A program made the translations under genes and the position numbers. From Turicibacter sp. (lineage in GTDB: Bacteria; Bacillota_I; Bacilli_A; MOL361; Turicibacteraceae), in NCBI GenBank assembly GCA_009780245.1, contig WRAJ01000007.1, forward strand, positions 1 to 64,000: a stretch of 64,000 bases of DNA, in the 5' to 3' direction. The stretch's first letter is position 1. Every line of letters begins with the position of its first letter. Below are positions 1 to 64,000 of this stretch, piece after piece. The notes below the pieces were generated by a model. The model worked only from the letters and a program-made list of their open reading frames with translations. It had not been told where the DNA came from and did not search any database.

Positions 1-210
1 CCAGTCACTGAGCCACCGGTCACTGAACCACCAGTTACTGAGCCACCGGTCACTGAGCCGCCGGTCACTGAACCACCAGTTACTGAGCCACCGGTCACTG
101 AGCCGCCGGTCACTGAACCACCGGTTACTGAGCCACCGGTTACTGAGCCACCAGTCACCGACCCACCGGTTACTGAGCCACCAGTCACTGACCCACCGAT
201 CACTGAGCCA
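1..210 (+). repeat. 15-bp tandem repeat encoding PVTEP stalk
   Basis: Fourteen in-frame 15-bp units encode P-V/I-T-E/D-P. Third codon positions vary between units (gtc/gtt, gag/gaa, cca/ccg) while the protein stays constant, which indicates selection on the repeat protein. The array continues beyond the left edge. Copy number in such stalks usually varies between strains. Confidence 0.9.
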
Positions 211-396
211 GAAGAGGACTACGAGGTGGAAGGTATGATGCCTGAGGTCGATCCAATCACCACGCAACCTGACCCTACACAGCCGCCAACATCTCGACTA
301 CCTCTAACAGGAACCATGACAGCCAATGTGATCCTCCTAATCGGAGCCGCTCTCGCAACCACTGGACTGTCCCTCGCACTAAAGAATAAAAAATAA
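1..396 (+). CDS. LPXTG-anchored surface protein, C-terminal part
   Basis: The reading frame is open from the first base, so the start lies outside the window; 131 residues are visible. It begins with 14 tandem five-residue PVTEP-type units, a proline-rich stalk thought to span the cell wall. An acidic linker follows, then the sortase signal LPLTG, a hydrophobic segment of about 18 residues and the basic tail KNKK. This is the classical sortase A sorting signal, so the protein is probably covalently linked to peptidoglycan. The functional N-terminal domain cannot be seen. A strong hairpin terminator follows the stop codon. Confidence 0.9.
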   Translation, partial: PVTEPPVTEPPVTEPPVTEPPVTEPPVTEPPVTEPPVTEPPVTEPPVTEPPVTDPPVTEPPVTDPPITEPEEDYEVEGMMPEVDPITTQPDPTQPPTSRLPLTGTMTANVILLIGAALATTGLSLALKNKK

Positions 397-420
397 ACAC
401 AATTACCTTATATTGCCACA

Positions 421-460
421 TCCCGAATCATTGATAGCTTGTCAATGACTCGGGATTTTT
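421..460 (+). terminator. Rho-independent terminator of surface protein
   Basis: A long stem (tcccga-tcattga paired with tcaatga-tcggga) is followed by five T residues, 25 bases after the stop of the LPXTG gene. Confidence 0.8.
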
Positions 461-578
461 CCATTTATAACAGGCTTCTGCGATATAAGGATAATCTTCA
501 AGCTCAGAACATAGCTTCCAGTGCACAAAAAATGCCCGCTACGTGATGAGCAGGCACCTTTTAAGGTTGTCACAAAAA

Positions 579-1040
579 TTATTCTTCTGATCTGTTATTT
601 CGAACTAGTAACACATCACACGATGCGTAATTGATAATGTTTGAAGACACACTGCCAAGCAGCAGGCGGTTAATGTGAGACTTATCATTTCGACCCGTGA
701 CGATTAAATCCACCTCGTAACCCGGCGCGATCGTATCCGCAATCGCAATCCCTGGCGCTGAACTATGCGTCTGAACAATCTCAACCACTTTGACCCCAGC
801 CGCAAGTGCCCCTTTCTTAATCTTCTCAAGAGGCTCATCCATCGAGTAAGAATGATCTTGAATCATGTGTGGCACCGTTAACATCCCCATCGTATCCACC
901 GAATTATAAATAACCGTGTTCTTCTTCACGTGGCACAAAATCAACGTCGAACCAAACGCCAACGCATGCCCGATCGCCTCCTTAGAAACCAAGTCCATAC
1001 ACGGCCCATTGTCAAGTGCAACTAAAATATTCTTATACAT
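579..1040 (-). CDS. Universal stress protein (UspA family)
   Basis: A 153-residue cytoplasmic alpha/beta protein of the single-domain UspA family. It begins MYKNILVALDNG, the typical first strand carrying the nucleotide-contacting Asp, and ends with the ATP-binding signature (TGRNDKSHINRLLLGSVS) and a DVLLVR terminal strand. The start was placed at the second Met because AGGAGG lies seven bases before it; the longer frame would put that ribosome site inside the gene. It is monocistronic with its own promoter. Family members bind ATP and aid stress survival; the exact role is unknown. Confidence 0.88.
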   Translation of the reverse strand: MYKNILVALDNGPCMDLVSKEAIGHALAFGSTLILCHVKKNTVIYNSVDTMGMLTVPHMIQDHSYSMDEPLEKIKKGALAAGVKVVEIVQTHSSAPGIAIADTIAPGYEVDLIVTGRNDKSHINRLLLGSVSSNIINYASCDVLLVRNNRSEE

Positions 1041-1082
1041 ATAAACGACCTCCTCTAACAAATAGTTATCTAATATAATATG

Positions 1083-1111
1083 ATTTTACCATAAAAGTAG
1101 TGCGTTTTCAA
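1083..1111 (-). promoter_or_regulatory. Promoter of the universal stress gene
   Basis: On the minus strand, TTGAAA (1111-1106), a 17-base spacer and TAAAAT (1088-1083) form a good vegetative promoter about 45 bases before the start codon. Confidence 0.7.
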
Positions 1112-1188
1112 TAATGAAATTGCAATCCCAAACACCTAGATCAAAACACTCTCGACAACCAAATTGAACGAGACCAACCCACACAAAA

Positions 1189-1284
1189 GGTATTGGTTTG
1201 AGGTTCTTTACGAGCTAAACCAATTCAACTTACCTTTTGCATAGCTAGCTGTCTGCTTCTCCAAAAGAACCTCAAACCAATACC
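1189..1284. repeat. 21-bp perfect inverted repeat with nested dyad
   Basis: Bases 1189-1209 are the exact reverse complement of 1264-1284, with about 54 bases between. Inside, caaaaggta near 1185 pairs with taccttttg near 1231, so alternative folds exist. No reading frame is present. The right arm touches copy A of the dispersed repeat. It may be the end of a small non-autonomous element. Confidence 0.6.
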
Positions 1285-1382
1285 CCAGTAAGCCAAAAGG
1301 CGCGCTCAGCTAAAGAGCACTAAACACCATCAATGACAAAAACAAACTAAATGTCGTATCAATCTGATCACCGAAAGGGCGC
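1281..1382 (-). repeat. Dispersed intergenic repeat, copy A
   Basis: Read on the minus strand, this matches copies B (25421 onward) and C (34406 onward). All run from GCGCCCTTTCGGTGA through CTCTTTAGCT to GCGCGCCTTTTGGCTT and GGGGTA. The middle part is more diverged than the ends. No coding frame is shared, so this is a non-coding mobile or structural element of unknown type. Confidence 0.7.
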
Positions 1383-1403
1383 ACCCCCGCAACGCTCCCC
1401 CAA

Positions 1404-1486
1404 AAAAACTACCAAGATGACACAGGAGGGTTAACGTACCGCTCACGTAATTCATCATACATCCAACCATCATCTACATCGCTCCA
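1404..1486 (-). pseudogene. 83-bp duplicate of the 3' end of the VanZ-like gene
   Basis: These 83 bases are identical to 9349-9431, which contain the last codons and stop of the VanZ-like membrane gene. Weaker similarity continues left to about 1374. The rest of the gene is absent here. The copy abuts a headless nitroreductase gene at 1487, marking a recombination or deletion junction. Confidence 0.85.
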
Positions 1487-1489
1487 GCG

Positions 1490-1771
1490 ATGTTCTTAAT
1501 TTTAAAGAAAATCGACGGGGGAAGTTATGCAACAAACGACTGTGGCGTTTTCCAACAAAACACGGTACTCGCCGCAACAAGCTTAGGCCTTGGCAACGTG
1601 ATCGTCGGCATGGTTGGCACCCCGTTTGCGCAAAGTGAAAAAGTAGCAGAACTAAAAGCCAAATTCAAATGGCCAGAAGGATACGAGTTCGGCATGGGAT
1701 TGCTCGTTGGGCACGCTGTGAAGGGTGTAGCACCTCATGAAGTCGATGAATCGAAGTTGACGGTGATTTAG
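1490..1771 (+). pseudogene. Truncated nitroreductase family protein
   Basis: The 93-residue frame contains only the C-terminal part of a nitroreductase (ATNDCGVFQQNTVLAATSLG, then GMGLLVGH near the end). Intact family members are about 170-220 residues with FMN-binding residues in the missing N-terminal half. No ribosome binding site precedes the ATG, and the upstream bases belong to a copy of an unrelated gene's tail. It was therefore decapitated by a rearrangement and is probably not functional. Confidence 0.8.
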
Positions 1772-1782
1772 TAAAGAAAAAA

Positions 1783-1825
1783 TGACGTTTCACTCGTTGA
1801 AGTGAGGCGTGAATTTTATTTTACA
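1783..1825 (+). terminator. Possible terminator of the nitroreductase remnant
   Basis: A stem of gacgtttcact with agtgaggcgt (including G-T pairs) is followed by attttatttt. It is weak but correctly placed 12 bases after the stop. Confidence 0.45.
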
Positions 1826-1974
1826 GCAATAAAACGTCTATTACTACAGAATGATGGTGAAATAAAATTATAACATATAATTAAAATGGATATTAATTTT
1901 AAATATTTGCAATAAAACGATTGACTTTTTATTCAGAGTGATGTATAATTGTAGTATCATTGGGTCGGTTTATG

Positions 1975-2325
1975 CCAAAGTTAACTTTGAAGAAGCTATG
2001 CCTTTTCTACAGCACCTCGGATTTTGTGAGTATCCTTAAACTCAAGAGAATCTCTGGTGAGAGCGAGATAAGCCCGCAAGTTTTTTGAGGATAAACGTAA
2101 AACATTCGTCAGAGATAGAAGAAGTACAAGGATCTGAGCAAAGTGTAACCCGTCTTGATTTCTGGGTGTTGGATTCAGTACGCTATTTCATGTTAAGATA
2201 AACAAATTTCATAGTAGGTAGAGGCAGACCACAAAAATAGTTAGGAATTTAAGTTTATCAGTGGTAAATTGTTTTTTACAATCTTCATAAATGTCTTGAA
2301 GAGAGAGTTGGATGTATATTGTCAT
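1975..2325 (-). pseudogene. Decayed DDE transposase (IS remnant)
   Basis: On the minus strand an AAGGAG site precedes an ATG at 2325 and a 38-codon frame resembling the start of an IS transposase (MTIYIQLSLQDIYEDCKKQF), which stops at 2209. Further down, another frame gives NLRAYPALTRDSLEFKDTH and IRGAVEKA, which resembles the late region of the same enzyme class near its catalytic Glu. The middle is deleted and the frames are broken. It is an IS relic upstream of the accessory locus; the exact family is uncertain. Confidence 0.6.
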
Positions 2326-2494
2326 GACAGTACGCTCCTTATTGAGATGTGGTTGATTGTTTTCTAACAGTTCAATTATAAACACAAATCTGTAAGGAAT
2401 TTTTGTTTTTTTATAAAATTAAACACATATTATCAAGGCTTTCGGCTTTCGCAATTGCCTAAATAGCTCAAAGGAGCATGAAAGGATGGTTTTT

Positions 2495-2944
2495 ATGAAA
2501 AAGTACAACAAATTTTTAGGATTATTTGTCGCTTCTATACTAGCTGCCACATTAGTGATACCAGTAATGGCAGCTACCTATGTTGGAAACGGCGAAATCG
2601 GTGTTTTCTTTACACAGGCTACTCGACCATTAATAGGTAATATCCGTGGGATTACTACTGTTTCACATCCATATGCTTGGGATGGGATTTCTAATAATGC
2701 CATTAGAGTCAGAACAAATGTCGCAAACCATAACAGTAATGGAAATTTGACATCTACTACAACTGGTGTAAGGCACGAAGAGATAGCGCACAACAATGGT
2801 ACTATTCCTAGAGGATTTACTCATTCAAGTGCTCAAACCATAGGAACATCAAGAAATGGGCAAGTTATTGGAATTGGTCAAAATAGAAGAGCGCATAATC
2901 AAGCTTGGCGTGGTGAAATAACGATAAGATCACAAACTTGGTAA
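2495..2944 (+). CDS. Small secreted protein of unknown function
   Basis: A 149-residue protein with a clear signal peptide: MKKYNK, a hydrophobic core, and likely cleavage after VMAA near residue 26. The mature part is about 120 residues, rich in Asn, Gly, Thr and His, lacks cysteine and probably folds as beta strands. The start was placed at the ATG preceded by AAAGGA eight bases upstream; an ATG nine bases earlier, with AAGGAG nine bases before it, is also possible. It is followed 41 bases later by a second secreted protein and then by FtsX-like permeases. It may be a secreted peptide or toxin handled by those transporters, but no family is recognised. Confidence 0.7.
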   Translation: MKKYNKFLGLFVASILAATLVIPVMAATYVGNGEIGVFFTQATRPLIGNIRGITTVSHPYAWDGISNNAIRVRTNVANHNSNGNLTSTTTGVRHEEIAHNNGTIPRGFTHSSAQTIGTSRNGQVIGIGQNRRAHNQAWRGEITIRSQTW

Positions 2945-2985
2945 GAATGAAATACGAAAGATTGACTAGGAAGGAGGTTTATATT

Positions 2986-3321
2986 ATGTTAAAGAAAATA
3001 ATCATTGGAATATTTTCATCGCTGATGTTGTTTGGTGGGATGTTTGCTCATTCACAAATATCAGTACAAGCATCAGTAGCTAGATGTATGACGGGTGGGC
3101 CAGTAAATACAGTCACTTTGAGAGTGTCACAACGAACTACAGCGATATTTTATGCTGATACTAATTCAGATGTTGTATTATTTGCTGGTACTCATGTGAC
3201 GCATAGAAGTGGTGATGTTCAGACTCGAAATTTTGATGGTGTTAGACATCAAAGAGTTATCTTTGGTGGACATTATGTTTGGGTAAGGCAATCACATTTA
3301 GCATCTGTTAATACTTGTTAA
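2986..3321 (+). CDS. Small secreted protein with two cysteines
   Basis: A 111-residue protein with a signal peptide (MLKKIIIGIFSSLMLF, cleavage probably after VQA near residue 33). The mature part is about 78 residues. It has exactly two cysteines, one near its beginning (ARC) and one as the very last residue (NTC), which suggests a disulfide closing the chain. The start is fixed by AAGGAGG eight bases upstream. It sits between another secreted protein and a permease. It is unrecognised; by position and size it could be a bacteriocin-like or signalling peptide, but this is inference. Confidence 0.7.
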   Translation: MLKKIIIGIFSSLMLFGGMFAHSQISVQASVARCMTGGPVNTVTLRVSQRTTAIFYADTNSDVVLFAGTHVTHRSGDVQTRNFDGVRHQRVIFGGHYVWVRQSHLASVNTC

Positions 3322-3348
3322 ATCAAGCAAAATTATTCTAAGTATATT

Positions 3349-3384
3349 GAAATTCTCCCTATTCATTTTGATAGGGAGAATTTC
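3349..3384 (+). terminator. Hairpin between secreted-protein and permease genes
   Basis: A near-perfect 14-bp stem (gaaattctccctat with atagggagaatttc) lies between the second secreted-protein gene and the first permease. There is no T-run, so it may limit rather than end transcription, or protect the upstream mRNA. Confidence 0.5.
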
Positions 3385-3412
3385 AACTTAAATCAATTAT
3401 AGGAGAGGCACT

Positions 3413-4927
3413 ATGTTTTTTTTAAAAAGAGCTTTAACAAGCGTCAAAAGGACTCCAGTTAAATCTATTGCTCTCTTCCTTTTGATTTTTATTTTAGGTT
3501 CGGTTGTATCAGGAGCAATTTCAGTAAGACGTGCAATTTATGCAACAGAATTCAACTTAAGAAGGAATATGCGTCCAGTTGTTATGCTTACAGTAGATTC
3601 TGATGCACGATATGAAGCATCGGTATTAGCAGGGGAGTATGTGGATGATGTATCTGTTTCTTTAGAGATTATTTATGAAATAGGTCAACTGCCTTATGTT
3701 GAATATTTTGATTATTCAATGTGGGTGCAAATGGAAAGTTTCGATTTAGATATTTGGTTTCCAGTATCACGAGAAGGAGTGTCACCATGGAGAGGGGTAG
3801 GAAGTGGCGGTGCTGACTTTGGTGAGCTATTTATGATGCGGGGAGTGTCACATTCTGAATTTATCGATATTAGACAAGGGTTCATTGAGGTAGTTGATGG
3901 CAGAAGCTTTACTGCAACAGAATTAGTGAATGGTGAGCCAGTTGCAGTTATTTCCCAATATTTAGCAGAGCAGAACGGACTAATGATTGGAGATATCGTT
4001 TATTTCGAGAATAATGTGTTTGATCTTGATATTTATCCTACCCTGAAATTTGCTTCTGAGGATTATGAGTTTGAAATCATTGGTCTATTCGAACTAGTTG
4101 GTGTCAATGGATTCGAATTAGGCAAATATGCAAGTAATTGGACTAGCACAGAAGCTAGAATGTTTGATATGATTAACCAAATCTATTTGCCCAATGCGAT
4201 TGTTAGAGAAGCTGATATTTTTAATAACTATCATCGTAATATACTTGCGGAACAACAAGGGTTTGGGTTTGAATGGGAAAGTGTCTATCGAACAGAGCCA
4301 ATTTTTGTTTTATATGATCCGTTAGAGCTTGAAGTGTTCAGAACAGCATCACAATCATTATTGCCAGGTTTTTGGATTCTAGATGATCCGTTAAATAGAT
4401 TTGAACCAATGTCCACTGCAATGGAGATGATACAAGCAATAGCGGACAGCATTTTGCTAACAGCAATTATAGCATCATTTTTTGTGTTAGGACTATTGAT
4501 TACTTTGTTTTTATATGATCGACGTCATGAGGTTGTGATTTATGTAGCGCTCGGTGAGAAAAAAACAAAGATCATTTGTCAAATTTTTACAGAAGTCATG
4601 GTAGTTGCAACATTAGCGACAACAATATCTTTATTCACAGGAACATTGATATCAGAGCGCTTATCACATCAACTATTACAAAATGAAATGGCTAGCATTG
4701 AAGTGGTACAAGGTATGGCATTTTCTTCAGATTCTGTAAATCGGCTAGAGTGGATGGGGTTTGCTCCTCCGATGGATGGAGAAGAAATGTTAAAATTTTA
4801 TGATTTTACAATTACAGGCATTACTATTCTGACATTCTATACTGTTAGCCTAATCACTGTAATTTTTTCAACGATTATCCCCACTATTTATCTAATTCGA
4901 CTGAATCCTAAAAAAGTATTGATGTAG
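3413..4927 (+). CDS. FtsX-like ABC transporter permease (paralogue 1)
   Basis: A 504-residue permease with the MacB/FtsX layout. One membrane helix near residues 17-38 is followed by a large extracytoplasmic domain of about 310 residues and three helices near 345-370, 395-420 and 465-495, ending LNPKKVLM. It is clearly paralogous to the permeases at 6232 and 13362: shared features are the N-terminal RTPVKSIALFLLIFILGSVV-type helix, the NLRRNMRPVV segment, DRRHEVVIYVALGEKK before the second helix, and the C-terminus. These permeases resemble the Vex1/Vex3 type. No ATPase is adjacent; the only one nearby is at 15078. AGGAGAGG precedes the ATG. Confidence 0.85.
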   Translation: MFFLKRALTSVKRTPVKSIALFLLIFILGSVVSGAISVRRAIYATEFNLRRNMRPVVMLTVDSDARYEASVLAGEYVDDVSVSLEIIYEIGQLPYVEYFDYSMWVQMESFDLDIWFPVSREGVSPWRGVGSGGADFGELFMMRGVSHSEFIDIRQGFIEVVDGRSFTATELVNGEPVAVISQYLAEQNGLMIGDIVYFENNVFDLDIYPTLKFASEDYEFEIIGLFELVGVNGFELGKYASNWTSTEARMFDMINQIYLPNAIVREADIFNNYHRNILAEQQGFGFEWESVYRTEPIFVLYDPLELEVFRTASQSLLPGFWILDDPLNRFEPMSTAMEMIQAIADSILLTAIIASFFVLGLLITLFLYDRRHEVVIYVALGEKKTKIICQIFTEVMVVATLATTISLFTGTLISERLSHQLLQNEMASIEVVQGMAFSSDSVNRLEWMGFAPPMDGEEMLKFYDFTITGITILTFYTVSLITVIFSTIIPTIYLIRLNPKKVLM

Positions 4928-4969
4928 GGGTATTCTGTACAATAATAAACATAAAAGAGGTGTTGCTTT

Positions 4970-6172
4970 ATGTATGTAGGAGAAGAGATGGCTGATATTT
5001 TTAATTCAAAATCCCCGAAGCCTAAAATTCGAATCATTCATATTATTATGGTAGTTTTAGTTATATTTATAATCTTTTTAATATTTGCCATTTACGGTTT
5101 TTTCAATCAATCGCAATCCCAATTTGAAGCGATGTACACCACTGGCGATGAAGATTTATTGACAATGATAGAGACTGCTCAATTCATAAACTCCAATCGT
5201 CAACCACAATCAACCGAGTATTTAGATTTAACTTTTATTTCGATTGTTGAAGATTATGCATTGCATGGTAGCCCTGGATTATTGGCGTGGTCAGGTACAG
5301 ATAGAGACGCCTTTATCGAGAGATCAGATTATTCATTTTTTTATGGTGATGGATTTTATGCTTTTGGTGGTATGCGACATGAAACACCACAAGATATTTT
5401 TTCAGTAGAAATTTCAAACGGTTATTCCTTTGACTTAAACTTATTGGTTAAGATATTTTATAATTACGAGGAAGTACCATTTCGTGTATTGGGGAACGAG
5501 GAATATAGCACTGAATTTATCTTCACACTACCTGCACTTTATGATGTTATGATTCCGGTCCAGCTGGATTCACAGTTACAGGTTAACGAACTTTTGAGTA
5601 GCCGATTGACTGTAGCGGTCTTCTTAGTTCCTGATTTGCATATAGCTGAATTTCCAGAATTTTTGGGTATGTTTAATGCAATGGCATTAAATTTCGAGAT
5701 TGATTATGGAAGTCATGAAAGAAAAATATTATTGCCGCCAAGCAATGTAGAAACTTTATCTATTGAAAATCTTTTTGCAGGGTTTATGATTAATAGTGAT
5801 CTTGAACCAACAGGACATACATTATATGTGCCACCTTATGTGATGAGGGTCAACCCTGGTGAAATCATTGACTTAAGCCTAATCATCAATGGGAATGAAC
5901 TTTTAAACTTAGAAGAAGTTGAAAGCTATCTAGTTATTTCTATGTTAGATTTTCATCAGATTCCAATGAATGGAGAACCATTTTTGCACATTTATACAAA
6001 TGATGAGTATGACATTGGCCAGCATACAAGGTTCACTATCATTGCACCAGAGGAGCCTGGGCTTTATGAATTCACTTCTTTTGTTGTGCCCAACCCAGCT
6101 CATTCTACACGAGATAGCAATTTCTTCTTGTTAGAATTTGGAATGAGGTTTACGATTGAAGTGTTTGAATAG
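4970..6172 (+). CDS. Single-pass membrane protein with large external domain
   Basis: A 400-residue protein. A short cytoplasmic N-terminus is followed by one membrane helix near residues 24-46 and about 350 extracytoplasmic residues with a beta-rich, Ig-like look and no cysteines. No known domain is recognised. GAGGTG seven bases before this ATG supports the start; an ATG at 4988 (MADIF) with AGGAG five bases upstream is an alternative. It lies between two paralogous permeases, with short gaps on both sides, so a role as sensor, chaperone or immunity partner of the transporter is plausible but unproven. Confidence 0.72.
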   Translation: MYVGEEMADIFNSKSPKPKIRIIHIIMVVLVIFIIFLIFAIYGFFNQSQSQFEAMYTTGDEDLLTMIETAQFINSNRQPQSTEYLDLTFISIVEDYALHGSPGLLAWSGTDRDAFIERSDYSFFYGDGFYAFGGMRHETPQDIFSVEISNGYSFDLNLLVKIFYNYEEVPFRVLGNEEYSTEFIFTLPALYDVMIPVQLDSQLQVNELLSSRLTVAVFLVPDLHIAEFPEFLGMFNAMALNFEIDYGSHERKILLPPSNVETLSIENLFAGFMINSDLEPTGHTLYVPPYVMRVNPGEIIDLSLIINGNELLNLEEVESYLVISMLDFHQIPMNGEPFLHIYTNDEYDIGQHTRFTIIAPEEPGLYEFTSFVVPNPAHSTRDSNFFLLEFGMRFTIEVFE

Positions 6173-6231
6173 ATTTTCAAGTGACAAATACTTTTGACAA
6201 CAAATTTTCACTTGGAATGTGAGGTGTTTCT

Positions 6232-7788
6232 TTGAAAAAATTTAAGCGCTCCATGATTCATATGCAACGTAACTTTGGAAAAACTGTTTTACTATTTTCT
6301 TTGATATTCGTGCTGTCAATATTATCAGCAAGTGCCATACAGGTTAGGCGCGCTGTTTTAAATACAGATGATAATTTGCGCCGCCAGCTTCCTGCAGTTG
6401 CAACAATTAGTCAAGATATAGAAGCACACCTGAACGCTGAAAGCGAGGCGGGTGTGGAAATTTCAATCGATGCAGTTCGAGCAGATTTGATTAGGGAAAT
6501 TGGTGAGCTTTCCTATGTGCGAACGTTTGATTATACAACATGGGGGCTTAACTTTTTTAGTAATGCACATATCAGGTCATTTGATCCTGAGCTGATTGAA
6601 AGTGGAAATTTGATAGATCATCAAAGTTTACTACTTCAAGGACTTAGCTTTGAGCAATTTATCTTAAAAGGTGTTCGCAATCCGCTTATTGTTGATATCG
6701 AAGCTGGCTTAATTGAACTAATTGAAGGGCGAACTTTTACTGAATTTGAAATCTATTCAGGATCTCATGTTGCTTTAGTCTCAGATGAGTTTCTTCAAGC
6801 AAATAGCCTACAATTAGGTGATATGCTGGTTTTAGACTATCGTATTTATCAAGAAGAATCTGGCAGCAGGGTTGTAGAAGAGCATTTCTCTGTGGAAAAT
6901 TTGCTGAAATATGAGGTTTTTGAGCTGGAAATTATCGGAGTTTTTGCTCATGAATTTTATCACGATGAAACTCCAGACTGGTTTTTAATCCAAACTCACT
7001 TTGATATTATCAATCGTATTTATGTTCCTAATGGCTTAATTGAATCAACCTTGGATCTATATGTAGAAGTTTTTTTGGAAACCAATCCTGAGCTGTTAGA
7101 AGAGTTTTTAGAAGCTGACGCCATCGAAGATATTATTCAGCACGAACATATGATTTTTCTTTTATACGATCCGATAGATTTGTTATCTTTTAGAAGTACT
7201 GCTCATGAAATTTTACCTGACTTTTGGGTTGTTAGTGATTTGTCAAATGCATATGGTGATATTTCTGCATCGATGGAACTATTAAGAGAGGTTGCTGATG
7301 GTGTGTTACTTGGTACAATCTTAGCTATGATATTAGTCGTTAGTTTATTATTTATATTATTTTCACATGAACGGCAACATGAGATTGGTATTTATCTAGC
7401 GTTAGGAGAAAAGAGAAAATCAATCATTGGTCAGATTCTATTAGAAGTAACTATCGCTTCCTTAGCTGCAATCTTTTTGGCATTAATCGTGGGAAACATT
7501 CTTGCAAGAGAAGCTTCAACTGCTATGATTAGGCATCATCTTGTAAATCAAACTGAGCAATCGCAATCGGGGATGAGGCAGTGGCAGTCACCTGAAATGC
7601 TAGGATTTCGATTTGAAATGACGCATGAAGAAATGCTAGAAAATTACAAGGTACATTTAGATATAACAACATCAGCGGTTTTTATTGGGATATCGTTTAT
7701 AGCTATTTCCATTTCAACTGTTGCTCCAATCATTTATATAACAAGGCTTGATCCAAAAAGTATTTTGTTACAAGGAAAGATTGGGTAG
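6232..7788 (+). CDS. FtsX-like ABC transporter permease (paralogue 2)
   Basis: A 518-residue permease with the same plan as its neighbour: a helix near residues 15-36, an external domain to about residue 345, three C-terminal helices and the end RLDPKSILLQGKIG. It shares the NLRRQLPAVATI segment and HERQHEIGIYLALGEKRKS before the penultimate helices with paralogues 1 and 3. The start codon is TTG, with GAGGTG eight bases upstream; no ATG gives a full-length protein. A stump of another copy follows directly, showing tandem duplication in this locus. Confidence 0.85.
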   Translation: MKKFKRSMIHMQRNFGKTVLLFSLIFVLSILSASAIQVRRAVLNTDDNLRRQLPAVATISQDIEAHLNAESEAGVEISIDAVRADLIREIGELSYVRTFDYTTWGLNFFSNAHIRSFDPELIESGNLIDHQSLLLQGLSFEQFILKGVRNPLIVDIEAGLIELIEGRTFTEFEIYSGSHVALVSDEFLQANSLQLGDMLVLDYRIYQEESGSRVVEEHFSVENLLKYEVFELEIIGVFAHEFYHDETPDWFLIQTHFDIINRIYVPNGLIESTLDLYVEVFLETNPELLEEFLEADAIEDIIQHEHMIFLLYDPIDLLSFRSTAHEILPDFWVVSDLSNAYGDISASMELLREVADGVLLGTILAMILVVSLLFILFSHERQHEIGIYLALGEKRKSIIGQILLEVTIASLAAIFLALIVGNILAREASTAMIRHHLVNQTEQSQSGMRQWQSPEMLGFRFEMTHEEMLENYKVHLDITTSAVFIGISFIAISISTVAPIIYITRLDPKSILLQGKIG

Positions 7789-7832
7789 GATCTTAAGATC
7801 GGACATGTAACACAATGTGGGTATTAGTCATG

Positions 7833-8027
7833 AGATGATGCTCTATGAGATGTTGGTAGCTTTTTGAATATTACGGCTTTTGAACCATAATATTCACTTT
7901 TGATACATCTCTTGACTTAGTAACGGTCGGATTGTTTTATGTGATTGGATTTGTTGCTGTTATTTTAGCAACGGTGATTCCGCTGATATATGTGACTTCC
8001 CTCAAGCCGAAGGAAGTATTACTGTAG
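7833..8027 (+). pseudogene. Remnant of a fourth FtsX-like permease
   Basis: From 7884 a frame without a start codon reads a membrane helix and the ending VTSLKPKEVLL, matching the last 45 residues of paralogue 3 (FDISISIETIGIFYAV onward). Slightly upstream, in another frame, EMMLYEMLVAF resembles the segment before the last helix. Everything N-terminal is missing and there is a frameshift. The gene is dead, left by duplication and deletion. Confidence 0.85.
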
Positions 8028-8091
8028 TATGAGATAAAAGAGATAGTTGTATGACAATAGTGATACGGGAGACCAGTAATAGATGACTCAT

Positions 8092-8432
8092 GTGAAAAAA
8101 GAGTTATTTATCCCAATGCAATTGGAAATGATAAGCATCGTATTTGGATCAATTGTTGTAATCGTGTTAAATCTTAATATACTGTTGGTGGGTCAATTGC
8201 TAGAGGTGGAAATGATGGATTTTCGCTTGATGCAATAAATGGAACTGTGAATGCTACAAGGCCTCAAATCAGAGGATATATATATACCTCTGTTTGGCGT
8301 GTAGAGGAGAGGAATAATGCTAATAATAATTTGATCAGATCGTGGAATGAAACGAGAGCAACAACTTCGAGGGTGTTTATTAGTCTTCGAAATCGAAATG
8401 GTTCATGTAATAATTTTTGTCAATTTAGATAA
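8092..8432 (+). pseudogene. Frameshifted small secreted-protein gene
   Basis: The first frame, from GTG at 8092, gives a basic start and a hydrophobic segment (IVFGSIVVIVLNLNILLVG) like a signal peptide, then runs out of frame. The next frame carries a mature-like region (GGNDGFSLDAINGTVNATRP onward) ending with two cysteines (GSCNNFCQFR) at 8432. Joining the two needs one frameshift near 8180. It looks like a third member of the small secreted set, now broken. A short version from GTG 8247 is possible but would lack a signal peptide. Confidence 0.5.
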
Positions 8433-8456
8433 TCTTGATATTGAGAGGCTGATAAT

Positions 8457-9014
8457 ATGAAGTTGAGTGTGAAAGAAAAACTTGTTTTATTTGGATTTTT
8501 ATTAACAGCAGTATCTGTCTTAATAATCATGTTTATCTTTTCATTGGATACTACATTACAGCATAATGAACTGATGTTAATGTCCTTAGACGCAGATAAC
8601 AACCCTGTATATTTGATTGATGAATTATTATTAGATGAAATAGAAGGAAATATTCCCTCTCTCTCAAGTCTAACTGTTTTAATTGGAGAATCATCAAGTT
8701 CTTTGACTACCAGGTTCATGGACAATGTATCAGAAATATTAATGCATAACAGTGAAGTACTGATATTTTTTATTGATGTTGATTTAGAAGATATAGACAG
8801 TTCTAGATTCCGACTTGTAATGGATGGTTTTAATATTCGTGGCCTTCCAGTTCTAGTTTTTCTTGATCCTGAAGAAGGATTGTTTCATCACTATTACTTT
8901 GATGGTTATGAGGTTTGTCAAATTGTAGAATGGATCCATGAAGTGAATCTTTTAACTAGAAATGAAATAGAGAATTGGGCTTTCTGGTGGGAAGAACAGA
9001 TGTGTAGTGAATAA
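8457..9014 (+). CDS. Membrane-anchored thioredoxin-fold-like protein
   Basis: A 185-residue protein with a short basic N-terminus and one membrane helix near residues 10-28, so most of it lies outside the membrane. The segment IRGLPVLVFLDPEEG resembles the cis-proline loop and following strand of thioredoxin-fold proteins, and FDGYEVCQIVEWI the last helix; there is no CxxC motif, so redox activity is doubtful. Bacteriocin accessory proteins of similar layout exist, which would fit the neighbours, but that link is inference. A bidirectional terminator follows. Confidence 0.55.
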   Translation: MKLSVKEKLVLFGFLLTAVSVLIIMFIFSLDTTLQHNELMLMSLDADNNPVYLIDELLLDEIEGNIPSLSSLTVLIGESSSSLTTRFMDNVSEILMHNSEVLIFFIDVDLEDIDSSRFRLVMDGFNIRGLPVLVFLDPEEGLFHHYYFDGYEVCQIVEWIHEVNLLTRNEIENWAFWWEEQMCSE

Positions 9015-9169
9015 AGCTCAAGGATGGTTTTTCTTTCTTGAATTCCTTATTAATTGTGAGGCAGAGTAAGATTCTAACAATAGTGCAGCCAATTTAAACA
9101 TGAAGCATAATGCAGTTTTAAAAAGATAACAAGAACCTTGATTGTTTGTATAAACTGATTATTTCATTT

Positions 9170-9209
9170 AAAAAATTGCATATCGTTCTAAAGCGATGTG
9201 CAATTTTTT
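9170..9209. terminator. Bidirectional terminator between convergent genes
   Basis: A 14-bp stem (aaaaattgcatatcg with cgatgtgcaattttt, one G-T pair) has A-run and T-run flanks, so it can serve both the plus-strand gene ending at 9014 and the minus-strand operon ending at 9354. Confidence 0.8.
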
Positions 9210-9348
9210 CTTACTCCACCGGTGATGTTACAGCGCTGCTGGGTCGGAGCAAATGACTTACATTCAACCTCGCCGTTTATCTGAAGCTTATCGTGCCATA
9301 GCGATGTGCCACAATCAGAAAGGGCAACCCCCGCAACGCACCACCCCC

Positions 9349-9431
9349 AAAAACTACCAAGATGACACAGGAGGGTTAACGTACCGCTCACGTAATTCAT
9401 CATACATCCAACCATCATCTACATCGCTCCA
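9349..9431 (-). repeat. Source copy of the 83-bp duplication
   Basis: This stretch is identical to 1404-1486. Here it is the natural end of the VanZ-like gene, so this is taken as the parent copy. Confidence 0.85.
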
Positions 9432-10655
9432 ACTATGTAAGCCAGGTGTCCATAATTCATGAGCCATGCGATAGCTAATGACGCGCTCTACCATCACAAT
9501 GCCATCAATTTCGATTAAATCAAATCTAATGTGATCATGCACCAACATGTCGTATCGGGTTGAATTTACCATGATCAGCGTGCCGAATCCGTCGGTCATC
9601 CAGATTTCGAACCGAGCATCTGCAGCTAGATAATAAGTGTTTTCTGTATAATGAACATGAAAATCATCTAACTCTGTACAGATCAGATAGTCATCTCTAA
9701 AATAACCCAAATTTCCAATCTCCAATTCACAGTCAACTAACAGACTACCAAACTCAGTGTTAATAGATAAAATAGGCGAATGTCTAGAAGAAAAGACGTC
9801 GATCGTAGTATCTGTGAAGCCAATGAGTGAGCCTGTTTGACACGTGCCAAGTAGCTCACAAAGTAAATCATCACGAGGGTCATCGAAATAATGATGAAAA
9901 TCTCTAAAGCTGATTCTGAACACACCATCGTTGTTTTCACTGGTGACAATGATATCGTGTCTGAGCTCATGCCCTGCAATCGTGCGATTAACTTCGGTTT
10001 CGGTCACCTGGCTAAGGATTAAATCAGGATGATAAAGCAAAAAGACACCGACGAAGGAAAGGAACAAATAGACGATGGCTTCGTTGCGGATAAAGGGTGA
10101 ATAAGGGGTGTTTGGTGTTTGGAACGGGATGCCTTTGTTAAAGAAGATAAAGACGCCTTTAAATAGCAGATATCCCACACTAGCACCGATGAAGCAGGCG
10201 ATGATGCTGGCAAAGGAAAGACGCCCGAAGGCAATGAGATCGTTGAGGTGAACAATGAAGGCAAAGAGGGTGCTGAGGATGGCGAATGTTTTGATTTCCC
10301 TTAAGTGCGTCCAGATGAGTGGCAGAAAAATGCCGAGAGGGAGGGCTAGGAAAAAGTAGAACCAGAGGTCCGTTTGCTGGGGATTGTATTCACTCAGAGG
10401 ACTAGCGGTGCTCTGAATCATATCGCCAAGTGTTCGGACATCTATGAGATGATAAGTAATCGCGAGATAGGTGAGAAAAAGAAAGACCCAGACGAAGTGT
10501 TGCAAATGAAAGGTGTTTTCTTTTTTTAGTGCACTTGAAAGGAAAAGCAACTGGTAAATGACGCATAGAATAAAGGTAGAAAACAGCATATACGCTAAAA
10601 TGATGGGACGTTCAAGGATAAAGTTTTCAATGATGATTTCCATGATGTTTAACAC
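9354..10655 (-). CDS. VanZ-like membrane protein with external C-terminal domain
   Basis: A 433-residue protein with about six membrane helices in the first 230 residues, then about 200 extracytoplasmic residues. The helices around LALPLGIFLPLIW and CFIGASVGYLLF, with conserved polar residues between, resemble the VanZ-like family found near glycopeptide resistance and cell-envelope genes. The start is GTG at 10655, with AAGGAGG seven bases upstream. It overlaps the histidine kinase stop by seven bases, so it is translationally coupled and third in the operon. The function is not established; the context suggests envelope stress or peptide sensing. Confidence 0.6.
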   Translation of the reverse strand: MLNIMEIIIENFILERPIILAYMLFSTFILCVIYQLLFLSSALKKENTFHLQHFVWVFLFLTYLAITYHLIDVRTLGDMIQSTASPLSEYNPQQTDLWFYFFLALPLGIFLPLIWTHLREIKTFAILSTLFAFIVHLNDLIAFGRLSFASIIACFIGASVGYLLFKGVFIFFNKGIPFQTPNTPYSPFIRNEAIVYLFLSFVGVFLLYHPDLILSQVTETEVNRTIAGHELRHDIIVTSENNDGVFRISFRDFHHYFDDPRDDLLCELLGTCQTGSLIGFTDTTIDVFSSRHSPILSINTEFGSLLVDCELEIGNLGYFRDDYLICTELDDFHVHYTENTYYLAADARFEIWMTDGFGTLIMVNSTRYDMLVHDHIRFDLIEIDGIVMVERVISYRMAHELWTPGLHSWSDVDDGWMYDELRERYVNPPVSSW

Positions 10656-12079
10656 GTGATGCCCTCCTTTGCGCTGATCGGGAATTTTGCGGTAAAGACG
10701 ACGAATTCTTGCTCATTTTCAAGATGATGTTCAAACTGATGGAGCTCCAGCATGCTTTTCACGATGAATAAACCGAGTCCACTACCACCGGAATGACGAT
10801 TTCTTGATTTTTCGACACGGTAAAAAGGCTCGAAGAGTTGTGCGAGATCTTCTTCGGGAATGTTGCCTTTATTTTTGACGGTTAGCACGCCGTTTGTCTC
10901 TTGCTTTTCAAATTGAATCCAAACGACTTCACCCGCCTCGGAATGAAAAATGGCGTTATTGATGATGTTGGAAATCACGCTTTTAATTTGAAACCGATCG
11001 GCTTGGACAAACAAGTCATCTTCGCAGTAATAAAGAAGGGAAACGTGTTTGAAGGTTGCTAAGCTTTCGTAGTTACGGCACGTTTCGTTGATCAGATCAC
11101 TCATGTTTAGCGGCTCGACATTCAAAGTGATTTCATTAGACTCCAAACGTGAGACCAATAAAATTTCTTGAATTAATTTTTCCATGGACTCGGTTGTTCG
11201 GTAGGCTTTTTTTAGATAAGCATCGCGATCTTCGTAAACGCCGACGTTGTCAATCATCCCTTCAAGTTCCCCCTTTAAAATAACAAGCGGGGTCTTGAGT
11301 TCATGCGAAAGCGCAGTGAATAATTTTGAGCGTTGCTCTTCCTGTTCTTCTTTAAAGATGAGCTCGTCCTGCAATTTTGAATTTGCCACGTGCAAATCCG
11401 TTAGCGTGGCATTGAGTGCTTGCGCCATAATATTTAAATGAAAAGATAAATCCCCGATCTCATCCGCCCGTTTGATTTCGTAAAGTGCACTCAAGTCCAG
11501 TTGCTCAAGCTTTTTTGCGGTTTGGCTCAGCTTCACAATGGGATCAGAAACCGAAGCAGAAAATAAATAAGCTACGACCAAGGCAACAAAGACAATCCCA
11601 ATCAGCAACGAATGAAAAATTTGTTGGAGCAGATCGCGGACATGATTGACACTCTCCAAGTGCGTTTGCGCAGAAATCGTAAAGCGCGCCCCAGTCAAAG
11701 GGTCCTGACGAAACACCCACGAAGTTTCAACCAGCGGCGACGTGCTATCCATAATCGTCATCGCATTAATCGTATGAATCACATCTTGCCCTGAGCTAAG
11801 GACCACTATGGCATTGTTATACGCAGCAAACCGATCAATGGCATCTTTAACCTCCACTAGCGGTAGGCCTGATATTTCATAACCAAAGTTGATGACAAAG
11901 TCCTCAAAACGCGTCGTGAATTGCCTGATGTAAAGCTCGGGAATCAACGTTGTCGCAATGCCGAAGGAGAGCCAGAACACCGAAAAAAGCATTAAAAACG
12001 TTGCTAAAAAAAGCTTAGAACTTAAGCGCGTGCGCAATTTATCAACGCAATTTATACCCCATTCCACGAACCGTTTCAA
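10649..12079 (-). CDS. Sensor histidine kinase
   Basis: About 476 residues. A first helix near residues 25-47, an external sensor of about 120 residues, and a second helix near 165-185 are followed by a HAMP domain, the dimerisation H-box (FTALSHELKTPL), the N-box (SNIINNAIFHS), and the ATP lid and G-box (GGSGLGLFIVK). It is an active-looking HisKA kinase. The start is uncertain because the frame overlaps the regulator's end: TTG at 12079 has AGGTGGTG six bases upstream and is preferred, while GTG at 12091 or TTG at 12037 are possible. It is the partner of the regulator immediately upstream and comparable to VncS near Vex transporters. Confidence 0.88.
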   Translation of the reverse strand: MKRFVEWGINCVDKLRTRLSSKLFLATFLMLFSVFWLSFGIATTLIPELYIRQFTTRFEDFVINFGYEISGLPLVEVKDAIDRFAAYNNAIVVLSSGQDVIHTINAMTIMDSTSPLVETSWVFRQDPLTGARFTISAQTHLESVNHVRDLLQQIFHSLLIGIVFVALVVAYLFSASVSDPIVKLSQTAKKLEQLDLSALYEIKRADEIGDLSFHLNIMAQALNATLTDLHVANSKLQDELIFKEEQEEQRSKLFTALSHELKTPLVILKGELEGMIDNVGVYEDRDAYLKKAYRTTESMEKLIQEILLVSRLESNEITLNVEPLNMSDLINETCRNYESLATFKHVSLLYYCEDDLFVQADRFQIKSVISNIINNAIFHSEAGEVVWIQFEKQETNGVLTVKNKGNIPEEDLAQLFEPFYRVEKSRNRHSGGSGLGLFIVKSMLELHQFEHHLENEQEFVVFTAKFPISAKEGITC

Positions 12080-12707
12080 TGTGGTCACCACCTAGTTTTC
12101 GGCGTAAATTTTGAACGTGAAAATTAACAATCTTTGGGTCACCGAAAAAGTCGTATCCCCAAAGCGTTTCAAGGAGATATTCACGGGTGAAGAGACGATT
12201 GTGATTTTCTAAAAATAACTTCAACAACTCGTATTCCTTCTGTGTGAGGAAAATAGGCTTTCCATGTTGGAAGACTTCACCCGTTGTGGTATTCAAAGTC
12301 AGCTCTTTATGCGACAGGATCGTTTCATCTTGTTGTTGATCCGCACTTTGTGTGCGACGTAAGACAGCTTCAATGCGTTTAAGTGCTAACGCCATCGTAA
12401 ACGGTTTAACGATAAAATCATCCACTTCTAACTCGAACGCTTGAAGTTGATTTTTCTCTTCGTCAAGGGCAGTGATCATGATCACGGGGATGTTGGAAGT
12501 TTTTCGGATCATTTCTAACACGGCATAGCCATCTATTTTAGGCAGCATGACGTCTAATAAGATTAAGTCGAAGCTACTTTCTTGAAACGTCTCAATGCCT
12601 TCTAAGCCATCACTCGCGATGGTCACGCCATAACCGGCATCTTCTAAAAAGTTCTTTAACAGCTGTTGGATCGATATTTCATCTTCAATGATTAATATTT
12701 TTTTCAT
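12042..12707 (-). CDS. OmpR/PhoB-type response regulator
   Basis: 221 residues. The receiver domain has the acidic pair in LIIEDE, the phosphoacceptor Asp in LILLDVMLPK, and Lys in DDFIVKPF. The C-terminal winged-helix DNA-binding domain ends ETVRGMGYKLR. The start at the second of two adjacent ATGs gives seven bases to AAGGAG. It is transcribed with the kinase and VanZ-like gene, away from the permease gene at 13362. Direct repeats with 11-bp spacing in the divergent intergenic region are candidate binding sites. Confidence 0.92.
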   Translation of the reverse strand: MKKILIIEDEISIQQLLKNFLEDAGYGVTIASDGLEGIETFQESSFDLILLDVMLPKIDGYAVLEMIRKTSNIPVIMITALDEEKNQLQAFELEVDDFIVKPFTMALALKRIEAVLRRTQSADQQQDETILSHKELTLNTTTGEVFQHGKPIFLTQKEYELLKLFLENHNRLFTREYLLETLWGYDFFGDPKIVNFHVQNLRRKLGGDHIETVRGMGYKLR

Positions 12708-12937
12708 CATCAAGCTCCTTTGATCGCCTTGCTCTTTTGTTTTATTAGTATAACATAGTTTAAGGGGATTATCTATTTTTATAAAAAGATCCAAGCTTAA
12801 ATCAAGCCATGGATAAGCTAAAATTGTGCTATTATGAGGTATATTGTAACGAGATATCACAGGCTTCTCATTTCATTATTCGAAATCCGTCTATCTTGAT
12901 AGACTGAATTTAGTGGGAATTTTTCTTTTTAAAAGCA

Positions 12938-12966
12938 TTGATATGGCAATTATTGTGTGATATACT
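12938..12966 (+). promoter_or_regulatory. Strong vegetative promoter upstream of permease 3
   Basis: TTGATA (12938-12943), a 17-base spacer and TATACT (12961-12966). The next substantial gene starts 396 bases downstream at 13362. Between them lies an 11-codon frame (12986-13021), unlikely to matter, and the candidate regulator sites. It may give a long leader or a small RNA. Confidence 0.6.
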
Positions 12967-13041
12967 TGTCATACGAAGTCTAAATATGTCGCAAATTTGG
13001 AAAGGAGTAAGCGTGGCGTAAAAAAGAATAAAGCAAAAAAT

Positions 13042-13063
13042 CTTTAGAATTTCTTTAGAAATT
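13042..13063. promoter_or_regulatory. Candidate OmpR-type operator, direct repeat 1
   Basis: CTTTAGAATTT is followed directly by CTTTAGAAATT, a direct repeat with 11-bp phase as bound by OmpR-family dimers. It lies between the divergent regulator and permease genes. The second half also forms a small dyad (aatttct-tt-agaaatt). Confidence 0.45.
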
Positions 13064-13208
13064 TGCCCGTTTTTTATTAAGAAATTAATGATACGATGTG
13101 CATGATGTAGTAAAATAATTGCCGAATGTTGTTAGAGCTAATAACTTCCTAACATTTGTGTGGTAGAATCATCAAAATCGTTGCAAAATAATGTCAATCA
13201 ATACGCGT

Positions 13209-13242
13209 TTGTCACTTTATTGTCACAATGGTTTTGTATAAT
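13209..13242 (+). promoter_or_regulatory. Candidate activated promoter of permease 3 with direct repeat
   Basis: TTGTCAC occurs at 13209 and 13220, exactly 11 bp apart, and a perfect TATAAT lies at 13237-13242. No -35 hexamer sits at the normal distance, which is typical of promoters needing an OmpR-family activator bound just upstream. Confidence 0.5.
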
Positions 13243-13361
13243 AAAAAAGAGGCAGGAGCTAAATTCAGATAATATTCAGATAGCAACTATTATGTCACTA
13301 GATCAAAGCGATATGATAGCGATAGATGGAATTATTTGTAACTAAGAGGAGGTTTTGGAAA

Positions 13362-14960
13362 ATGAATTTTTTCAAAAGAGCAACAACAAGCATACTAAGA
13401 AGGCCAGGAAAGTCGGTCATTCTATTGTTATTAATTTTCATTCTGGGGACGGTAATTTCAGGGGCACTTGCGGTTGAAGGTGCGGTGAGCAACACGGAGG
13501 AGAATTTACGTCGTGGGATGAGACCGATTGTGACATTTGAACGCGATTGGGAGGGATTTGATGAGTATATAATGGGATCAACCTTCAATTGGGATGATCC
13601 AGATGCCCCGCAAATGGGAATGCTAACGCCAGATCATGTGCGCGACCTTGCTGCTTTACCGCAGGTACAATCAGCGGAATACTCAGTTTCTGCTCATGTC
13701 GACGTTGAAACTGTGATCAATCACAGTATTTGGATGGATCAGAGCCCCGATGATGACTTTCAATTCTGGGGGGGAGGCATTGCATGGCTGCAGTTTAGAG
13801 GGACAGGAGATTCTGAGCCACTTCAAGTTCGCGAAGGATTGCTCGAGCTTGTTGACGGTCGATTGTTTACGGATATTGAATTAACAACCGTATCTGAAGT
13901 GAACCCAGCACTTGTGTCGGCAGGATTTGCGCGTGTGAATGGGCTATCTGTACACGATACATTTGATATTCCAGTAAGACTGTTTTTCCCGCAGATGGGT
14001 GGTATGATGTGGGATGAAGAATTCATCACAAATCCGGATAATATTTTTCTAGAAGAGGTGTTCACGTTTGAAGTGATCGGGCTTGTTGACGCAGTTGAAG
14101 AGGCAGATTTTAATGACATGAGCGAAGAAGGGCATGCAGCACTTAATCGCATTGACAATATGCTAAGACCGATCCATGTTTCAAACGCTGTTGCTGAAAC
14201 GATGCAACGTTTCCATGCAGACAATGTGTTGGATATGCATGCGTATATGGCTGAAAATGACATGGAAATTGACCCGTGGGCACTAGAGTGGCTTGAGACG
14301 GATGCGGGACAAGCAGAATTAGAGCAGGTTTCGATAGAGAGTGTCATGATTTTGGAAGACCCGCTCTATATGGATGATTTTATTGAAGCAGCAGCAGACT
14401 ATTTACCGGACTTCTGGCGTGTAGAACCTCTAGCTGGTGGATTTGACGCTATTTCAACTTCGATGGAGACGTTGCAAGACATTGCTGGTTGGGTATTATG
14501 GGTATCAATTGGTGCAACTTTATTAATTCTGAGCTTACTCATTACTTTGTTCTTGCGCGATCGCCGTCATGAGATGGGTGTATACTTAGCTCTGGGAGAG
14601 AAAAAAGGGAAGATTATTTCTCAAATTCTATTGGAAGTAGTTGTAACAGCGGTTGTGGCTATTACATTAGCGGTGTTCACGGGTAATATGATTTCGGGGA
14701 TGATGTCACAAAACATGCTCCAAAATGAGATTGCTAACGCACAAGGAGATCGAGATCCTTGGGGAAGCTGGAGTCAGTTTGATCAGCTAGGATTCAATAA
14801 TGAGATGTCAGCTGAAGACATGATGGAAGCTTTCGATATTTCAATTAGCATTGAAACCATCGGCATCTTCTATGCAGTCGGACTTGGTGCAGTTATCTTA
14901 TCAACGTTTGCACCGGTTATATACGTTGTGACATTAAATCCGAAGAAAGTCTTGATGTAG
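13362..14960 (+). CDS. FtsX-like ABC transporter permease (paralogue 3)
   Basis: A 532-residue permease. It has helix 1 near residues 15-37, an external domain to about residue 385, three helices near 385-410, 428-452 and 500-525, and the end LNPKKVLM. RRPGKSVILLLLIFILGTVI and RRHEMGVYLALGEKKGK match paralogues 1 and 2. AGAGGAGG nine bases before the ATG sets the start. It is followed by its likely ATPase at 15078. Base usage here is closer to the window average than in the AT-rich paralogues at 3413 and 6232, suggesting this is the ancestral copy. Confidence 0.9.
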   Translation: MNFFKRATTSILRRPGKSVILLLLIFILGTVISGALAVEGAVSNTEENLRRGMRPIVTFERDWEGFDEYIMGSTFNWDDPDAPQMGMLTPDHVRDLAALPQVQSAEYSVSAHVDVETVINHSIWMDQSPDDDFQFWGGGIAWLQFRGTGDSEPLQVREGLLELVDGRLFTDIELTTVSEVNPALVSAGFARVNGLSVHDTFDIPVRLFFPQMGGMMWDEEFITNPDNIFLEEVFTFEVIGLVDAVEEADFNDMSEEGHAALNRIDNMLRPIHVSNAVAETMQRFHADNVLDMHAYMAENDMEIDPWALEWLETDAGQAELEQVSIESVMILEDPLYMDDFIEAAADYLPDFWRVEPLAGGFDAISTSMETLQDIAGWVLWVSIGATLLILSLLITLFLRDRRHEMGVYLALGEKKGKIISQILLEVVVTAVVAITLAVFTGNMISGMMSQNMLQNEIANAQGDRDPWGSWSQFDQLGFNNEMSAEDMMEAFDISISIETIGIFYAVGLGAVILSTFAPVIYVVTLNPKKVLM

Positions 14961-15077
14961 TCGTTAAACTTGTTCAAAACTTTATTTGAACGTGACTGAA
15001 AATTGATATTGAAATGTTAATGTATAATTATGTTAATATTTGAAAAAATACTAGAATAGGGAATGGAGAGAGTGAGT

Positions 15078-15749
15078 ATGGCGATTTTAGAAGTTAAAAA
15101 CGTGGATTATTCGTATCAAGATGGGGATCAAAAAAGATACATCTTAAATAACATCAGTGGTGAGTTTGAGAAAGGAAAGTTTCATGCGATCCTAGGTGAT
15201 TCAGGTTCTGGTAAGACGACGTTCTTATCGTTAATCAGTGCACTGGACAAGCCTGGTGCTGGGCAAATTTTATTTGAAGGTAAAGACATTAAGGAGATCG
15301 GGGCTGAAAGCTACCGTCGTAACCACATTGGCATGGTCTTCCAAGCTTACAACTTAATCCCGTTTATGACGGCGGTTGAGAACGTGCGTGTGGCGATGAG
15401 CATCACTGAAAACGAGCTACCAGCAGACGCAGATGCAGTGGCGTATAACTTACTTGATCATATCGGTATTACACGCGACAAAGCAGATCGTACCGTTAAT
15501 AAGTTATCAGGTGGGGAGCAGCAGCGTGTGGCGATTGCCCGTGCGCTTTCAACCAACGTTGACTTGATCCTTGCCGATGAGCCGACGGGGAACTTAAACG
15601 AAGAGATGGAAGGCGAGATTGTTAATATTTTAAAGAACCTTGCTCATGAGCATGACAAGTGCGTGGTGGTCGTCACTCACTCAAAGGACATTGCATCAAA
15701 AGCAGACGTGATCTTCCACCTCAAGAAAGGACAGTTTGAAGATGAGTAA
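15078..15749 (+). CDS. ABC transporter ATP-binding protein (MacB/LolD type)
   Basis: 223 residues with Walker A (GDSGSGKTT), Q-loop ([13 protein letters not shown]), signature (LSGGEQQRV), Walker B ([11 protein letters not shown]) and the H-loop His ([11 protein letters not shown]). It is the energising subunit for the FtsX-like permease just upstream. As the only such ATPase near, it may also serve the permeases at 3413 and 6232. GGAGAG seven bases before this ATG supports the start over the ATG at 15063. The stop overlaps the start of the PASTA gene by eight bases, so the two are translationally coupled. Confidence 0.93.
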
Positions 15750-17238
15750 AAAAGGCGATTTTCTAACAGGATTCAGTGGAGGGAATACGCAAAAGCCTTT
15801 AACTGAGCAGAATGAAACGCCGGTTACTAGCGATAAACCTACTGAAACAAAAAAAACAGAGGCGAAGAAAACCCCGCCTGCTAAGGGAAACAGCGCAGCT
15901 GAGAACAAAAAATTAGCAGATAAGATCGTGGCGGAGGACGAAAAAAAAGCGAATGCGCGTGTGGGAACGGCTTCGCGACCGCCGCAAAATGAGAATGCGA
16001 TCATTAAGGCACCTGAGCACACAGTGACCAAAGATGAGAAGTTTCATCAACGTAAGTTAGTGAAATACGGGGTGATTGGTGCGATTGCACTTGTGGCCAT
16101 CGTGGTGATCTTCTTCCTTTTCCGAATTTTGACCAGTGTGGAAGTGCGAAATTGGGTAGGGATGGAATTCCGTGAAGCGCAGCAGTTTGAAGTGTTGAAT
16201 CCGATTTCAATTGACCGCATTGATGAGTATAGTTTGTATCCTGAAGGGCAGATCATTGATCAAAGCCATGAACCGGGAAGTAACTTAGCACGCGGTGCCG
16301 TGCTGACGTTGACGGTAAGTCGTGGTCCGGATATGAACGAAATCATTGAGTTGCCGGATTTCGAAGAGATGACGGCTTCGCAAATTAGGACTTGGCGCCT
16401 TGACTACCAAGTGATGTCGGTGACGGTTCGCGATGAAGCGAGCAGTGACGTTGAGAATCACGGGTTTATACGTATGGAAGTGCCGAGCGATGTGGACATT
16501 AATAATTTCCGTCGTTCGGATTCGTTGACGATCTATGTTTCGAGTGGTCCTGAGCGCGTGCAGATGGAGAATTTCATGGGTAACGAAGACAACACACGCG
16601 AAGCTGTGGAATCGTGGGCAGCAGCAAACCCTGGTATTAATGTCAATATTGTAGATGAAGCAAGTGAAACGGTAGAGCGTGACATTGTCATCAGACAAAG
16701 TGCGCCACCGAATGCTAACCTTGCTGAAGGCGATGAGGTGACGATCGTCATTTCAACAGGCTCACCGATCATCGTACCTAATTTTGCTAACGTTTGGCGC
16801 GATGAAGCGGACGCTGCTGGTCCTGAAGGATTGATGGTGGACGTGCAACATCGCTATCACGCGACGGTGCCATACGGTCGATTTATTTCGCAATCGCACG
16901 AGGCAGGGTATGAATTATTTGGCCCAAACCCATCTGTGACGGTGATCTACTCGCGCAATCTACCATGGGTACCACTAGTTGGGATGGAAAATGAAATTCA
17001 AGAATTGATGTTCAATTTTGAACGTCACGGTGCGAATATGACACACCGCATTGATCATGTGAACCATTGTGCAACACGTGGAACGGTGGTATCTCAAACC
17101 TTCTATAATCAGCGTGTCGCGTTAAATGCACACATTGTCTTTAGCGTCAGCCGTGGAAATCTGGTTTGTGAAGAGCCAGATATGCCAGACTTCCCACCAG
17201 GCGGTGGCGACAGCCCTGGGCCAGGCGACGGTGGGTAA
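15742..17238 (+). CDS. PASTA-repeat membrane protein without kinase domain
   Basis: 498 residues. A long basic and proline-rich cytoplasmic region (1-105) is followed by a membrane helix near 107-127 and about five consecutive PASTA-like domains (roughly 130-200, 200-270, 270-345, 345-410 and 410-480), then a Gly/Pro tail. PASTA domains usually bind muropeptides or beta-lactams in PrkC/Stk kinases and PBP2x; here neither a kinase nor a transpeptidase is attached. ATG at 15742 overlaps the ATPase stop, with AAAGGA upstream. Coupling to an ABC ATPase suggests it belongs to the transporter complex, perhaps docking it at the cell wall. This function is inferred. Confidence 0.82.
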   Translation: MSKKGDFLTGFSGGNTQKPLTEQNETPVTSDKPTETKKTEAKKTPPAKGNSAAENKKLADKIVAEDEKKANARVGTASRPPQNENAIIKAPEHTVTKDEKFHQRKLVKYGVIGAIALVAIVVIFFLFRILTSVEVRNWVGMEFREAQQFEVLNPISIDRIDEYSLYPEGQIIDQSHEPGSNLARGAVLTLTVSRGPDMNEIIELPDFEEMTASQIRTWRLDYQVMSVTVRDEASSDVENHGFIRMEVPSDVDINNFRRSDSLTIYVSSGPERVQMENFMGNEDNTREAVESWAAANPGINVNIVDEASETVERDIVIRQSAPPNANLAEGDEVTIVISTGSPIIVPNFANVWRDEADAAGPEGLMVDVQHRYHATVPYGRFISQSHEAGYELFGPNPSVTVIYSRNLPWVPLVGMENEIQELMFNFERHGANMTHRIDHVNHCATRGTVVSQTFYNQRVALNAHIVFSVSRGNLVCEEPDMPDFPPGGGDSPGPGDGG

Positions 17239-17262
17239 TGTTTAAATCGTTATAAGTGAAGC

Positions 17263-17310
17263 AACGACCCTAAAGGTGAGCCGGCTGGCTGAGCTTTAGG
17301 GTCGTTTTAA
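17263..17310 (+). terminator. Terminator of the transporter-PASTA operon
   Basis: A perfect 13-bp stem (aacgaccctaaag with ctttagggtcgtt) with a GC-rich inner hairpin, followed by T residues. Confidence 0.85.
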
Positions 17311-17370
17311 TGTGTTATGGATTTTCACTGGCATTTTTAGTATAATAAGGGTAACACATGAGCGAGGTTT

Positions 17371-18015
17371 ATGAAAATGAATGGACAGAAAATCAACTAT
17401 CACCAAGAAATGTTAATCGAAATCGAGGCCATAAAAAAAGCCGGCATTCGGCCGAAACTGTTGCTTCATACTTGCTGCGGACCGTGTAGCCCGTACGTTT
17501 TTGGTGTGCTCGGCGAAATGTTCGATCTCACGGTCTATTTTTTCAACCCTAATATCCACCCGCAAGCAGAATACGATAAACGCTTATCGGAGCAAATCCG
17601 CTTGGTAGAAGAGATGGAGTTAAGTTACGACGTCGTGACCGATGCGTACAACCCAAAGCCGTTTTACGAGAGCATCAAAGGACTTGAACAATTAGGCGAA
17701 GGCTCGGATCGTTGCACAAGCTGTTTTAGTTTGCGATTGGAACAGACGGCGCGAAAAGCAAAGGAAGCTGGATACGACTATTTTGCAACTTCCTTAACCG
17801 TAAGTCCTAGAAAACCGTCGCAGCTATTGAATGAACTAGGCATCGCCCTCGAAGAAAAACTGGGAGTCAAATTTTTACGCTCAGATTTCAAGAAAAACAA
17901 CGGGTACGCGAAATCCGTGGAATTAACGAAAAAGTATAAACTATATCGGCAATGTTACTGCGGCTGTGTTTATACGCTCGCTGATTCCGAGGAACGTGCG
18001 CGAGGTTGTGACTAA
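17371..18015 (+). CDS. queH: Epoxyqueuosine reductase QueH
   Basis: A 214-residue member of the QueH (former DUF208) family, which reduces epoxyqueuosine to queuosine in the wobble base of certain tRNAs and replaces QueG in many Bacillota. All metal-binding motifs are visible: HTCCGPCSPYV near residue 31, DRCTSCFSLRLEQTA near 112, and RQCYCGCVY near 193. ATG at 17371 is preceded by GAGG, and TATAAT lies about 30 bases upstream. It is monocistronic and ends close to a 63-bp repeat array. Confidence 0.93.
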   Translation: MKMNGQKINYHQEMLIEIEAIKKAGIRPKLLLHTCCGPCSPYVFGVLGEMFDLTVYFFNPNIHPQAEYDKRLSEQIRLVEEMELSYDVVTDAYNPKPFYESIKGLEQLGEGSDRCTSCFSLRLEQTARKAKEAGYDYFATSLTVSPRKPSQLLNELGIALEEKLGVKFLRSDFKKNNGYAKSVELTKKYKLYRQCYCGCVYTLADSEERARGCD

Positions 18016-18059
18016 AAAGACATTGCCTTAAGAAAGAATCACCTGCTGAATGAATAGTA

Positions 18060-18245
18060 CCTTCACAATTTTGTGATATTCCTTTGAAAAAGTGAAGGTT
18101 TTGAGTGCAAGCACAAGATAAACCTTCACAATTTTGCAATATTTCTTTGAGAAAGTGAAGGTTTTGAGTGCAAGCGCAAGATAAACCTTCACAATTTTGC
18201 AATATTTCTTTAAAAAGTGAAGATTTTGAGCGCAAGCACAAAGAA
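18060..18245. repeat. Tandem array 1: three 63-bp hairpin units
   Basis: Three units with exact 63-bp spacing (ccttcac at 18060, 18123 and 18186). Each has CCTTCAC near its left end and GTGAAGG in the middle, so each transcript unit could fold into a hairpin. The same period and the same core (GAAAAAGTGAAGGTTTTGAG and similar) recur at 27975-28163. As 63 is a multiple of three, spurious long frames cross the array, but no ribosome site supports them. Confidence 0.8.
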
Positions 18246-18266
18246 AAACCCCCACGCGAGGGTTTT
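18244..18266 (-). terminator. Terminator between convergent genes
   Basis: aaaaaccccc pairs with gagggtttt around a small loop just after the repeat array. Flanking A and T runs allow use from either side, mainly for the minus-strand gene ending at 18312. Confidence 0.6.
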
Positions 18267-18311
18267 GTGATTTAAGCTTGTCGCTTGTTTTAATGAGACG
18301 GTCTTCTTTCG

Positions 18312-18755
18312 CTATGAAACTTTCAAATAGTTATTCAGCGCATCAATAATGACCTGATGATCCAAAGTATGCTCTAGCCCGGACACACAGATGGCACCGA
18401 CGACAACGCCTGCCTCCTTAATCGGAAAGCCACCGCCGCAGACGGCATAACTTTCATCTGCCATCCACTGCTTATATGCCTCATTGTTTTCCATCTCTAA
18501 AAACGTATAAAGCGAGCTGTGGCCACTAGCGATCACAGTTTTTTCTTTGCGCACGGGCCATAAACTATCGTCTTTGCCGTCCATTAAATAACTAAGCACC
18601 AGATTCTCACGGTACGTCACCCGAATGCGTACTGGATCGAAACCGCCTCGCTGGATCACAGCTAAAATCTCCTCGGCAATCGCCCAAGCGTCTGCGTGCG
18701 TAAACTGATCAAATACAAGCCTACTTTCTTGCTCCAAAACCATTTCCTTCGTCAT
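18312..18755 (-). CDS. Heme-degrading-domain (DUF336/UPF0303) family protein
   Basis: A 147-residue single-domain protein of the GlcG/HbpS/UPF0303 fold. Typical parts are ASGHSSL in the middle and the conserved glycine-rich CGGGFPI motif near residue 108, followed by GVVVGAICVSGLEH. The start was set at the Met preceded by GAGGAGAG eight bases upstream. It is the last gene of a minus-strand group with two oxidoreductases, 35 bases after the nearer one, so a metabolic rather than heme role is possible. Biochemical functions in the family are poorly settled. Confidence 0.8.
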   Translation of the reverse strand: MTKEMVLEQESRLVFDQFTHADAWAIAEEILAVIQRGGFDPVRIRVTYRENLVLSYLMDGKDDSLWPVRKEKTVIASGHSSLYTFLEMENNEAYKQWMADESYAVCGGGFPIKEAGVVVGAICVSGLEHTLDHQVIIDALNNYLKVS

Positions 18756-18790
18756 CGTCACATCTCTCCTCATTCAACGTAAAACTTGAA

Positions 18791-19810
18791 TCACACCAAT
18801 CCACGAACGCCCTCTTCTAACATTTCCATTTGCAACAGGGTCTCCCAATCCGGGATCATCTTTTCAGTCCCGTTCACAATCGTCTCATAAAGCGCATCAT
18901 ACACGCGGCCGTAATCGCCGACTTCAGACACGACCGCCTCCTGATGGTACACACCCGCTGAATCGTAGTAAGTCAGCGTCCCGTAATGCGCCGGTAAATC
19001 CACGCCGAAGTCGTCGTTAACAGGCATGTAAAATTGCTTTAAATGCTCTTCCTGTCGATCCTTGCCCGCTTTCACAAAGCATCCCTTTTTGCCATAAACG
19101 ATAAAGCTCGGCCGCTCACACACGCGAAAATAACTGGACTTCACCGACACCTTCAACGCCCCGTAATAGAGGTCCAGATCAAAATAGTCGTTCATCCGCC
19201 CCGGGCCTAATAATTGCCGCACGTCGTAACGCACTTCATCTGGTTTTCCGAAGTAACCAATCACCTGATCAAGCGTGTGGCAGGCGTGCCCGTATAAATA
19301 AGAACTCTGTGGTGAAAACCCCTGCACCGATTCTGGGATCTCCGGTCGGTAATAGTCAAAGTGCATCTCAAGCTCCAGCAAGTCCCCGAGTTTCCCGCTT
19401 TCAATCACTTTCTGAACGGTTAAGAAATCACTGTCAAAGCGGCGGTTCTGATAAGCCTGCACAACCAAGCCTTTCTCAGCGGCCAAGTCGAACAACGCCT
19501 TAGCTTGTGCCACAGTCTCGACAAACGGCTTTTCAACCAAGCAATGCTTTCCGTGCTCAAGCACCATTTTTGCGTATTCAAAATGCGTGTCGTGCATCGT
19601 ACACACGACAATGAGATCAATCTCAGCATCGTTTAACAGCGCATCTAAATCATCTGTGTAGGCAGTACCAGGAATCCGCGCCCAATCGGTTTTTGCTAAG
19701 TTTCGTGCATAGATGGTTTTCACTTTAATTTTATCAGGTCGCTGCAACACAAAGGGCAGGTGATACCGATTAGCCCCTTTACCATTTCCGATGTATCCAA
19801 TCGTTAACAT
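18791..19810 (-). CDS. Gfo/Idh/MocA family oxidoreductase
   Basis: A 339-residue NAD(P)-dependent dehydrogenase. The Rossmann domain starts TIGYIGNGKG, and the family motif VEKPF lies near residue 93. The C-terminal substrate domain carries the conserved YGHACHTLDQV segment with the catalytic His. It resembles YdgJ/IolU-type sugar or inositol dehydrogenases, but the substrate is not deducible. GGAGGC precedes the ATG. It is 27 bases after a second family member and probably co-transcribed with it. Confidence 0.88.
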   Translation of the reverse strand: MLTIGYIGNGKGANRYHLPFVLQRPDKIKVKTIYARNLAKTDWARIPGTAYTDDLDALLNDAEIDLIVVCTMHDTHFEYAKMVLEHGKHCLVEKPFVETVAQAKALFDLAAEKGLVVQAYQNRRFDSDFLTVQKVIESGKLGDLLELEMHFDYYRPEIPESVQGFSPQSSYLYGHACHTLDQVIGYFGKPDEVRYDVRQLLGPGRMNDYFDLDLYYGALKVSVKSSYFRVCERPSFIVYGKKGCFVKAGKDRQEEHLKQFYMPVNDDFGVDLPAHYGTLTYYDSAGVYHQEAVVSEVGDYGRVYDALYETIVNGTEKMIPDWETLLQMEMLEEGVRGLV

Positions 19811-19837
19811 AATAACGCCTCCTATTAGGGTGTATCT

Positions 19838-20809
19838 CTATAATTTCATTCCCACTTGCTGTCTCGCTACAGTTAAAATATCCATCACGATTAAGCTGTG
19901 TGCATTTAATTCCCGTGCTTTTTCAAGATCACCTGATTTCAACAAGTTAACAAAGTATTCAATTTCATAAAACATGCGATGCTTGCCGTTGTTCAATTCG
20001 TACGTGATTTTGTCCCCCGAGTTATCGCCGTGCTCGAAGCAAGTAAAGACATTTGCTGGCTTACTACTATGCAAATACCCTTTATCCCCTTGCACGTTAA
20101 CGGCAACCGGAGAAGCGCAATCCTTTGCAGCAATGGCTACGCATTTGAAAGTCGGATATTCCAACGTTAAAATCCCGGAAGTATCGACCCCTTTTTCCAC
20201 GTTTGCGATATAGCGAAAGTCGGTAGGCTTACCAAATATCCCAACGATAAAATGCACGTTATACACGTTCAAATCCATCATGGCGCCGCCTGACTTGTCC
20301 GCGTCAAAAACAGGTAACGTGGTACCAGCCTTAAATAAGTCGTAACGTCTGGAATACTGCGAATAATTCAACTGGACAATTTTAATATCCCCCAGTTGTG
20401 GCAACAGTTCTTTTGCTTGTAAATAATTCGGTAAGTATTGATTGGTGATCCCCTCGAAAATAATCACACCGTTTGCCTCGGCTAAATCGATTAGCTCTGT
20501 CGCTTGCGCGTAGGTAGAGGCGAACGGTTTCTCGATGAAGACGTGGTGGCCACTCTCTAATGCTCGTTTAGCGATGTCGTAATGTAAATGATTTGGGACA
20601 GCAACGTAAACGGCATCGATGTCATCCACTAGCAAGTCTTCGTAACTTTCATGGACGTTTGTGATGCCAAAGTGTTGTTGTAATTTTTTCATGGCTTCAA
20701 TGCTTCGTTTCGTACCCGAAATCGCTTGAAACGTGATCCCGCCTACTTCGTTGCATGCGTTTAAAAAGTCTGGGACGATTGTGCCAGAGCCGACAATTCC
20801 TAATTTCAT
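19838..20809 (-). CDS. Gfo/Idh/MocA family oxidoreductase
   Basis: A 323-residue enzyme of the same family as its neighbour but clearly divergent. The Rossmann start is MKLGIVGSGTIV, IEKPF lies near residue 91, and GGAMMDLNVYNVHF is in the substrate domain. This short form resembles YulF/MviM-type proteins. ATG at 20809 has GGAGG eight bases upstream, better than the upstream in-frame ATG that contains the ribosome site. It starts 21 bases after ispE ends, so it is likely in that transcript. Confidence 0.88.
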   Translation of the reverse strand: MKLGIVGSGTIVPDFLNACNEVGGITFQAISGTKRSIEAMKKLQQHFGITNVHESYEDLLVDDIDAVYVAVPNHLHYDIAKRALESGHHVFIEKPFASTYAQATELIDLAEANGVIIFEGITNQYLPNYLQAKELLPQLGDIKIVQLNYSQYSRRYDLFKAGTTLPVFDADKSGGAMMDLNVYNVHFIVGIFGKPTDFRYIANVEKGVDTSGILTLEYPTFKCVAIAAKDCASPVAVNVQGDKGYLHSSKPANVFTCFEHGDNSGDKITYELNNGKHRMFYEIEYFVNLLKSGDLEKARELNAHSLIVMDILTVARQQVGMKL

Positions 20810-20830
20810 TCTTGGTGCCTCCATCTTGTA

Positions 20831-21685
20831 TTAGCCTAACATCCTTGTCATATGAACGGTGTATTCTGAGAATTTCTTTTTCATTTGTCGATAAAGATGA
20901 TTGGCTTTTTTCTCCGTGTAAACCAAAGCAAAAACGGTTGCGCCGCTACCGCTCATGCGAGCACCACTCGCCCCATTGGCGATCATTTCTTTTCTAATCT
21001 CATTGATTACCGGAAAAATTTTAGTCGTCACGGGTTCGAGATCATTGGATAGATAAGCACAGATTTCATTGAAATCCTCACGCTCAATCGCATTCAACAT
21101 TGCTGTCGTATTAATCTCACCGGCATCTTCCAATCTAAACTTGCGATAAATATCACGTGTAGAAACTGACATCCTTGGGTTAACAATAATGACCCAGCAT
21201 TTTGGCGGTGATTTTATCGGTGTTAAAATTTCACCGCGCCCTGTCGCGATGGCAGTGCCGCCAATGATGCAAAAGGGAATATCAGATCCAACCTGGGCGC
21301 CGATTTCACAAAGTTCTTCGTTGGTGCAATCGACATCAAAAAGTTGCCGCAACGCTCTTAACGTTGCTGCGGCATTTGCACTTCCACCAGCGAGTCCACC
21401 GGCGATGGGGATTCTCTTTTCAATAAAAATGTTTAAACCAGTGTGGATGTTGTATTTTTTTAAAAATAACTCAGCCACTTGGTAGGCGATGTTTTTCTTG
21501 CCGCGCGGTACGATTTCAGAATCTGATTCAACCACGATTCTTCGTGTGTTTGGCACAGCCGTAACCGTGACATAATCAGCAAGATCGATCGTGGTCATGA
21601 TCATCTCAACGTCATGAAAATCTTCTTGCTTACCAGTGACGGCCAGTGTGAGGTTTATTTTAGCGGGAGCTTTTTCTCTCATCAT
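20831..21685 (-). CDS. ispE: 4-diphosphocytidyl-2-C-methyl-D-erythritol kinase
   Basis: 284 residues; the ATP-dependent kinase of the MEP isoprenoid pathway. GHMP-kinase features are APAKINLTL at the N-terminus, the ATP loop PIAGGLAGGSANAAATLR near residue 90, and GARMSGSGATVFA near residue 240. A two-Met start (ATGATG) lies behind GGAGATAGGGG. The order yabG-veg-ispE is conserved in Bacilli and supports the call. It shows that this organism makes isoprenoids by the non-mevalonate route. Confidence 0.96.
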   Translation of the reverse strand: MMREKAPAKINLTLAVTGKQEDFHDVEMIMTTIDLADYVTVTAVPNTRRIVVESDSEIVPRGKKNIAYQVAELFLKKYNIHTGLNIFIEKRIPIAGGLAGGSANAAATLRALRQLFDVDCTNEELCEIGAQVGSDIPFCIIGGTAIATGRGEILTPIKSPPKCWVIIVNPRMSVSTRDIYRKFRLEDAGEINTTAMLNAIEREDFNEICAYLSNDLEPVTTKIFPVINEIRKEMIANGASGARMSGSGATVFALVYTEKKANHLYRQMKKKFSEYTVHMTRMLG

Positions 21686-21751
21686 TTTCCCCTATCTCCT
21701 TTTCCTATAGATTTTGTTCGTTGTGTCCCTTCATTTTATCACAAATTAAGA

Positions 21752-21784
21752 CAAAAAAAAACAGCTAATCCGATGTTAGCTGCT
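21752..21784 (-). terminator. Terminator of veg
   Basis: On the minus strand agcagctaaca pairs with ttagctg, followed by a long T-run, directly after the veg stop. Confidence 0.8.
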
Positions 21785-21788
21785 AAAA

Positions 21789-22031
21789 TTATTCAAAATC
21801 CAACTTCACTGATCCGGTAAGGATATCAATATAGTTATATGAGACCCGATCGACTGACTCATTATCTTCACCAATTTCTACAACAAACACAGATGGATAC
21901 AGATTAGTTAAGGTGCCCATTTTTTCTGTTATACGATTTCGGCTTTCGTAGGCAATTAGTTTAACAGGTTTTCCAACATTGCCATTTAACTCGTTACGAA
22001 TATCTAAAATGTTTTTTGCCAAAAGTTCCAC
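21789..22031 (-). CDS. veg: Veg protein (biofilm-related)
   Basis: 80 residues, the usual Veg length. Conserved segments are GKPVKLIAYESR, YPSVFVVEI and VSYNYIDILTG. In Bacillus subtilis Veg stimulates biofilm matrix genes and its promoter is one of the strongest known. The start is GTG (22031) behind GAGAGGGC. A strong consensus promoter and a small hairpin lie upstream, matching the high expression seen in relatives. Confidence 0.93.
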   Translation of the reverse strand: MELLAKNILDIRNELNGNVGKPVKLIAYESRNRITEKMGTLTNLYPSVFVVEIGEDNESVDRVSYNYIDILTGSVKLDFE

Positions 22032-22042
22032 GCCCTCTCGTT

Positions 22043-22063
22043 TAAGAGTCGCCCAGACTCTTA
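22043..22063 (-). promoter_or_regulatory. Hairpin in the veg leader
   Basis: A perfect 8-bp stem (taagagtc with gactctta, 5-base loop) ends about 11 bases before the GTG. It sits next to the ribosome site and could protect the mRNA or affect initiation. Confidence 0.5.
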
Positions 22064-22074
22064 CCCTAATAGAT

Positions 22075-22103
22075 ATTATAGCTCATTTTCAAGATTTTTT
22101 CAA
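22075..22103 (-). promoter_or_regulatory. Strong veg promoter
   Basis: On the minus strand TTGAAA (22103-22098), a 17-base spacer and perfect TATAAT (22080-22075), with A/T-rich sequence upstream that may act as an UP element. Confidence 0.85.
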
Positions 22104-22221
22104 GGTTTTTCAAAAAAAACTTTCATTTATCTCTTGCGCACTGATAAAAGTTATGATATAATACAAAATTTTGCATTTTTTGATAATTGAATACGTGCAC
22201 AGAAATTTGTTCCTAAACGCA

Positions 22222-23034
22222 TTAACTTTTCAGTCCATACCTCAGCGTGCCTTTTGTTTGCAAACCACCGATCCCAGCGATTTTAGTCACGGTTTTCTCC
22301 AACGCTTCTTTCAAATCTACTTCCTCTTCGTAAGACGTTAAGGCCACCGTTGCTGCCACGATTGCCGGATCCAACGCATGAATATTAATGCGCTGCGGGC
22401 TCGACGCAAAATTAGCACCCGAACCAATCAACGCCTCGAAATGCGACTGACAAGCCCCGGCAATAATGATCAAATAGTCAAGCGATGGTTCAAGCTTGCG
22501 CAACTCGTTTACCGTATTAACAAAATATTTTGAGCTGCGATAACCGTCCAAGCTGTGTGCCAACTCCTTCTGTTCAATGGCATCATGCCCGGTAATCACC
22601 ACAATGTTTGGGCGCAGCTGCCGAACTAGTTCAGGAACACGCTCGGGCATTAACGACTCCTTTACAAAAATGGTTGTCGCATGCACATTCGCATTTTCAT
22701 ATAGTTTCGCACTGCGCTGGACATAATCATCGTCACCGTCTACATGCAAAATCCGCCCGCTCACAAAAAAATCACTGTCCTTTTTAATGTTTCGCATCCC
22801 TTCGAGTTCCGGCTTTGCAATGGTTTTTAAAACCTTTTCCTCTTCAACCTCCGCCCCACGAACGTCGCATTCTGAAACGAGTGCCAGGTCATTAACCGGA
22901 GCGTCCGCGCTCAATCTAAAGAACATCCCTTTGAGCTGCGCGATGTCCTGTTCAATGCTTTCAATTTTAAACATCGTATCTAAATCATATGATTTTCTTG
23001 CAACAATATCACCAACTTTAAACGTTACATTCAT
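22222..23034 (-). CDS. yabG: Sporulation-specific protease YabG
   Basis: 270 residues, close to the usual 280-290. It begins with the basic N-terminal domain (KVGDIVARKSYD), and the conserved C-terminal core includes VVITGHD, IIAGACQSHFEALIGSGANF and SSPQRINIHALDP. YabG cleaves spore coat proteins in the mother cell of endospore formers and is a cysteine-type protease family (U57). Its presence beside veg and ispE matches the Bacilli order and implies spore formation or recent loss of it. ATG is behind AAGGGGGG. Confidence 0.93.
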   Translation of the reverse strand: MNVTFKVGDIVARKSYDLDTMFKIESIEQDIAQLKGMFFRLSADAPVNDLALVSECDVRGAEVEEEKVLKTIAKPELEGMRNIKKDSDFFVSGRILHVDGDDDYVQRSAKLYENANVHATTIFVKESLMPERVPELVRQLRPNIVVITGHDAIEQKELAHSLDGYRSSKYFVNTVNELRKLEPSLDYLIIIAGACQSHFEALIGSGANFASSPQRINIHALDPAIVAATVALTSYEEEVDLKEALEKTVTKIAGIGGLQTKGTLRYGLKS

Positions 23035-23094
23035 AAAAAAGCCCCCCTTACCAGTAGACTATGACATTGGTCTATTTGGCGGGTGGGGGAATGT

Positions 23095-23325
23095 TTATTT
23101 TTTCTTACTTTTCTTAGGGGGGACGAGATCAACGCTACTTTTAAAGCACGGGTTACATGTTAAAATACGTTTGATCGCTAGCAGCGTGCCAAAAAACCAA
23201 CCGTGCACCTCCAACGCTTCAATGGCGTAATGGGAGCACGTCGGAAAATGCCGGCAAGCGGGAGGCGTGTGGGCAGAGATGTTTCTTTGATACCATTTCA
23301 CGGCGCTGATAAGAATTTTTTTCAA
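23095..23325 (-). CDS. yidD: Membrane protein insertion efficiency factor YidD
   Basis: 76 residues. The hallmarks are the N-terminal amphipathic helix (KKILISAVKWYQRNIS), CRHFPTCSHYAIEAL and a cysteine pair CNPCF, ending in a lysine-rich tail. YidD aids YidC-dependent insertion of membrane proteins at the inner face of the membrane. It lies 11 bases after the LacI-type regulator gene and upstream of yabG; yidC itself is at 46677. Confidence 0.95.
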   Translation of the reverse strand: MKKILISAVKWYQRNISAHTPPACRHFPTCSHYAIEALEVHGWFFGTLLAIKRILTCNPCFKSSVDLVPPKKSKKK

Positions 23326-23336
23326 TTTAGATCACC

Positions 23337-24347
23337 TTATGTGCTTTCTCGAATGATGAAGTCTGTGAAGAGCGTAATGTTTTTCGGCTCAAACTGGGGA
23401 TAGTTGATGGATTCGATTAAAATGTCACAGGAATGATAGCCAATTTCAAACGACGGTTGGGCGATGGTGGTGATCGTCGGTGAGACCATGATCGTCAGGT
23501 CAATGTTATCAAAGCCGATGACCGCAATGTCTTCGGGTACTTTTTTACCAGAACGCTTAGCCGCTTCGATCGCAGCCGCAGCAAAAATGTCTGACGAAGC
23601 AAAAACGGCATCGATTTCCGGCTTGTTTTCAAATAAGAAGACCAGATGTGAGAGGGCAGCGCTGTAGCTAATCGCGGATAGATGGACAACAATGTCGTTG
23701 TTAATGTCAAGTCCGGCATCTTGGTGAGCCAGTCGGTAGCCAATTTCGCGATCCCGTGCGTATTTTCTGTTTAATGTCCCGTTGATAAGAGCAATGTTTC
23801 GACGACCGCTTGTCACGAGGAAATTGGTTGCTTGTTGCGCAGCCTTTACATCGTCAATACCAACGTGGGAAATCTTAGGTGTTCCCCAATGCTCGGAACA
23901 CATGACAAGTGGCCATTTTTCATTAACTTGAAGTGCCACTTCTAAGCTTGGAAATGCCGATAAAGCAACAATGCCAGCCACGTGGATGTCTGTTAAAATT
24001 TCTTCGTAATAGCTGAAATCCACACTTTCTTCTTTGGCAAGGACGACGGTAATCAAATAATCACTGTTTTTGGCTGCCCGTTTCACACCATCAATAACGG
24101 GTGCGTTAAACGGGTTGGAAAAGTCTGGTACTAAAATAACAATGGTTTTACTGTCTTCTAAAAATTGCCTGCTTTGTTTTTGACGATCGTTTAGTTCATA
24201 GTTGCTGTTTTTGATGATTTGCATCACCTTCTCACGTGTTTTAGGGTTAACATTATTCTTGTTATTTATCACACGTGAGACCGTTGCTGTTGACACTTCT
24301 GCCATTTTAGCAATTTCTTCAATAGAGATATCTTTTGTTTTTCGCAT
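23337..24347 (-). CDS. LacI-family transcriptional regulator
   Basis: 336 residues. An N-terminal helix-turn-helix and hinge (ISIEEIAKMAEVSTATVSRV) is followed by a periplasmic-binding-protein-like sugar-sensing domain with VFASSDIFAAAAIEAA and DIAVIGFDN. It is divergent from the sugar locus that starts at 24516. Two identical but oppositely oriented operators lie between them, one over this gene's own promoter, so it is the probable repressor of that locus and of itself. Confidence 0.93.
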   Translation of the reverse strand: MRKTKDISIEEIAKMAEVSTATVSRVINNKNNVNPKTREKVMQIIKNSNYELNDRQKQSRQFLEDSKTIVILVPDFSNPFNAPVIDGVKRAAKNSDYLITVVLAKEESVDFSYYEEILTDIHVAGIVALSAFPSLEVALQVNEKWPLVMCSEHWGTPKISHVGIDDVKAAQQATNFLVTSGRRNIALINGTLNRKYARDREIGYRLAHQDAGLDINNDIVVHLSAISYSAALSHLVFLFENKPEIDAVFASSDIFAAAAIEAAKRSGKKVPEDIAVIGFDNIDLTIMVSPTITTIAQPSFEIGYHSCDILIESINYPQFEPKNITLFTDFIIREST

Positions 24348-24393
24348 AAAAAATCCTCGCTTTTTACTTTATTCTTTCATTATACCACACTTG

Positions 24394-24406
24394 TGTAAAT
24401 TTTACA
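24394..24406. promoter_or_regulatory. LacI-type operator 1 (autoregulation)
   Basis: TGTAAATTTTACA, a near-palindrome, sits 10 bases upstream of the regulator's own minus-strand TATAAT (24384-24379), so binding would cover its -35 region. Confidence 0.65.
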
Positions 24407-24438
24407 TTACTTTTTTGTAAAAAGATGAAAATAAATCC

Positions 24439-24467
24439 TTGACTTTTAAAAATACCTGTAATATAAT
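24439..24467 (+). promoter_or_regulatory. Promoter of the sugar locus
   Basis: TTGACT (24439-24444), a 17-base spacer and TATAAT (24462-24467). Confidence 0.8.
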
Positions 24468-24487
24468 GTGATGGAAGTGGTTTCTTA

Positions 24488-24500
24488 TGTAAAATTTACA
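24488..24500. promoter_or_regulatory. LacI-type operator 2 (roadblock)
   Basis: TGTAAAATTTACA is the exact reverse complement of operator 1, 94 bp away. It lies just downstream of the predicted transcription start of the sugar locus; the paired sites could support a repression loop. Confidence 0.7.
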
Positions 24501-24515
24501 ACGAGGAGGTAGATT

Positions 24516-25361
24516 ATGAAATTCGGTGCAAGTACATTTATTTGGGTGTCACCGTTTAGTAATGATACCTTAGATTTGTTTCAAAAAGCAAAAGACATGG
24601 GTTATGATATTCTTGAAATTTGCATAGAGGATCCGGATACGATTGACACAGATCGTATTGTCAAAGCAGCAGCAGATACGGGCATGCAAGTGATCATCTG
24701 TGGGGCATTTGGACCGGAAAGGGACGTTAGTGCAACAGATGCAAAGACTAGAGCGCAAGGCGTTGCCTACATTAAAACGTGCATTGACATTGCTGTGAAA
24801 GTGGGTTCTGATTTAGTATCGGGACCGATGTTTTCTGCCACTGGTAAGACAAATCTGTTATCAGAGACTGAAAGAGCAAGTCAATGGCATAGAGCCGTTT
24901 ATCATTTGAAGGAAGCAAGTGCCTATGCGAAAGAAAAAGGGGTGAAACTGGCGATTGAACCTTTGAATCGGTTTGAAACGGACTTTATTAATACCGTTGA
25001 GCAAGGTTTAGAATTAGTTGCACGTATTGGGATGGATAACGTTGGGTTATTAATTGATACGTTTCATATGAACATTGAAGAGAAAAACATCGGCGAGGCG
25101 ATTCGCTTAGCTGGTGATAAAGTGTTTAACTTCCATTCGTGTGCGAGTGATCGTGGGACGCCTGGGAAAGATCACATTAACTGGCAGGAAGTGAAAGATG
25201 CCTTGAGTGATATTCATTATCAAGGTCCTGTGGTGATTGAAGCGTTTAATTCTAACATTACGGAGATTGCGAAAGCTGTTTCGTTGTGGCGTCCATTAGC
25301 GGATTCTCCGGATGAGTTGGCTGGGGAGGGGGTAAGCTATTTGAAGGGTGTGTTTGGGTAG
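24516..25361 (+). CDS. Sugar isomerase/epimerase (ketose 3-epimerase type)
   Basis: A 281-residue TIM-barrel protein of the D-tagatose/D-allulose 3-epimerase family. The four metal and catalytic residues are recognisable: Glu near 147 (AIEPLNRFETD), Asp near 180 (LIDTFHMN), His near 206 (NFHSCASDRG) and Glu near 241 (VVIEAFN). It probably interconverts rare ketohexoses or related polyols. It is the first gene of the LacI-controlled locus, with GAGGAGGT before the ATG. The true substrate is unknown. Confidence 0.88.
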   Translation: MKFGASTFIWVSPFSNDTLDLFQKAKDMGYDILEICIEDPDTIDTDRIVKAAADTGMQVIICGAFGPERDVSATDAKTRAQGVAYIKTCIDIAVKVGSDLVSGPMFSATGKTNLLSETERASQWHRAVYHLKEASAYAKEKGVKLAIEPLNRFETDFINTVEQGLELVARIGMDNVGLLIDTFHMNIEEKNIGEAIRLAGDKVFNFHSCASDRGTPGKDHINWQEVKDALSDIHYQGPVVIEAFNSNITEIAKAVSLWRPLADSPDELAGEGVSYLKGVFG

Positions 25362-25373
25362 GGGTTGGTTATG

Positions 25374-25536
25374 CCTTTTGGTGATTGGGTTGGTGTGCTC
25401 TTTAATTTGATTGAGAGTGGGCGCCCTTTCGGTGACCATGATGTGAATGACTTTTGATTTTGTTTTGGGTCATTGCGTTTGTTTTTTACTCTTTAGCTAC
25501 CGCGCCTTTTGGCTTGCTGGGGTAGTGATTAGGTGG
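25374..25536 (+). repeat. Dispersed intergenic repeat, copy B
   Basis: It matches copy C at 34369-34519 over its whole length and copy A over its right two thirds. The core runs from GCGCCCTTTCGGTGACC at 25421 to GGGGTAGTGAT near 25529. It separates the epimerase gene from the dehydrogenase gene and has no plausible coding frame. Confidence 0.75.
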
Positions 25537-25607
25537 GGTTTGTGTGTTAGGAGATTGGGGGTTATGTGTTGGCTACGTTTTGGCGTAGGACAAGGAGGAG
25601 TGTTACC

Positions 25608-26708
25608 TTGAAAAAGTTACAAGTTGGTATTATTGGGGCTGGCTTTATTGGGCGTCAGCACATTGAGGCGATTAGAAGGATTCCGAATACGGAGGTTGTG
25701 GTGCTTTGTGAGCACGATGGCACGCTTGCGAGAAAGATTGCTGATGAGTATGGCATTGCGCATAGTTTTGGCGATGTAGATGCGATGATTGCGGATGTGA
25801 AGTTAGACGTTGTGCATAACTGTACGCCTAGTAATATGCATTATGGCATCAACAAGAAGCTTTTAAATGCCGGCATTCATTTATATTGCGAGAAGCCGTT
25901 AACGCTCACCAGTGAAGAGTCAGAAGAGCTCGTAGAATTGGTTACAGCAAAGGGTTTAAAGGCTGCGGTTAATTTTAATTATCGTCATAATGCGATGGTT
26001 GAGGAAATGAAGGAGCGTATCGTTAGTAAGGAAATCGGAGACGTTTGGTATTTATCAGCTGAGTATTTGCAAGATTGGTTGTTAAAAGAAACGGATTTTG
26101 ATTGGCGTGTTGAGACGGAGTTTGGTGGGAATACGCGGGCGATTGCTGATATTGGTTCGCATTGTTTTGATACGATTCAATACATGCTAGATGATCAGAT
26201 TACGGCTGTTCGTGCGAAGCGTTATACTTTGCATCCGACGCGTAAGAATCATGCTGGTGTGGAGGTTGTCGTTGAGAATGAGGACGCAGCGTTGGTGCAA
26301 ATTAGAATGGCATCTGGTGTCGAAGGCGTTGTGCGTGTGTCACAAGTGTCAGCTGGGAAGAAGAATGATTTGAATGTCATTGTTGAAGGAACGAAGCAGG
26401 CGCTTGAATGGCATCAGGAAAAGCCAGATCGTCTGTGGACAGGTCATCAAGATGTCGGGAACACGGAAATTTTTGCGGATGCGAAGTATTTAAGTGGCCG
26501 TGCGAAGGATAAGATCAAGTTGCCAAACGGACATGCGGTTGGTTGGGCAGATGCGTTTACTAATGGGATCAACTCATTTTACCAGTCGATTCTAAATGCG
26601 GATGCACATGCTGACTACACGGACTTTGAACAAGCGCATCACATTATGAAGGTGATTGATGCGTGTGTGGAAAGTGATGAAACTGGGGATTGGGTGGAAG
26701 TAAAATAA
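25608..26708 (+). CDS. Gfo/Idh/MocA family dehydrogenase
   Basis: 366 residues. The Rossmann motif is GIIGAGFIGRQH, CEKPL lies near residue 95, and DIGSHCFDTIQYM carries the catalytic Asp-x-x-x-His region. The start is TTG, behind AAGGAGGAG seven bases upstream. Within an importer/epimerase locus it most likely oxidises the imported cyclitol or rare sugar with NAD(P). It is close to IolG-like enzymes but not assignable to one substrate. Confidence 0.9.
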   Translation: MKKLQVGIIGAGFIGRQHIEAIRRIPNTEVVVLCEHDGTLARKIADEYGIAHSFGDVDAMIADVKLDVVHNCTPSNMHYGINKKLLNAGIHLYCEKPLTLTSEESEELVELVTAKGLKAAVNFNYRHNAMVEEMKERIVSKEIGDVWYLSAEYLQDWLLKETDFDWRVETEFGGNTRAIADIGSHCFDTIQYMLDDQITAVRAKRYTLHPTRKNHAGVEVVVENEDAALVQIRMASGVEGVVRVSQVSAGKKNDLNVIVEGTKQALEWHQEKPDRLWTGHQDVGNTEIFADAKYLSGRAKDKIKLPNGHAVGWADAFTNGINSFYQSILNADAHADYTDFEQAHHIMKVIDACVESDETGDWVEVK

Positions 26709-26799
26709 ATTAATCGGAGAGCGTGCCGAGCTAGAGTGAGATGGTTTTAGGCCATTTCCGAGGGTATCGGCATATCCCATAAAGATGGAGGAATATAAA

Positions 26800-27819
26800 A
26801 TGAAAAAGTTTTTAGGATTAATGACTGTTGCATTATTTGCGGTGTTATTACTTGTAGGGTGTGGATCGGACGACAACGGTAACGATGTTGCTGATGAGAA
26901 TGGTTACGAAGAAGTAGACAATGGTGATGAGGCAGGAAGCGATGAGATCGGTGAAATCGTTGTTGTTACACCTGCTGCAGAGCATGGCTGGTTAGCTGGT
27001 GTTGTTACTTTCGCTGAAATGGCTGGCGAAGAATTAGGATTTGATAACTTCAGAATCTTGGTTTCATCGACAGTTGCTGAGCAATCTGCTCAACTTGATG
27101 ATTTAATCACGCAAGGTGTTGCTGCCATCGTACTTCAACCTCACAATTATGAGTTAGAAGTTTCTGCACAACGCGTTATCGATGCTGGCATTCCATTATT
27201 CGTATTCAACCGTGTTGTTGAAGTTGATTACACGGCTTACGTGGCAGGTAGCAACCCATTAATGGGAGAATTACCAGCTCGCAGAATCGGTGAAGGATTA
27301 AACGGTGAAGGAACTGTGGTTAGATTAAATAACCCTAACTCTGGAAGCTCAAGCCAAATCCGTAACGATGTCTTCTTAGAAGTAATGGCTGCTGAGTTCC
27401 CGAACATTCAAGTTATCGAATTAACGGTTCAAAGTTTTACGGCTCAAGATGCGCTAGTTGGGATGGCTGATATTCTAGTTGCACATCCACAAATTGATGC
27501 TGTATTTTCAACAGACGATGATTCTTCACTAGGAATCTTACAAGCGATCCGTGAAGCAGGTAGAACGGATATCCAGTTCATCTCTGGTGGTGGAGGAGCG
27601 CAAGTTTACTTCCGTGAAATCTACGCAAATGATGATATCGACCTATTTACTGCAACTTACAGCCCAAGCATGATGGGAGATACAATCCGTGTTGCTTACA
27701 GATATTTAAGAGGTGAAGCAATCCCTGAGTTAGATGAAAACAATCACTGGATTATTCCACCTACAATTGTTACAAGAGACAATGTAGAAGAATTCTTAAA
27801 CGAAGACCTACCATTCTAA
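26800..27819 (+). CDS. Sugar ABC transporter substrate-binding lipoprotein
   Basis: 339 residues. A lipoprotein signal (LLLVGCGSD, Cys near residue 21) and an acidic linker are followed by a periplasmic-binding fold of the RbsB/peripla_BP_4 type (ITQGVAAIVLQPHN, VFSTDDDSSLGILQAI). GGAGG eight bases before this ATG chooses it over the upstream in-frame ATG. It captures the sugar for the ATPase and permease genes downstream. A terminator after it would lower downstream expression, giving the binding protein in excess. Confidence 0.94.
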   Translation: MKKFLGLMTVALFAVLLLVGCGSDDNGNDVADENGYEEVDNGDEAGSDEIGEIVVVTPAAEHGWLAGVVTFAEMAGEELGFDNFRILVSSTVAEQSAQLDDLITQGVAAIVLQPHNYELEVSAQRVIDAGIPLFVFNRVVEVDYTAYVAGSNPLMGELPARRIGEGLNGEGTVVRLNNPNSGSSSQIRNDVFLEVMAAEFPNIQVIELTVQSFTAQDALVGMADILVAHPQIDAVFSTDDDSSLGILQAIREAGRTDIQFISGGGGAQVYFREIYANDDIDLFTATYSPSMMGDTIRVAYRYLRGEAIPELDENNHWIIPPTIVTRDNVEEFLNEDLPF

Positions 27820-27830
27820 GATTCGGGGGG

Positions 27831-27864
27831 AAGGCTGCCTACATAATTGGGGCAGCCGTTTTTA
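27831..27864 (+). terminator. Terminator or attenuator after binding-protein gene
   Basis: A 7-bp GC-rich stem (ggctgcc with ggcagcc) followed by gttttt, between the binding protein and the rest of the importer genes. Confidence 0.75.
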
Positions 27865-27974
27865 ATTAAACGGATCAATTAAACTAATTACTAGGCAATT
27901 GCAAAAAGCTGAAACTATCGAATTTTCAGGGATTCCTTATATTTTCCGATAGTATGAGCTGTTCGGGATCAATT

Positions 27975-28163
27975 CGTCACAAAATCCACGATTTCGCTTG
28001 AAAAAGTGAAGGTTTATCAATGTGATCGATCTCAAACCGTCACAAAATCCACGATTTCGCTTGAAAAAGTGAAGGTTCATCAAGGGGCTCGATCTCAAAC
28101 CGTCATAAAATCCGTGATTTTGCTTGAAAAAGTGAAGGTTCATCAATGGGCTCGGTTTCAAAC
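27975..28163. repeat. Tandem array 2: three 63-bp units
   Basis: Three units spaced exactly 63 bp (cgtcac/cgtcat at 27975, 28038 and 28101), each with TTGAAAAAGTGAAGGTT. Unit length and core are shared with array 1 at 18060. It lies in the leader of the transporter ATPase gene. The open frame that crosses it has no ribosome site of its own. Confidence 0.8.
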
Positions 28164-28227
28164 CTATATTCGTGAGGAGAGTTTTGCAATTGCCTATTTA
28201 ATTAATCTTAGAAAGGTGTGGAAACGT

Positions 28228-29721
28228 ATGAGTCATGCAGTTGAAATGAAAGATATATACAAATCCTTCGGTACAAATAATGTACTAAAGGGCGTGGACT
28301 TCACCTTAGAAAAGGGAAGTATTCATGCTTTGCTTGGGGAAAACGGAGCTGGTAAATCAACGTTAATGAACATTTTAGGCGGACTGCTTGAAGTTGATAA
28401 AGGAACTATCTCTGTAACGGGAACTTTGGTTTCAGATCAAAAGTCAGTTATTGATGAAAAGATTGGGTTTGTTCACCAAGAATTATCATTAGTTAATGAC
28501 TTGAATATTTTTGAAAATCTATTTCTTGGAAATGAAAAGAAAAAAGGTATTTTCCTAGATAAAAAGGCAATGTCTGCGGAGGCGCAGGCAACACTAGATC
28601 GAATGGGCGTTGACATTGATCCATATACAATGGTTTCAGAACTTTCGCCGTCGTATAAGCAAATCGTTGAAATCGCCAGAGCCATGATGAAAAATGCGGA
28701 AGTTATCATCATGGATGAGCCAACAACCTCACTGACAGACGTTGAGATCGAAAAAATCTTTGAAGTAATGGGAACGCTTAAAAAGCAAGGGATCAGTTTG
28801 ATTTTCATCTCGCATAAATTGAATGAAGTCATTGAAATTTGCGATAGCTACACCATTTTGCGAGACGGTAATCTAGTTGCTAAAGGCGCTGTAACGATAG
28901 AAACGACTGAAAAAGAATTGAGTACACACATGGTTGGTGCCGAAGTTCAGACAAGCGGTATTTATCAGGAGCGACAAATTGGCGATCTCGTACTAGAACT
29001 TAAAGGTATGTCGCGTCCGCGTGAATATCAGGATGTCAATATGAACGTTCGCAAAGGTGAGATTGTCGGTGTAACTGGGCTTATGGGGGATGGCCGTACT
29101 GAGCTTTTTGCTTCAGTTGCAGGTGCAAATCACCCGTACGAAGGAAGTATTCTAGTAAATGGAAAAGAAGTGACAATGAAAAGAACTTCTGCGGCTAAGT
29201 TTAGCAAGTTGGGATATGTGCCTAAAAATCGCAAGGAAAATGCGATTATTAAAGATCTATCGGTTGAAGAAAATTTGGTGTTACCGATTATGAAAAACAT
29301 TTCGCGTGTTGGCTTGATTGAGACTAAGCAGAAGAAAGAGTTGGTTGCAAGTTATGTCGAGAAGCTTAATATTAAGGTTAGCGATACGACAAACATGATC
29401 ACATCTTTGTCAGGTGGAAATCAGCAGAAGGTTGTATTATCAAAAGTACTTAGTACAAACCCTGAAATAATTATCCTTGATAACCCGACGCAAGGTGTAG
29501 ATATCGGTGCGAAAATGGAGATTTACCGTTTAATTGTAGAGCTTGCTAAACAGGGATTAAGTTTTATTATCTTGTCAAGTGAAATTCCAGAATTACAGCG
29601 CGTTTGCGATCGTGCTTATGTCATGTTTCATGGGCAGATTAAGCAAGAATTCGCTCGTGATGAGTTAACAGAAGAAAACATTATGCTTGTTGCAACTGGT
29701 GGAACATTTGAATCTGCGTAA
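28228..29721 (+). CDS. Sugar ABC transporter ATP-binding protein (RbsA/MglA type)
   Basis: 497 residues with two fused nucleotide-binding domains. Domain 1 has Walker A GENGAGKST and Walker B VIIMDEPTTSL but a divergent signature (LSPSYKQ). Domain 2 has a degenerate Walker A (GLMGDGRTEL), as usual in this family, with signature SGGNQQKVVLS and Walker B IIILDNPTQGVD. The ATG is behind AAAGGTG; the longer frame upstream is only repeat sequence. It pairs with the permease 31 bases downstream. Confidence 0.94.
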   Translation: MSHAVEMKDIYKSFGTNNVLKGVDFTLEKGSIHALLGENGAGKSTLMNILGGLLEVDKGTISVTGTLVSDQKSVIDEKIGFVHQELSLVNDLNIFENLFLGNEKKKGIFLDKKAMSAEAQATLDRMGVDIDPYTMVSELSPSYKQIVEIARAMMKNAEVIIMDEPTTSLTDVEIEKIFEVMGTLKKQGISLIFISHKLNEVIEICDSYTILRDGNLVAKGAVTIETTEKELSTHMVGAEVQTSGIYQERQIGDLVLELKGMSRPREYQDVNMNVRKGEIVGVTGLMGDGRTELFASVAGANHPYEGSILVNGKEVTMKRTSAAKFSKLGYVPKNRKENAIIKDLSVEENLVLPIMKNISRVGLIETKQKKELVASYVEKLNIKVSDTTNMITSLSGGNQQKVVLSKVLSTNPEIIILDNPTQGVDIGAKMEIYRLIVELAKQGLSFIILSSEIPELQRVCDRAYVMFHGQIKQEFARDELTEENIMLVATGGTFESA

Positions 29722-29751
29722 GATAGTAATCAATGATGGAGGCAATTTATT

Positions 29752-30735
29752 ATGAATTTTAAAAATTTAAAAACCATGTTCGCAGAGAATAGTTCACTCT
29801 TTGCGTTCATTCTGATATTAATCGTTTCAATATTTCTTCAGGGAACAACGTTCTTTAACATCCAAAACATCTCAAATGTTTTGTTAAATAATGCAACGAT
29901 AGGCATTATTGCATTAGGTATGACACTCATTATTATTTCTGGTGGCATTGATTTAGCGGTTGGGGCGCAATTAGCTTCTACTGGAATTATTGCGATTGCC
30001 GTAGCTAATAACACCGGGAGTGTTATTTTAGGCATCCTGGCAGCCATAGCCGCTGGTATGGCGATGGGTCTTTTATCAGGAACGATTATTTCTAAGTTCG
30101 GGATTCCAGCTTTTATTGCGACACTAGGTTTGATGCAGATTTATCGCTCGATTGCACAGCATCAGTTAAACGGTGGTGGTATTCTCGTTGATCGTGAGCT
30201 AGTGGGTGGCTTCTTATATATTTCAAATACGAGAATCTTAGAATTCGGGAACTTTCCAGGAATTCCACTACCTGTTATTTACTGGCTCGTACTTGCTGTT
30301 GTTGTTCATATTGTTGCCAACAAGACTTCTTTCGGACGCCATATTTATGCCATCGGTAGTAATGAAAAAGCGGCTAACTTATCAGGGATTAATATCCACC
30401 GCGTTAAACTAGGTGTTTATATGCTTTCTGGTGCTTTGGTAGCGGTTGCTTCCATTATCGAAGCATCGAGACTAGGAGCAATGAACTCAGCAGTTTCTGG
30501 CACGATGGCTGAGCTTGATGCGATTGCTGCGGTAGTTATTGGTGGTACGGCTATGAGCGGTGGTAAAGGGAAAATCTCTGGCACTGTGTTTGGTATGCTA
30601 ACGCTAGCGGTCATTAACAACATGATGAACTTAATGGGAATGCCACCGTTTTTCGTTGCTGCAATCCGAGGTGGGATTATCATTTTAGCGGTGATGTTAC
30701 AGCGTAGTGTTTCGGCGAAAGAGAAGCAATATTAA
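29752..30735 (+). CDS. Sugar ABC transporter permease (RbsC type)
   Basis: A 327-residue, highly hydrophobic membrane protein with about 8-10 helices. It contains the family segments LGMTLIIISGGIDLAVGA and AVVIGGTAMSGGKGKISGTV (cytoplasmic loop contacting the ATPase). It forms the channel of the carbohydrate importer with the neighbouring ATPase and the lipoprotein at 26800. GGAGG precedes the ATG. Confidence 0.94.
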   Translation: MNFKNLKTMFAENSSLFAFILILIVSIFLQGTTFFNIQNISNVLLNNATIGIIALGMTLIIISGGIDLAVGAQLASTGIIAIAVANNTGSVILGILAAIAAGMAMGLLSGTIISKFGIPAFIATLGLMQIYRSIAQHQLNGGGILVDRELVGGFLYISNTRILEFGNFPGIPLPVIYWLVLAVVVHIVANKTSFGRHIYAIGSNEKAANLSGINIHRVKLGVYMLSGALVAVASIIEASRLGAMNSAVSGTMAELDAIAAVVIGGTAMSGGKGKISGTVFGMLTLAVINNMMNLMGMPPFFVAAIRGGIIILAVMLQRSVSAKEKQY

Positions 30736-30762
30736 TATTATAAAAAGTGTAGGTGGATGAGG

Positions 30763-31677
30763 ATGATTAAATTAGGTTTAGTGAGTGCGATCTTGGGGCA
30801 TAAAAATTTTGAAGAAACGATTGATTTTTTAGCGGCTAATGACCTTGAAACGGTTGAACTAGCTTGTTGGCCAGCCGGGAAGGCGGAGCGTCGTTATGCG
30901 GGTGTGAGCCATTTAGATGTTGACGGATTAACGAAAGTAAAGGCGGATGCAGCGCTAGCTTATGCGAGTGCGAAAGGCATTGAAATTTCATCGCTAGGTT
31001 ATTACCCAAACTTCTTAGACCCAGATGTGAGCAAACGTGAAGTTTATGTGAATCATTTTTATAAGTTAATTGATGCGTCTGCGTTGATGGGAATTAATCT
31101 AGTGACGACGTTTATCGGGCGCGACCAGCATAAAACCGTAGCAGAGAACTTGGATTTGATGGAAGAGGTTTGGACGCCGATTTTAGCACATGCTGAAGCG
31201 AAGAACGTTCGCATCGGGATTGAGAATTGCCCGATGCTATTTACGGCTGACGAGTGGCCAGGTGGTCAAAACTTAATGACGACACCTAGTATTTGGCGCC
31301 AAGTATTCGAAAGATTCCCTAGTCCAATGTTAGGCTTGAACTACGACCCGTCACATTTTGTTTGGCAAAAAATTGATTACATCAAGCCGATTTATGAATT
31401 TAAAGATAAGCTGTTTCATGTCCACTACAAAGACATTAAATTGTACGAGGATAAGTTAGCTGACGTTGGTGTCATGGCGACACCTTTAGCATACATGTCA
31501 CCTAAGATTCCGGGGTTAGGAGATGTGGATTGGGGTAAATTCGTCTCAGCGTTGACCGATGTGGGATATACGGGTTATTCGGCAATTGAAGTTGAGGACA
31601 AAGCGTTTGAGAAAACCGAAGCGGATGTGGAAAAGTCAATTCAGTTGAGTGTGAAGTATTTAAGAAATTTTGTCTAA
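30763..31677 (+). CDS. Sugar phosphate isomerase/epimerase family protein
   Basis: A 304-residue AP-endonuclease-2-like TIM barrel (IolE/IolH-like superfamily). Metal-site candidates are Glu in IGIENCPM, Asp and His in LNYDPSHFVW, His in FHVHYKDIK and Glu in AIEVEDKAFE. ATG at 30763 has AGGTGG six bases upstream; the ATG six bases earlier is too close to it. It is the last gene of the sugar locus. Two different barrels plus a dehydrogenase resemble inositol or rare-sugar degradation; the exact reaction is unknown. Confidence 0.87.
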   Translation: MIKLGLVSAILGHKNFEETIDFLAANDLETVELACWPAGKAERRYAGVSHLDVDGLTKVKADAALAYASAKGIEISSLGYYPNFLDPDVSKREVYVNHFYKLIDASALMGINLVTTFIGRDQHKTVAENLDLMEEVWTPILAHAEAKNVRIGIENCPMLFTADEWPGGQNLMTTPSIWRQVFERFPSPMLGLNYDPSHFVWQKIDYIKPIYEFKDKLFHVHYKDIKLYEDKLADVGVMATPLAYMSPKIPGLGDVDWGKFVSALTDVGYTGYSAIEVEDKAFEKTEADVEKSIQLSVKYLRNFV

Positions 31678-31681
31678 AATC

Positions 31682-31710
31682 AAATGTCAGTCAAGCACTG
31701 ACATTTTTTT
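31682..31710 (+). terminator. Terminator of the sugar locus
   Basis: A 9-bp stem (aatgtcagt with actgacatt) followed by seven T residues, just after the stop. Confidence 0.85.
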
Positions 31711-31715
31711 ATGGA

Positions 31716-31739
31716 CTTCTAGGTCTTAAGACCTAGAAG
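31716..31739. repeat. 24-bp perfect palindrome upstream of xpaC-telA
   Basis: CTTCTAGGTCTTAAGACCTAGAAG is exactly self-complementary with no loop. It stands between the sugar-locus terminator and the xpaC-telA genes. It could be a protein-binding site or a cruciform; there is no T-run. Confidence 0.6.
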
Positions 31740-31868
31740 CGCTCGTTCTTTCGAATGAAATCGGGTGTTTCACGTCGACAAACGCCAGTTGCTGTGATAT
31801 ACTTCTATATAGATTAAAAATTCTTTTCATCTAAATCTGTTAAAAGAAAAGAAGGAGGCTTTAGGAAA

Positions 31869-33119
31869 ATGAAAGATATTTTTTCAAACATCGAACAACA
31901 AATTGAAAACATTGATGCGAAAATCGAAAGCATCGTTGAGAACGTCACGGAATCTCAAAATTATGAGAAATTAAATCAGAAAATCAATGACATGGTTAAC
32001 AGCTCATCTCATGCTTTTGAAAAAGGGTACGCCAAAGCGGAGCGGGTGGTCAAAGATCAAACGGAAAAATTTAAAACGGCGACCCAAATCCAGCAGGAAA
32101 AGCTCAAGCAGCACACCGAAGAATTCCAACAAACCTCGACCAAGCAGCCGTCAGAAAGCGGCTTGTTCGCCAAAAAAGGTGGCGTCCACGCTGGTGGGTT
32201 ATCCATGGCGATTGTCGGTTTTATCTTCACAGTACTCTCAGGCGTCGGCATCCTTGTGATGACATTCATGAGTGCGATCCTGTTACCAGGGGTTTGGACA
32301 ACGATCAATCGGTTTCTCTTAGTTCCAGGATTTGCCATTTTCCTCTCTATCGGTTGCATAGGCATCCTCATGATGAACAGCGTGGCAAGATTCAGAAAAT
32401 ACGTGCAAACGATTGGCAATAAAACGTATGCCGATGTTGCAAACCTTTCATCAGCGGTAAGAAAATCTGACAAGTTCACCCGTAGAGATATCAAGAAAAT
32501 GATTCGCAACAACTGGTTTAAAGAGGGTAGACTCACACACGATGAGTTAACGTTGATCGTTAGCCGCGCGACTTATCAAGAATACGAGGCAAATCGACAG
32601 CGTGAGGTAGCCGCGCAGAAAAAAGAGGCGCACAACCGACAGATCCACGAGCAATTGCCGGTGCAAGCACAGACGATTTTGATTCAAGGTGAAGATTTTA
32701 TCGAAGCGATCAAAAAGCATAAAGGAGCCATAACCGATCCGGACACGGTGATGAAATTGTCGCAACTTGAATTGATCCTTAAAAAGATCTTCAAGCGTGT
32801 CAAAGAGCGCCCAGACATAGTGCCTGCAACGAGAAAGATGATGGACTACTATTTACCGACCACCGTAAAGCTGTTAGAAGCTTATGCACAATTAGAAAAG
32901 CAAGCGATTCAAGGCACTAACATTGTCGCAGCTAAAACAGAAATTAAAGATTCGCTGGATACATTGGTTTCGGCTTATGAGAAACTCTTGGACGATTTGT
33001 TTGAAGATGTCATGCTGGATGTTTCCACGGACATATCAGTTTTAAATACCATGTTAGCCCAAGACGGGTTGACAGACGGTGAGTTGGGTAGTATAAAGAA
33101 TGACAGAGGTGACGAGTAA
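31869..33119 (+). CDS. XpaC-like (5-bromo-4-chloroindolyl phosphate hydrolysis family) protein
   Basis: 416 residues. The N-terminal 100 residues look like coiled coil. Two adjacent membrane helices near 110-135 and 142-165 are followed by a helical cytoplasmic domain (RRDIKKMIRNNWFKEGRLTH onward). XpaC family members nearly always sit beside telA. AAGGAGG is found before the ATG. The stop overlaps the telA start by one base, so the pair is coupled. The family is linked to envelope stress and toxic-anion tolerance; the molecular role is unclear. Confidence 0.85.
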   Translation: MKDIFSNIEQQIENIDAKIESIVENVTESQNYEKLNQKINDMVNSSSHAFEKGYAKAERVVKDQTEKFKTATQIQQEKLKQHTEEFQQTSTKQPSESGLFAKKGGVHAGGLSMAIVGFIFTVLSGVGILVMTFMSAILLPGVWTTINRFLLVPGFAIFLSIGCIGILMMNSVARFRKYVQTIGNKTYADVANLSSAVRKSDKFTRRDIKKMIRNNWFKEGRLTHDELTLIVSRATYQEYEANRQREVAAQKKEAHNRQIHEQLPVQAQTILIQGEDFIEAIKKHKGAITDPDTVMKLSQLELILKKIFKRVKERPDIVPATRKMMDYYLPTTVKLLEAYAQLEKQAIQGTNIVAAKTEIKDSLDTLVSAYEKLLDDLFEDVMLDVSTDISVLNTMLAQDGLTDGELGSIKNDRGDE

Positions 33120-34282
33120 TGGCAGAAGAGAAATTAGATAGCTTAGAAACAACAGTAACACCGACTTTAACGTTAGATCCGTTTGCAGGCGATGATGAAG
33201 CGCCAGTCGTGGCAGAACTGGTGGTCGATACACCTGAAACAGGCGAGGTCATCATTGCGGATACGACACTATCCCCGGAAGAGCAGAAAATGGTGGATGA
33301 CTTTGCGCTACAAATTGATTTGACCAATTCAAACGTCATTCTTCAATACGGAGCGGGGGTTCAGAAGAAGATGGCTGATTTTTCTGAAAATACTTTAAAT
33401 AACGTTAAAACAAAAGATTTAGGCGAAGTTGGAAAGCTATTAACGGGCGTTGTGACGGAGCTTAAAAATTTCGATGAAGAAGAAACGAAAGGCTTGTTCG
33501 GGAAGTTGAAGAAGCAGTCGAATCGCATTAATACGATGCGTGCGAAGTACGATAAGGCTGAGGTTAACATTGCGAAGATTACGAATGTGATGGAAGGGCA
33601 TCAAGTGACGTTGATGAAAGACATCGCGATGCTCGATAAGATGTACGAGCTGAATCTGAATTATTTCAAGGAATTGTCGATGTACATTTTAGCAGGGAAG
33701 AAAAAACTGGCAGATGTGAAAGCGAACGATTTGGCACAAGCGATGCAGCTGGCTCAGACGACTGGACGCCCGGAAGATGCGCAAGCAGCGCGTGATTTAG
33801 ACGGTTTGTGTAACCGATTTGAAAAGAAAATTCATGATTTAGAGCTAACGAAAACCATTGCGATGCAGACCGCACCACAGATTCGTCTGATTCAGGGCAA
33901 TAACACGGTGCTCGTGGAAAAAATTCAATCGACACTTGTTAATACGATACCGTTGTGGAAAAGTCAGATGGTCCTTGCTTTAGGGGTTGAGCATTCATCA
34001 CAAGCGGCAACAGCGCAACGCCAAGTGACGGACATGACAAACGAGTTGTTGAAGAAGAATGCGCAGACGTTGAAGACGGCAACGATTGAGACAGCGAAAG
34101 AGTCGGAGCGCGGGATTGTGGACATGGAGACGCTGAAGGTGACGAACGAAGCATTGATTTCCACGTTGGATGAAGTGTTGAAGATTCAGCAGGACGGGCG
34201 TATGAAGCGTCAAGAGGCGGAGGAAGAAATTCGTCGCATTGAGGGTGAGTTGAAGGGGAAATTGTTGCAAATTAGTGGGTAA
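33119..34282 (+). CDS. telA: Toxic anion resistance protein TelA
   Basis: A 387-residue soluble helical protein of the TelA/KlaA family, recognisable by the central stretch LDKMYELNLNYFKELSMYIL and by ATIETAKESERGIVDMETLK near the C-terminus. Family members confer tolerance to tellurite, envelope-active antimicrobials and related stresses when expressed with XpaC-type partners. It starts at the base where xpaC ends (TAATG). No other ter genes are nearby. Confidence 0.92.
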   Translation: MAEEKLDSLETTVTPTLTLDPFAGDDEAPVVAELVVDTPETGEVIIADTTLSPEEQKMVDDFALQIDLTNSNVILQYGAGVQKKMADFSENTLNNVKTKDLGEVGKLLTGVVTELKNFDEEETKGLFGKLKKQSNRINTMRAKYDKAEVNIAKITNVMEGHQVTLMKDIAMLDKMYELNLNYFKELSMYILAGKKKLADVKANDLAQAMQLAQTTGRPEDAQAARDLDGLCNRFEKKIHDLELTKTIAMQTAPQIRLIQGNNTVLVEKIQSTLVNTIPLWKSQMVLALGVEHSSQAATAQRQVTDMTNELLKKNAQTLKTATIETAKESERGIVDMETLKVTNEALISTLDEVLKIQQDGRMKRQEAEEEIRRIEGELKGKLLQISG

Positions 34283-34289
34283 GATAAGT

Positions 34290-34330
34290 AACCTCTGTCT
34301 GATTGGCGGGGGTTATTTTGATTTTTTGGG
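34290..34330 (+). terminator. Terminator of xpaC-telA
   Basis: A 10-bp stem (aacctctgtc with ggcgggggtt, several G-T pairs) followed by attttgatttttt, eight bases after the telA stop. Confidence 0.65.
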
Positions 34331-34368
34331 TGCTTTTCGATTGGGTTTAGTGTGGTGTCCTTTCGGTG

Positions 34369-34519
34369 ATTGAGTTGGTGTGGTTTTTAGTTTTGTTTGG
34401 GGTTAGCGCCCTTTCGGTGACCATGATGTGAACGACTTTTGATTTTGTTTTGGTCACTGCGTGTGTTTAGTGCTCTTTAGCTACCGCGCCTTTTGGCTTA
34501 CTGGGGTAGTGATGAGGTG
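34369..34519 (+). repeat. Dispersed intergenic repeat, copy C
   Basis: It parallels copy B from CCTTTCGGTGATTGAGTTGG through GCGCCCTTTCGGTGACC (34406) to GGGGTAGTGATGAGGTG. Its right end runs into a perfect hairpin, which may be part of the element or a later addition. It is non-coding. Confidence 0.75.
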
Positions 34520-34552
34520 TTAGCTGCAAGCAGCTAACACCTCATCACTACC
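34505..34552. repeat. Perfect 23-bp inverted repeat with 2-base loop
   Basis: Bases 34505-34527 are the exact reverse complement of 34530-34552. The left arm is the last part of dispersed repeat C, so the right arm appears to be a fold-back copy of that end. It would make a very strong hairpin. No T-run follows directly. Confidence 0.8.
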
Positions 34553-34598
34553 TTATATTTGTGGGTTATATGTAGAATTAGTTTTTTTTTCAAAATCG

Positions 34599-34626
34599 TG
34601 CAACGCACTTTGTTTTTTGTCGTCTA
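34599..34626 (+). promoter_or_regulatory. ECF-type promoter, probably autoregulated
   Basis: TGCAACG (34599-34605) and CGTCTA (34621-34626) are separated by 15 bases, matching the AAC and CGTC cores of ECF sigma promoters. They lie immediately upstream of a sigma-factor gene. Confidence 0.55.
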
Positions 34627-34646
34627 TATGGGTAGGAGGAGTTATC

Positions 34647-35207
34647 ATGGAAGATAGGATGATCATTGATTTATATGTTAAACGTAGTGAGGAAGCCATT
34701 AGTGTGTCGGCGCAGAAGTATGGCAATTATTGTTTTACGATTTCAAATAATATTCTTAAGAGTGCACCTGATGCCCAGGAGTGCGTCAACGATACGTATT
34801 TAAAAGCTTGGAATAACATTCCCCCAACGTTACCGGTTAAGCTTAGGACTTTTTTAGGCCGCATTACTCGGAATCTCTCGCTTGATCGGTATAAATTTAA
34901 CCGAACGAAAAAGCGTGAAGGGAGCGAGTTTGAGTTGCTGCTTTCGGAATTGGAAGATTGTGTTTCTTCGCAGATGGACGTGGAGAAAGAGGTGGATGCA
35001 AATGTCGTGATCCAATTAATTAACGATTGGTTGTTAGCCCAGCCCCTTGAGCAACGGACCTTGTTTACTAAGCGTTACTGGCACGCCGCATCAATAACTG
35101 ACTTAGCTAGTAAGTATCACATGAGTGATAGCAAGGTCAAGTCAATGCTGTTTCGGCTACGTAAAAGCTTAAAAATTCATCTTGAGAAAGAAGGTGTTGA
35201 GGTATGA
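34647..35207 (+). CDS. ECF-like RNA polymerase sigma factor
   Basis: 186 residues. Region 2 includes NDTYLKAWNNIPP and LRTFLGRITRNLSLDRYKFN; region 4 (residues 130-180) contains a helix-turn-helix (ITDLASKYHMSDSKVKSML). ATG is behind AGGAGG. It resembles the sigma-70-like factors that pair with short anti-sigma proteins in Bacillota. The next gene starts inside its stop (ATGA overlap), indicating coupled production of the putative anti-sigma factor. Confidence 0.9.
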   Translation: MEDRMIIDLYVKRSEEAISVSAQKYGNYCFTISNNILKSAPDAQECVNDTYLKAWNNIPPTLPVKLRTFLGRITRNLSLDRYKFNRTKKREGSEFELLLSELEDCVSSQMDVEKEVDANVVIQLINDWLLAQPLEQRTLFTKRYWHAASITDLASKYHMSDSKVKSMLFRLRKSLKIHLEKEGVEV

Positions 35208-35860
35208 AACGTGAGAAGGCGGAAAAGCTGTTTTACTTGATCGGTGAAATCGACGACGCGTTGATTGCTGAGGCTGAAGAATACGACGGAAAAGCGAACG
35301 TTGTGCGGTTGGGTCACAGAAACAAATCACTGCATATGTTTACTGCTGCTGCTTGTGTGATCTTTTTAGTGGTCGGTGCCTGGGGCTTGAGTCAGCTCGG
35401 GATGGGCAGTGACAGTGATGAGATGGCAGCGGATTCTGATTGGGCAGTAGAAGAAGCAGAGGTGGCCGATGACGCGGATATGGAAGAGGTTCGGATTGAG
35501 GGTGCGCTGGGTGAAGAAGACGTCACGTTAGAAGTGGAGATTTTGGATGACATGACGTTGCTTAGCACGATGACGAACCATTCTGATAGTGTGGTCAGTC
35601 CTGGTCATCCAATGTTTGAGTATTTTGATGGCGAGGCGTGGGAAGCCGTTCCGCTAATCCCATCAATAGAATATTTGGATTTTGAGGATATTGGTGTTGT
35701 TATCTACCCAGGTCAGGAACATCAATTTAGCCTGGATTTATCGTTATTTGATATCCCAGAGGGTTACTTATTACGATTAAGAAAGAGCGTTTGGCCAGAT
35801 GGTGAGTGGCATCATGAACACTTGCATCAGGAGTTAACAGTTGAATTTGAGCTAGAGTAA
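35204..35860 (+). CDS. Putative membrane anti-sigma factor
   Basis: 218 residues. A cytoplasmic N-terminus of about 45 residues and one helix near 46-66 (FTAAACVIFLVVGAWGL) are followed by an acidic linker and an external beta-rich domain with an immunoglobulin-like look. Four-base overlap with the sigma gene and this topology are standard for anti-sigma factors; no HxxxCxxC zinc motif is present. It is likely to hold the sigma factor at the membrane until an external signal arrives. The signal is unknown. Confidence 0.72.
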   Translation: MKREKAEKLFYLIGEIDDALIAEAEEYDGKANVVRLGHRNKSLHMFTAAACVIFLVVGAWGLSQLGMGSDSDEMAADSDWAVEEAEVADDADMEEVRIEGALGEEDVTLEVEILDDMTLLSTMTNHSDSVVSPGHPMFEYFDGEAWEAVPLIPSIEYLDFEDIGVVIYPGQEHQFSLDLSLFDIPEGYLLRLRKSVWPDGEWHHEHLHQELTVEFELE

Positions 35861-35881
35861 TGATGCATAGGAGTTGATTTT

Positions 35882-36871
35882 ATGAAACGTAGTATGGAAA
35901 AAAAGGTGTGGCGAATCATTGGTTTTTTGTGGGTGTTGCTTGTGCTTGTTGCTTGTGCGTCGGAAAGTGAAGATTCAGCAAGCGATAGTGATAGTATGAG
36001 TTGGGCGGATAGTGATGAGATGAGGGTGGAATCGGAGATAGCGTGGTTTGATGAGGATGCTGATGAAGCGGACTTCATGTTTGCTTCCGAAGAGGCAGAA
36101 GTGTCGGGTGTGCTTGAAGCGATTCCGATTTTGCTACCATCCGAAAGTGGGCGTCAGCTAAGCTATACGGTCACCTTTCATTTAACAACGGTTGATTTCG
36201 AATTGGGAATGAGATTACTGTTTGACACGGTCGGTGATTTTGACGGTTATAGTGTGCGCGTGACGGAGCATGGTAGAAGCTTAAGTCAACCAGATGCACC
36301 ACGAACGGCTGACTTTTTAGTGCGGATTCCAAATGAGCATTTATCAGCGTTTATTGTTTTTGTTGACGACCACTCCGCCATGTATAATCGCATATTTTTT
36401 GATAAAGAATTAAATGATTATACGTTTGCGTATGAGAGAAACACCTCGCAGTTAGAAACGTTACGCGAACAAGAACAGCAAATGTTAACTGAGTTGGACA
36501 GCGACGATGAGACAAGTCGGGATGCGACACAAGATGACCTGATTGCTGTGCGAAATCAAATCAGAGATTTAGAAGAAGCGAACACAGTTATTGAGCGAGA
36601 TGTCAACTATTCAGACGTCAGCATTAGGCTCAGCGAAGTGATTTCGATGGATGAAGAAGTAGAAGAAGAGTTAAAAACGTTTAGTGAACGATTGCAAGTG
36701 GTGTGGGACGATGCCACGGAAAATCTTGTGGCCGCTATGCAAGTGGTGTTATTGATGTTAGTAACGATCTTGCCATGGGGGTTAGTTGTAACGGCTCTCG
36801 TTTTACCGGTACTTTACGTCATGAAAAAACGTAAAAAAAAGATGAATGAAATAGAAAAACAAATAAAATAG
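35882..36871 (+). CDS. DUF4349 domain lipoprotein
   Basis: 329 residues. A lipoprotein signal (LLVLVACASE, Cys near 25) and an acidic Ser/Asp-rich linker are followed by the DUF4349 core with a long coiled coil near residues 185-225 and a C-terminal membrane helix followed by a lysine-rich tail. It is 22 bases after the anti-sigma-like gene, in one transcript. DUF4349 proteins often accompany sigma/anti-sigma pairs, suggesting envelope sensing, but no function is established. Confidence 0.8.
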   Translation: MKRSMEKKVWRIIGFLWVLLVLVACASESEDSASDSDSMSWADSDEMRVESEIAWFDEDADEADFMFASEEAEVSGVLEAIPILLPSESGRQLSYTVTFHLTTVDFELGMRLLFDTVGDFDGYSVRVTEHGRSLSQPDAPRTADFLVRIPNEHLSAFIVFVDDHSAMYNRIFFDKELNDYTFAYERNTSQLETLREQEQQMLTELDSDDETSRDATQDDLIAVRNQIRDLEEANTVIERDVNYSDVSIRLSEVISMDEEVEEELKTFSERLQVVWDDATENLVAAMQVVLLMLVTILPWGLVVTALVLPVLYVMKKRKKKMNEIEKQIK

Positions 36872-36872
36872 T

Positions 36873-36912
36873 AGCATAAAATTCTGAATTGATTTCAGAA
36901 TTTTATTTTATG
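36873..36912 (+). terminator. Terminator of the sigma-factor operon
   Basis: An 11-bp or longer stem (taaaattctga with tcagaatttta) followed by ttttatg, directly after the stop. Confidence 0.8.
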
Positions 36913-37054
36913 CAAATAACAAGTGAAGCGATTGTAATAGAATTCGACTCGGTGTTTTACTTGAGAAACTTGGATCCCGGGTTGAAAAAAACAAAAGAAA
37001 TTTAAGCAATTGCGTTGATTCTACAATTTTCTTCTAGACGATTACAAATTTATA

Positions 37055-37063
37055 TGTTATAAT
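37055..37063 (+). promoter_or_regulatory. Extended -10 promoter of purH
   Basis: TGTTATAAT at 37055-37063 is a perfect extended -10; the -35 region is weak. No purine riboswitch fold is apparent between it and purH. Confidence 0.55.
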
Positions 37064-37100
37064 ATGTAATGGAATTTTTGTAACTAATTGGATTTTTGGT

Positions 37101-37164
37101 AGGAGCTGTAGCGGTGCGCTTTAAGGCGAATGCCAAACGCTACAATAGAGGAGCTGTTGCGATG
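37101..37164 (+). promoter_or_regulatory. Duplicated ribosome-site/start module before purH
   Basis: AGGAGCTGTAGCGGTG (37101) and GAGGAGCTGTTGCGATG (37148) are near copies, each a Shine-Dalgarno, spacer and start codon, 48 bases apart and in the same frame. The first would add 16 residues to PurH; the second gives the normal N-terminus. Dyad gtagcg/cgctac lies between them. Confidence 0.55.
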
Positions 37165-38694
37165 AGACGTGCATTAATAAGTGTGTCGGATAAAACAGAC
37201 TTAGTACCATTTGCATGCGAGTTGGTCGAACTTGGTTTCGAGATTATCTCTACAGGTGGCACAAAAGCAATTTTAGAAGATGCTGGAATAAAAGTAGTTT
37301 CAATTGATGAAGTGACAGGTTTTCCAGAAATTTTAGAGGGGCGTGTGAAAACATTGCACCCAAAAGTTCACGGTGGACTTTTGGCAAAGCGTGACGATGA
37401 AGCTCACGTTGCACAAGTCAAGGAGCATGAGATTGGCTACATTGATTTGGTTTGTGTGAACTTGTATCCTTTTGCACAGACGCTTGCTGATTTAAGTTCG
37501 ACCCATGAAGAAAAGATCGAAAACATTGACATTGGTGGTCCATCAATGCTGCGATCCGCTGCTAAAAACTTTAATGATGTCACGGTCGTTGTTGATAAAA
37601 ATGATTACGATCACATTATTTCAGAATTAAAATCCAATGGTTCGACCACAATAAGCACAAGACAGGCCCTAGCCGGTAAAGTGTTTAACCATACTGCGGC
37701 ATACGATGCCACGATAGCTGGTTATTTTAACACCGTAAACGAGGTGGTAACGCCACCTGAGTTAACCAAGACTTATGAGCTTGTGCAAAAGCTACGGTAC
37801 GGTGAAAATCCACACCAAGACGCTGCTTTCTATAAGGAACAAGGTGTGCACGACTATAGTGTTGTCTCAAGTGAGCAATTGCATGGCAAGGCGTTATCTT
37901 ATAATAACATTGCTGATGCTAATGCAGCGCTTGAAATAGTTGCAGAATTCGATATACCCGCTGCCGTTGCAGTCAAACATATGAACCCATGTGGTGTGGG
38001 AATCGGTGCTAATATTGATGAAGCCTTTCAAAAAGCATACGATGCTGATCCTGTTTCCATCTTTGGAGGGATCATCGCATTAAACCGAACCGTTACTGTT
38101 GAAACAGCAACGAAATTGAATGACATCTTTCTTGAGATTGTGCTCGCTCCTGATTTTGAGCCAGCGGCATTGGAAATCTTGAAAGCGAAGAAAAACATTA
38201 GATTGTTGAAAACGCCAATGTCAGGCGATGATAGTAAAGCCCAGCGTTTAGTCTCGGTCAAAGGTGGCTTGTTGGCTCAAGGAGCAGATGCGAAAGAGCT
38301 AATGGTAACTGACTTGAAGGTGGCAACAGAGACGGCACCGACAGAAGCAGATCTTGAACAATTATTGTTCGGAATGCGAGTCGTTAAGCACGTTAAATCA
38401 AATGCGATTGCATTAGTGAAGAATGGCATGACCATCGGAATTGGTGCAGGGCAGATGAACCGTGTTGGTGCAGCAAAGATTGCATTAGAGCAAGCTGGCG
38501 AGCTTGCCTTAGGTGCTTATTTAGCATCAGATGCGTTCTTTCCGATGTCAGACACCGTAGAGCTAGCTGCAAAATATGGAATCAAAGCCATTATTCAACC
38601 GGGTGGTTCGATAAAAGATGAGGATTCAATAAAAGCTTGTAACGATTCGGGCATTGCCATGGTAATGACGGGATCGCGTCACTTCAAGCATTAG
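37162..38694 (+). CDS. purH: Bifunctional AICAR transformylase/IMP cyclohydrolase
   Basis: 510 residues. It catalyses the last two steps of IMP synthesis. The IMP cyclohydrolase domain is at the N-terminus ([37 protein letters not shown]). The transformylase domain follows, with [24 protein letters not shown] and a C-terminal [20 protein letters not shown]. The start was chosen to match the family N-terminus, with GAGGAG eight bases upstream. purD follows after one intervening gene. Confidence 0.96.
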
Positions 38695-38740
38695 CTAAGT
38701 AAACTTAATTAAAAATTCAATTAAAAGGAATGAATGAACT

Positions 38741-39280
38741 ATGTTAGAGAAAGTAGAAAGACTAATTTCAGAGGTTAACCAGATTCACAGAACATACGCA
38801 ACAGATTATTTTGACACAGGACGTCTTGAAAAAGTGAATTTATCAAGAACGATTGATAAAATCCCTGTTCAACATATTTTAGATTACAGAACGCACTTAA
38901 ATGACAGCATCAACTATTATTTAATGGCGGCAAATTTAACGGGAATGGAGTATTTCTATCGCGTTAAAACATCAGAAAGCATCAATAAGAAAATCACTCA
39001 GTATGAGAACAATGCGGTTCAGTATCCATTGAATGCTTGGTTAAGCGACGTGTTCGGATGCCGTATCGTATTGGATAATGCTGAAATCGAGTCAATCGAA
39101 GAGACCATTGATGACTGGACTAGCCTTTACGGTGTTAAAGACTGGTATAAGATTGAAAAAGATGGGTACAAAGCGTTCCACATCTGCTTCAAAAATAAAA
39201 ATAACTATTTCTTCCCATGGGAGCTTCAAATTTGGGACGTTGCTGATGTTGAAAACAACATCAAAGTTTCTAAGAGATAA
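38741..39280 (+). CDS. Small RelA/SpoT-domain protein (putative alarmone synthetase)
   Basis: 179 residues. Motifs of the ppGpp synthetase fold are present: RVKTSESINKKI (guanine/ATP loop Arg, Lys, Ser, Lys), WLSDVFGCRIVL (Asp and Arg), KDGYKAFHICFK (the Tyr-Lys-x-x-His motif) and ELQIWDVADVENN (metal Glu and ribose contact). No hydrolase, TGS or ACT domain is attached, so it would be a stand-alone small alarmone synthetase, shorter than RelP/RelQ. It sits between purH and purD, 46 bases after purH. Activity is inferred from motifs only. Confidence 0.75.
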   Translation: MLEKVERLISEVNQIHRTYATDYFDTGRLEKVNLSRTIDKIPVQHILDYRTHLNDSINYYLMAANLTGMEYFYRVKTSESINKKITQYENNAVQYPLNAWLSDVFGCRIVLDNAEIESIEETIDDWTSLYGVKDWYKIEKDGYKAFHICFKNKNNYFFPWELQIWDVADVENNIKVSKR

Positions 39281-39289
39281 ATTGAAATT

Positions 39290-39313
39290 AGCCGTTGATG
39301 TGCGGCTTTTTTT
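39290..39313 (+). terminator. Small terminator or attenuator before purD
   Basis: agccg pairs with cggct, followed by six T residues, between the RelA/SpoT-domain gene and purD. The short stem suggests partial read-through. Confidence 0.6.
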
Positions 39314-39336
39314 CATTGGTGGAAAGGAGCAAGATG

Positions 39337-40584
39337 ATGAAAGTATTAGTAATTGGCCGTGGTGGCCGTGAGCATGCCATCGTTAAAAAATTTAAACGCG
39401 ATGGGGTGACGGAAGTTTTCTGTGCACCAGGGAATCCTGGGATGCGTGAGGCGACGTTGGTTGATATTGAGGAAACGCAAGTCGCAAAACTGACAGCGTG
39501 GGCACAAACAAACAAGATTGACTTGACGGTAGTCGGGCCGGAGATGGCCTTAATGGCTGGCGTTGTTGATGCGTTTGATGCGGCTGGTTTAAAGGCGTTT
39601 GGCCCGAACAAAGCGGCGGCTTATATCGAAGGAAGCAAAGCGTTTGCTAAGAGATTGATGGAAAAATACAACATTCCAACGGCAGCTTACGGTGAGTTTA
39701 ACAATACCCAAGTCGAAGAGGCCCTCGTGTTTTTAGATGAGCAGCAGATGCCAATCGTGATCAAAGCCGATGGTTTAGCGGCCGGTAAAGGGGTTGTGAT
39801 TTGCCAGACACTGGATGAAGCGAAAGCGACAGTCAAGGACATGTTAACAGGTGCTAGTTTCGGTGAAGCATCGGCAAGCGTTGTGATTGAAGAATTTCTT
39901 GACGGCGAGGAGTTTTCACTCATGTCCTTTGTTGCAGGGGATCAGTTTTATCCGATGCCGATTGCCCGCGATTATAAGCGCGCGTACGACGGCGATAAGG
40001 GATTGAATACCGGTGGTATGGGGGCGCATTCGCCGCACCCGTTAATTAGTGATGAAGACATCCAGATGGCGCTCGAAAAAGTGGTGAAACCGACCGTCCA
40101 GGCGATGATGTCAGAAGGGACTCCGTTCACAGGGATTTTATATGCCGGCCTAATTAAAACGGCTGAAGGACCAAAAGTCATCGAGTTTAATGCCCGCTTC
40201 GGAGACCCAGAAACCGAAGTCGTCTTACCATTATTAGAAACTCCACTTGCAACCACTCTACTCGGCCTACTAGCAGGAAAAGAGGTTCAACTAAACTGGC
40301 TAAACGATCAAACCGTGGGAATTGTTTTGGCGGCTAAAGGTTATCCGGCTAATTATGCGAAAGGCGCTGTGATTAGCGGACTTGAACAACTAGAAGACGT
40401 TGACGTTTATCACATGGGAACTGAGTTGGTTGACGGCGAGGTTGTCACAAACGGCGGGCGTGTGTTATTCGTTGTCGCAAAAGGTCATGACTTGGCTATT
40501 GCCCGGGAAAAAGTTTACACCGAAATCAAAAAGATTGACTGCGATGATGTGTTTTATCGCAGTGACATTGCAGGAAACGTATAA
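39337..40584 (+). CDS. purD: Phosphoribosylamine-glycine ligase
   Basis: 415 residues; ATP-grasp enzyme making GAR in de novo purine synthesis. Features are the N-terminal VLVIGRGGREHAI loop, the glycine-rich KADGLAAGKGVVI, RDYKRAYDGDKGLNTGGMG and EFNARFGDPETEV metal site. ATG at 39337 has AAAGGAG seven bases upstream; an adjacent ATG is also possible. A terminator follows, so no more pur genes are in this transcript. Confidence 0.96.
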   Translation: MKVLVIGRGGREHAIVKKFKRDGVTEVFCAPGNPGMREATLVDIEETQVAKLTAWAQTNKIDLTVVGPEMALMAGVVDAFDAAGLKAFGPNKAAAYIEGSKAFAKRLMEKYNIPTAAYGEFNNTQVEEALVFLDEQQMPIVIKADGLAAGKGVVICQTLDEAKATVKDMLTGASFGEASASVVIEEFLDGEEFSLMSFVAGDQFYPMPIARDYKRAYDGDKGLNTGGMGAHSPHPLISDEDIQMALEKVVKPTVQAMMSEGTPFTGILYAGLIKTAEGPKVIEFNARFGDPETEVVLPLLETPLATTLLGLLAGKEVQLNWLNDQTVGIVLAAKGYPANYAKGAVISGLEQLEDVDVYHMGTELVDGEVVTNGGRVLFVVAKGHDLAIAREKVYTEIKKIDCDDVFYRSDIAGNV

Positions 40585-40607
40585 AAGGTGCTTTGGCATC
40601 TTTTTTG
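40585..40607 (+). terminator. Terminator of purD
   Basis: aaaggtgc pairs with gcatcttt (one G-T pair), then a T-run, right after the stop. Confidence 0.65.
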
Positions 40608-40695
40608 CATCCAATTCGTCAAAACCTGCATAATACATACAAAACTTACCATACTAATAGTGAAGTATTGAAATCATAAAAGGTAGGTTATTATC

Positions 40696-41007
40696 ATGTT
40701 GAAATGCGATAGTACAGATTGTCTTCACAACGACAAAGAAGGGAAATGTTTCGCTAAGCACATTGCCATTGATGGCAGAAGTGCACAGACGACGGCAGAA
40801 ACCGTTTGTAGCAGCTATGTTTCGGATCACGACTTTCAAAATTATGAATTCGCCGAAGATTTTATGGGATTTAACGCCACACCAGCGAATGAGCAAAACA
40901 TCACCTGTGCCGCTCAAAATTGCAAGTATAACGTTGGCCAAGCGTGTGTGGCAACGAAGGTGAAAATCAATAGCGAAGATGCGAGTTGTGAAACGTTCGA
41001 ATCATAA
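40696..41007 (+). CDS. DUF1540 cysteine-rich protein
   Basis: 103 residues containing two copies of the short DUF1540 metal-binding-like motif. The first has cysteines in KCDSTDCLHNDKEGKCFA with a later single Cys (TVCSSY); the second in TCAAQNCKYNVGQACVA with CETF near the end. Each copy has the C-x4-5-C-x8-C-x(n)-C spacing of the family, common in spore formers and of unknown function. AAAGGTAGG precedes the ATG. It is monocistronic. Confidence 0.88.
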   Translation: MLKCDSTDCLHNDKEGKCFAKHIAIDGRSAQTTAETVCSSYVSDHDFQNYEFAEDFMGFNATPANEQNITCAAQNCKYNVGQACVATKVKINSEDASCETFES

Positions 41008-41021
41008 AATAAGTAAAACGG

Positions 41022-41058
41022 ATAGTTGTCTCTTTGATCTGAGGCGACTATTTTTTGC
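41022..41058 (+). terminator. Terminator of DUF1540 gene
   Basis: atagttgtctc pairs with gaggcgactat (G-T pairs allowed), followed by tttttt. Confidence 0.7.
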
Positions 41059-41268
41059 ATTTCAACCCTAAAATCAGTAGTTATTATTTCAGCAATGTGC
41101 TATAATTGCAAGACTGGCTTGAAATCAAAAAATGGGAAAAAAACCACATAAAATCAACGTTAGCAACCGATAGTTGCGTAAAATTAAGCAAATTGAAAAC
41201 TAAAATTGCTAGATAGCTCCCGTTATTTCAGCTACAATATCCCTACAAATGAAAGGACGTGTTAGCTT

Positions 41269-42057
41269 ATGAACATTGAAATTGCAAATCGTCTTGTACA
41301 GATGAGAAAAGAAAAAGGATTTTCGCAGGAAGCGTTGGCGGAACAGTTGGGGATCAGTCGTCAGGCCGTGAGTAAATGGGAGCGTGCCGAGTCGTCGCCG
41401 GATACGAGTAATTTAATTACCCTTGCAAAGTTATACAACATTTCTTTAGATGAGTTACTCAACACGGATCAGGATAAGTTTGAGAGCAGCGAGCCGATGG
41501 TTGAAGCGGACGACTTAGATGAGAGGGTTGAAAATGAAGCAGTTACAAGGGATCAATCGGAAAGTGAATCGGCTGCGAGCTCTGATTATGTCAACATTGG
41601 CACCAAGGGCATTCACATTAAAGATGGGGAGGATGAAGTTCACATTGGGTGGAACGGGATTCGCATTGTGGCGGATGGCGAGGAAGCGGTTCGCATTGGC
41701 GACGGCGGTGTCTTTGTTGACGGGGAGGACTACAGTGATTACAATTGGAAGGCTGACGGGATCTCTGGGTTTATCGTGTTATGCGTGTTTATGTGGCTCG
41801 GCGCTGTGCACGGGCTTTGGCACCCAGCTTGGATGTTATTTTTAGCGATTCCGATTGTTAGTTCGTTGTTTCATGCGATTAGAACAAAAAATGCGAGAAA
41901 GTTCGCGTATCCGATGTTGGCGGTCATCGTGTATTTAGGCTATGGCTTTTGGACGGAAGTTTGGCATCCGACTTGGCTTGTTTTTCTGACGATTCCGATG
42001 TATTACTGGGTGGTGAATTGGTTTAAGACGCACAAGGAAAAGTGGGATGAATTTTAA
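41269..42057 (+). CDS. Membrane-bound XRE-family regulator
   Basis: 262 residues. The N-terminal 60 residues are a Cro/CI helix-turn-helix (SQEALAEQLGISRQAVSKWE). An acidic linker and a repeated short beta motif (VNIGTKGIHIKDG, VHIGWNGIRIVADG, VRIGDGGVFVDG) follow, and about four membrane helices in pairs from residue 165 complete it. Both helical pairs begin with a WHPxW motif. This is a DNA-binding protein tethered to the membrane; targets are unknown. It is just upstream of an ABC exporter but separated by that operon's own promoter. Confidence 0.83.
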   Translation: MNIEIANRLVQMRKEKGFSQEALAEQLGISRQAVSKWERAESSPDTSNLITLAKLYNISLDELLNTDQDKFESSEPMVEADDLDERVENEAVTRDQSESESAASSDYVNIGTKGIHIKDGEDEVHIGWNGIRIVADGEEAVRIGDGGVFVDGEDYSDYNWKADGISGFIVLCVFMWLGAVHGLWHPAWMLFLAIPIVSSLFHAIRTKNARKFAYPMLAVIVYLGYGFWTEVWHPTWLVFLTIPMYYWVVNWFKTHKEKWDEF

Positions 42058-42069
42058 AAAGAAAAATGG

Positions 42070-42101
42070 CTTGACTTTGACACTGCGTCAAGGTGTATCA
42101 T
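42070..42101 (+). promoter_or_regulatory. MerR-type promoter of the ABC exporter
   Basis: TTGACT (42071-42076) and TATCAT (42096-42101) are separated by 19 bases instead of 17, and the spacer carries a dyad (cttgac with gtcaag). The long spacer with a centred dyad is the hallmark of MerR-family regulated promoters. No MerR gene is present in the window. Confidence 0.6.
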
Positions 42102-42202
42102 GAGCATTGAGCTAAATCAAGAAATATGACACGCATTGTCATGTATCGTATGATATGCTACGAGTTGCTACAAAAAGTTTCAGAAAGAGGGTTTCAGACA
42201 TT

Positions 42203-43981
42203 ATGTTGAAAATATTTAAACATTTAAGAAAAAAGGATTGGTTGCTGGTTACATTGGGCGTGGCTTTTATCGCGCTTTCGGTGTGGCTAGAATTAAGAAT
42301 CCCCGGTTATATGAGAGAAATCACAATGCTCGTTCAAGCACCGGGCACGGAGGTTTCTGAAATCTGGATACAAGGTTTATGGATGTTAGGAACAGCGTTT
42401 ATGGCGATGATCACAACGGTGATTGTTGGTTATTTGTCGGGTCGTGTCGCAGCTGGCTTTGGGCGTGATTTACGTGTTAAAGTGTTTGGAAAAGTCATGA
42501 GCTTCGGTATGGCAGAAGTAAACGGGTTTTCAGTGCCAAGTTTAATTACGCGTGGGACAAACGACATTTCGATGGTGGAGCAAATTATTACGATTGGCTT
42601 TATGACTTTGGTTCGTTCCCCGATTATGGCAGTTTGGGCCACAACACGCGTGTTTGACCAAGGACTAGAATGGGCGATTGCAACCATGGTATCGGTGGGT
42701 GTGTTACTTGTGACCATCGTTATCCTGATCATCTTCGCTTTGCCTAAGTTCAAAATCATCCCTAAATTAACGGATCGCTTGAACTTAGTGGCGCGTGAAC
42801 ATTTGTCAGGTATTCGCGTTGTAAAAGCTTATAATGCAAAAGCGCATGAAGCAGAAAAATTTGAAAAAGCCAATCACGAACTTATGAAAACCAATCGCTT
42901 TGCTGAGCGAATGATGGCATCGTTATGGCCGGTCGTCGGTGTTGTGATGCAAGCATTGCCATTAGCCATCTATTTGATTGGTGCGTATTTAATTAATAAC
43001 GCGATTGGCGAGTTTGATTTGGAAGAATCAGGTGCACTGTTTGCTAGTATGATGGTTTTTGCTCAGTATGCGATCCAAGTTGTGATGTCGTTTTTGATGA
43101 TGTCATTCATGCTCGTGTTTTTACCGCAAGCGATCATTGCGGCGCGTCGTATTAATGAAGTACTAGAAAAAGAAGAGACGTTAACTTATCCTGAAACTTC
43201 ACAGTCACCGACAAATACGTATACGGGCGTTGCGGTTGAGTTTAGGGGCGTTAACTTCAAATACCCAGAAGCGGATGATTACGTGCTAGAAGACATCAAC
43301 TTCACCATAAAAGATGGCGAGACAGCTGCTTTTATTGGTGCTACAGGTAGCGGGAAAAGTACGGTGTTAAAGCTCATTACACGCGCTTATGATCGGACAT
43401 CGGGTGAGATTGCGATCGCCGGTAAAGACATTAAAGTTTATACCGAAAAAGAATTGACGGATAAAATCGGTTATACGTTGCAAAAAGCAACACTCTTATC
43501 GGGAAGCATCGCTTCAAACGTTGCTTTCGGTAAAAAAGACGCTACGGCACATCTTTCGGATATTAAGGAAGCAACCGACTTAGCTCAAGCGGAAGAATTC
43601 ATTAGCAAACTAGAACAGACTTATGAATCTGAAATCACACAAGGGGCAACGAACGTTTCAGGTGGTCAACGACAACGCTTATCGATTGCGCGAACGTTAT
43701 TTAGAAAGTCAGACATTTTGATTTTTGACGATTCCTTCTCCGCGTTGGATTATAAAACGGATCGTAAGTTAAGAGAGGCGCTAAAAAAGAATCGTCGTGA
43801 TGTGACAAAACTGATTGTGGCTCAGCGTGTATCGACCATCATGGATGCGGATAAAATCATTGTACTGGACGAAGGTCGTGTGGTGGGGGTTGGCACACAT
43901 CAAGCATTATTAGAAAATTGTAACGTCTATTATGAAATTGCGTCATCACAATTATCAAAGGAGGAACTTGCAAATGGCTAA
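42203..43981 (+). CDS. Heterodimeric ABC exporter, subunit with degenerate site
   Basis: 592 residues; six-helix membrane domain and a nucleotide-binding domain with Walker A GATGSGKST, signature VSGGQRQRL and Walker B ILIFDDSFSALD. The catalytic Glu is replaced by Asp (FDDS) and the switch His by Gln (VAQRVSTI), as in the non-canonical half of LmrCD/BmrCD/TM287-288-type exporters. The start at MLKIFKHL was chosen by homology, with AGAGGG somewhat far upstream. The end overlaps the partner gene by eight bases. Confidence 0.92.
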   Translation: MLKIFKHLRKKDWLLVTLGVAFIALSVWLELRIPGYMREITMLVQAPGTEVSEIWIQGLWMLGTAFMAMITTVIVGYLSGRVAAGFGRDLRVKVFGKVMSFGMAEVNGFSVPSLITRGTNDISMVEQIITIGFMTLVRSPIMAVWATTRVFDQGLEWAIATMVSVGVLLVTIVILIIFALPKFKIIPKLTDRLNLVAREHLSGIRVVKAYNAKAHEAEKFEKANHELMKTNRFAERMMASLWPVVGVVMQALPLAIYLIGAYLINNAIGEFDLEESGALFASMMVFAQYAIQVVMSFLMMSFMLVFLPQAIIAARRINEVLEKEETLTYPETSQSPTNTYTGVAVEFRGVNFKYPEADDYVLEDINFTIKDGETAAFIGATGSGKSTVLKLITRAYDRTSGEIAIAGKDIKVYTEKELTDKIGYTLQKATLLSGSIASNVAFGKKDATAHLSDIKEATDLAQAEEFISKLEQTYESEITQGATNVSGGQRQRLSIARTLFRKSDILIFDDSFSALDYKTDRKLREALKKNRRDVTKLIVAQRVSTIMDADKIIVLDEGRVVGVGTHQALLENCNVYYEIASSQLSKEELANG

Positions 43982-45824
43982 CGAGAATAATGAACAGGCA
44001 ATTGAATTAGATAACTTAGATACAAAAATGGCTAGTAATAACATCAAGAAGTTGCGTGCATATATGAAGCCTTATATGGGTTGGATTATTTTAGTCGCGT
44101 TTACCACGTTTGTTTCGAGTCTGCTCGCAGTTTGGTCTCCGAATTTAATTGGTGATGTGGTCGATTATATTGCAGCGCCGTTTGCCGAGGAAAATGTTGC
44201 GGCGTTTATGCAAACAGGATATTTTGCGAACATTGATATGGACGCGGTTTGGGGAGTAGGTCGTGTGTTGATTGGTATTGCGGCAGCCGTCTTTGTGCTA
44301 GAGTTCATTGCTAGATTTACGATGACGGATATTGCGCAGATTTTGAGCAAGCGCCTAAGAACAGATATGAGTGCAAAGGTTGACCGTGTGCCATTGGCGT
44401 ACTTTGATTCAGAAGATACAGGGAATACGCTCTCACGGATTACGAACGATGTCGGAACTTTGCACCGAACGATTAATGAGGCTTTTATCGCTGTGATCTC
44501 AGGGGTCATCATGTTAATTACCACGCTTGTGATGATGTTTATTGTAAACTGGATGATGGCTTTAACGGCGCTTGCTGCTGGGCTGATTGGTTTTGCCTTT
44601 ATGGGAATTACCGCAGCTAAGACGCAAAAGCATTTCAAGGCGCAACAGGAAGAACTTGGAAAATTAACCGGGCACGTCGAAGAAGTATTCGGCGCGCACG
44701 ATGTGGTTAAAACGAATCATGCTGAGGAGTTTGTCACGCGTCAAATGATTGAGATCAACGATCGCTTGTATCAATCATCATTTAAAGGTCAGTTCGCGAT
44801 GAGTGTGCTTTCATCGGGGATGGGGTTCATGATGAACATTAGTACGGTGTTTGTCATGGTCGTCGGTGCGGTGCTTACGTTTAATGGTACGATTACTTTT
44901 GGTACAATTGCCGAATTCCTGTTATATGTCGGTCTTTTTAACCAGTCTTTAGGGTCATTAGGTGAACAAGGAATGACCATGCAAATGGGTGTGGCGGCGA
45001 GTAACCGCATTTTTGAGTTCCTAGAAGCCGAGGAAATGGCGAACGAAGAGCATAAGACGGGCCACATAGAGGCGGTGAAAGGTCAAGTCTTATTTGATGA
45101 TGTGAAGTTTTCTTACAACCCTGAGGTACCAATTATCAAAAACTTCACAGCAGCGGTTGGAGCGGGCCGTAAGGTGGCGATCGTGGGGCCGACCGGTGCA
45201 GGCAAGACGACAATTGTGAACTTGTTGATGCGTTTCTATGAGCTTAACAGTGGCGCCATTATGGTGGACGGTGTGGACATTGCGACCATGAAGCGCGAGG
45301 ACGTCTACGACTTGTTTTGCATGGTCCTTCAGGACACGTGGCTGTTCGAGGGGAGTGTGTACGAGAACATCGTTTATAATAAAAAAGGTGTGAGCTACGA
45401 GCAGGTTATTGAAGTGTGCAAGGCCGTTGGGATTCACCACTACTTTAAGTCATTACCGGATCGCTATGACACGGTGTTGACAGATAAAGTCAGCTTATCG
45501 GCAGGGCAACGTCAGTTATTAACGATCGCCCGTGCCATGATCAACGATGCGCCGTTATTGATTTTGGATGAAGCGACAAGCTCGGTGGATACGCGTACGG
45601 AGATTTTGATTCAGCAAGCGATGGATAAGCTAATGGTTGGACGCACGTCGTTTGTCATTGCGCACAGGCTATCGACGATTAAGAACGCCGATATGATCTT
45701 GGTAATGAACGAAGGGGATATCATTGAAATTGGCACACACGACGAGTTGTTAGAGGCAGACGGCTTCTACGCTGGGTTGTATAATTCACAGTTTGACTTT
45801 GGGACGGACGAGGCAAGTGCGTAA
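43974..45824 (+). CDS. Heterodimeric ABC exporter, canonical subunit
   Basis: 616 residues. A cytoplasmic N-terminal extension of about 30 residues and six helices are followed by a nucleotide-binding domain with Walker A GPTGAGKTT, Walker B LLILDEATSSVD (Glu kept) and H-loop IAHRLSTI; its signature is altered to LSAGQRQ, as expected for the subunit whose signature faces the dead site. GGAGG precedes the ATG. With the previous gene it forms an asymmetric multidrug or peptide exporter. Confidence 0.93.
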   Translation: MANENNEQAIELDNLDTKMASNNIKKLRAYMKPYMGWIILVAFTTFVSSLLAVWSPNLIGDVVDYIAAPFAEENVAAFMQTGYFANIDMDAVWGVGRVLIGIAAAVFVLEFIARFTMTDIAQILSKRLRTDMSAKVDRVPLAYFDSEDTGNTLSRITNDVGTLHRTINEAFIAVISGVIMLITTLVMMFIVNWMMALTALAAGLIGFAFMGITAAKTQKHFKAQQEELGKLTGHVEEVFGAHDVVKTNHAEEFVTRQMIEINDRLYQSSFKGQFAMSVLSSGMGFMMNISTVFVMVVGAVLTFNGTITFGTIAEFLLYVGLFNQSLGSLGEQGMTMQMGVAASNRIFEFLEAEEMANEEHKTGHIEAVKGQVLFDDVKFSYNPEVPIIKNFTAAVGAGRKVAIVGPTGAGKTTIVNLLMRFYELNSGAIMVDGVDIATMKREDVYDLFCMVLQDTWLFEGSVYENIVYNKKGVSYEQVIEVCKAVGIHHYFKSLPDRYDTVLTDKVSLSAGQRQLLTIARAMINDAPLLILDEATSSVDTRTEILIQQAMDKLMVGRTSFVIAHRLSTIKNADMILVMNEGDIIEIGTHDELLEADGFYAGLYNSQFDFGTDEASA

Positions 45825-45837
45825 GGTGAGTTGAACA

Positions 45838-45868
45838 GGCTCTCTACTTTGGTAGAGGGCTTTTTTTG
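45838..45868 (+). terminator. Terminator of the ABC exporter operon
   Basis: gctctctac pairs with gtagagggc, followed by seven T residues. Confidence 0.85.
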
Positions 45869-45996
45869 GAGTTGGAGAGCCCGGAGGGAGCGCTTTACCG
45901 TCCGATGATTAACGTTTTCATGTCCGATTCGCAGGTGGAGCTTTTGTTAGAGTGATAATGGCATTCTTTTTCTTCACAAGACGATCGTAACTTTCC

Positions 45997-46025
45997 TTGT
46001 ATTCCCACCCATAAAATAGTATAAT
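45997..46025 (+). promoter_or_regulatory. Promoter of the lipoprotein gene
   Basis: TTGTAT (45997-46002), a 17-base spacer and TATAAT (46020-46025). Confidence 0.7.
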
Positions 46026-46062
46026 ATTTCATGTCAAAAAGAATTTGATAAAGGTGAGAGCT

Positions 46063-46536
46063 ATGTTGAAAAGAGGATTTGCTATCGTAGTAGGGTTATT
46101 TGTTTTAACGGCGTGTTCAAGGGGGATGAGTGGATCGTCGGTCACAACGTGTATCGATGCGCCAAGCATGTATCGGAATGAGGAAACGATCATCATTATT
46201 GACGGTTACGATGAAGACATTCAAACATGGACGGTAAGGTCTATTTTTACGCGTGAAGAGCTCATTGCATATGTCACGAATGGTGAAGTGTTAACCGATG
46301 ATGAAATCGCTGATATGATTGATTACACAAACTCGTATTTAAGTGCAGGCTTTGAACTCGTATTGGTTTCTTTGAGTCAAGACGAAGCCATCATTGAGTA
46401 CGTGTATGACTACACCGTGATTTCAGCTGAGCACTTATCTGAGCGGTGGGACGTTGAAGATTTTGAGCGAGAAATTACGTTAAGCGATGCCATTCGCGGC
46501 TTGGAAAGTCAGGAAGCGCTTTGCACGACCGAATAA
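46063..46536 (+). CDS. Small lipoprotein of unknown function
   Basis: 157 residues. It has a lipoprotein signal with FVLTACSRG (Cys near residue 18), then an acidic mature domain of about 130 residues containing two more cysteines, one near the start and one near the end. AAAGGTGAGAG precedes the ATG. The layout somewhat resembles the YehR/DUF1307 lipoproteins, but the match is not convincing by eye. It is monocistronic with its own promoter. Confidence 0.75.
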   Translation: MLKRGFAIVVGLFVLTACSRGMSGSSVTTCIDAPSMYRNEETIIIIDGYDEDIQTWTVRSIFTREELIAYVTNGEVLTDDEIADMIDYTNSYLSAGFELVLVSLSQDEAIIEYVYDYTVISAEHLSERWDVEDFEREITLSDAIRGLESQEALCTTE

Positions 46537-46549
46537 ATCAACATTTGCC

Positions 46550-46578
46550 TTTACAATGAGCCTTGTTTGCTATATAAT
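46550..46578 (+). promoter_or_regulatory. Promoter of yidC
   Basis: TTTACA (46550-46555), a 17-base spacer and TATAAT (46573-46578), about 100 bases before the start codon. Confidence 0.7.
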
Positions 46579-46676
46579 TTGAAAAGCGTGAATAATCAGT
46601 TTACGAAGAGTTTAAAAAATAGTGATATACTATTTACAAGAAATAAAGAATACGTTTGTCAGAGAGGAATTTTATC

Positions 46677-47462
46677 ATGAATAAAAAGAAATTATTGTTT
46701 GTTTTAACCCTAATAGTGGGAATCATTATTTTAACCGGTTGTGCCGGTGGTGCCGAAGGCGGTGTCAGACAACCCATCACAACTGAAAATGCATCGGGTT
46801 GGTGGGAAACATTTCTAGTTTTACCACTGTCACTTGTTATTACATGGGCTAGCGAAGTCATTGGAAATTTAGGAATCGCCATCATTGTTGTCACGGTCGT
46901 TGCAAAAGCATTGATCATGCCATTAAGCGTCATCGCTATGCGAAACACGGCAAAAATGCAAGAATTGCGCCCTGAGCAAGAGCGCATCCAGAAAAAATAT
47001 GCGAATAAGAAAGATCGCGGTTCACAAATGGCGATGCAACAAGAAATGTCCATGATGTACAAAGAAAACAACGTCAATATGATGGCAGGTTGTTTACCAA
47101 TGATCGCACAGATGGTCTTAATGATTGGGTTCTTCCAAGCGTTCTCAAGACACCCGTTGATTTTAGGTGTTGAAGGCGTGTACTTTGTCGGCTTAGACTT
47201 AGCAGCGACGCACGGTGTGCCAAATATCGTGTTCGCGGTCGTGGTTGGTGGGCTCATGTTCTTCTCACAGAAAAGACAGCAAGCAGCGATGCAGGCTAGT
47301 AACCCAGGTGGGCCAAACATGGGAATGATGAACATCGTCATGGCTGCTATGTTCTTACCAATGGTTTACGTATCACCATTAGCAATGGGATTATACTTCT
47401 TAGTGAGCCAGATCATGATGTTAATTCAGTCGCTGATCATCAAAAAACCAGGAACAGCTTAA
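46677..47462 (+). CDS. yidC: Membrane protein insertase YidC/OxaA
   Basis: 261 residues; the Gram-positive YidC form with a lipoprotein signal (LTGCAGG, Cys near 22) and five membrane helices. The conserved first cytoplasmic hairpin follows AMRNTAKMQELRPEQERIQK. It inserts and folds membrane proteins with or without SecYEG. ATG is behind GAGAGGA. No rnpA, rpmH or jag neighbour is present, so this may be the second (YqjG-like) of two YidC copies rather than the one by the origin. Confidence 0.92.
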   Translation: MNKKKLLFVLTLIVGIIILTGCAGGAEGGVRQPITTENASGWWETFLVLPLSLVITWASEVIGNLGIAIIVVTVVAKALIMPLSVIAMRNTAKMQELRPEQERIQKKYANKKDRGSQMAMQQEMSMMYKENNVNMMAGCLPMIAQMVLMIGFFQAFSRHPLILGVEGVYFVGLDLAATHGVPNIVFAVVVGGLMFFSQKRQQAAMQASNPGGPNMGMMNIVMAAMFLPMVYVSPLAMGLYFLVSQIMMLIQSLIIKKPGTA

Positions 47463-47473
47463 GCATTAAAACT

Positions 47474-47503
47474 GACGAGACCTCAATTGCGAGGTCTTTT
47501 TTG
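47474..47503 (+). terminator. Terminator of yidC
   Basis: gacctc pairs with gaggtc around aattgc, followed by tttttt. Confidence 0.85.
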
Positions 47504-47685
47504 TCCTTTAAAAAAGAAATAGTTCAAAAAAAAGATGAAATTTCAGAAGTGTTACAATGAGACTGTTTTGTGAAAAAATTACCTATGAAGGTATTTTTTT
47601 TTATTTTGCGTATATATAGGGTGGGTAATTTTTCATGGTTCGATGAAGCGTCATGAATCAATATCAAAAAGGATGTGGAAAAGAT

Positions 47686-48378
47686 ATGTCAGAAATATTA
47701 ATCAAAGATTTACCGTTAGAAGAAAGGCCGCGAGAACGGTTGTTGCAAGTTGGTGCCGAGTCGTTATCGGCTACAGAATTATTAGCCATTATTTTACGGA
47801 CTGGTTCAAAAGAGCAGTCGGCTGTTACGTTATCACAACTGATCTTGCAAAAATCAGAAGGGTTACAAAATTTGAACGACATCTCGATTAATGAACTATT
47901 AGAGATTCCAGGGATTGGCCCGAGCAAGGCGGTCCAAGTGTTAGCTAGCATTGAACTTGGCATACGGGTTGTCAAAAGTTCTGTTACAAATAGCACTGAG
48001 AGTCCAAGTCTCGCGAACCCTGAGGATAGTTTTAAGCTATTGGGGACGAGTATGAAACACCTGAAGCAAGAAAACTTTATTGTATTATTTTTAGACGTTC
48101 GGCAAAAACTAATCTGCAAGGAAACTATTTTTGTCGGGACACTAGATATGGCAATTGTTCATCCCAGAGAAGTATTTAGGAAGGCGATTAAGCATTTGGC
48201 GACGTTTATTGTGTGTGTGCATAATCATCCATCAGGGGATTTGACAGCGTCACCCCAAGATTTGTTGTTTACTAAGCAGCTAGCTGAGGCCGGAGAATTG
48301 ATGAGCATACCGCTTCTGGATCACATTATTATCGGTGGCGATGATTATGTAAGCCTGAAAGCGCTAGGACATTTGTGA
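47686..48378 (+). CDS. radC: RadC/UPF0758 JAB-domain protein
   Basis: 230 residues. An N-terminal helix-hairpin-helix region (LLEIPGIGPSKAVQVLASIE) is followed by the JAMM metalloprotease-like domain with HNHPSGDLTASPQD. The name comes from an old DNA-repair assignment that has not held up; the biochemical role is uncertain. The start was placed at MSEILIKDLP, matching the family N-terminus. Confidence 0.93.
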   Translation: MSEILIKDLPLEERPRERLLQVGAESLSATELLAIILRTGSKEQSAVTLSQLILQKSEGLQNLNDISINELLEIPGIGPSKAVQVLASIELGIRVVKSSVTNSTESPSLANPEDSFKLLGTSMKHLKQENFIVLFLDVRQKLICKETIFVGTLDMAIVHPREVFRKAIKHLATFIVCVHNHPSGDLTASPQDLLFTKQLAEAGELMSIPLLDHIIIGGDDYVSLKALGHL

Positions 48379-48384
48379 AAATAG

Positions 48385-48413
48385 TTGTAGTCTTTTGTAA
48401 AATGTTGTACAAT
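48385..48413 (+). promoter_or_regulatory. Promoter of the aldolase gene
   Basis: TTGTAG (48385-48390), a 17-base spacer and TACAAT (48408-48413). Confidence 0.65.
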
Positions 48414-48452
48414 GATAAAATACTAAATTTTAGCAACGGAGGTTGAAGCAAA

Positions 48453-49517
48453 TTGTTCGAAAATACTAACGCTAAACAAGCAATGAAAAACCCTGAATTA
48501 ATTAGGTTTGAAAATGACTATACTCGTGGGGCGCACCCGGAAATTCTGCAAAGAATTGTCGAGACCAATGAGGTTCAAACTCCTGGCTACGGAACGGATG
48601 AGCATTGTGCAGCAGCGGCAGATTTAATTAAGCGCGCGTGCGACAATTCCGATATCGATGTTCATTTTTTAGTGGGCGGCACGCAGACAAACTTGACGGT
48701 GATTACTTCAATTTTACGACCTCATGAAGCGGTGATTGCACCAACGACAGGCCACATTGCAACTTCGGAGACGGGTGCGATCGAAGCGACGGGTCACAAA
48801 GTCATCACGATTCCAACGGATATTGGGAAAATCACAGCTGAGCAGATTAAAGCCGTAGTGACGATGCCAGAAAATGTCCATGCGCCAAAGCCGGGTATGA
48901 TTTTCCTGTCGCAGTCAACTGAGTTTGGTGGCGTGTACACGAAGGCTGAATTGCTTGAAATTAAGGCTGTAGCAAATAAGTTTGATTTACCTTTATTTAT
49001 TGACGGAGCGAGATTGGGGTATGCGTTTGCTTCGGAGGATTGTGACACGACGCTAGCTGATTTAGCAGAGATTTGCGACGTGTTTTACATCGGTGGCACG
49101 AAGGTCGGGGCGCTATTTGGCGAGGCCGTTGTGATTGTAAATGAGAAATTGAAGCGTGATTTTAGGTACATCATGAAGCAGCGTGGGGGATTGTTAGCGA
49201 AGGGGCGTTTGCTCGGTGTACAATTCGAGGCGTTCTTTAAAGATGGGCTGTATAACAGAGTAGCGGAGCACGCGGTAGCGATGGCGATGAAGATTAAGGC
49301 TGCGTTAGACGCAAAGGAAATTACGCTTGTTTATCCAGCGACGACGAATCAGTTGTTTATTAAATTTAATGCTAAGCAATACGAAGCGTTGGTTGAGCGT
49401 TATGTGTTTGCACCTTGGCGTGTTGAAGGGGATAACATTATTGTGCGTTTATGCACGGACTGGTCGACACCGGTTGAGCACGTGGAGCAGTTGATTGCCG
49501 ATATTGAAGCATTGTAG
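48453..49517 (+). CDS. PLP-dependent threonine aldolase family protein
   Basis: 354 residues of the beta-eliminating lyase/threonine aldolase family (fold type I). LVGGTQTNLTVI binds the cofactor phosphate, FIDGARLGYAF carries the Asp contacting the pyridine nitrogen, and YIGGTKVGALFGE holds the Schiff-base Lys. It probably splits threonine or allo-threonine to glycine and acetaldehyde. The start is TTG behind GGAGG; the next in-frame ATG is 30 bases inside with no ribosome site. Confidence 0.88.
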   Translation: MFENTNAKQAMKNPELIRFENDYTRGAHPEILQRIVETNEVQTPGYGTDEHCAAAADLIKRACDNSDIDVHFLVGGTQTNLTVITSILRPHEAVIAPTTGHIATSETGAIEATGHKVITIPTDIGKITAEQIKAVVTMPENVHAPKPGMIFLSQSTEFGGVYTKAELLEIKAVANKFDLPLFIDGARLGYAFASEDCDTTLADLAEICDVFYIGGTKVGALFGEAVVIVNEKLKRDFRYIMKQRGGLLAKGRLLGVQFEAFFKDGLYNRVAEHAVAMAMKIKAALDAKEITLVYPATTNQLFIKFNAKQYEALVERYVFAPWRVEGDNIIVRLCTDWSTPVEHVEQLIADIEAL

Positions 49518-49531
49518 ATCAAATCTATAAT

Positions 49532-49572
49532 AAAAACATCAGAATAGCATGTGCGCTGTCTGATGTTTTTTT
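49532..49572 (+). terminator. Terminator of the aldolase gene
   Basis: aaaacatcaga pairs with tctgatgtttt, followed by a T-run. Confidence 0.85.
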
Positions 49573-49647
49573 GAACTTTAAATAAAAAAGAATAACGCCT
49601 TATCTAGTTGATAATCGGCACTACTCTTTATCTATATCGCGTTAAAA

Positions 49648-49914
49648 TTAATCTTGTAAGGCATTGATGTGTCTGCTTAAGCGTGATTTGTTACGTGCTG
49701 CAAAGTTCTTATGTACAATCCCTTTTGACACTGCTTTGTCTAATCTCTTATTTGCAAGGTTGTATGCTTCTACTGCTGCTGCATGATCCTTAGCTTCAAT
49801 TGCTGCTTCAACCGCTTTAATTGCTGAACGCATTGGCGTTCTTACCGAAACGTTCGCTTGGCGACGCTTTTCATTTGTTTTGATTCTTTTCTTTTGTGAT
49901 TTAATATTAGCCAT
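49648..49914 (-). CDS. rpsT: 30S ribosomal protein S20
   Basis: 88 residues with the typical lysine/arginine-rich helical sequence MANIKSQKKRIKTNEKRR, SAIKAVEAA and ASKGIVHKN-like end. The ATG has no good ribosome site. Instead GGAGGG lies five bases before an in-frame TTG at 49938, which would add eight residues (MTSLDLHN). Either the protein is extended, or the leader codons serve in regulation. S20 autoregulates its own mRNA in some bacteria. The family start is given here. Confidence 0.93.
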   Translation of the reverse strand: MANIKSQKKRIKTNEKRRQANVSVRTPMRSAIKAVEAAIEAKDHAAAVEAYNLANKRLDKAVSKGIVHKNFAARNKSRLSRHINALQD

Positions 49915-50025
49915 GTTGTGTAAGTCCAAACTGGTCAAGGTTTCCCTCCGATAACAGTTTAGTACTCTTCACCTCCGTTTATTTTTGTTATGCTTTTCGT
50001 TTCAGAAATTATAACAGAAACATTT

Positions 50026-50059
50026 TACCAGACTTGCCTTTAAAAAGCAAGTCTGGTAA
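50026..50059. terminator. Terminator of the small lipoprotein gene
   Basis: A perfect 13-bp stem (ttaccagacttgc with gcaagtctggtaa), 25 bases past the minus-strand stop at 50084. Confidence 0.8.
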
Positions 50060-50083
50060 ACGTTGATATTATTTAATTTTAAA

Positions 50084-50425
50084 TTATTGACGATCGAATG
50101 TCCAAGAATCATTCCAGCTATCCGTGATAGTTAACACATCACCGCGAACTGTATAGGTGAAGTTTTGACCATCAGCAACAAACGTTCCTTCATCGTCTCC
50201 AAGTTCCCAGTCAACTGTTCTACTTGCGCCATCGCCTTGTGTAATCACAACGCGTCCATTGTCACGGAATTCAACCTCTTCTGCTTCATCAAAAACAAAT
50301 AAGAAGATACGACCTGATCCGTTGTCCCAAGTCCCAATAATCTCAGATTCTGGATTTCCACCACACGCTACTAAGAATAGCGTAGCAGCAAATAATACTG
50401 TCATTAATGATAATTTTTTTAACAT
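50084..50425 (-). CDS. Small lipoprotein with lipocalin-like beta domain
   Basis: 113 residues. The lipoprotein signal is LFLVACGGN (Cys near 21). The mature part begins IIGTWDNGSGRIFLFVFDE and has alternating strands ending WTFDRQ, like DUF5640/lipocalin-like stress lipoproteins of Bacillota. AGGAGG lies seven bases before the ATG. Its role is unknown. Confidence 0.8.
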   Translation of the reverse strand: MLKKLSLMTVLFAATLFLVACGGNPESEIIGTWDNGSGRIFLFVFDEAEEVEFRDNGRVVITQGDGASRTVDWELGDDEGTFVADGQNFTYTVRGDVLTITDSWNDSWTFDRQ

Positions 50426-50526
50426 ATTTATTCCTCCTAAAATACTACGTTTTCCAACGTTCTACTACTGTCGAATTTCGACAATTTATTTTACCACACT
50501 TATTATTGAAAAGCAAGGATAATTTC

Positions 50527-50555
50527 TTGCAACTAAAAAATAAATGTGATATAAT
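50527..50555 (+). promoter_or_regulatory. Promoter of rpsO
   Basis: TTGCAA (50527-50532), a 17-base spacer and TATAAT (50550-50555). Confidence 0.8.
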
Positions 50556-50564
50556 GTTCTAGTT

Positions 50565-50653
50565 GTAAATCACAGGCCTTAGTCTAAGTGATTGGCTGCT
50601 CCAGCCTATGACATGGATTATGGTGACTTATAAAATATTAGGAGGCTACAACA
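50565..50653 (+). ncRNA. rpsO leader, probable S15 autoregulatory region
   Basis: About 90 bases between promoter and start codon contain several short complementary segments (ggctg/cagcc and others) that could make the multi-helix junction bound by S15 to repress its own translation. Such leaders are known upstream of rpsO in Bacilli. The fold was not computed. Confidence 0.5.
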
Positions 50654-50923
50654 ATGGCAATTACGAAAGCTGAAAAGCAAACAATTATTGAAGAATATGC
50701 AACTCACAAAGGTGACACTGGTTCTCCAGAAGTTCAAGTTGCAATTTTAACGGCTGACATCAACCGTTTGAACGATCACTTAAAAGAACATAAGCAAGAT
50801 CATCATTCACGCCGCGGATTATTAAAAATGGTTGGTAAGCGTCGTAATTTATTAACTTACTTACGTAACAAAGACATCAACCGTTACGGTGCTTTAATCG
50901 AGCGTTTAGGTTTACGTCGCTAA
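50654..50923 (+). CDS. rpsO: 30S ribosomal protein S15
   Basis: 89 residues, the standard length. Diagnostic segments are [38 protein letters not shown] and [18 protein letters not shown] precedes the ATG. The gene is upstream of pnp, the order found throughout bacteria; a terminator between them allows partial uncoupling. Confidence 0.98.
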
Positions 50924-50932
50924 GTTAAATTA

Positions 50933-50956
50933 GAGCCTGTTTTCAGGCTTTTTTTT
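50933..50956 (+). terminator. Terminator between rpsO and pnp
   Basis: agcctg pairs with caggct around tttt, followed by eight T residues. Confidence 0.85.
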
Positions 50957-51006
50957 ATATGTATCCCAGAATGTTACTCAAGAAACTCACAAGGAGTTGT
51001 ATTTAA

Positions 51007-53463
51007 ATGTCAGAAAAACATGTTTTTACGAAAGAAATTGCAGGTCGCGAGATGACAGTTGAAATCGGCGAACTAGCTAAACAAACGAACGCTTCCGTCT
51101 TCGTCCGTTACGGAGACACGGCCGTTTTATCAAACGCAGTGATGTCAAAAGAACCACGCGATTTAGATTTCTTCCCCCTAATGATTGGCTATGAAGAGAG
51201 GTTATACGCGGTCGGTAAAGTGCCAGGTGGTTTTATCAAGCGAGAAGGTCGCCCAGCTGAACACGCTGTTTTAGCAGGCCGTTTAATTGACCGTCCAATT
51301 CGTCCGCTATTTCCTGATGGGTTCCGTCACGACGTTCAAGTGATTAACTATGTCATGAGTGTTGATCACGATAATTCACCAGAAATGAGTGCGATGTTAG
51401 GCTCATCGTTAGCGCTTTCGATTTCGGATATCCCGTTCAGTGGCCCGATTGCCGGCGTTTTCGTTGGGCGTGTGGATGGCGAATTTATCATTAATCCGAC
51501 CGTCGAGCAGGCTGAATTGTCTGATATTGATCTGGCTGTTGCTGGTACGAAAGCCGCGGTTAATATGGTTGAAGCAGAAGCAAATGAAGTTTCTGAAGCT
51601 GATATTCTCGCTGCCATTATGTTCGGGCATGAAGTGATTAAAGAGATTATCGCATGGCAAGAAGAGATCATCACTCAGATTGGAGCAGAAAAGATTGACG
51701 TGGTCATTCGTGAAATTGATGCGGAGCTTGAGGCGCATGTGCGTGGGATGGGTGAGGCTAAGCTAGCTGAGGCTGCTCGCGTTCAAGAAAAGCAGGCACG
51801 CCAAGCTGCCATTGACGCGGTTTTTGATGATGTGCTCGCGTATTACACAACAATCGAAGCGGACAACACAACGTTTAAAGATGTTAAGTCGGTATTGAAT
51901 AGCATCGTGAAAGAGCAGGTTCGCCATGCGATTACGGTGGATAAGATTCGCCCAGATGGACGCACGCCTGAGGAGATTCGTCCATTATCTTCACGTTTGG
52001 ATTTATTGCCACGTACGCACGGCTCTGCTTTGTTTACACGCGGGCAGACGCAATCGTTATCGGTTTGTACACTTGGCGCGTTAAACGAATATCAAAAACT
52101 AGATGGTCTTGAGATTGAAGCAGGGAAACGATTTATGCACCATTATAATTTCCCACCGTTTTCAGTTGGTGAAACAGGGCGCTACGGTGCACCAGGGCGC
52201 CGCGAAATCGGACACGGTGCGTTAGGTGAGCGCGCGTTAGAAAAAGTGATGCCAAGCGAGAAAGAATTCCCGTATACCGTGCGCGTTGTATCAGAGATCA
52301 TCGAGTCTAACGGATCAACGTCACAAGCGGCGATCTGTGCGGGGACGATGGCTTTAATGGCCGCAGGTGTCCCGATTAAAGCACCAGTAGCCGGTATTGC
52401 AATGGGATTGATTGCTAAAGGTGCCGATTATACGATTCTAAGTGACATTCAAGGCATGGAAGATCATCTTGGCGATATGGATTTCAAAGTCGCGGGTACA
52501 ACCGAAGGCATTACGGCTTTGCAAATGGACATCAAACTTGAAGGGTTGAGCAAAGAGATTTTAGACGAGGCCTTAACGCAAGCACGCATTGGTCGCCTCC
52601 ACATTTTAAATCACATGTTAACGACGATCGCTGCACCACGTCCAGAGCTTTCAAAGTACGCACCGAAAGTGCATACGATCACCATTAATCCAGACAAGAT
52701 TCGTGATGTTATCGGTCCGGGCGGGAAGCAAGTGAATGAAATTATTGATATAACCGGCGTGAAGATAGACATCGAGCAAGATGGTACGGTATTCATTTTG
52801 CACGATGACCTAGAAATGATTGAAAAAGCCATTGAAATCATTGAGAAAATTACGCGCGAAGTAGAAATTGGCGCAACGTATGACGGTAAAGTCGTGCGTG
52901 TCGAGTCATTCGGAGCGTTCGTTGAGATTTTCGAGGGCACTGATGGGTTGGTACACGTGACCGAATTGCGTCATGAGAACGTGAAAAACGTGTCTGACGT
53001 CGTAAAAGTTGGCGACACTTTGAAGGTGAAGGCGGTTGAGGTCGATGCGCGTGGCCGCATTAACCTTTCAGCTAAAGCGTTGCTTGAAAAACCAGCGCCT
53101 AAGTTTAAGATTGGGGATAAATTCACTGGTACCGTTAAGCAAATCAAAGATTTCGGTGCGTTTGTGGAATTTATGCCTGGCGAAGAGGCGTTGTTACACG
53201 TTTCGCAGATTCGTCACGAGCGTGTTGCTAAAGTGGCAGACGTATTGAAGATTGGCGATAAAATCGACGTGATCATTTCTGAAATCGACGAGCGTGATCG
53301 TTTGAAACTTTCAGCTAAAGCATTATTGCCGAAGCCGGAGAAGAAGGTGAAAACCGAGGTTAAGCCTGACGCTGAAGAAAAGAAGACCGAAGAAGTTGCT
53401 AGTCCTCCGGTTGAAAACGTAGAAGTAGCTACACCAGCTGAAGCAAGCACAACGGAAGAATAA
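51007..53463 (+). CDS. pnp: Polyribonucleotide nucleotidyltransferase with two S1 domains
   Basis: 818 residues, about 100 longer than usual. Two RNase PH domains (residues 1-230 and 300-545) flank a helical segment. The KH domain has [13 protein letters not shown] near 565. Two consecutive S1 RNA-binding domains follow: residues 619-690 ([17 protein letters not shown]) and 700-772 ([17 protein letters not shown]), then an acidic Lys/Glu-rich tail. Normal PNPase has one S1 domain. The enzyme degrades RNA phosphorolytically from the 3' end and is part of the degradosome. AAGGAG precedes the ATG. Confidence 0.97.
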
Positions 53464-53468
53464 AATAG

Positions 53469-53506
53469 AAATCCTGCTTCTCTTCGACAAAAGAAGCAGG
53501 ATTTTT
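53469..53506 (+). terminator. Terminator of pnp
   Basis: aaatcctgcttct pairs with agaagcaggattt, followed by T residues. Confidence 0.85.
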
Positions 53507-53546
53507 CTATACAGATGTGGTAAAATGATGGTGGAGGTGCATAAAA

Positions 53547-53978
53547 ATGAACATCACATTAGAATATTTAAAACCCGAAGACTTACCGCAATACAAAGCG
53601 TTGATCGACGAAGCTTTTGGCAATAGTCGATCACTTGATGAATACAACAAAAGGTACGACCCTAACCACTCGGCTTACAAAATTCTCGTGGCAAAGGATG
53701 AAGCGCAGCTCATCGGTACCATTACCATTTACATGATCGACTTATTCACGTTCGACTTCCAACCCACTTTAGAAATATATAACGTCGTCGTCGCAAAAGA
53801 GTATCGGGGAACTAATACTGCTAGTCTTATGTTCGACTTTATGAAAGACTTCGCCCACGAGCACGGCTATCAATCCGCATCTGTAACGTGTCTAACCGAA
53901 GCCACCCGCGCTCATCGTTTCTATGAAAAAATGGGCTTCGAAAAATTAGACCGCGAACGATTTCTTTTGAGAATCTGA
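53547..53978 (+). CDS. GNAT-family N-acetyltransferase
   Basis: 143 residues. The acetyl-CoA binding motif A is recognisable (YNVVVAKEYRGTNTASLMFD), followed by ATRAHRFYEKMGFEKLDRERF, typical of the last helix and strand. The substrate is unknown. GGAGGTG lies before the ATG. It lies in the same direction as pnp but after its terminator. Confidence 0.85.
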   Translation: MNITLEYLKPEDLPQYKALIDEAFGNSRSLDEYNKRYDPNHSAYKILVAKDEAQLIGTITIYMIDLFTFDFQPTLEIYNVVVAKEYRGTNTASLMFDFMKDFAHEHGYQSASVTCLTEATRAHRFYEKMGFEKLDRERFLLRI

Positions 53979-54021
53979 GACATCAAAGCCAACTATTCCT
54001 TGACGATATACGCTAAAACAC

Positions 54022-54050
54022 TTGCACTTTCACCGCATTCGGTTTATTAT
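54022..54050 (+). promoter_or_regulatory. Promoter of the AI-2E family gene
   Basis: TTGCAC (54022-54027), a 17-base spacer and TATTAT (54045-54050). Confidence 0.6.
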
Positions 54051-54100
54051 AGTAAAGTAGGTAAATAAAGCGATTATTCTGGTGTCGACAAGGAGTTTTT

Positions 54101-55306
54101 ATGAAAAAGTTACAAATCAATTGGTTACTGTGGATTCAAGGGTTGTTGTTTGTTGCAGCAGCGGTCTTGGTTTTTAATGCTGTGATGAACATCGATGCTA
54201 TCTGGTTAGGTATCCGGACCTTTTTTAGTGTTATCTCTCCTGTTATTATGGCGGCTGTGATGGCGTACATGCTGAGTCGACCTTGTCATTGGGTTGAAAA
54301 TTTGATCAAAAAAACCAATCAACCCCTCGTTAAAAAACGTGCGCGAGGTTTGTCCATTCTAACGGTGTACCTATCTGTGATTGGCATCGTGTATCTTCTA
54401 TTGCGTCTCATCTTCCCGATTTTAGTCAGTAACATCATGGATTTTATCGACTTTGTGCCTTATTTATACATAAGAATCGAGAATTTTGTCACGGGGCTCG
54501 AATGGGATGCGTTAGACGATATGTTTAACATTCAAGAAGCGATTGAAACGTTTTTTGCTGATTTCGATGCCCAAACGGTGATTGGGCCTCTTACGCAAGG
54601 ATTAGGTGCAGTGACGAACCTGGCTATTTCTACCGCGTTTTGGCTGTTTGATTTCGTCTTGGCACTGATCATTTCGATTTACATGCTGCTTTATAAAGAC
54701 ACTATTTTCTTAGCCATCGGGCGCGTAGCTAACTTGGCAATGAAAAATGCTAATTTGCAAACATTAAAATATTACATCAAACAAGCTGATGATTTATTTT
54801 ATAAATTTATCGGGGCTCAGTTTTTAGATTCATGCATCATGGGCGGGCTATCGATTATCTTGCTGTTACTTCTAAACGTGCGCTTTGCCGTTTTTCTAGG
54901 CATCTTTTTAGGTGTTGCGAACATGATTCCAAAATTCGGTTCCATCATCGCTTCAGTTGTTGTGATTGCTTTAACCTTTGTGACAGGAGAGGTTCAACAA
55001 GGGATTCTCACTGCTGTGTTATTAACGGCTTTACAACAATTTGACGGCAATGTGATTGGACCAATTATTATGGGCGATGCGCTTAAAATAAATCCGATTT
55101 TAGTCTTTATTTCTCTGTTAATCGGCGCCCATTACTTTGGTGTATTAGGGATGTTCTTATCAATCCCAGTTGTATCCTTAATCAAAATTATTTTTATCAA
55201 TATTATTGAAGCGAAAGAAAATAGTCAATCCCATGTGGAACAGGTCATCAATAAAATGTGGAAAGTTCGTTACCAAGCGAACGAAACAGAAAAGCCAGAA
55301 TCATAA
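54101..55306 (+). CDS. AI-2E family transporter
   Basis: A 401-residue membrane protein with about eight helices. The family signature region is visible: a central amphipathic part, then FLGIFLGVANMIPKFGSII and DGNVIGPIIMGDALKINPIL followed by ISLLIGAHYFGVLGMFLSIP. Members (PerM/TqsA-like) export small molecules or ions; a true AI-2 role is rarely shown. GGAG lies upstream of the ATG. The terminator overlaps the last codons. Confidence 0.9.
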   Translation: MKKLQINWLLWIQGLLFVAAAVLVFNAVMNIDAIWLGIRTFFSVISPVIMAAVMAYMLSRPCHWVENLIKKTNQPLVKKRARGLSILTVYLSVIGIVYLLLRLIFPILVSNIMDFIDFVPYLYIRIENFVTGLEWDALDDMFNIQEAIETFFADFDAQTVIGPLTQGLGAVTNLAISTAFWLFDFVLALIISIYMLLYKDTIFLAIGRVANLAMKNANLQTLKYYIKQADDLFYKFIGAQFLDSCIMGGLSIILLLLLNVRFAVFLGIFLGVANMIPKFGSIIASVVVIALTFVTGEVQQGILTAVLLTALQQFDGNVIGPIIMGDALKINPILVFISLLIGAHYFGVLGMFLSIPVVSLIKIIFINIIEAKENSQSHVEQVINKMWKVRYQANETEKPES

Positions 55307-55325
55307 ACGATTCTGGCTTTTAATT
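55293..55325 (+). terminator. Terminator overlapping the end of the AI-2E gene
   Basis: agccagaatc pairs exactly with gattctggct; the left arm lies in the last codons, and ttttaatt follows. Confidence 0.8.
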
Positions 55326-55338
55326 GCTTTATAATCTG

Positions 55339-55362
55339 TTTATTAATGGGCCCATTAATAAA
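55339..55362. repeat. 24-bp perfect palindrome between convergent genes
   Basis: TTTATTAATGGGCCCATTAATAAA is exactly self-complementary. It lies 16 bases after the stop of rpmF on the minus strand and after the AI-2E terminator on the plus strand, so it may serve as rpmF terminator or as a binding site. Confidence 0.6.
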
Positions 55363-55377
55363 GAAAAGCTAATAAGA

Positions 55378-55569
55378 TTACTCAGCAGCTGCTTCTTTCA
55401 TTGTAACAACTGAGCGTCCTTTATAATCACCACAGCTTGAACAAGCTCTATGTCCTGCTGTTAATTCACCACAACTTGGACATGCATGCATACCAGGTAC
55501 AGTTAATTTGAAATGTGTACGACGTTTTCTCTTACGAGTTTTTGACGTTCTTCTTTGAGGTACTGCCAT
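55378..55569 (-). CDS. rpmF: 50S ribosomal protein L32
   Basis: 63 residues. [20 protein letters not shown] is the canonical start. A zinc ribbon with two CxxC pairs (ACPSCG and ACSSCG) shows the zinc-containing form. It follows the yceD gene in the conserved order. Confidence 0.97.
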
Positions 55570-55694
55570 TATTATTTCACCACCAATTTTTACAAGATAC
55601 TCTATGATTGCTTAAATTGGAACACAGAGTCAAATAGAGGTCAAGTTCTATTCACAAACGTATATTTTACAATAAAGTTGCAAATAAATCAAGT

Positions 55695-56207
55695 CTAATC
55701 TTCAAATTTCAATCCCTCTAGTGCTGCAAAACGTGGATCGATCTGATTTTTTGCTTCTTCTTTCACTTCTTCTTCGCTTAAAACCTCGATTCCCTTACTT
55801 GCTAGTTCTTCGTAAGCTCCGTCTTTGATCACACGTAGCGGAATTTGGATAAAGATTTCTTGCCAAATGGCAGAAGCGAGTTCGATGGTGTCTTTGACTA
55901 GGTAGTCTTCGCTGAGTTCATCGTGTCTTTCGCTGTCCCAAACGAAGGCTGGGGCCAGCGTCGCTTGGAATGGGTAGTTGACATCGTCTAGTGTGAGGGC
56001 GCATGCGAGCGTCATTTCGCCTTTGATCGTGAGGTCGAATGCCATTCTGCGTTCCGTCGTAAAAACAGTTCCTACACCCGTGACTTTAATTTTTGTCATC
56101 GAACGGATGTCCGGGTTTCTTTTTACGGCATCTGAGAAATCGATGTCTTCTTCAATGTTAATTTTCTTAGTTGACTCTTTGAGCAGTCGTGCTATTTGCC
56201 ATTTCAT
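55695..56207 (-). CDS. YceD family (DUF177) protein
   Basis: 170 residues of the DUF177/YceD family, which is almost always encoded just upstream of rpmF and is implicated in 23S rRNA or large-subunit biogenesis. Characteristic segments are GEMTLACALTLDDVNYPF and VKDTIELASAIWQEIFIQIP, with the C-terminal ID-P-RFAALEGL. Start at MKWQIARLLKE (56207); an upstream GTG is possible. It has its own promoter. Confidence 0.9.
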   Translation of the reverse strand: MKWQIARLLKESTKKINIEEDIDFSDAVKRNPDIRSMTKIKVTGVGTVFTTERRMAFDLTIKGEMTLACALTLDDVNYPFQATLAPAFVWDSERHDELSEDYLVKDTIELASAIWQEIFIQIPLRVIKDGAYEELASKGIEVLSEEEVKEEAKNQIDPRFAALEGLKFED

Positions 56208-56224
56208 TTTAATCACCGTCCCTG

Positions 56225-56254
56225 ATTATAGTATATCTCATATGAAATTGTCAA
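56225..56254 (-). promoter_or_regulatory. Promoter of yceD-rpmF
   Basis: On the minus strand TTGACA (56254-56249), an 18-base spacer and TATAAT (56230-56225). Confidence 0.75.
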
Positions 56255-56387
56255 TTCTAAAAGGAGATGGAAGCAGTGAAAGCGGTAAGAGTAAAGCCGA
56301 GGGTAAGAAATTTCGCTTTAAGAACGTTTCCATGTCAAAAAATGTTTTCTTTTTTTTCCGTTTTATGTTAGTATGTTAAGTGAAATA

Positions 56388-56417
56388 AATCGCAATAATA
56401 TAAATGTGACTGCGATT
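56388..56417. promoter_or_regulatory. Inverted repeat in the eno leader
   Basis: AATCGCA and TGCGATT flank 16 bases, ending 26 bases before the eno start and next to its ribosome site. It may be an operator or an mRNA hairpin. Confidence 0.4.
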
Positions 56418-56436
56418 ATAAAAAAAGGAGAGTTGA

Positions 56437-57738
<1,302 letters not shown>

Positions 57739-57755
57739 GATGCATTAGACACTTG

Positions 57756-57796
57756 AAACCAGAAGCAATGTGTGATACAATTGCCTCTGGTTTTTA
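57756..57796 (+). terminator. Terminator of eno
   Basis: aaaccagaagcaa pairs with ttgcctctggttt (one G-T pair), followed by ttaat. Confidence 0.8.
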
Positions 57797-57800
57797 ATAT

Positions 57801-57825
57801 GCGCCCGTGGCTCAACCGGATAGAG
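57801..57825 (+). pseudogene. Truncated tRNA-Arg (5' part only)
   Basis: 25 bases identical to the first 25 of the intact tRNA-Arg at 57980, together with about nine upstream bases. After this the sequence diverges and the anticodon, T arm and CCA are missing. The next 150 bases hold several small inverted repeats and no gene. Confidence 0.85.
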
Positions 57826-57979
57826 GCAACGAGTTCGAGCCTTTGGCTCGATTACGATTGCCTACTGCAACAAGAACTTCGCGAGCTTGCGAGTGATTAG
57901 TTCTGAACTGCGAGCATCTAGATGCTCTCTCGTTGATTAAAAGGGTGTAATGAAAAACTAGAACAACTTATTTTAATAT

Positions 57980-58056
57980 GCGCCCGTGGCTCAACCGGAT
58001 AGAGCATCTGACTTCGGATCAGAGGGTTATGGGTTCGAATCCTATCGGGCGCGCCA
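57980..58056 (+). tRNA. tRNA-Arg (anticodon TCG)
   Basis: 77 bases with a complete cloverleaf: acceptor stem gcgcccg/cgggcgc, D arm, anticodon stem tctga/tcaga around loop CTTCGGA giving TCG (reads CGA), the T-loop GTTCGAATC, discriminator G and an encoded CCA. It is followed by its own terminator. Confidence 0.95.
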
Positions 58057-58092
58057 ATTTTATTTGTTAAACAAAGTCAAACGGATCATGCT

Positions 58093-58124
58093 AACTAATT
58101 TCTATGAAAGGAATTAGTTTTTTT
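58093..58124 (+). terminator. Terminator of tRNA-Arg
   Basis: aactaattt pairs with gaattagtt, followed by tttttac. Confidence 0.75.
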
Positions 58125-58150
58125 ACTTTATAAAGTGGTGTTTCAGCTAG

Positions 58151-58186
58151 AAGTTTGATATAATTGATGATAGGTATATCAAACTT
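58151..58186 (+). promoter_or_regulatory. Promoter with 12-bp operator-like dyad
   Basis: AAGTTTGATATA (58151-58162) is the exact reverse complement of 58175-58186, with 12 bases between. The left arm contains an extended -10 (TGATATAAT), so a bound protein would cover the promoter of the helicase-like gene and leuS. Confidence 0.6.
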
Positions 58187-58247
58187 TTGATATGGACAGA
58201 ATATTGATGAAAATTTAATTTCAAACAATAGGTGGAGGTCTTGTGAA

Positions 58248-61200
58248 ATGAGAAATACGACAGAACAGCTTTTTGATTATTTACTGGCTGCAAAGAAAAA
58301 CTATTTACCCGTCAATCGCAGCTTAAATGAGTATTCGTCACATTGGTTCTTAGATGAAATACTATCGTCAGGGAAATCACGTCTGGTGAGTGCAACTAAC
58401 GGTGAATCGCCTCACATCGACATACATCGTTCGGTGTATGAACCTGAAAAAATTGAAACAAGCTCCACATTAGCAACTGTTTTTGAGTTGCTTAGCTACG
58501 ATCCAGAAACGGGCGAAACACTTGAAGTTGAAATCGAAGACGTAGAAGAAATCTTATCGCTAGAATCTCGGTCTCTGGATCAAAAAATTTATACGAAAGA
58601 AAAAGACACCATCATTTTAAACGATTGGCAGCAATTATTGTTAGGCGTATCGACGCCAAAAGTTAAAAAGAACGTAGCAATCCGTAATTCCAAACAGCAA
58701 AAAAACATGACCACGTTATTGATCAATGAATTGAAAGCTTGGAAAGAAGCCAAACGCAAACAAGCCTACGAAAAAGCCCAAGCGAAGAAAGCCGCGATTT
58801 TTTACGATGACGTCATCAACATCAAAGACGAAGATGGCAAATTGTATTTAGGGGTTGGTATTTTAAACGTTCCGTATGAACAAGCTGTTTATCACCCGGT
58901 ATTAACCATTGAAATGAACATTGAAGTGAACGATACAGAAGGTGTCTGCCACCTAACCTTAGCGGATGCCCCTTTAAGCTTCGACGGTGTACTCAATCAT
59001 TTTTTCGCCAACAAACCTCGTCTCATTCACGATTTACAACAAGCACTTGCCCAGCAAAACGTAACAGCATTTGACGATGAAAAAATCGCAGAAATTTTCA
59101 AGTCTTTCATTTTGCAAATTCATCCTGAAGGGCAGTACCTGGCATCGCCTCATGAAGCCGTTGATTACCAAGGGGTCGTGCCACAGCTGATGCATCGTTC
59201 TGTTTTGTTTGTGAGAAAAGACAGCGATGATCCCGTTATACAGAGGCTTAAAGCGACGCTCGATCATTATGAAAATGATCCGACCTCCTCTGATGTGTTA
59301 GGAAAAATGATCGATCCGAACTACGCTGAAAAACACACGCATGTTTTAGACACCTCAACGGATATGATGCAGGCATCACCCGTTTCAATGACCCCGTCAG
59401 AAACGAGCATTTTACAGTTAATCAAGGATCATTCTGCTGTTGCAGTGTTCGAAGACCAAGCGAATAAATACCCTGTGATGGCAAATCTTTTGACGCATTT
59501 TATTGCTAACGGCAAACGCGTGTTAGTTTTTGCTGAAGAACTAAGTGAGATTGAAGAAGTGCGCAGCTGGTTACCCACTTATTTAGCAGGGCTTCACACC
59601 GTGGTTTCGTCCAAATCAGAAACACTCCCAACGACGCTAGAGGATTTGAAGAAATGGCGCAAAGAAAAAGCGGATGACGAGCGTTTAACGTATGATTTTG
59701 CTAAAACAGCGTCTGATATTGAAAAATCGCTGGCGTTAGCAGCGGAAATAAAAGCGCAAATCTTGGACTATCGTGAGTTGAGTAGTAAGAAAGTTTTTTG
59801 GCAAGAAAAGCGATACTTTCCGTATGAGCTAGCTCAGCTTGTTTCGAAGATAGGTGGCTTTGAGCGCTTCTCAGGTGACAAGATTCCGATGGAAGCCAAG
59901 TTTGAAATGAAAAACGCAGACATAGAACGGTTGTGGGGATTAAAATCTGCCTTTACACCAGAAAACATGGCACTTCTGAATTATGAATTTATTGATTTAG
60001 ATGAATTAGTTGCGGATGCTGGCTATCAAAAATTATTAGCAACGGAAGAAAAATATTTACGATTGTGTCGCGAATATAAAAATTTAGAGAACATGTTTGG
60101 AAAAGAAATAGATTTGCGCTTTATTCAATATTTGTACGATCAACTGCCAAGAATCATGAAAGAGGTCGATGATCTGACTGACCCATACGCAAAACTGATT
60201 TTAAGAGAAGCGATGGAAAGCTTAGACGGTTACCATTCGCTTGCGGCATCAGTTGATCGCATCACGCAAGGGGTTGAGGAAATACCACAGCTTGATCGTG
60301 CACTCAAGCAACGCGACGCCTTAATTGAAAAATTAAACCACTTATTGCGCATTGAGAAAACGGAATTACTGATGATTTTAAATGGTACGCTTGACGGTCA
60401 TGATTTACATGAGTTTTATTTAAATAAAAAAGCAAGCATGACAAAAGCGTTGCAAATTGCGCATTTGATTTGGATTTTTAATGAAGGTGCGTTTGCCTTA
60501 TCAAAAGATTTCCGTGGTGTTTCTGCGGAAGGCCTCGACATTATGAGTATTTTGTACCACGCGGCAGCCCTCCATTTAAGCAAAGCAGAAGTGGAAGCTA
60601 GCTGGCAACGCGTGAGGGCTCACTTCATGAAAACCTATGTGTTACAAGTTCAAACGGAGCACATTCATCCCGTTTGCTTAGATTTGTTTGAAACGATGAA
60701 GAACGGGCAGTTTACTGAATTTAAAAAAGTGTTGGAAGAAGTGAATGAAAAGGTAACACAGCGTCATCATTTTATTACCTTTGGTAATTTCATTTCTGAA
60801 ATAAACGCGACGATGCCGATGTTGACGGCTGAATTAATGAGTAACCTAGATAACGAAATAGAAGAAACACCTGATCTCAAAGCGGAATTTGAGCAAGGAA
60901 AATTGAATTTACTACTTAGCCAATTAAAAGAATTTGAAGATGACATGTTGGAACGCAAGCTTTTGTACCTTGAGTCTCAAAAGCTAGAACTTCATCACGA
61001 ATGGCTGGAGAATAAATGCTGGCAAAATGAAACGATGGTGGACGAAGCAGTCGTTGCTGACTGTGTGAGTACCTTAACTGAATCGCTTAATCGTCAGGGA
61101 CTTAGGCGTCTGCTGTCCGTGTTCCCGGTTTCATTCGTTGCTTTAAATGACACCGCTGTCTTGCAAGAGATCAGCGCTAACCAATTTGATGTGGCATTCT

Positions 61201-61832
61201 TTGCTGATGCGTCAAGTTCAAGTGTGTTTAGGTTGCCTGAGCTGATGCATACCCACAAGGCGATTTTGTTTGGCACGGATAAAGAGGTCGAAACAAAAAA
61301 AGATTTTGTGGTGAACATTGACGCGAGCCGATTGAACGGGACGTATAGTAAAGCGTTACATAATTTCGGTGAGCAATACTTAGGCGCCTCGTTGTTTGAG
61401 TTGATTTCGCATTCGGCCGCCTGGGATTCGCGCATGAAGCTTGCGGCAAAGCCGGCTCCGCTTAAGAAACATGTGGCATCGAACGTGAAAGCGGGCGTGA
61501 AGGTGTGCGACAACGCGGTGGAAGAAGAGATTTTTGATGAACTAACACGCGCCGGATACGAACTGAAGTGTAAAGTGAAAACCGGCGAACTGGTATGGGA
61601 TTTCTTGATTGAAGCGGACAAGCAAGCACTGGTGATTAACATTATCGGTGATGAGCAAACGCACCCTGAAGTGATCAAGAAACAACTAGATCAAGAGCTT
61701 ATTTTAAAAAATCAAGGATTGAATATTTACAACCTTAATGCCCCGAATTACTATTTAAATCCGCGAGAATCGTTAAAGAAGTTGTACTTAAAATTAGAAG
61801 AGTTAAATATTTATCCACAAAATGATAGGTAG
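58248..61832 (+). CDS. Helicase/nuclease-like protein with degenerate catalytic motifs
   Basis: An intact 1194-residue frame. Its plan resembles large DUF4011/AAA_11-type SF1 helicases with a C-terminal Vsr/DUF559-like nuclease. The helicase entry region (residues 385-440) reads [20 protein letters not shown] followed by [20 protein letters not shown]. This fits the strand, Walker A and helix order, but GxGKS/T is missing. The motif II region near 980 reads [15 protein letters not shown] where DEAS is expected. The nuclease-like end (1090-1175) has [15 protein letters not shown] and WDFLIEA but lacks the usual E-x-DG core ([11 protein letters not shown]). A long helical insert fills the middle. 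It is 26 bases upstream of leuS. It is probably not an active helicase; homology is inferred by eye. Confidence 0.6.
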
Positions 61833-61858
61833 CTCCAAGTAAGAGGAGAGAGAAAACA

Positions 61859-64000
61859 ATGGCATTTAATCACAAAGAGATTGAGAAAAAATGGCAAAAT
61901 TACTGGTTAGCAGAGAAAACATTTGCCACGGGAACAAAGAAAGGGGCACCAAAATTTTACGCGTTAGACATGTTCCCGTATCCGTCGGGAGCCGGACTTC
62001 ACGTGGGGCATCCAGAAGGGTACACGGCAACCGATATTTTATCGCGCATGAAGCGCATGCAAGGTTATAACGTCCTTCATCCGATGGGTTGGGACGCTTT
62101 TGGCTTGCCGGCTGAGCAGTACGCACTGGATACCGGAAACGACCCGCGCGAATTCACAGAAACGAACATCGCAACGTTCAAAAGGCAAATCCAAGAGCTC
62201 GGTTTCTCCTACGATTGGGACAAGGAAATTAATACCACCGATCCGGATTATTACAAATGGTCGCAGTGGATTTTCACGAAGATGTATGAGCGCGGGTTAG
62301 CTGAAATTAAGAACGTGGAAGTGAATTGGTGTGAAGCGTTAGGAACAACGTTGGCGAACGAGGAAGTTTTGACCGTCGATGGGAAGATGGTTTCTGAGCG
62401 CGGCGAGCACCCGGTGGTGAAAAAGCCGATGCGTCAGTGGATTTTGAAAATTACAGAATATGCCGATCGTTTGCTGGAAGATTTGGACGCGTTAGATTGG
62501 CCAGAAAGCTTAAAAGAAATGCAACGCAACTGGATCGGTCGTAGTGTCGGCGCACTGGTTAATTTTAGTGTGACCGGTCATGACGTGTCAATTGATGTGT
62601 TTACAACCCGTGCTGACACGCTATTCGGTGCGACGTACGCGGTTTTAGCCCCTGATCACGACTTGGTGTCGGTGATTACCACGCCAGAGCAGTTGGCAGC
62701 GATTGAAGCTTATGCCGAGCTGGCTCAGGCGAAAACGGATTTAGAGCGTACAGAGCTGGCGAAAGAAAAGACGGGTGTCTTTACAGGTGCTTATGCGGTG
62801 CATCCGATCACGGGTGATCAGCTGCCAATTTGGATCGCTGACTATGTGCTCTCAAGTTACGGGACGGGCGCTGTGATGGCAGTACCGGGGCACGACGAGC
62901 GTGATTATGAGTTTGCTACGAAATATGAATTACCGGTTGTGCAGGTCGTTGAAGGTGATATGAGCGAGGGGGCTTATCTCGGCGATGGTGCGCATGTGAA
63001 TTCTGACTTTTTGAATGGGATGAACAACGAAGAAGCGAAGGCGGCGATGAATGAGCGGTTGGTGGCGATTGGTAAAGGGGAAGCCACGACGACTTATAAG
63101 CTACGTGACTGGGTCTTTGCGCGTCAGCGTTACTGGGGTGAGCCATTCCCGATTGTCTTCTGGGAAGACGGGACGGTAACGGCTTTGTCTGCTGATGAGC
63201 TGCCTTTGGAGTTGCCGGTGATGGAAAATATTAAGCCGTCTGGCACGGGTGAGTCGCCGCTGGCTAATCATAAAGAATGGCTAGAAGTGGTGCGCGCGGA
63301 TGGTGTGCGTGGGCTTCGTGATACGAATACGATGCCACAATGGGCGGGGAGCTGTTGGTATTACCTGGCGTATATTTTGAAGGTAAACGGTGAGTATTTG
63401 CCGCTTGATAGCGCGGAAGGACGGGCATTGATTGAGGAGTGGCTGCCGGTTGATTTGTATATCGGCGGTGCGGAACACGCGGTGTTGCATTTGTTATACG
63501 CCAGGTTCTGGCATAAATTCCTGTATGATTTAGGGCTTGTCAATACGAAAGAACCGTTTCAGAAGTTGTTTAATCAAGGCATGATCCTCGGTGAGAATAA
63601 CGAGAAGATGTCTAAATCGAAAGGCAACGTGGTGAACCCGGACGACATTGTCAACAGTCATGGGGCGGATACGTTGCGGTTGTATGAGATGTTTATGGGA
63701 CCGCTTGAAGCGTCCGTGGCTTGGAGCGAGCAAGGGCTTGACGGGGCCCGCCGTTTCCTTGACCGGGTGTGGCGTTTGTTTGTGACGGATGAGGGTTGTG
63801 GCTTAAATGAGAAGATTGTTTCGACGAACAATGGCGCTTTAGATAAGATGTATCATCAGACGGTTAAGAAAGTTACACACGATTATGAGACGTTGGGCTT
63901 TAACACGGCGATTTCGCAGATGATGACGTTTATTAATGAGGCGTACAAGGCGGATGAGATTTTAGTGGATTATGTGCGCGGCTTTGTGCAGTTGCTCAAT
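61859..64000 (+). CDS. leuS: Leucine-tRNA ligase, N-terminal 714 residues
   Basis: The gene runs off the right edge; usual length is about 805 residues. Recognised are [19 protein letters not shown] (HIGH-type motif), the editing domain inserted near residues 225-420 with its [13 protein letters not shown] threonine-rich site, and [14 protein letters not shown] (KMSKS). It charges tRNA-Leu. Start ATG 61859 is behind AGAGGAGAG. No T-box is visible upstream; the gene seems to depend on the promoter of the preceding helicase-like gene. Confidence 0.97.

Follow-up and report, generated by a model that had tools for sequence, protein, structure and literature searches.

An SF1 helicase-nuclease that has lost its catalytic motifs is retained under purifying selection beside leuS in a sister genus of Turicibacter

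The window analyzed here, namely the whole stretch of 64,000 nucleotides at the start of contig WRAJ01000007.1 (assembly GCA_009780245.1, Turicibacter sp.), carries on its forward strand an intact gene for a protein of 1194 residues (58248-61832), which shows full-length homology to 11 working helicase-nucleases and which we term the pseudo-helicase/pseudo-nuclease gene. It begins with an ATG, preceded by the Shine-Dalgarno-like element AGGTGGAGG (58230-58238, +) that is read directly from the sequence, and its frame is uninterrupted, just as the preliminary description of this DNA had it. Upstream on the same strand lies a gene for tRNA-Arg(tcg) (57980-58056), and 26 bp 3' of the pseudo-helicase gene begins leuS (61859-64000, +), which runs off the window. 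The tRNA region additionally contains an exact 34-bp direct repeat, with copies at 57792-57825 and 57971-58004 that are 179 bp apart; it corresponds to the 5' part of tRNA-Arg(tcg) and its leader, and could be either a truncated copy of the tRNA or a scar of recombination or integration. Searches with Rfam around the pseudo-helicase gene recovered no RNA element apart from the tRNA, and promoter and terminator scans of the same surroundings returned matches no better than chance.

We compared eight genomes of the order: two from the genus to which the window belongs (henceforth the window genus), five from Turicibacter and one from a further termite-gut relative, Turicibacter sp. Nc150P1bin9 from Nasutitermes corniger (PMC7024585). 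The second species of the window genus is represented by the MAG Th196P1bin8 (WRKJ01000090) from the P1 hindgut of Termes hospes, which is labelled Defluviitaleaceae (PMC7024585). Each of the eight genomes encodes one homologue of the window protein. In all six genomes outside the window genus this is an orthologue of 1403-1474 residues, combining AAA_11, AAA_12 and a C-terminal MTES_1575 domain with intact SF1 motifs (the copy in genome G002 ends at a contig edge). Five more working relatives, of 1499-1664 residues, were recovered among 395 genomes of the class. The reference set of 11 working proteins used throughout thus comprises the six orthologues of the order and five other Bacilli sequences. 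The inactivated form described below is confined to the window genus, being present in both of its members and in none of the six other genomes of the order, and no further inactivated members outside the genus were found in 296-395 genomes of the class, in the order, or among plasmids, phages and viral contigs.

Alignment of the two inactivated proteins with the 11 working ones using hhalign gave a probability of 100 and an E-value of 2.8e-64 over 1168 columns, and their likeness is hence not due to chance. In the tree the inactivated pair, whose stem measures 2.8 changes per site, clusters with the orthologues from its own order and away from the five other Bacilli sequences (100/100). The gene represents the single-copy SF1 helicase-nuclease that the order has inherited vertically, a distant relative of Hhe, PDC-S37 and ProA. 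The two inactivated proteins display 35% identity over 1185 codons, the figure for LeuRS being 81%. The order's six working proteins agree without exception at 525 positions, of which 74 have been replaced by an identical new residue in both inactivated proteins; these shared replacements, together with lesions common to both species, indicate that the loss predates their split. No second copy with helicase motifs was found in either genome of the window genus. The other AAA_11/AAA_12 matches in both genomes fall in frames of ~803 and 1156-1165 residues, which from their size are probably RecD2 and AddA respectively.

The motor lesions can be followed from the N-terminus of the RecA1 domain onward. 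Its first half (residues 383-449; 59394-59594, +) keeps a strand-helix-strand-helix run, both in the alignment and in an AlphaFold2 model (pLDDT ~72-77 for residues 381-440), in agreement with the strand-helix run earlier noted after the expected Walker A position. At the Walker A site itself (residues 400-409; 59445-59474, +), all 11 working homologues have V(Q/K)GPPGTGK(S/T)H, and the inactivated pair now has VFE-DQANKY and VFESDQHVKF, the lysine alone being left. The motif [AG]xxxxGK[ST], previously reported to be missing from the core, and even the more permissive GxxxxGK, are absent throughout both proteins. Residues 980-990 align exactly with FDVVIIDESSQ, the Walker B segment of the working homologues, at the very place where an altered stretch had been proposed in lieu of a DEAS motif; at this lost site (residues 980-989; 61185-61214, +) the DE(A/S)SQ of 11 out of 11 working forms has changed to ADASS (AD) and TDASR (TD). 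Likewise, motif III (residues 1006-1013; 61263-61286, +), aligned with VIVGDDQQ, is degenerate, with GTDKE and GNEVE for the GDDQQ-type sequence. Beyond these point lesions, the RecA2 domain (AAA_12, bearing motifs IV-VI), which is kept in 11/11 working proteins, has been almost wholly deleted in both inactivated ones, and a 24-residue linker (residues 1061-1084; 61428-61499, +) stands in place of ~200 residues. Another ~80 residues are gone from the helical middle of the pair, and the net charge of this region is -24/-26, compared with -3 to -13 for the working orthologues of the order. Pfam detects neither AAA_11 nor AAA_12 in the window protein. The protein had been described as keeping the order of a large SF1 helicase with a C-terminal Vsr-like domain: the origin implied by this description is upheld by the hhalign result, but the full order is not, since the near-complete deletion of RecA2, which had been overlooked, leaves the window protein without it. 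The lesions recur in the second species.

The C-terminal region (residues 1085-1194; 61500-61829, +) retains the fold of the MTES_1575/Vsr-type PD-(D/E)xK domain, as indicated by Pfam, the AlphaFold2 model and a structural match to Bax1. MTES_1575 is a Vsr-fold nuclease domain (PMC3710099) and is the sole Pfam match of this region (PF18741; 7.7e-9, 36 bits, for a curated cut-off of 38.2); the second species matches it at 1.2e-9 (38.6 bits). The nuclease center (61599-61652, +) had been suspected to be altered, and the alignment confirms this: D1118 and G1134-D1135 are kept, and E1131N, C1132I and D1133I convert the working ECDGD to NIIGD, the equivalent change of E-C-D in the second species being to N-I-V. 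As D1118, D1135 and E1141 survive, some residual metal binding may remain in this domain. One could accordingly imagine a protein that is still an enzyme, cutting nucleic acid with an altered PD-(D/E)xK site (D1118, D1135, E1141) in the absence of a motor. The retention of D1118, G1134-D1135 and E1141 in both inactivated forms, the well-predicted nuclease fold and the motif drift tolerated in working relatives (IDCHGD in L127/L128; IACDGD, with the first D lost, in L130 from genome G174) are consistent with such activity. However, the E of ECDG is replaced by N in both proteins, its C by I and its D by I or V, and the MTES_1575 score has fallen to 36-39 bits from the 88-104 of the working forms; hence, we consider continued catalysis to be unlikely. 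The L130 gene (3473-7972) is of separate interest in that its Walker A and B motifs are intact and its nuclease motifs are lost (LPLIV, IACDGD), making it a case of nuclease loss without motor loss.

The AlphaFold2 model, which was built with 13 sequences and is of moderate confidence (mean pLDDT 69, pTM 0.36), recovers the strand order of RecA1 (397-401, 425-429, 961-965, 980-985 and 1002-1009). Together with the hhalign alignment, this argues for a RecA-like fold, as opposed to the unrelated fold that would have told against the original reading. Long helical arms occupy most of residues 460-945 in the model, and the nuclease core follows as H1090, E1106, E1115, E1127, H1140 and E1159, in the order H-E-E-E-H-E (pLDDT ~64-86). 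Foldseek searches yielded local matches to the nuclease Bax1 (probability 0.98-0.99), to Dna2 (0.80) and to IGHMBP2, and in the viral library to an SF1 helicase (1.00) and to restriction-type nucleases (1.00); against the PDB there was no match below an E-value of 0.001. Matches to SMC, JetABC, Rad50 and axoneme proteins were put down to coiled-coil similarity in the long helical arms and set aside as artefacts. The predicted fold is therefore supportive of a helicase-nuclease origin, rather than decisive.

Given these lesions, simple decay, with a pseudogene yet to acquire stop codons, has to be weighed against retention under selection, which the preliminary description had surmised from the length of the frame. 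For decay one may cite the loss of every motor motif and a divergence that is fast in absolute terms, as is apparent from the comparison with LeuRS. Yet neither lineage has a single stop codon, as against ~55 per sequence (never fewer than 38 across 200 runs) in a neutral simulation set at the observed third-position divergence, and the only other inactivated member known is intact rather than fragmented. Using NG86 alone, because saturation defeated YN00, we obtained a dN of 0.66 and a saturated dS of 2.8, i.e. a dN/dS of ~0.23. The dN of the inactivated pair relative to that of leuS is 5.07, which lies within the range of three working Turicibacter pairs (3.75, 4.97 and 5.47), and the overall constraint is thus not measurably relaxed. 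The intact frames and the codon pattern refute decay for the two known species, and we regard it as scarcely credible: the window protein is a pseudoenzyme and not a decaying gene.

The codon pattern also bears on a second explanation, that the protein is idle and its frame has stayed open solely because a stop codon would be polar on the essential leuS gene. The gap of 15-26 bp to leuS and the absence of any terminator-like site seen on the + strand between the two genes would permit such polarity. However, polarity selects against stops and frameshifts alone, so that the three codon positions should diverge to the same extent. The differences between the inactivated pair at first, second and third positions are 0.495, 0.378 and 0.625 over 1185 codons, and divergence at second positions is lower than at third positions in 12 out of 12 segments of 100 residues. 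With second positions far below third ones, polarity is disfavored and appears very improbable. In the working pairs identity is 0.75-0.92 in and beside the motifs and 0.44-0.74 over the rest of the protein, and in the inactivated pair it is flat, at 0.27-0.41 along the chain, the short linker excepted, the peaks at the catalytic motifs having disappeared. Such a flat profile should be the expected look of an enzyme that has turned into a structural protein. As judged from the codons of one species pair with saturated synonymous sites, the inactivated form being present in two species only, amino-acid-level purifying selection has persisted over the whole length of the gene after inactivation.

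The linkage to leuS raises the further question of whether the gene might act on its neighbor. The pseudo-helicase gene precedes leuS on the same strand in both species, with gaps of 26 bp in the window species and 15 bp in the second, and leuS is the only partner gene conserved near it in the two; the flank farther upstream is unlike, featuring tRNA-Arg and eno in the window and recG in the second species. A gene encoding an AAA-ATPase_like/PDDEXK_9 protein (L021 11957-13657) lies between leuS and glmU in the second species, and is not at that place in the window genome. In Turicibacter, the working helicase-nuclease gene lies away from leuS, and leuS has a T-box leader. The Turicibacter gene (L023-L026) has a conserved neighborhood of its own, with a patatin-like gene on one side and, on the other, genes for a small membrane protein and a pyridine-nucleotide-disulphide-reductase-like protein, all named from sequence only. 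One could propose that the pseudo-helicase gene and leuS make up an operon and that the product or the translation of the former tunes leuS in place of the Turicibacter T-box. The constant order, strand and short gaps agree with this proposal, as does the distribution of the T-box before leuS (5/5 in Turicibacter, 0/2 in the window genus). However, there is no direct sign of regulation, and T-boxes are missing throughout both genomes of the window genus and not merely at leuS, a genome-wide loss that the pseudo-helicase gene does not explain. We thus hold this regulatory role to be improbable. In its own right, T-box leaders (RF00230) number 12-19 per genome in the other six genomes and 0 in both genomes of the window genus, in which T-box regulation has apparently been lost altogether or has diverged to an extreme degree.

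A role in phage defence or as an antitoxin was among those originally suggested. The protein might serve as a decoy, antitoxin or dominant-negative form that binds the substrate of a working helicase-nuclease, whether the cell's own or an invading one, or that restrains the enzyme itself. The working orthologues do match defence models in part, these being Hhe, MkoC, ProA and PDC-S37 (E 1e-57 to 1e-58), with E-values of 1e-27 to 1e-59 against the Hhe, PDC-S37 and ProA models, although even they do not reach the NCBIfam full-length cut-offs. The window protein itself has no match to the PADLOC and NCBIfam models of Hhe, PDC-S37 and ProA; its weak matches to a PADLOC 'HTH' model and to NCBIfam EcnA were judged to be chance. 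Against a decoy or antitoxin, neither genome has a second copy with helicase motifs, there are no defence genes adjacent to the locus, which is stable before leuS in both species, and no phage, plasmid or viral relatives were found. Moreover, the working orthologue occurs once in each of the six other genomes of the order, in the manner of a core gene. With no active paralogue and no defence context, these roles find no backing at the locus. We regard the defence or antitoxin reading as unsupported, its support being limited to distant family ties, and rate it as unlikely.

We therefore prefer the explanation that the window protein is an inactivated helicase-nuclease kept as a non-catalytic scaffold or sensor, in a mode analogous to that of RecC and AddB, and consider this explanation to be probable by that analogy. 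Of the roles previously listed for the protein, a structural or sensor one is our best guess, by inference. Under this proposal, the ancestor of the window genus would have lost ATP binding and hydrolysis together with the second motor domain and, very probably, its metal-dependent nuclease activity, following which the protein would have been retained as a non-catalytic one. Its large N-terminal and helical-arm domains, along with a RecA1 devoid of motor function and the nuclease-domain fold, would constitute a platform that binds a ligand, be it the end of a nucleic acid or a partner protein, and acts as a scaffold or sensor without ATP turnover or DNA cutting. The more acidic helical arms make a protein partner somewhat likelier than tracking along nucleic acid. 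The established grounds for the scaffold or sensor explanation are the homology, the lesions in both species, the fact that no catalytic form was found in either genome and the whole-length constraint. At ~76% completeness, the window genome could have a working copy that is missing from the assembly, but the second genome, which is 97% complete, has none.

The nearest known counterpart is the 1470-residue SF1 helicase-MTES_1575 protein of Turicibacter, with which the window protein shares full-length homology, domain order and single-copy status; the Turicibacter orthologue has Walker A and B, RecA2 and ECDGD and is not located at leuS, whereas the inactivated form is without these and precedes leuS. 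The Hhe, PDC-S37 and ProA proteins have the same composition as the working orthologues, i.e. an SF1 helicase with AAA_11/AAA_12 and a C-terminal Vsr-type nuclease, and the pseudoenzyme is a new variant within this known helicase-nuclease family. The usual reading of the large Hhe/PDC-S37-type helicase-nucleases is that they are motors of phage defence. In the window genus the motor has gone, and so very probably has the nuclease, yet selection is undiminished; the family would accordingly have a second, non-catalytic function that keeps 1,200 residues in place, and the matched pair of a working form in Turicibacter and an inactivated one in its sister genus makes such a function directly testable. 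With respect to the MTES_1575 REase, the window domain is a borderline match to the profile that keeps the first D and has N-I-I/V for E-C-D; annotation from this surviving nuclease profile alone would mislabel the protein as an enzyme.

A precedent for retention in non-catalytic recognition is offered by RecC and AddB, whose SF1 helicase domains lack motor motifs and recognize Chi (PMC4824097, PMC1185551); the nuclease domain of RecC is inactivated and forms a hoop for DNA (PMC4824097, PMC1185551). They share with the window protein a motorless SF1-type fold, and RecC also has an inactivated PD-(D/E)xK domain, as the window protein very probably does. However, RecC and AddB belong to the UvrD/RecB-like branch, still possess their second RecA-like domain and work in complex with RecB or AddA, and the window protein is of UPF1/IGHMBP2-like origin with RecA2 deleted. 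Neither is the window protein a member of the AddB sequence family TIGR02773, nor a replacement for AddB, given that a standard addB is present elsewhere in both genomes (G000:C11, G001:C81), which rules out the loss of AddAB in its favor. Tentatively, at somewhat less than an even chance, the window protein may be a RecC-like protein that evolved for a second time, independently, from a whole helicase-nuclease of the UPF1/Hhe-type branch and is now purely structural or sensing. With the same reserve, its hallmarks would be the deletion of one motor domain, evenly spread constraint, an unchanged overall rate and the persistence of the enzyme in sister genera. If this is true, it would join RecC/AddB as a second case in which a helicase-nuclease was turned into a scaffold.
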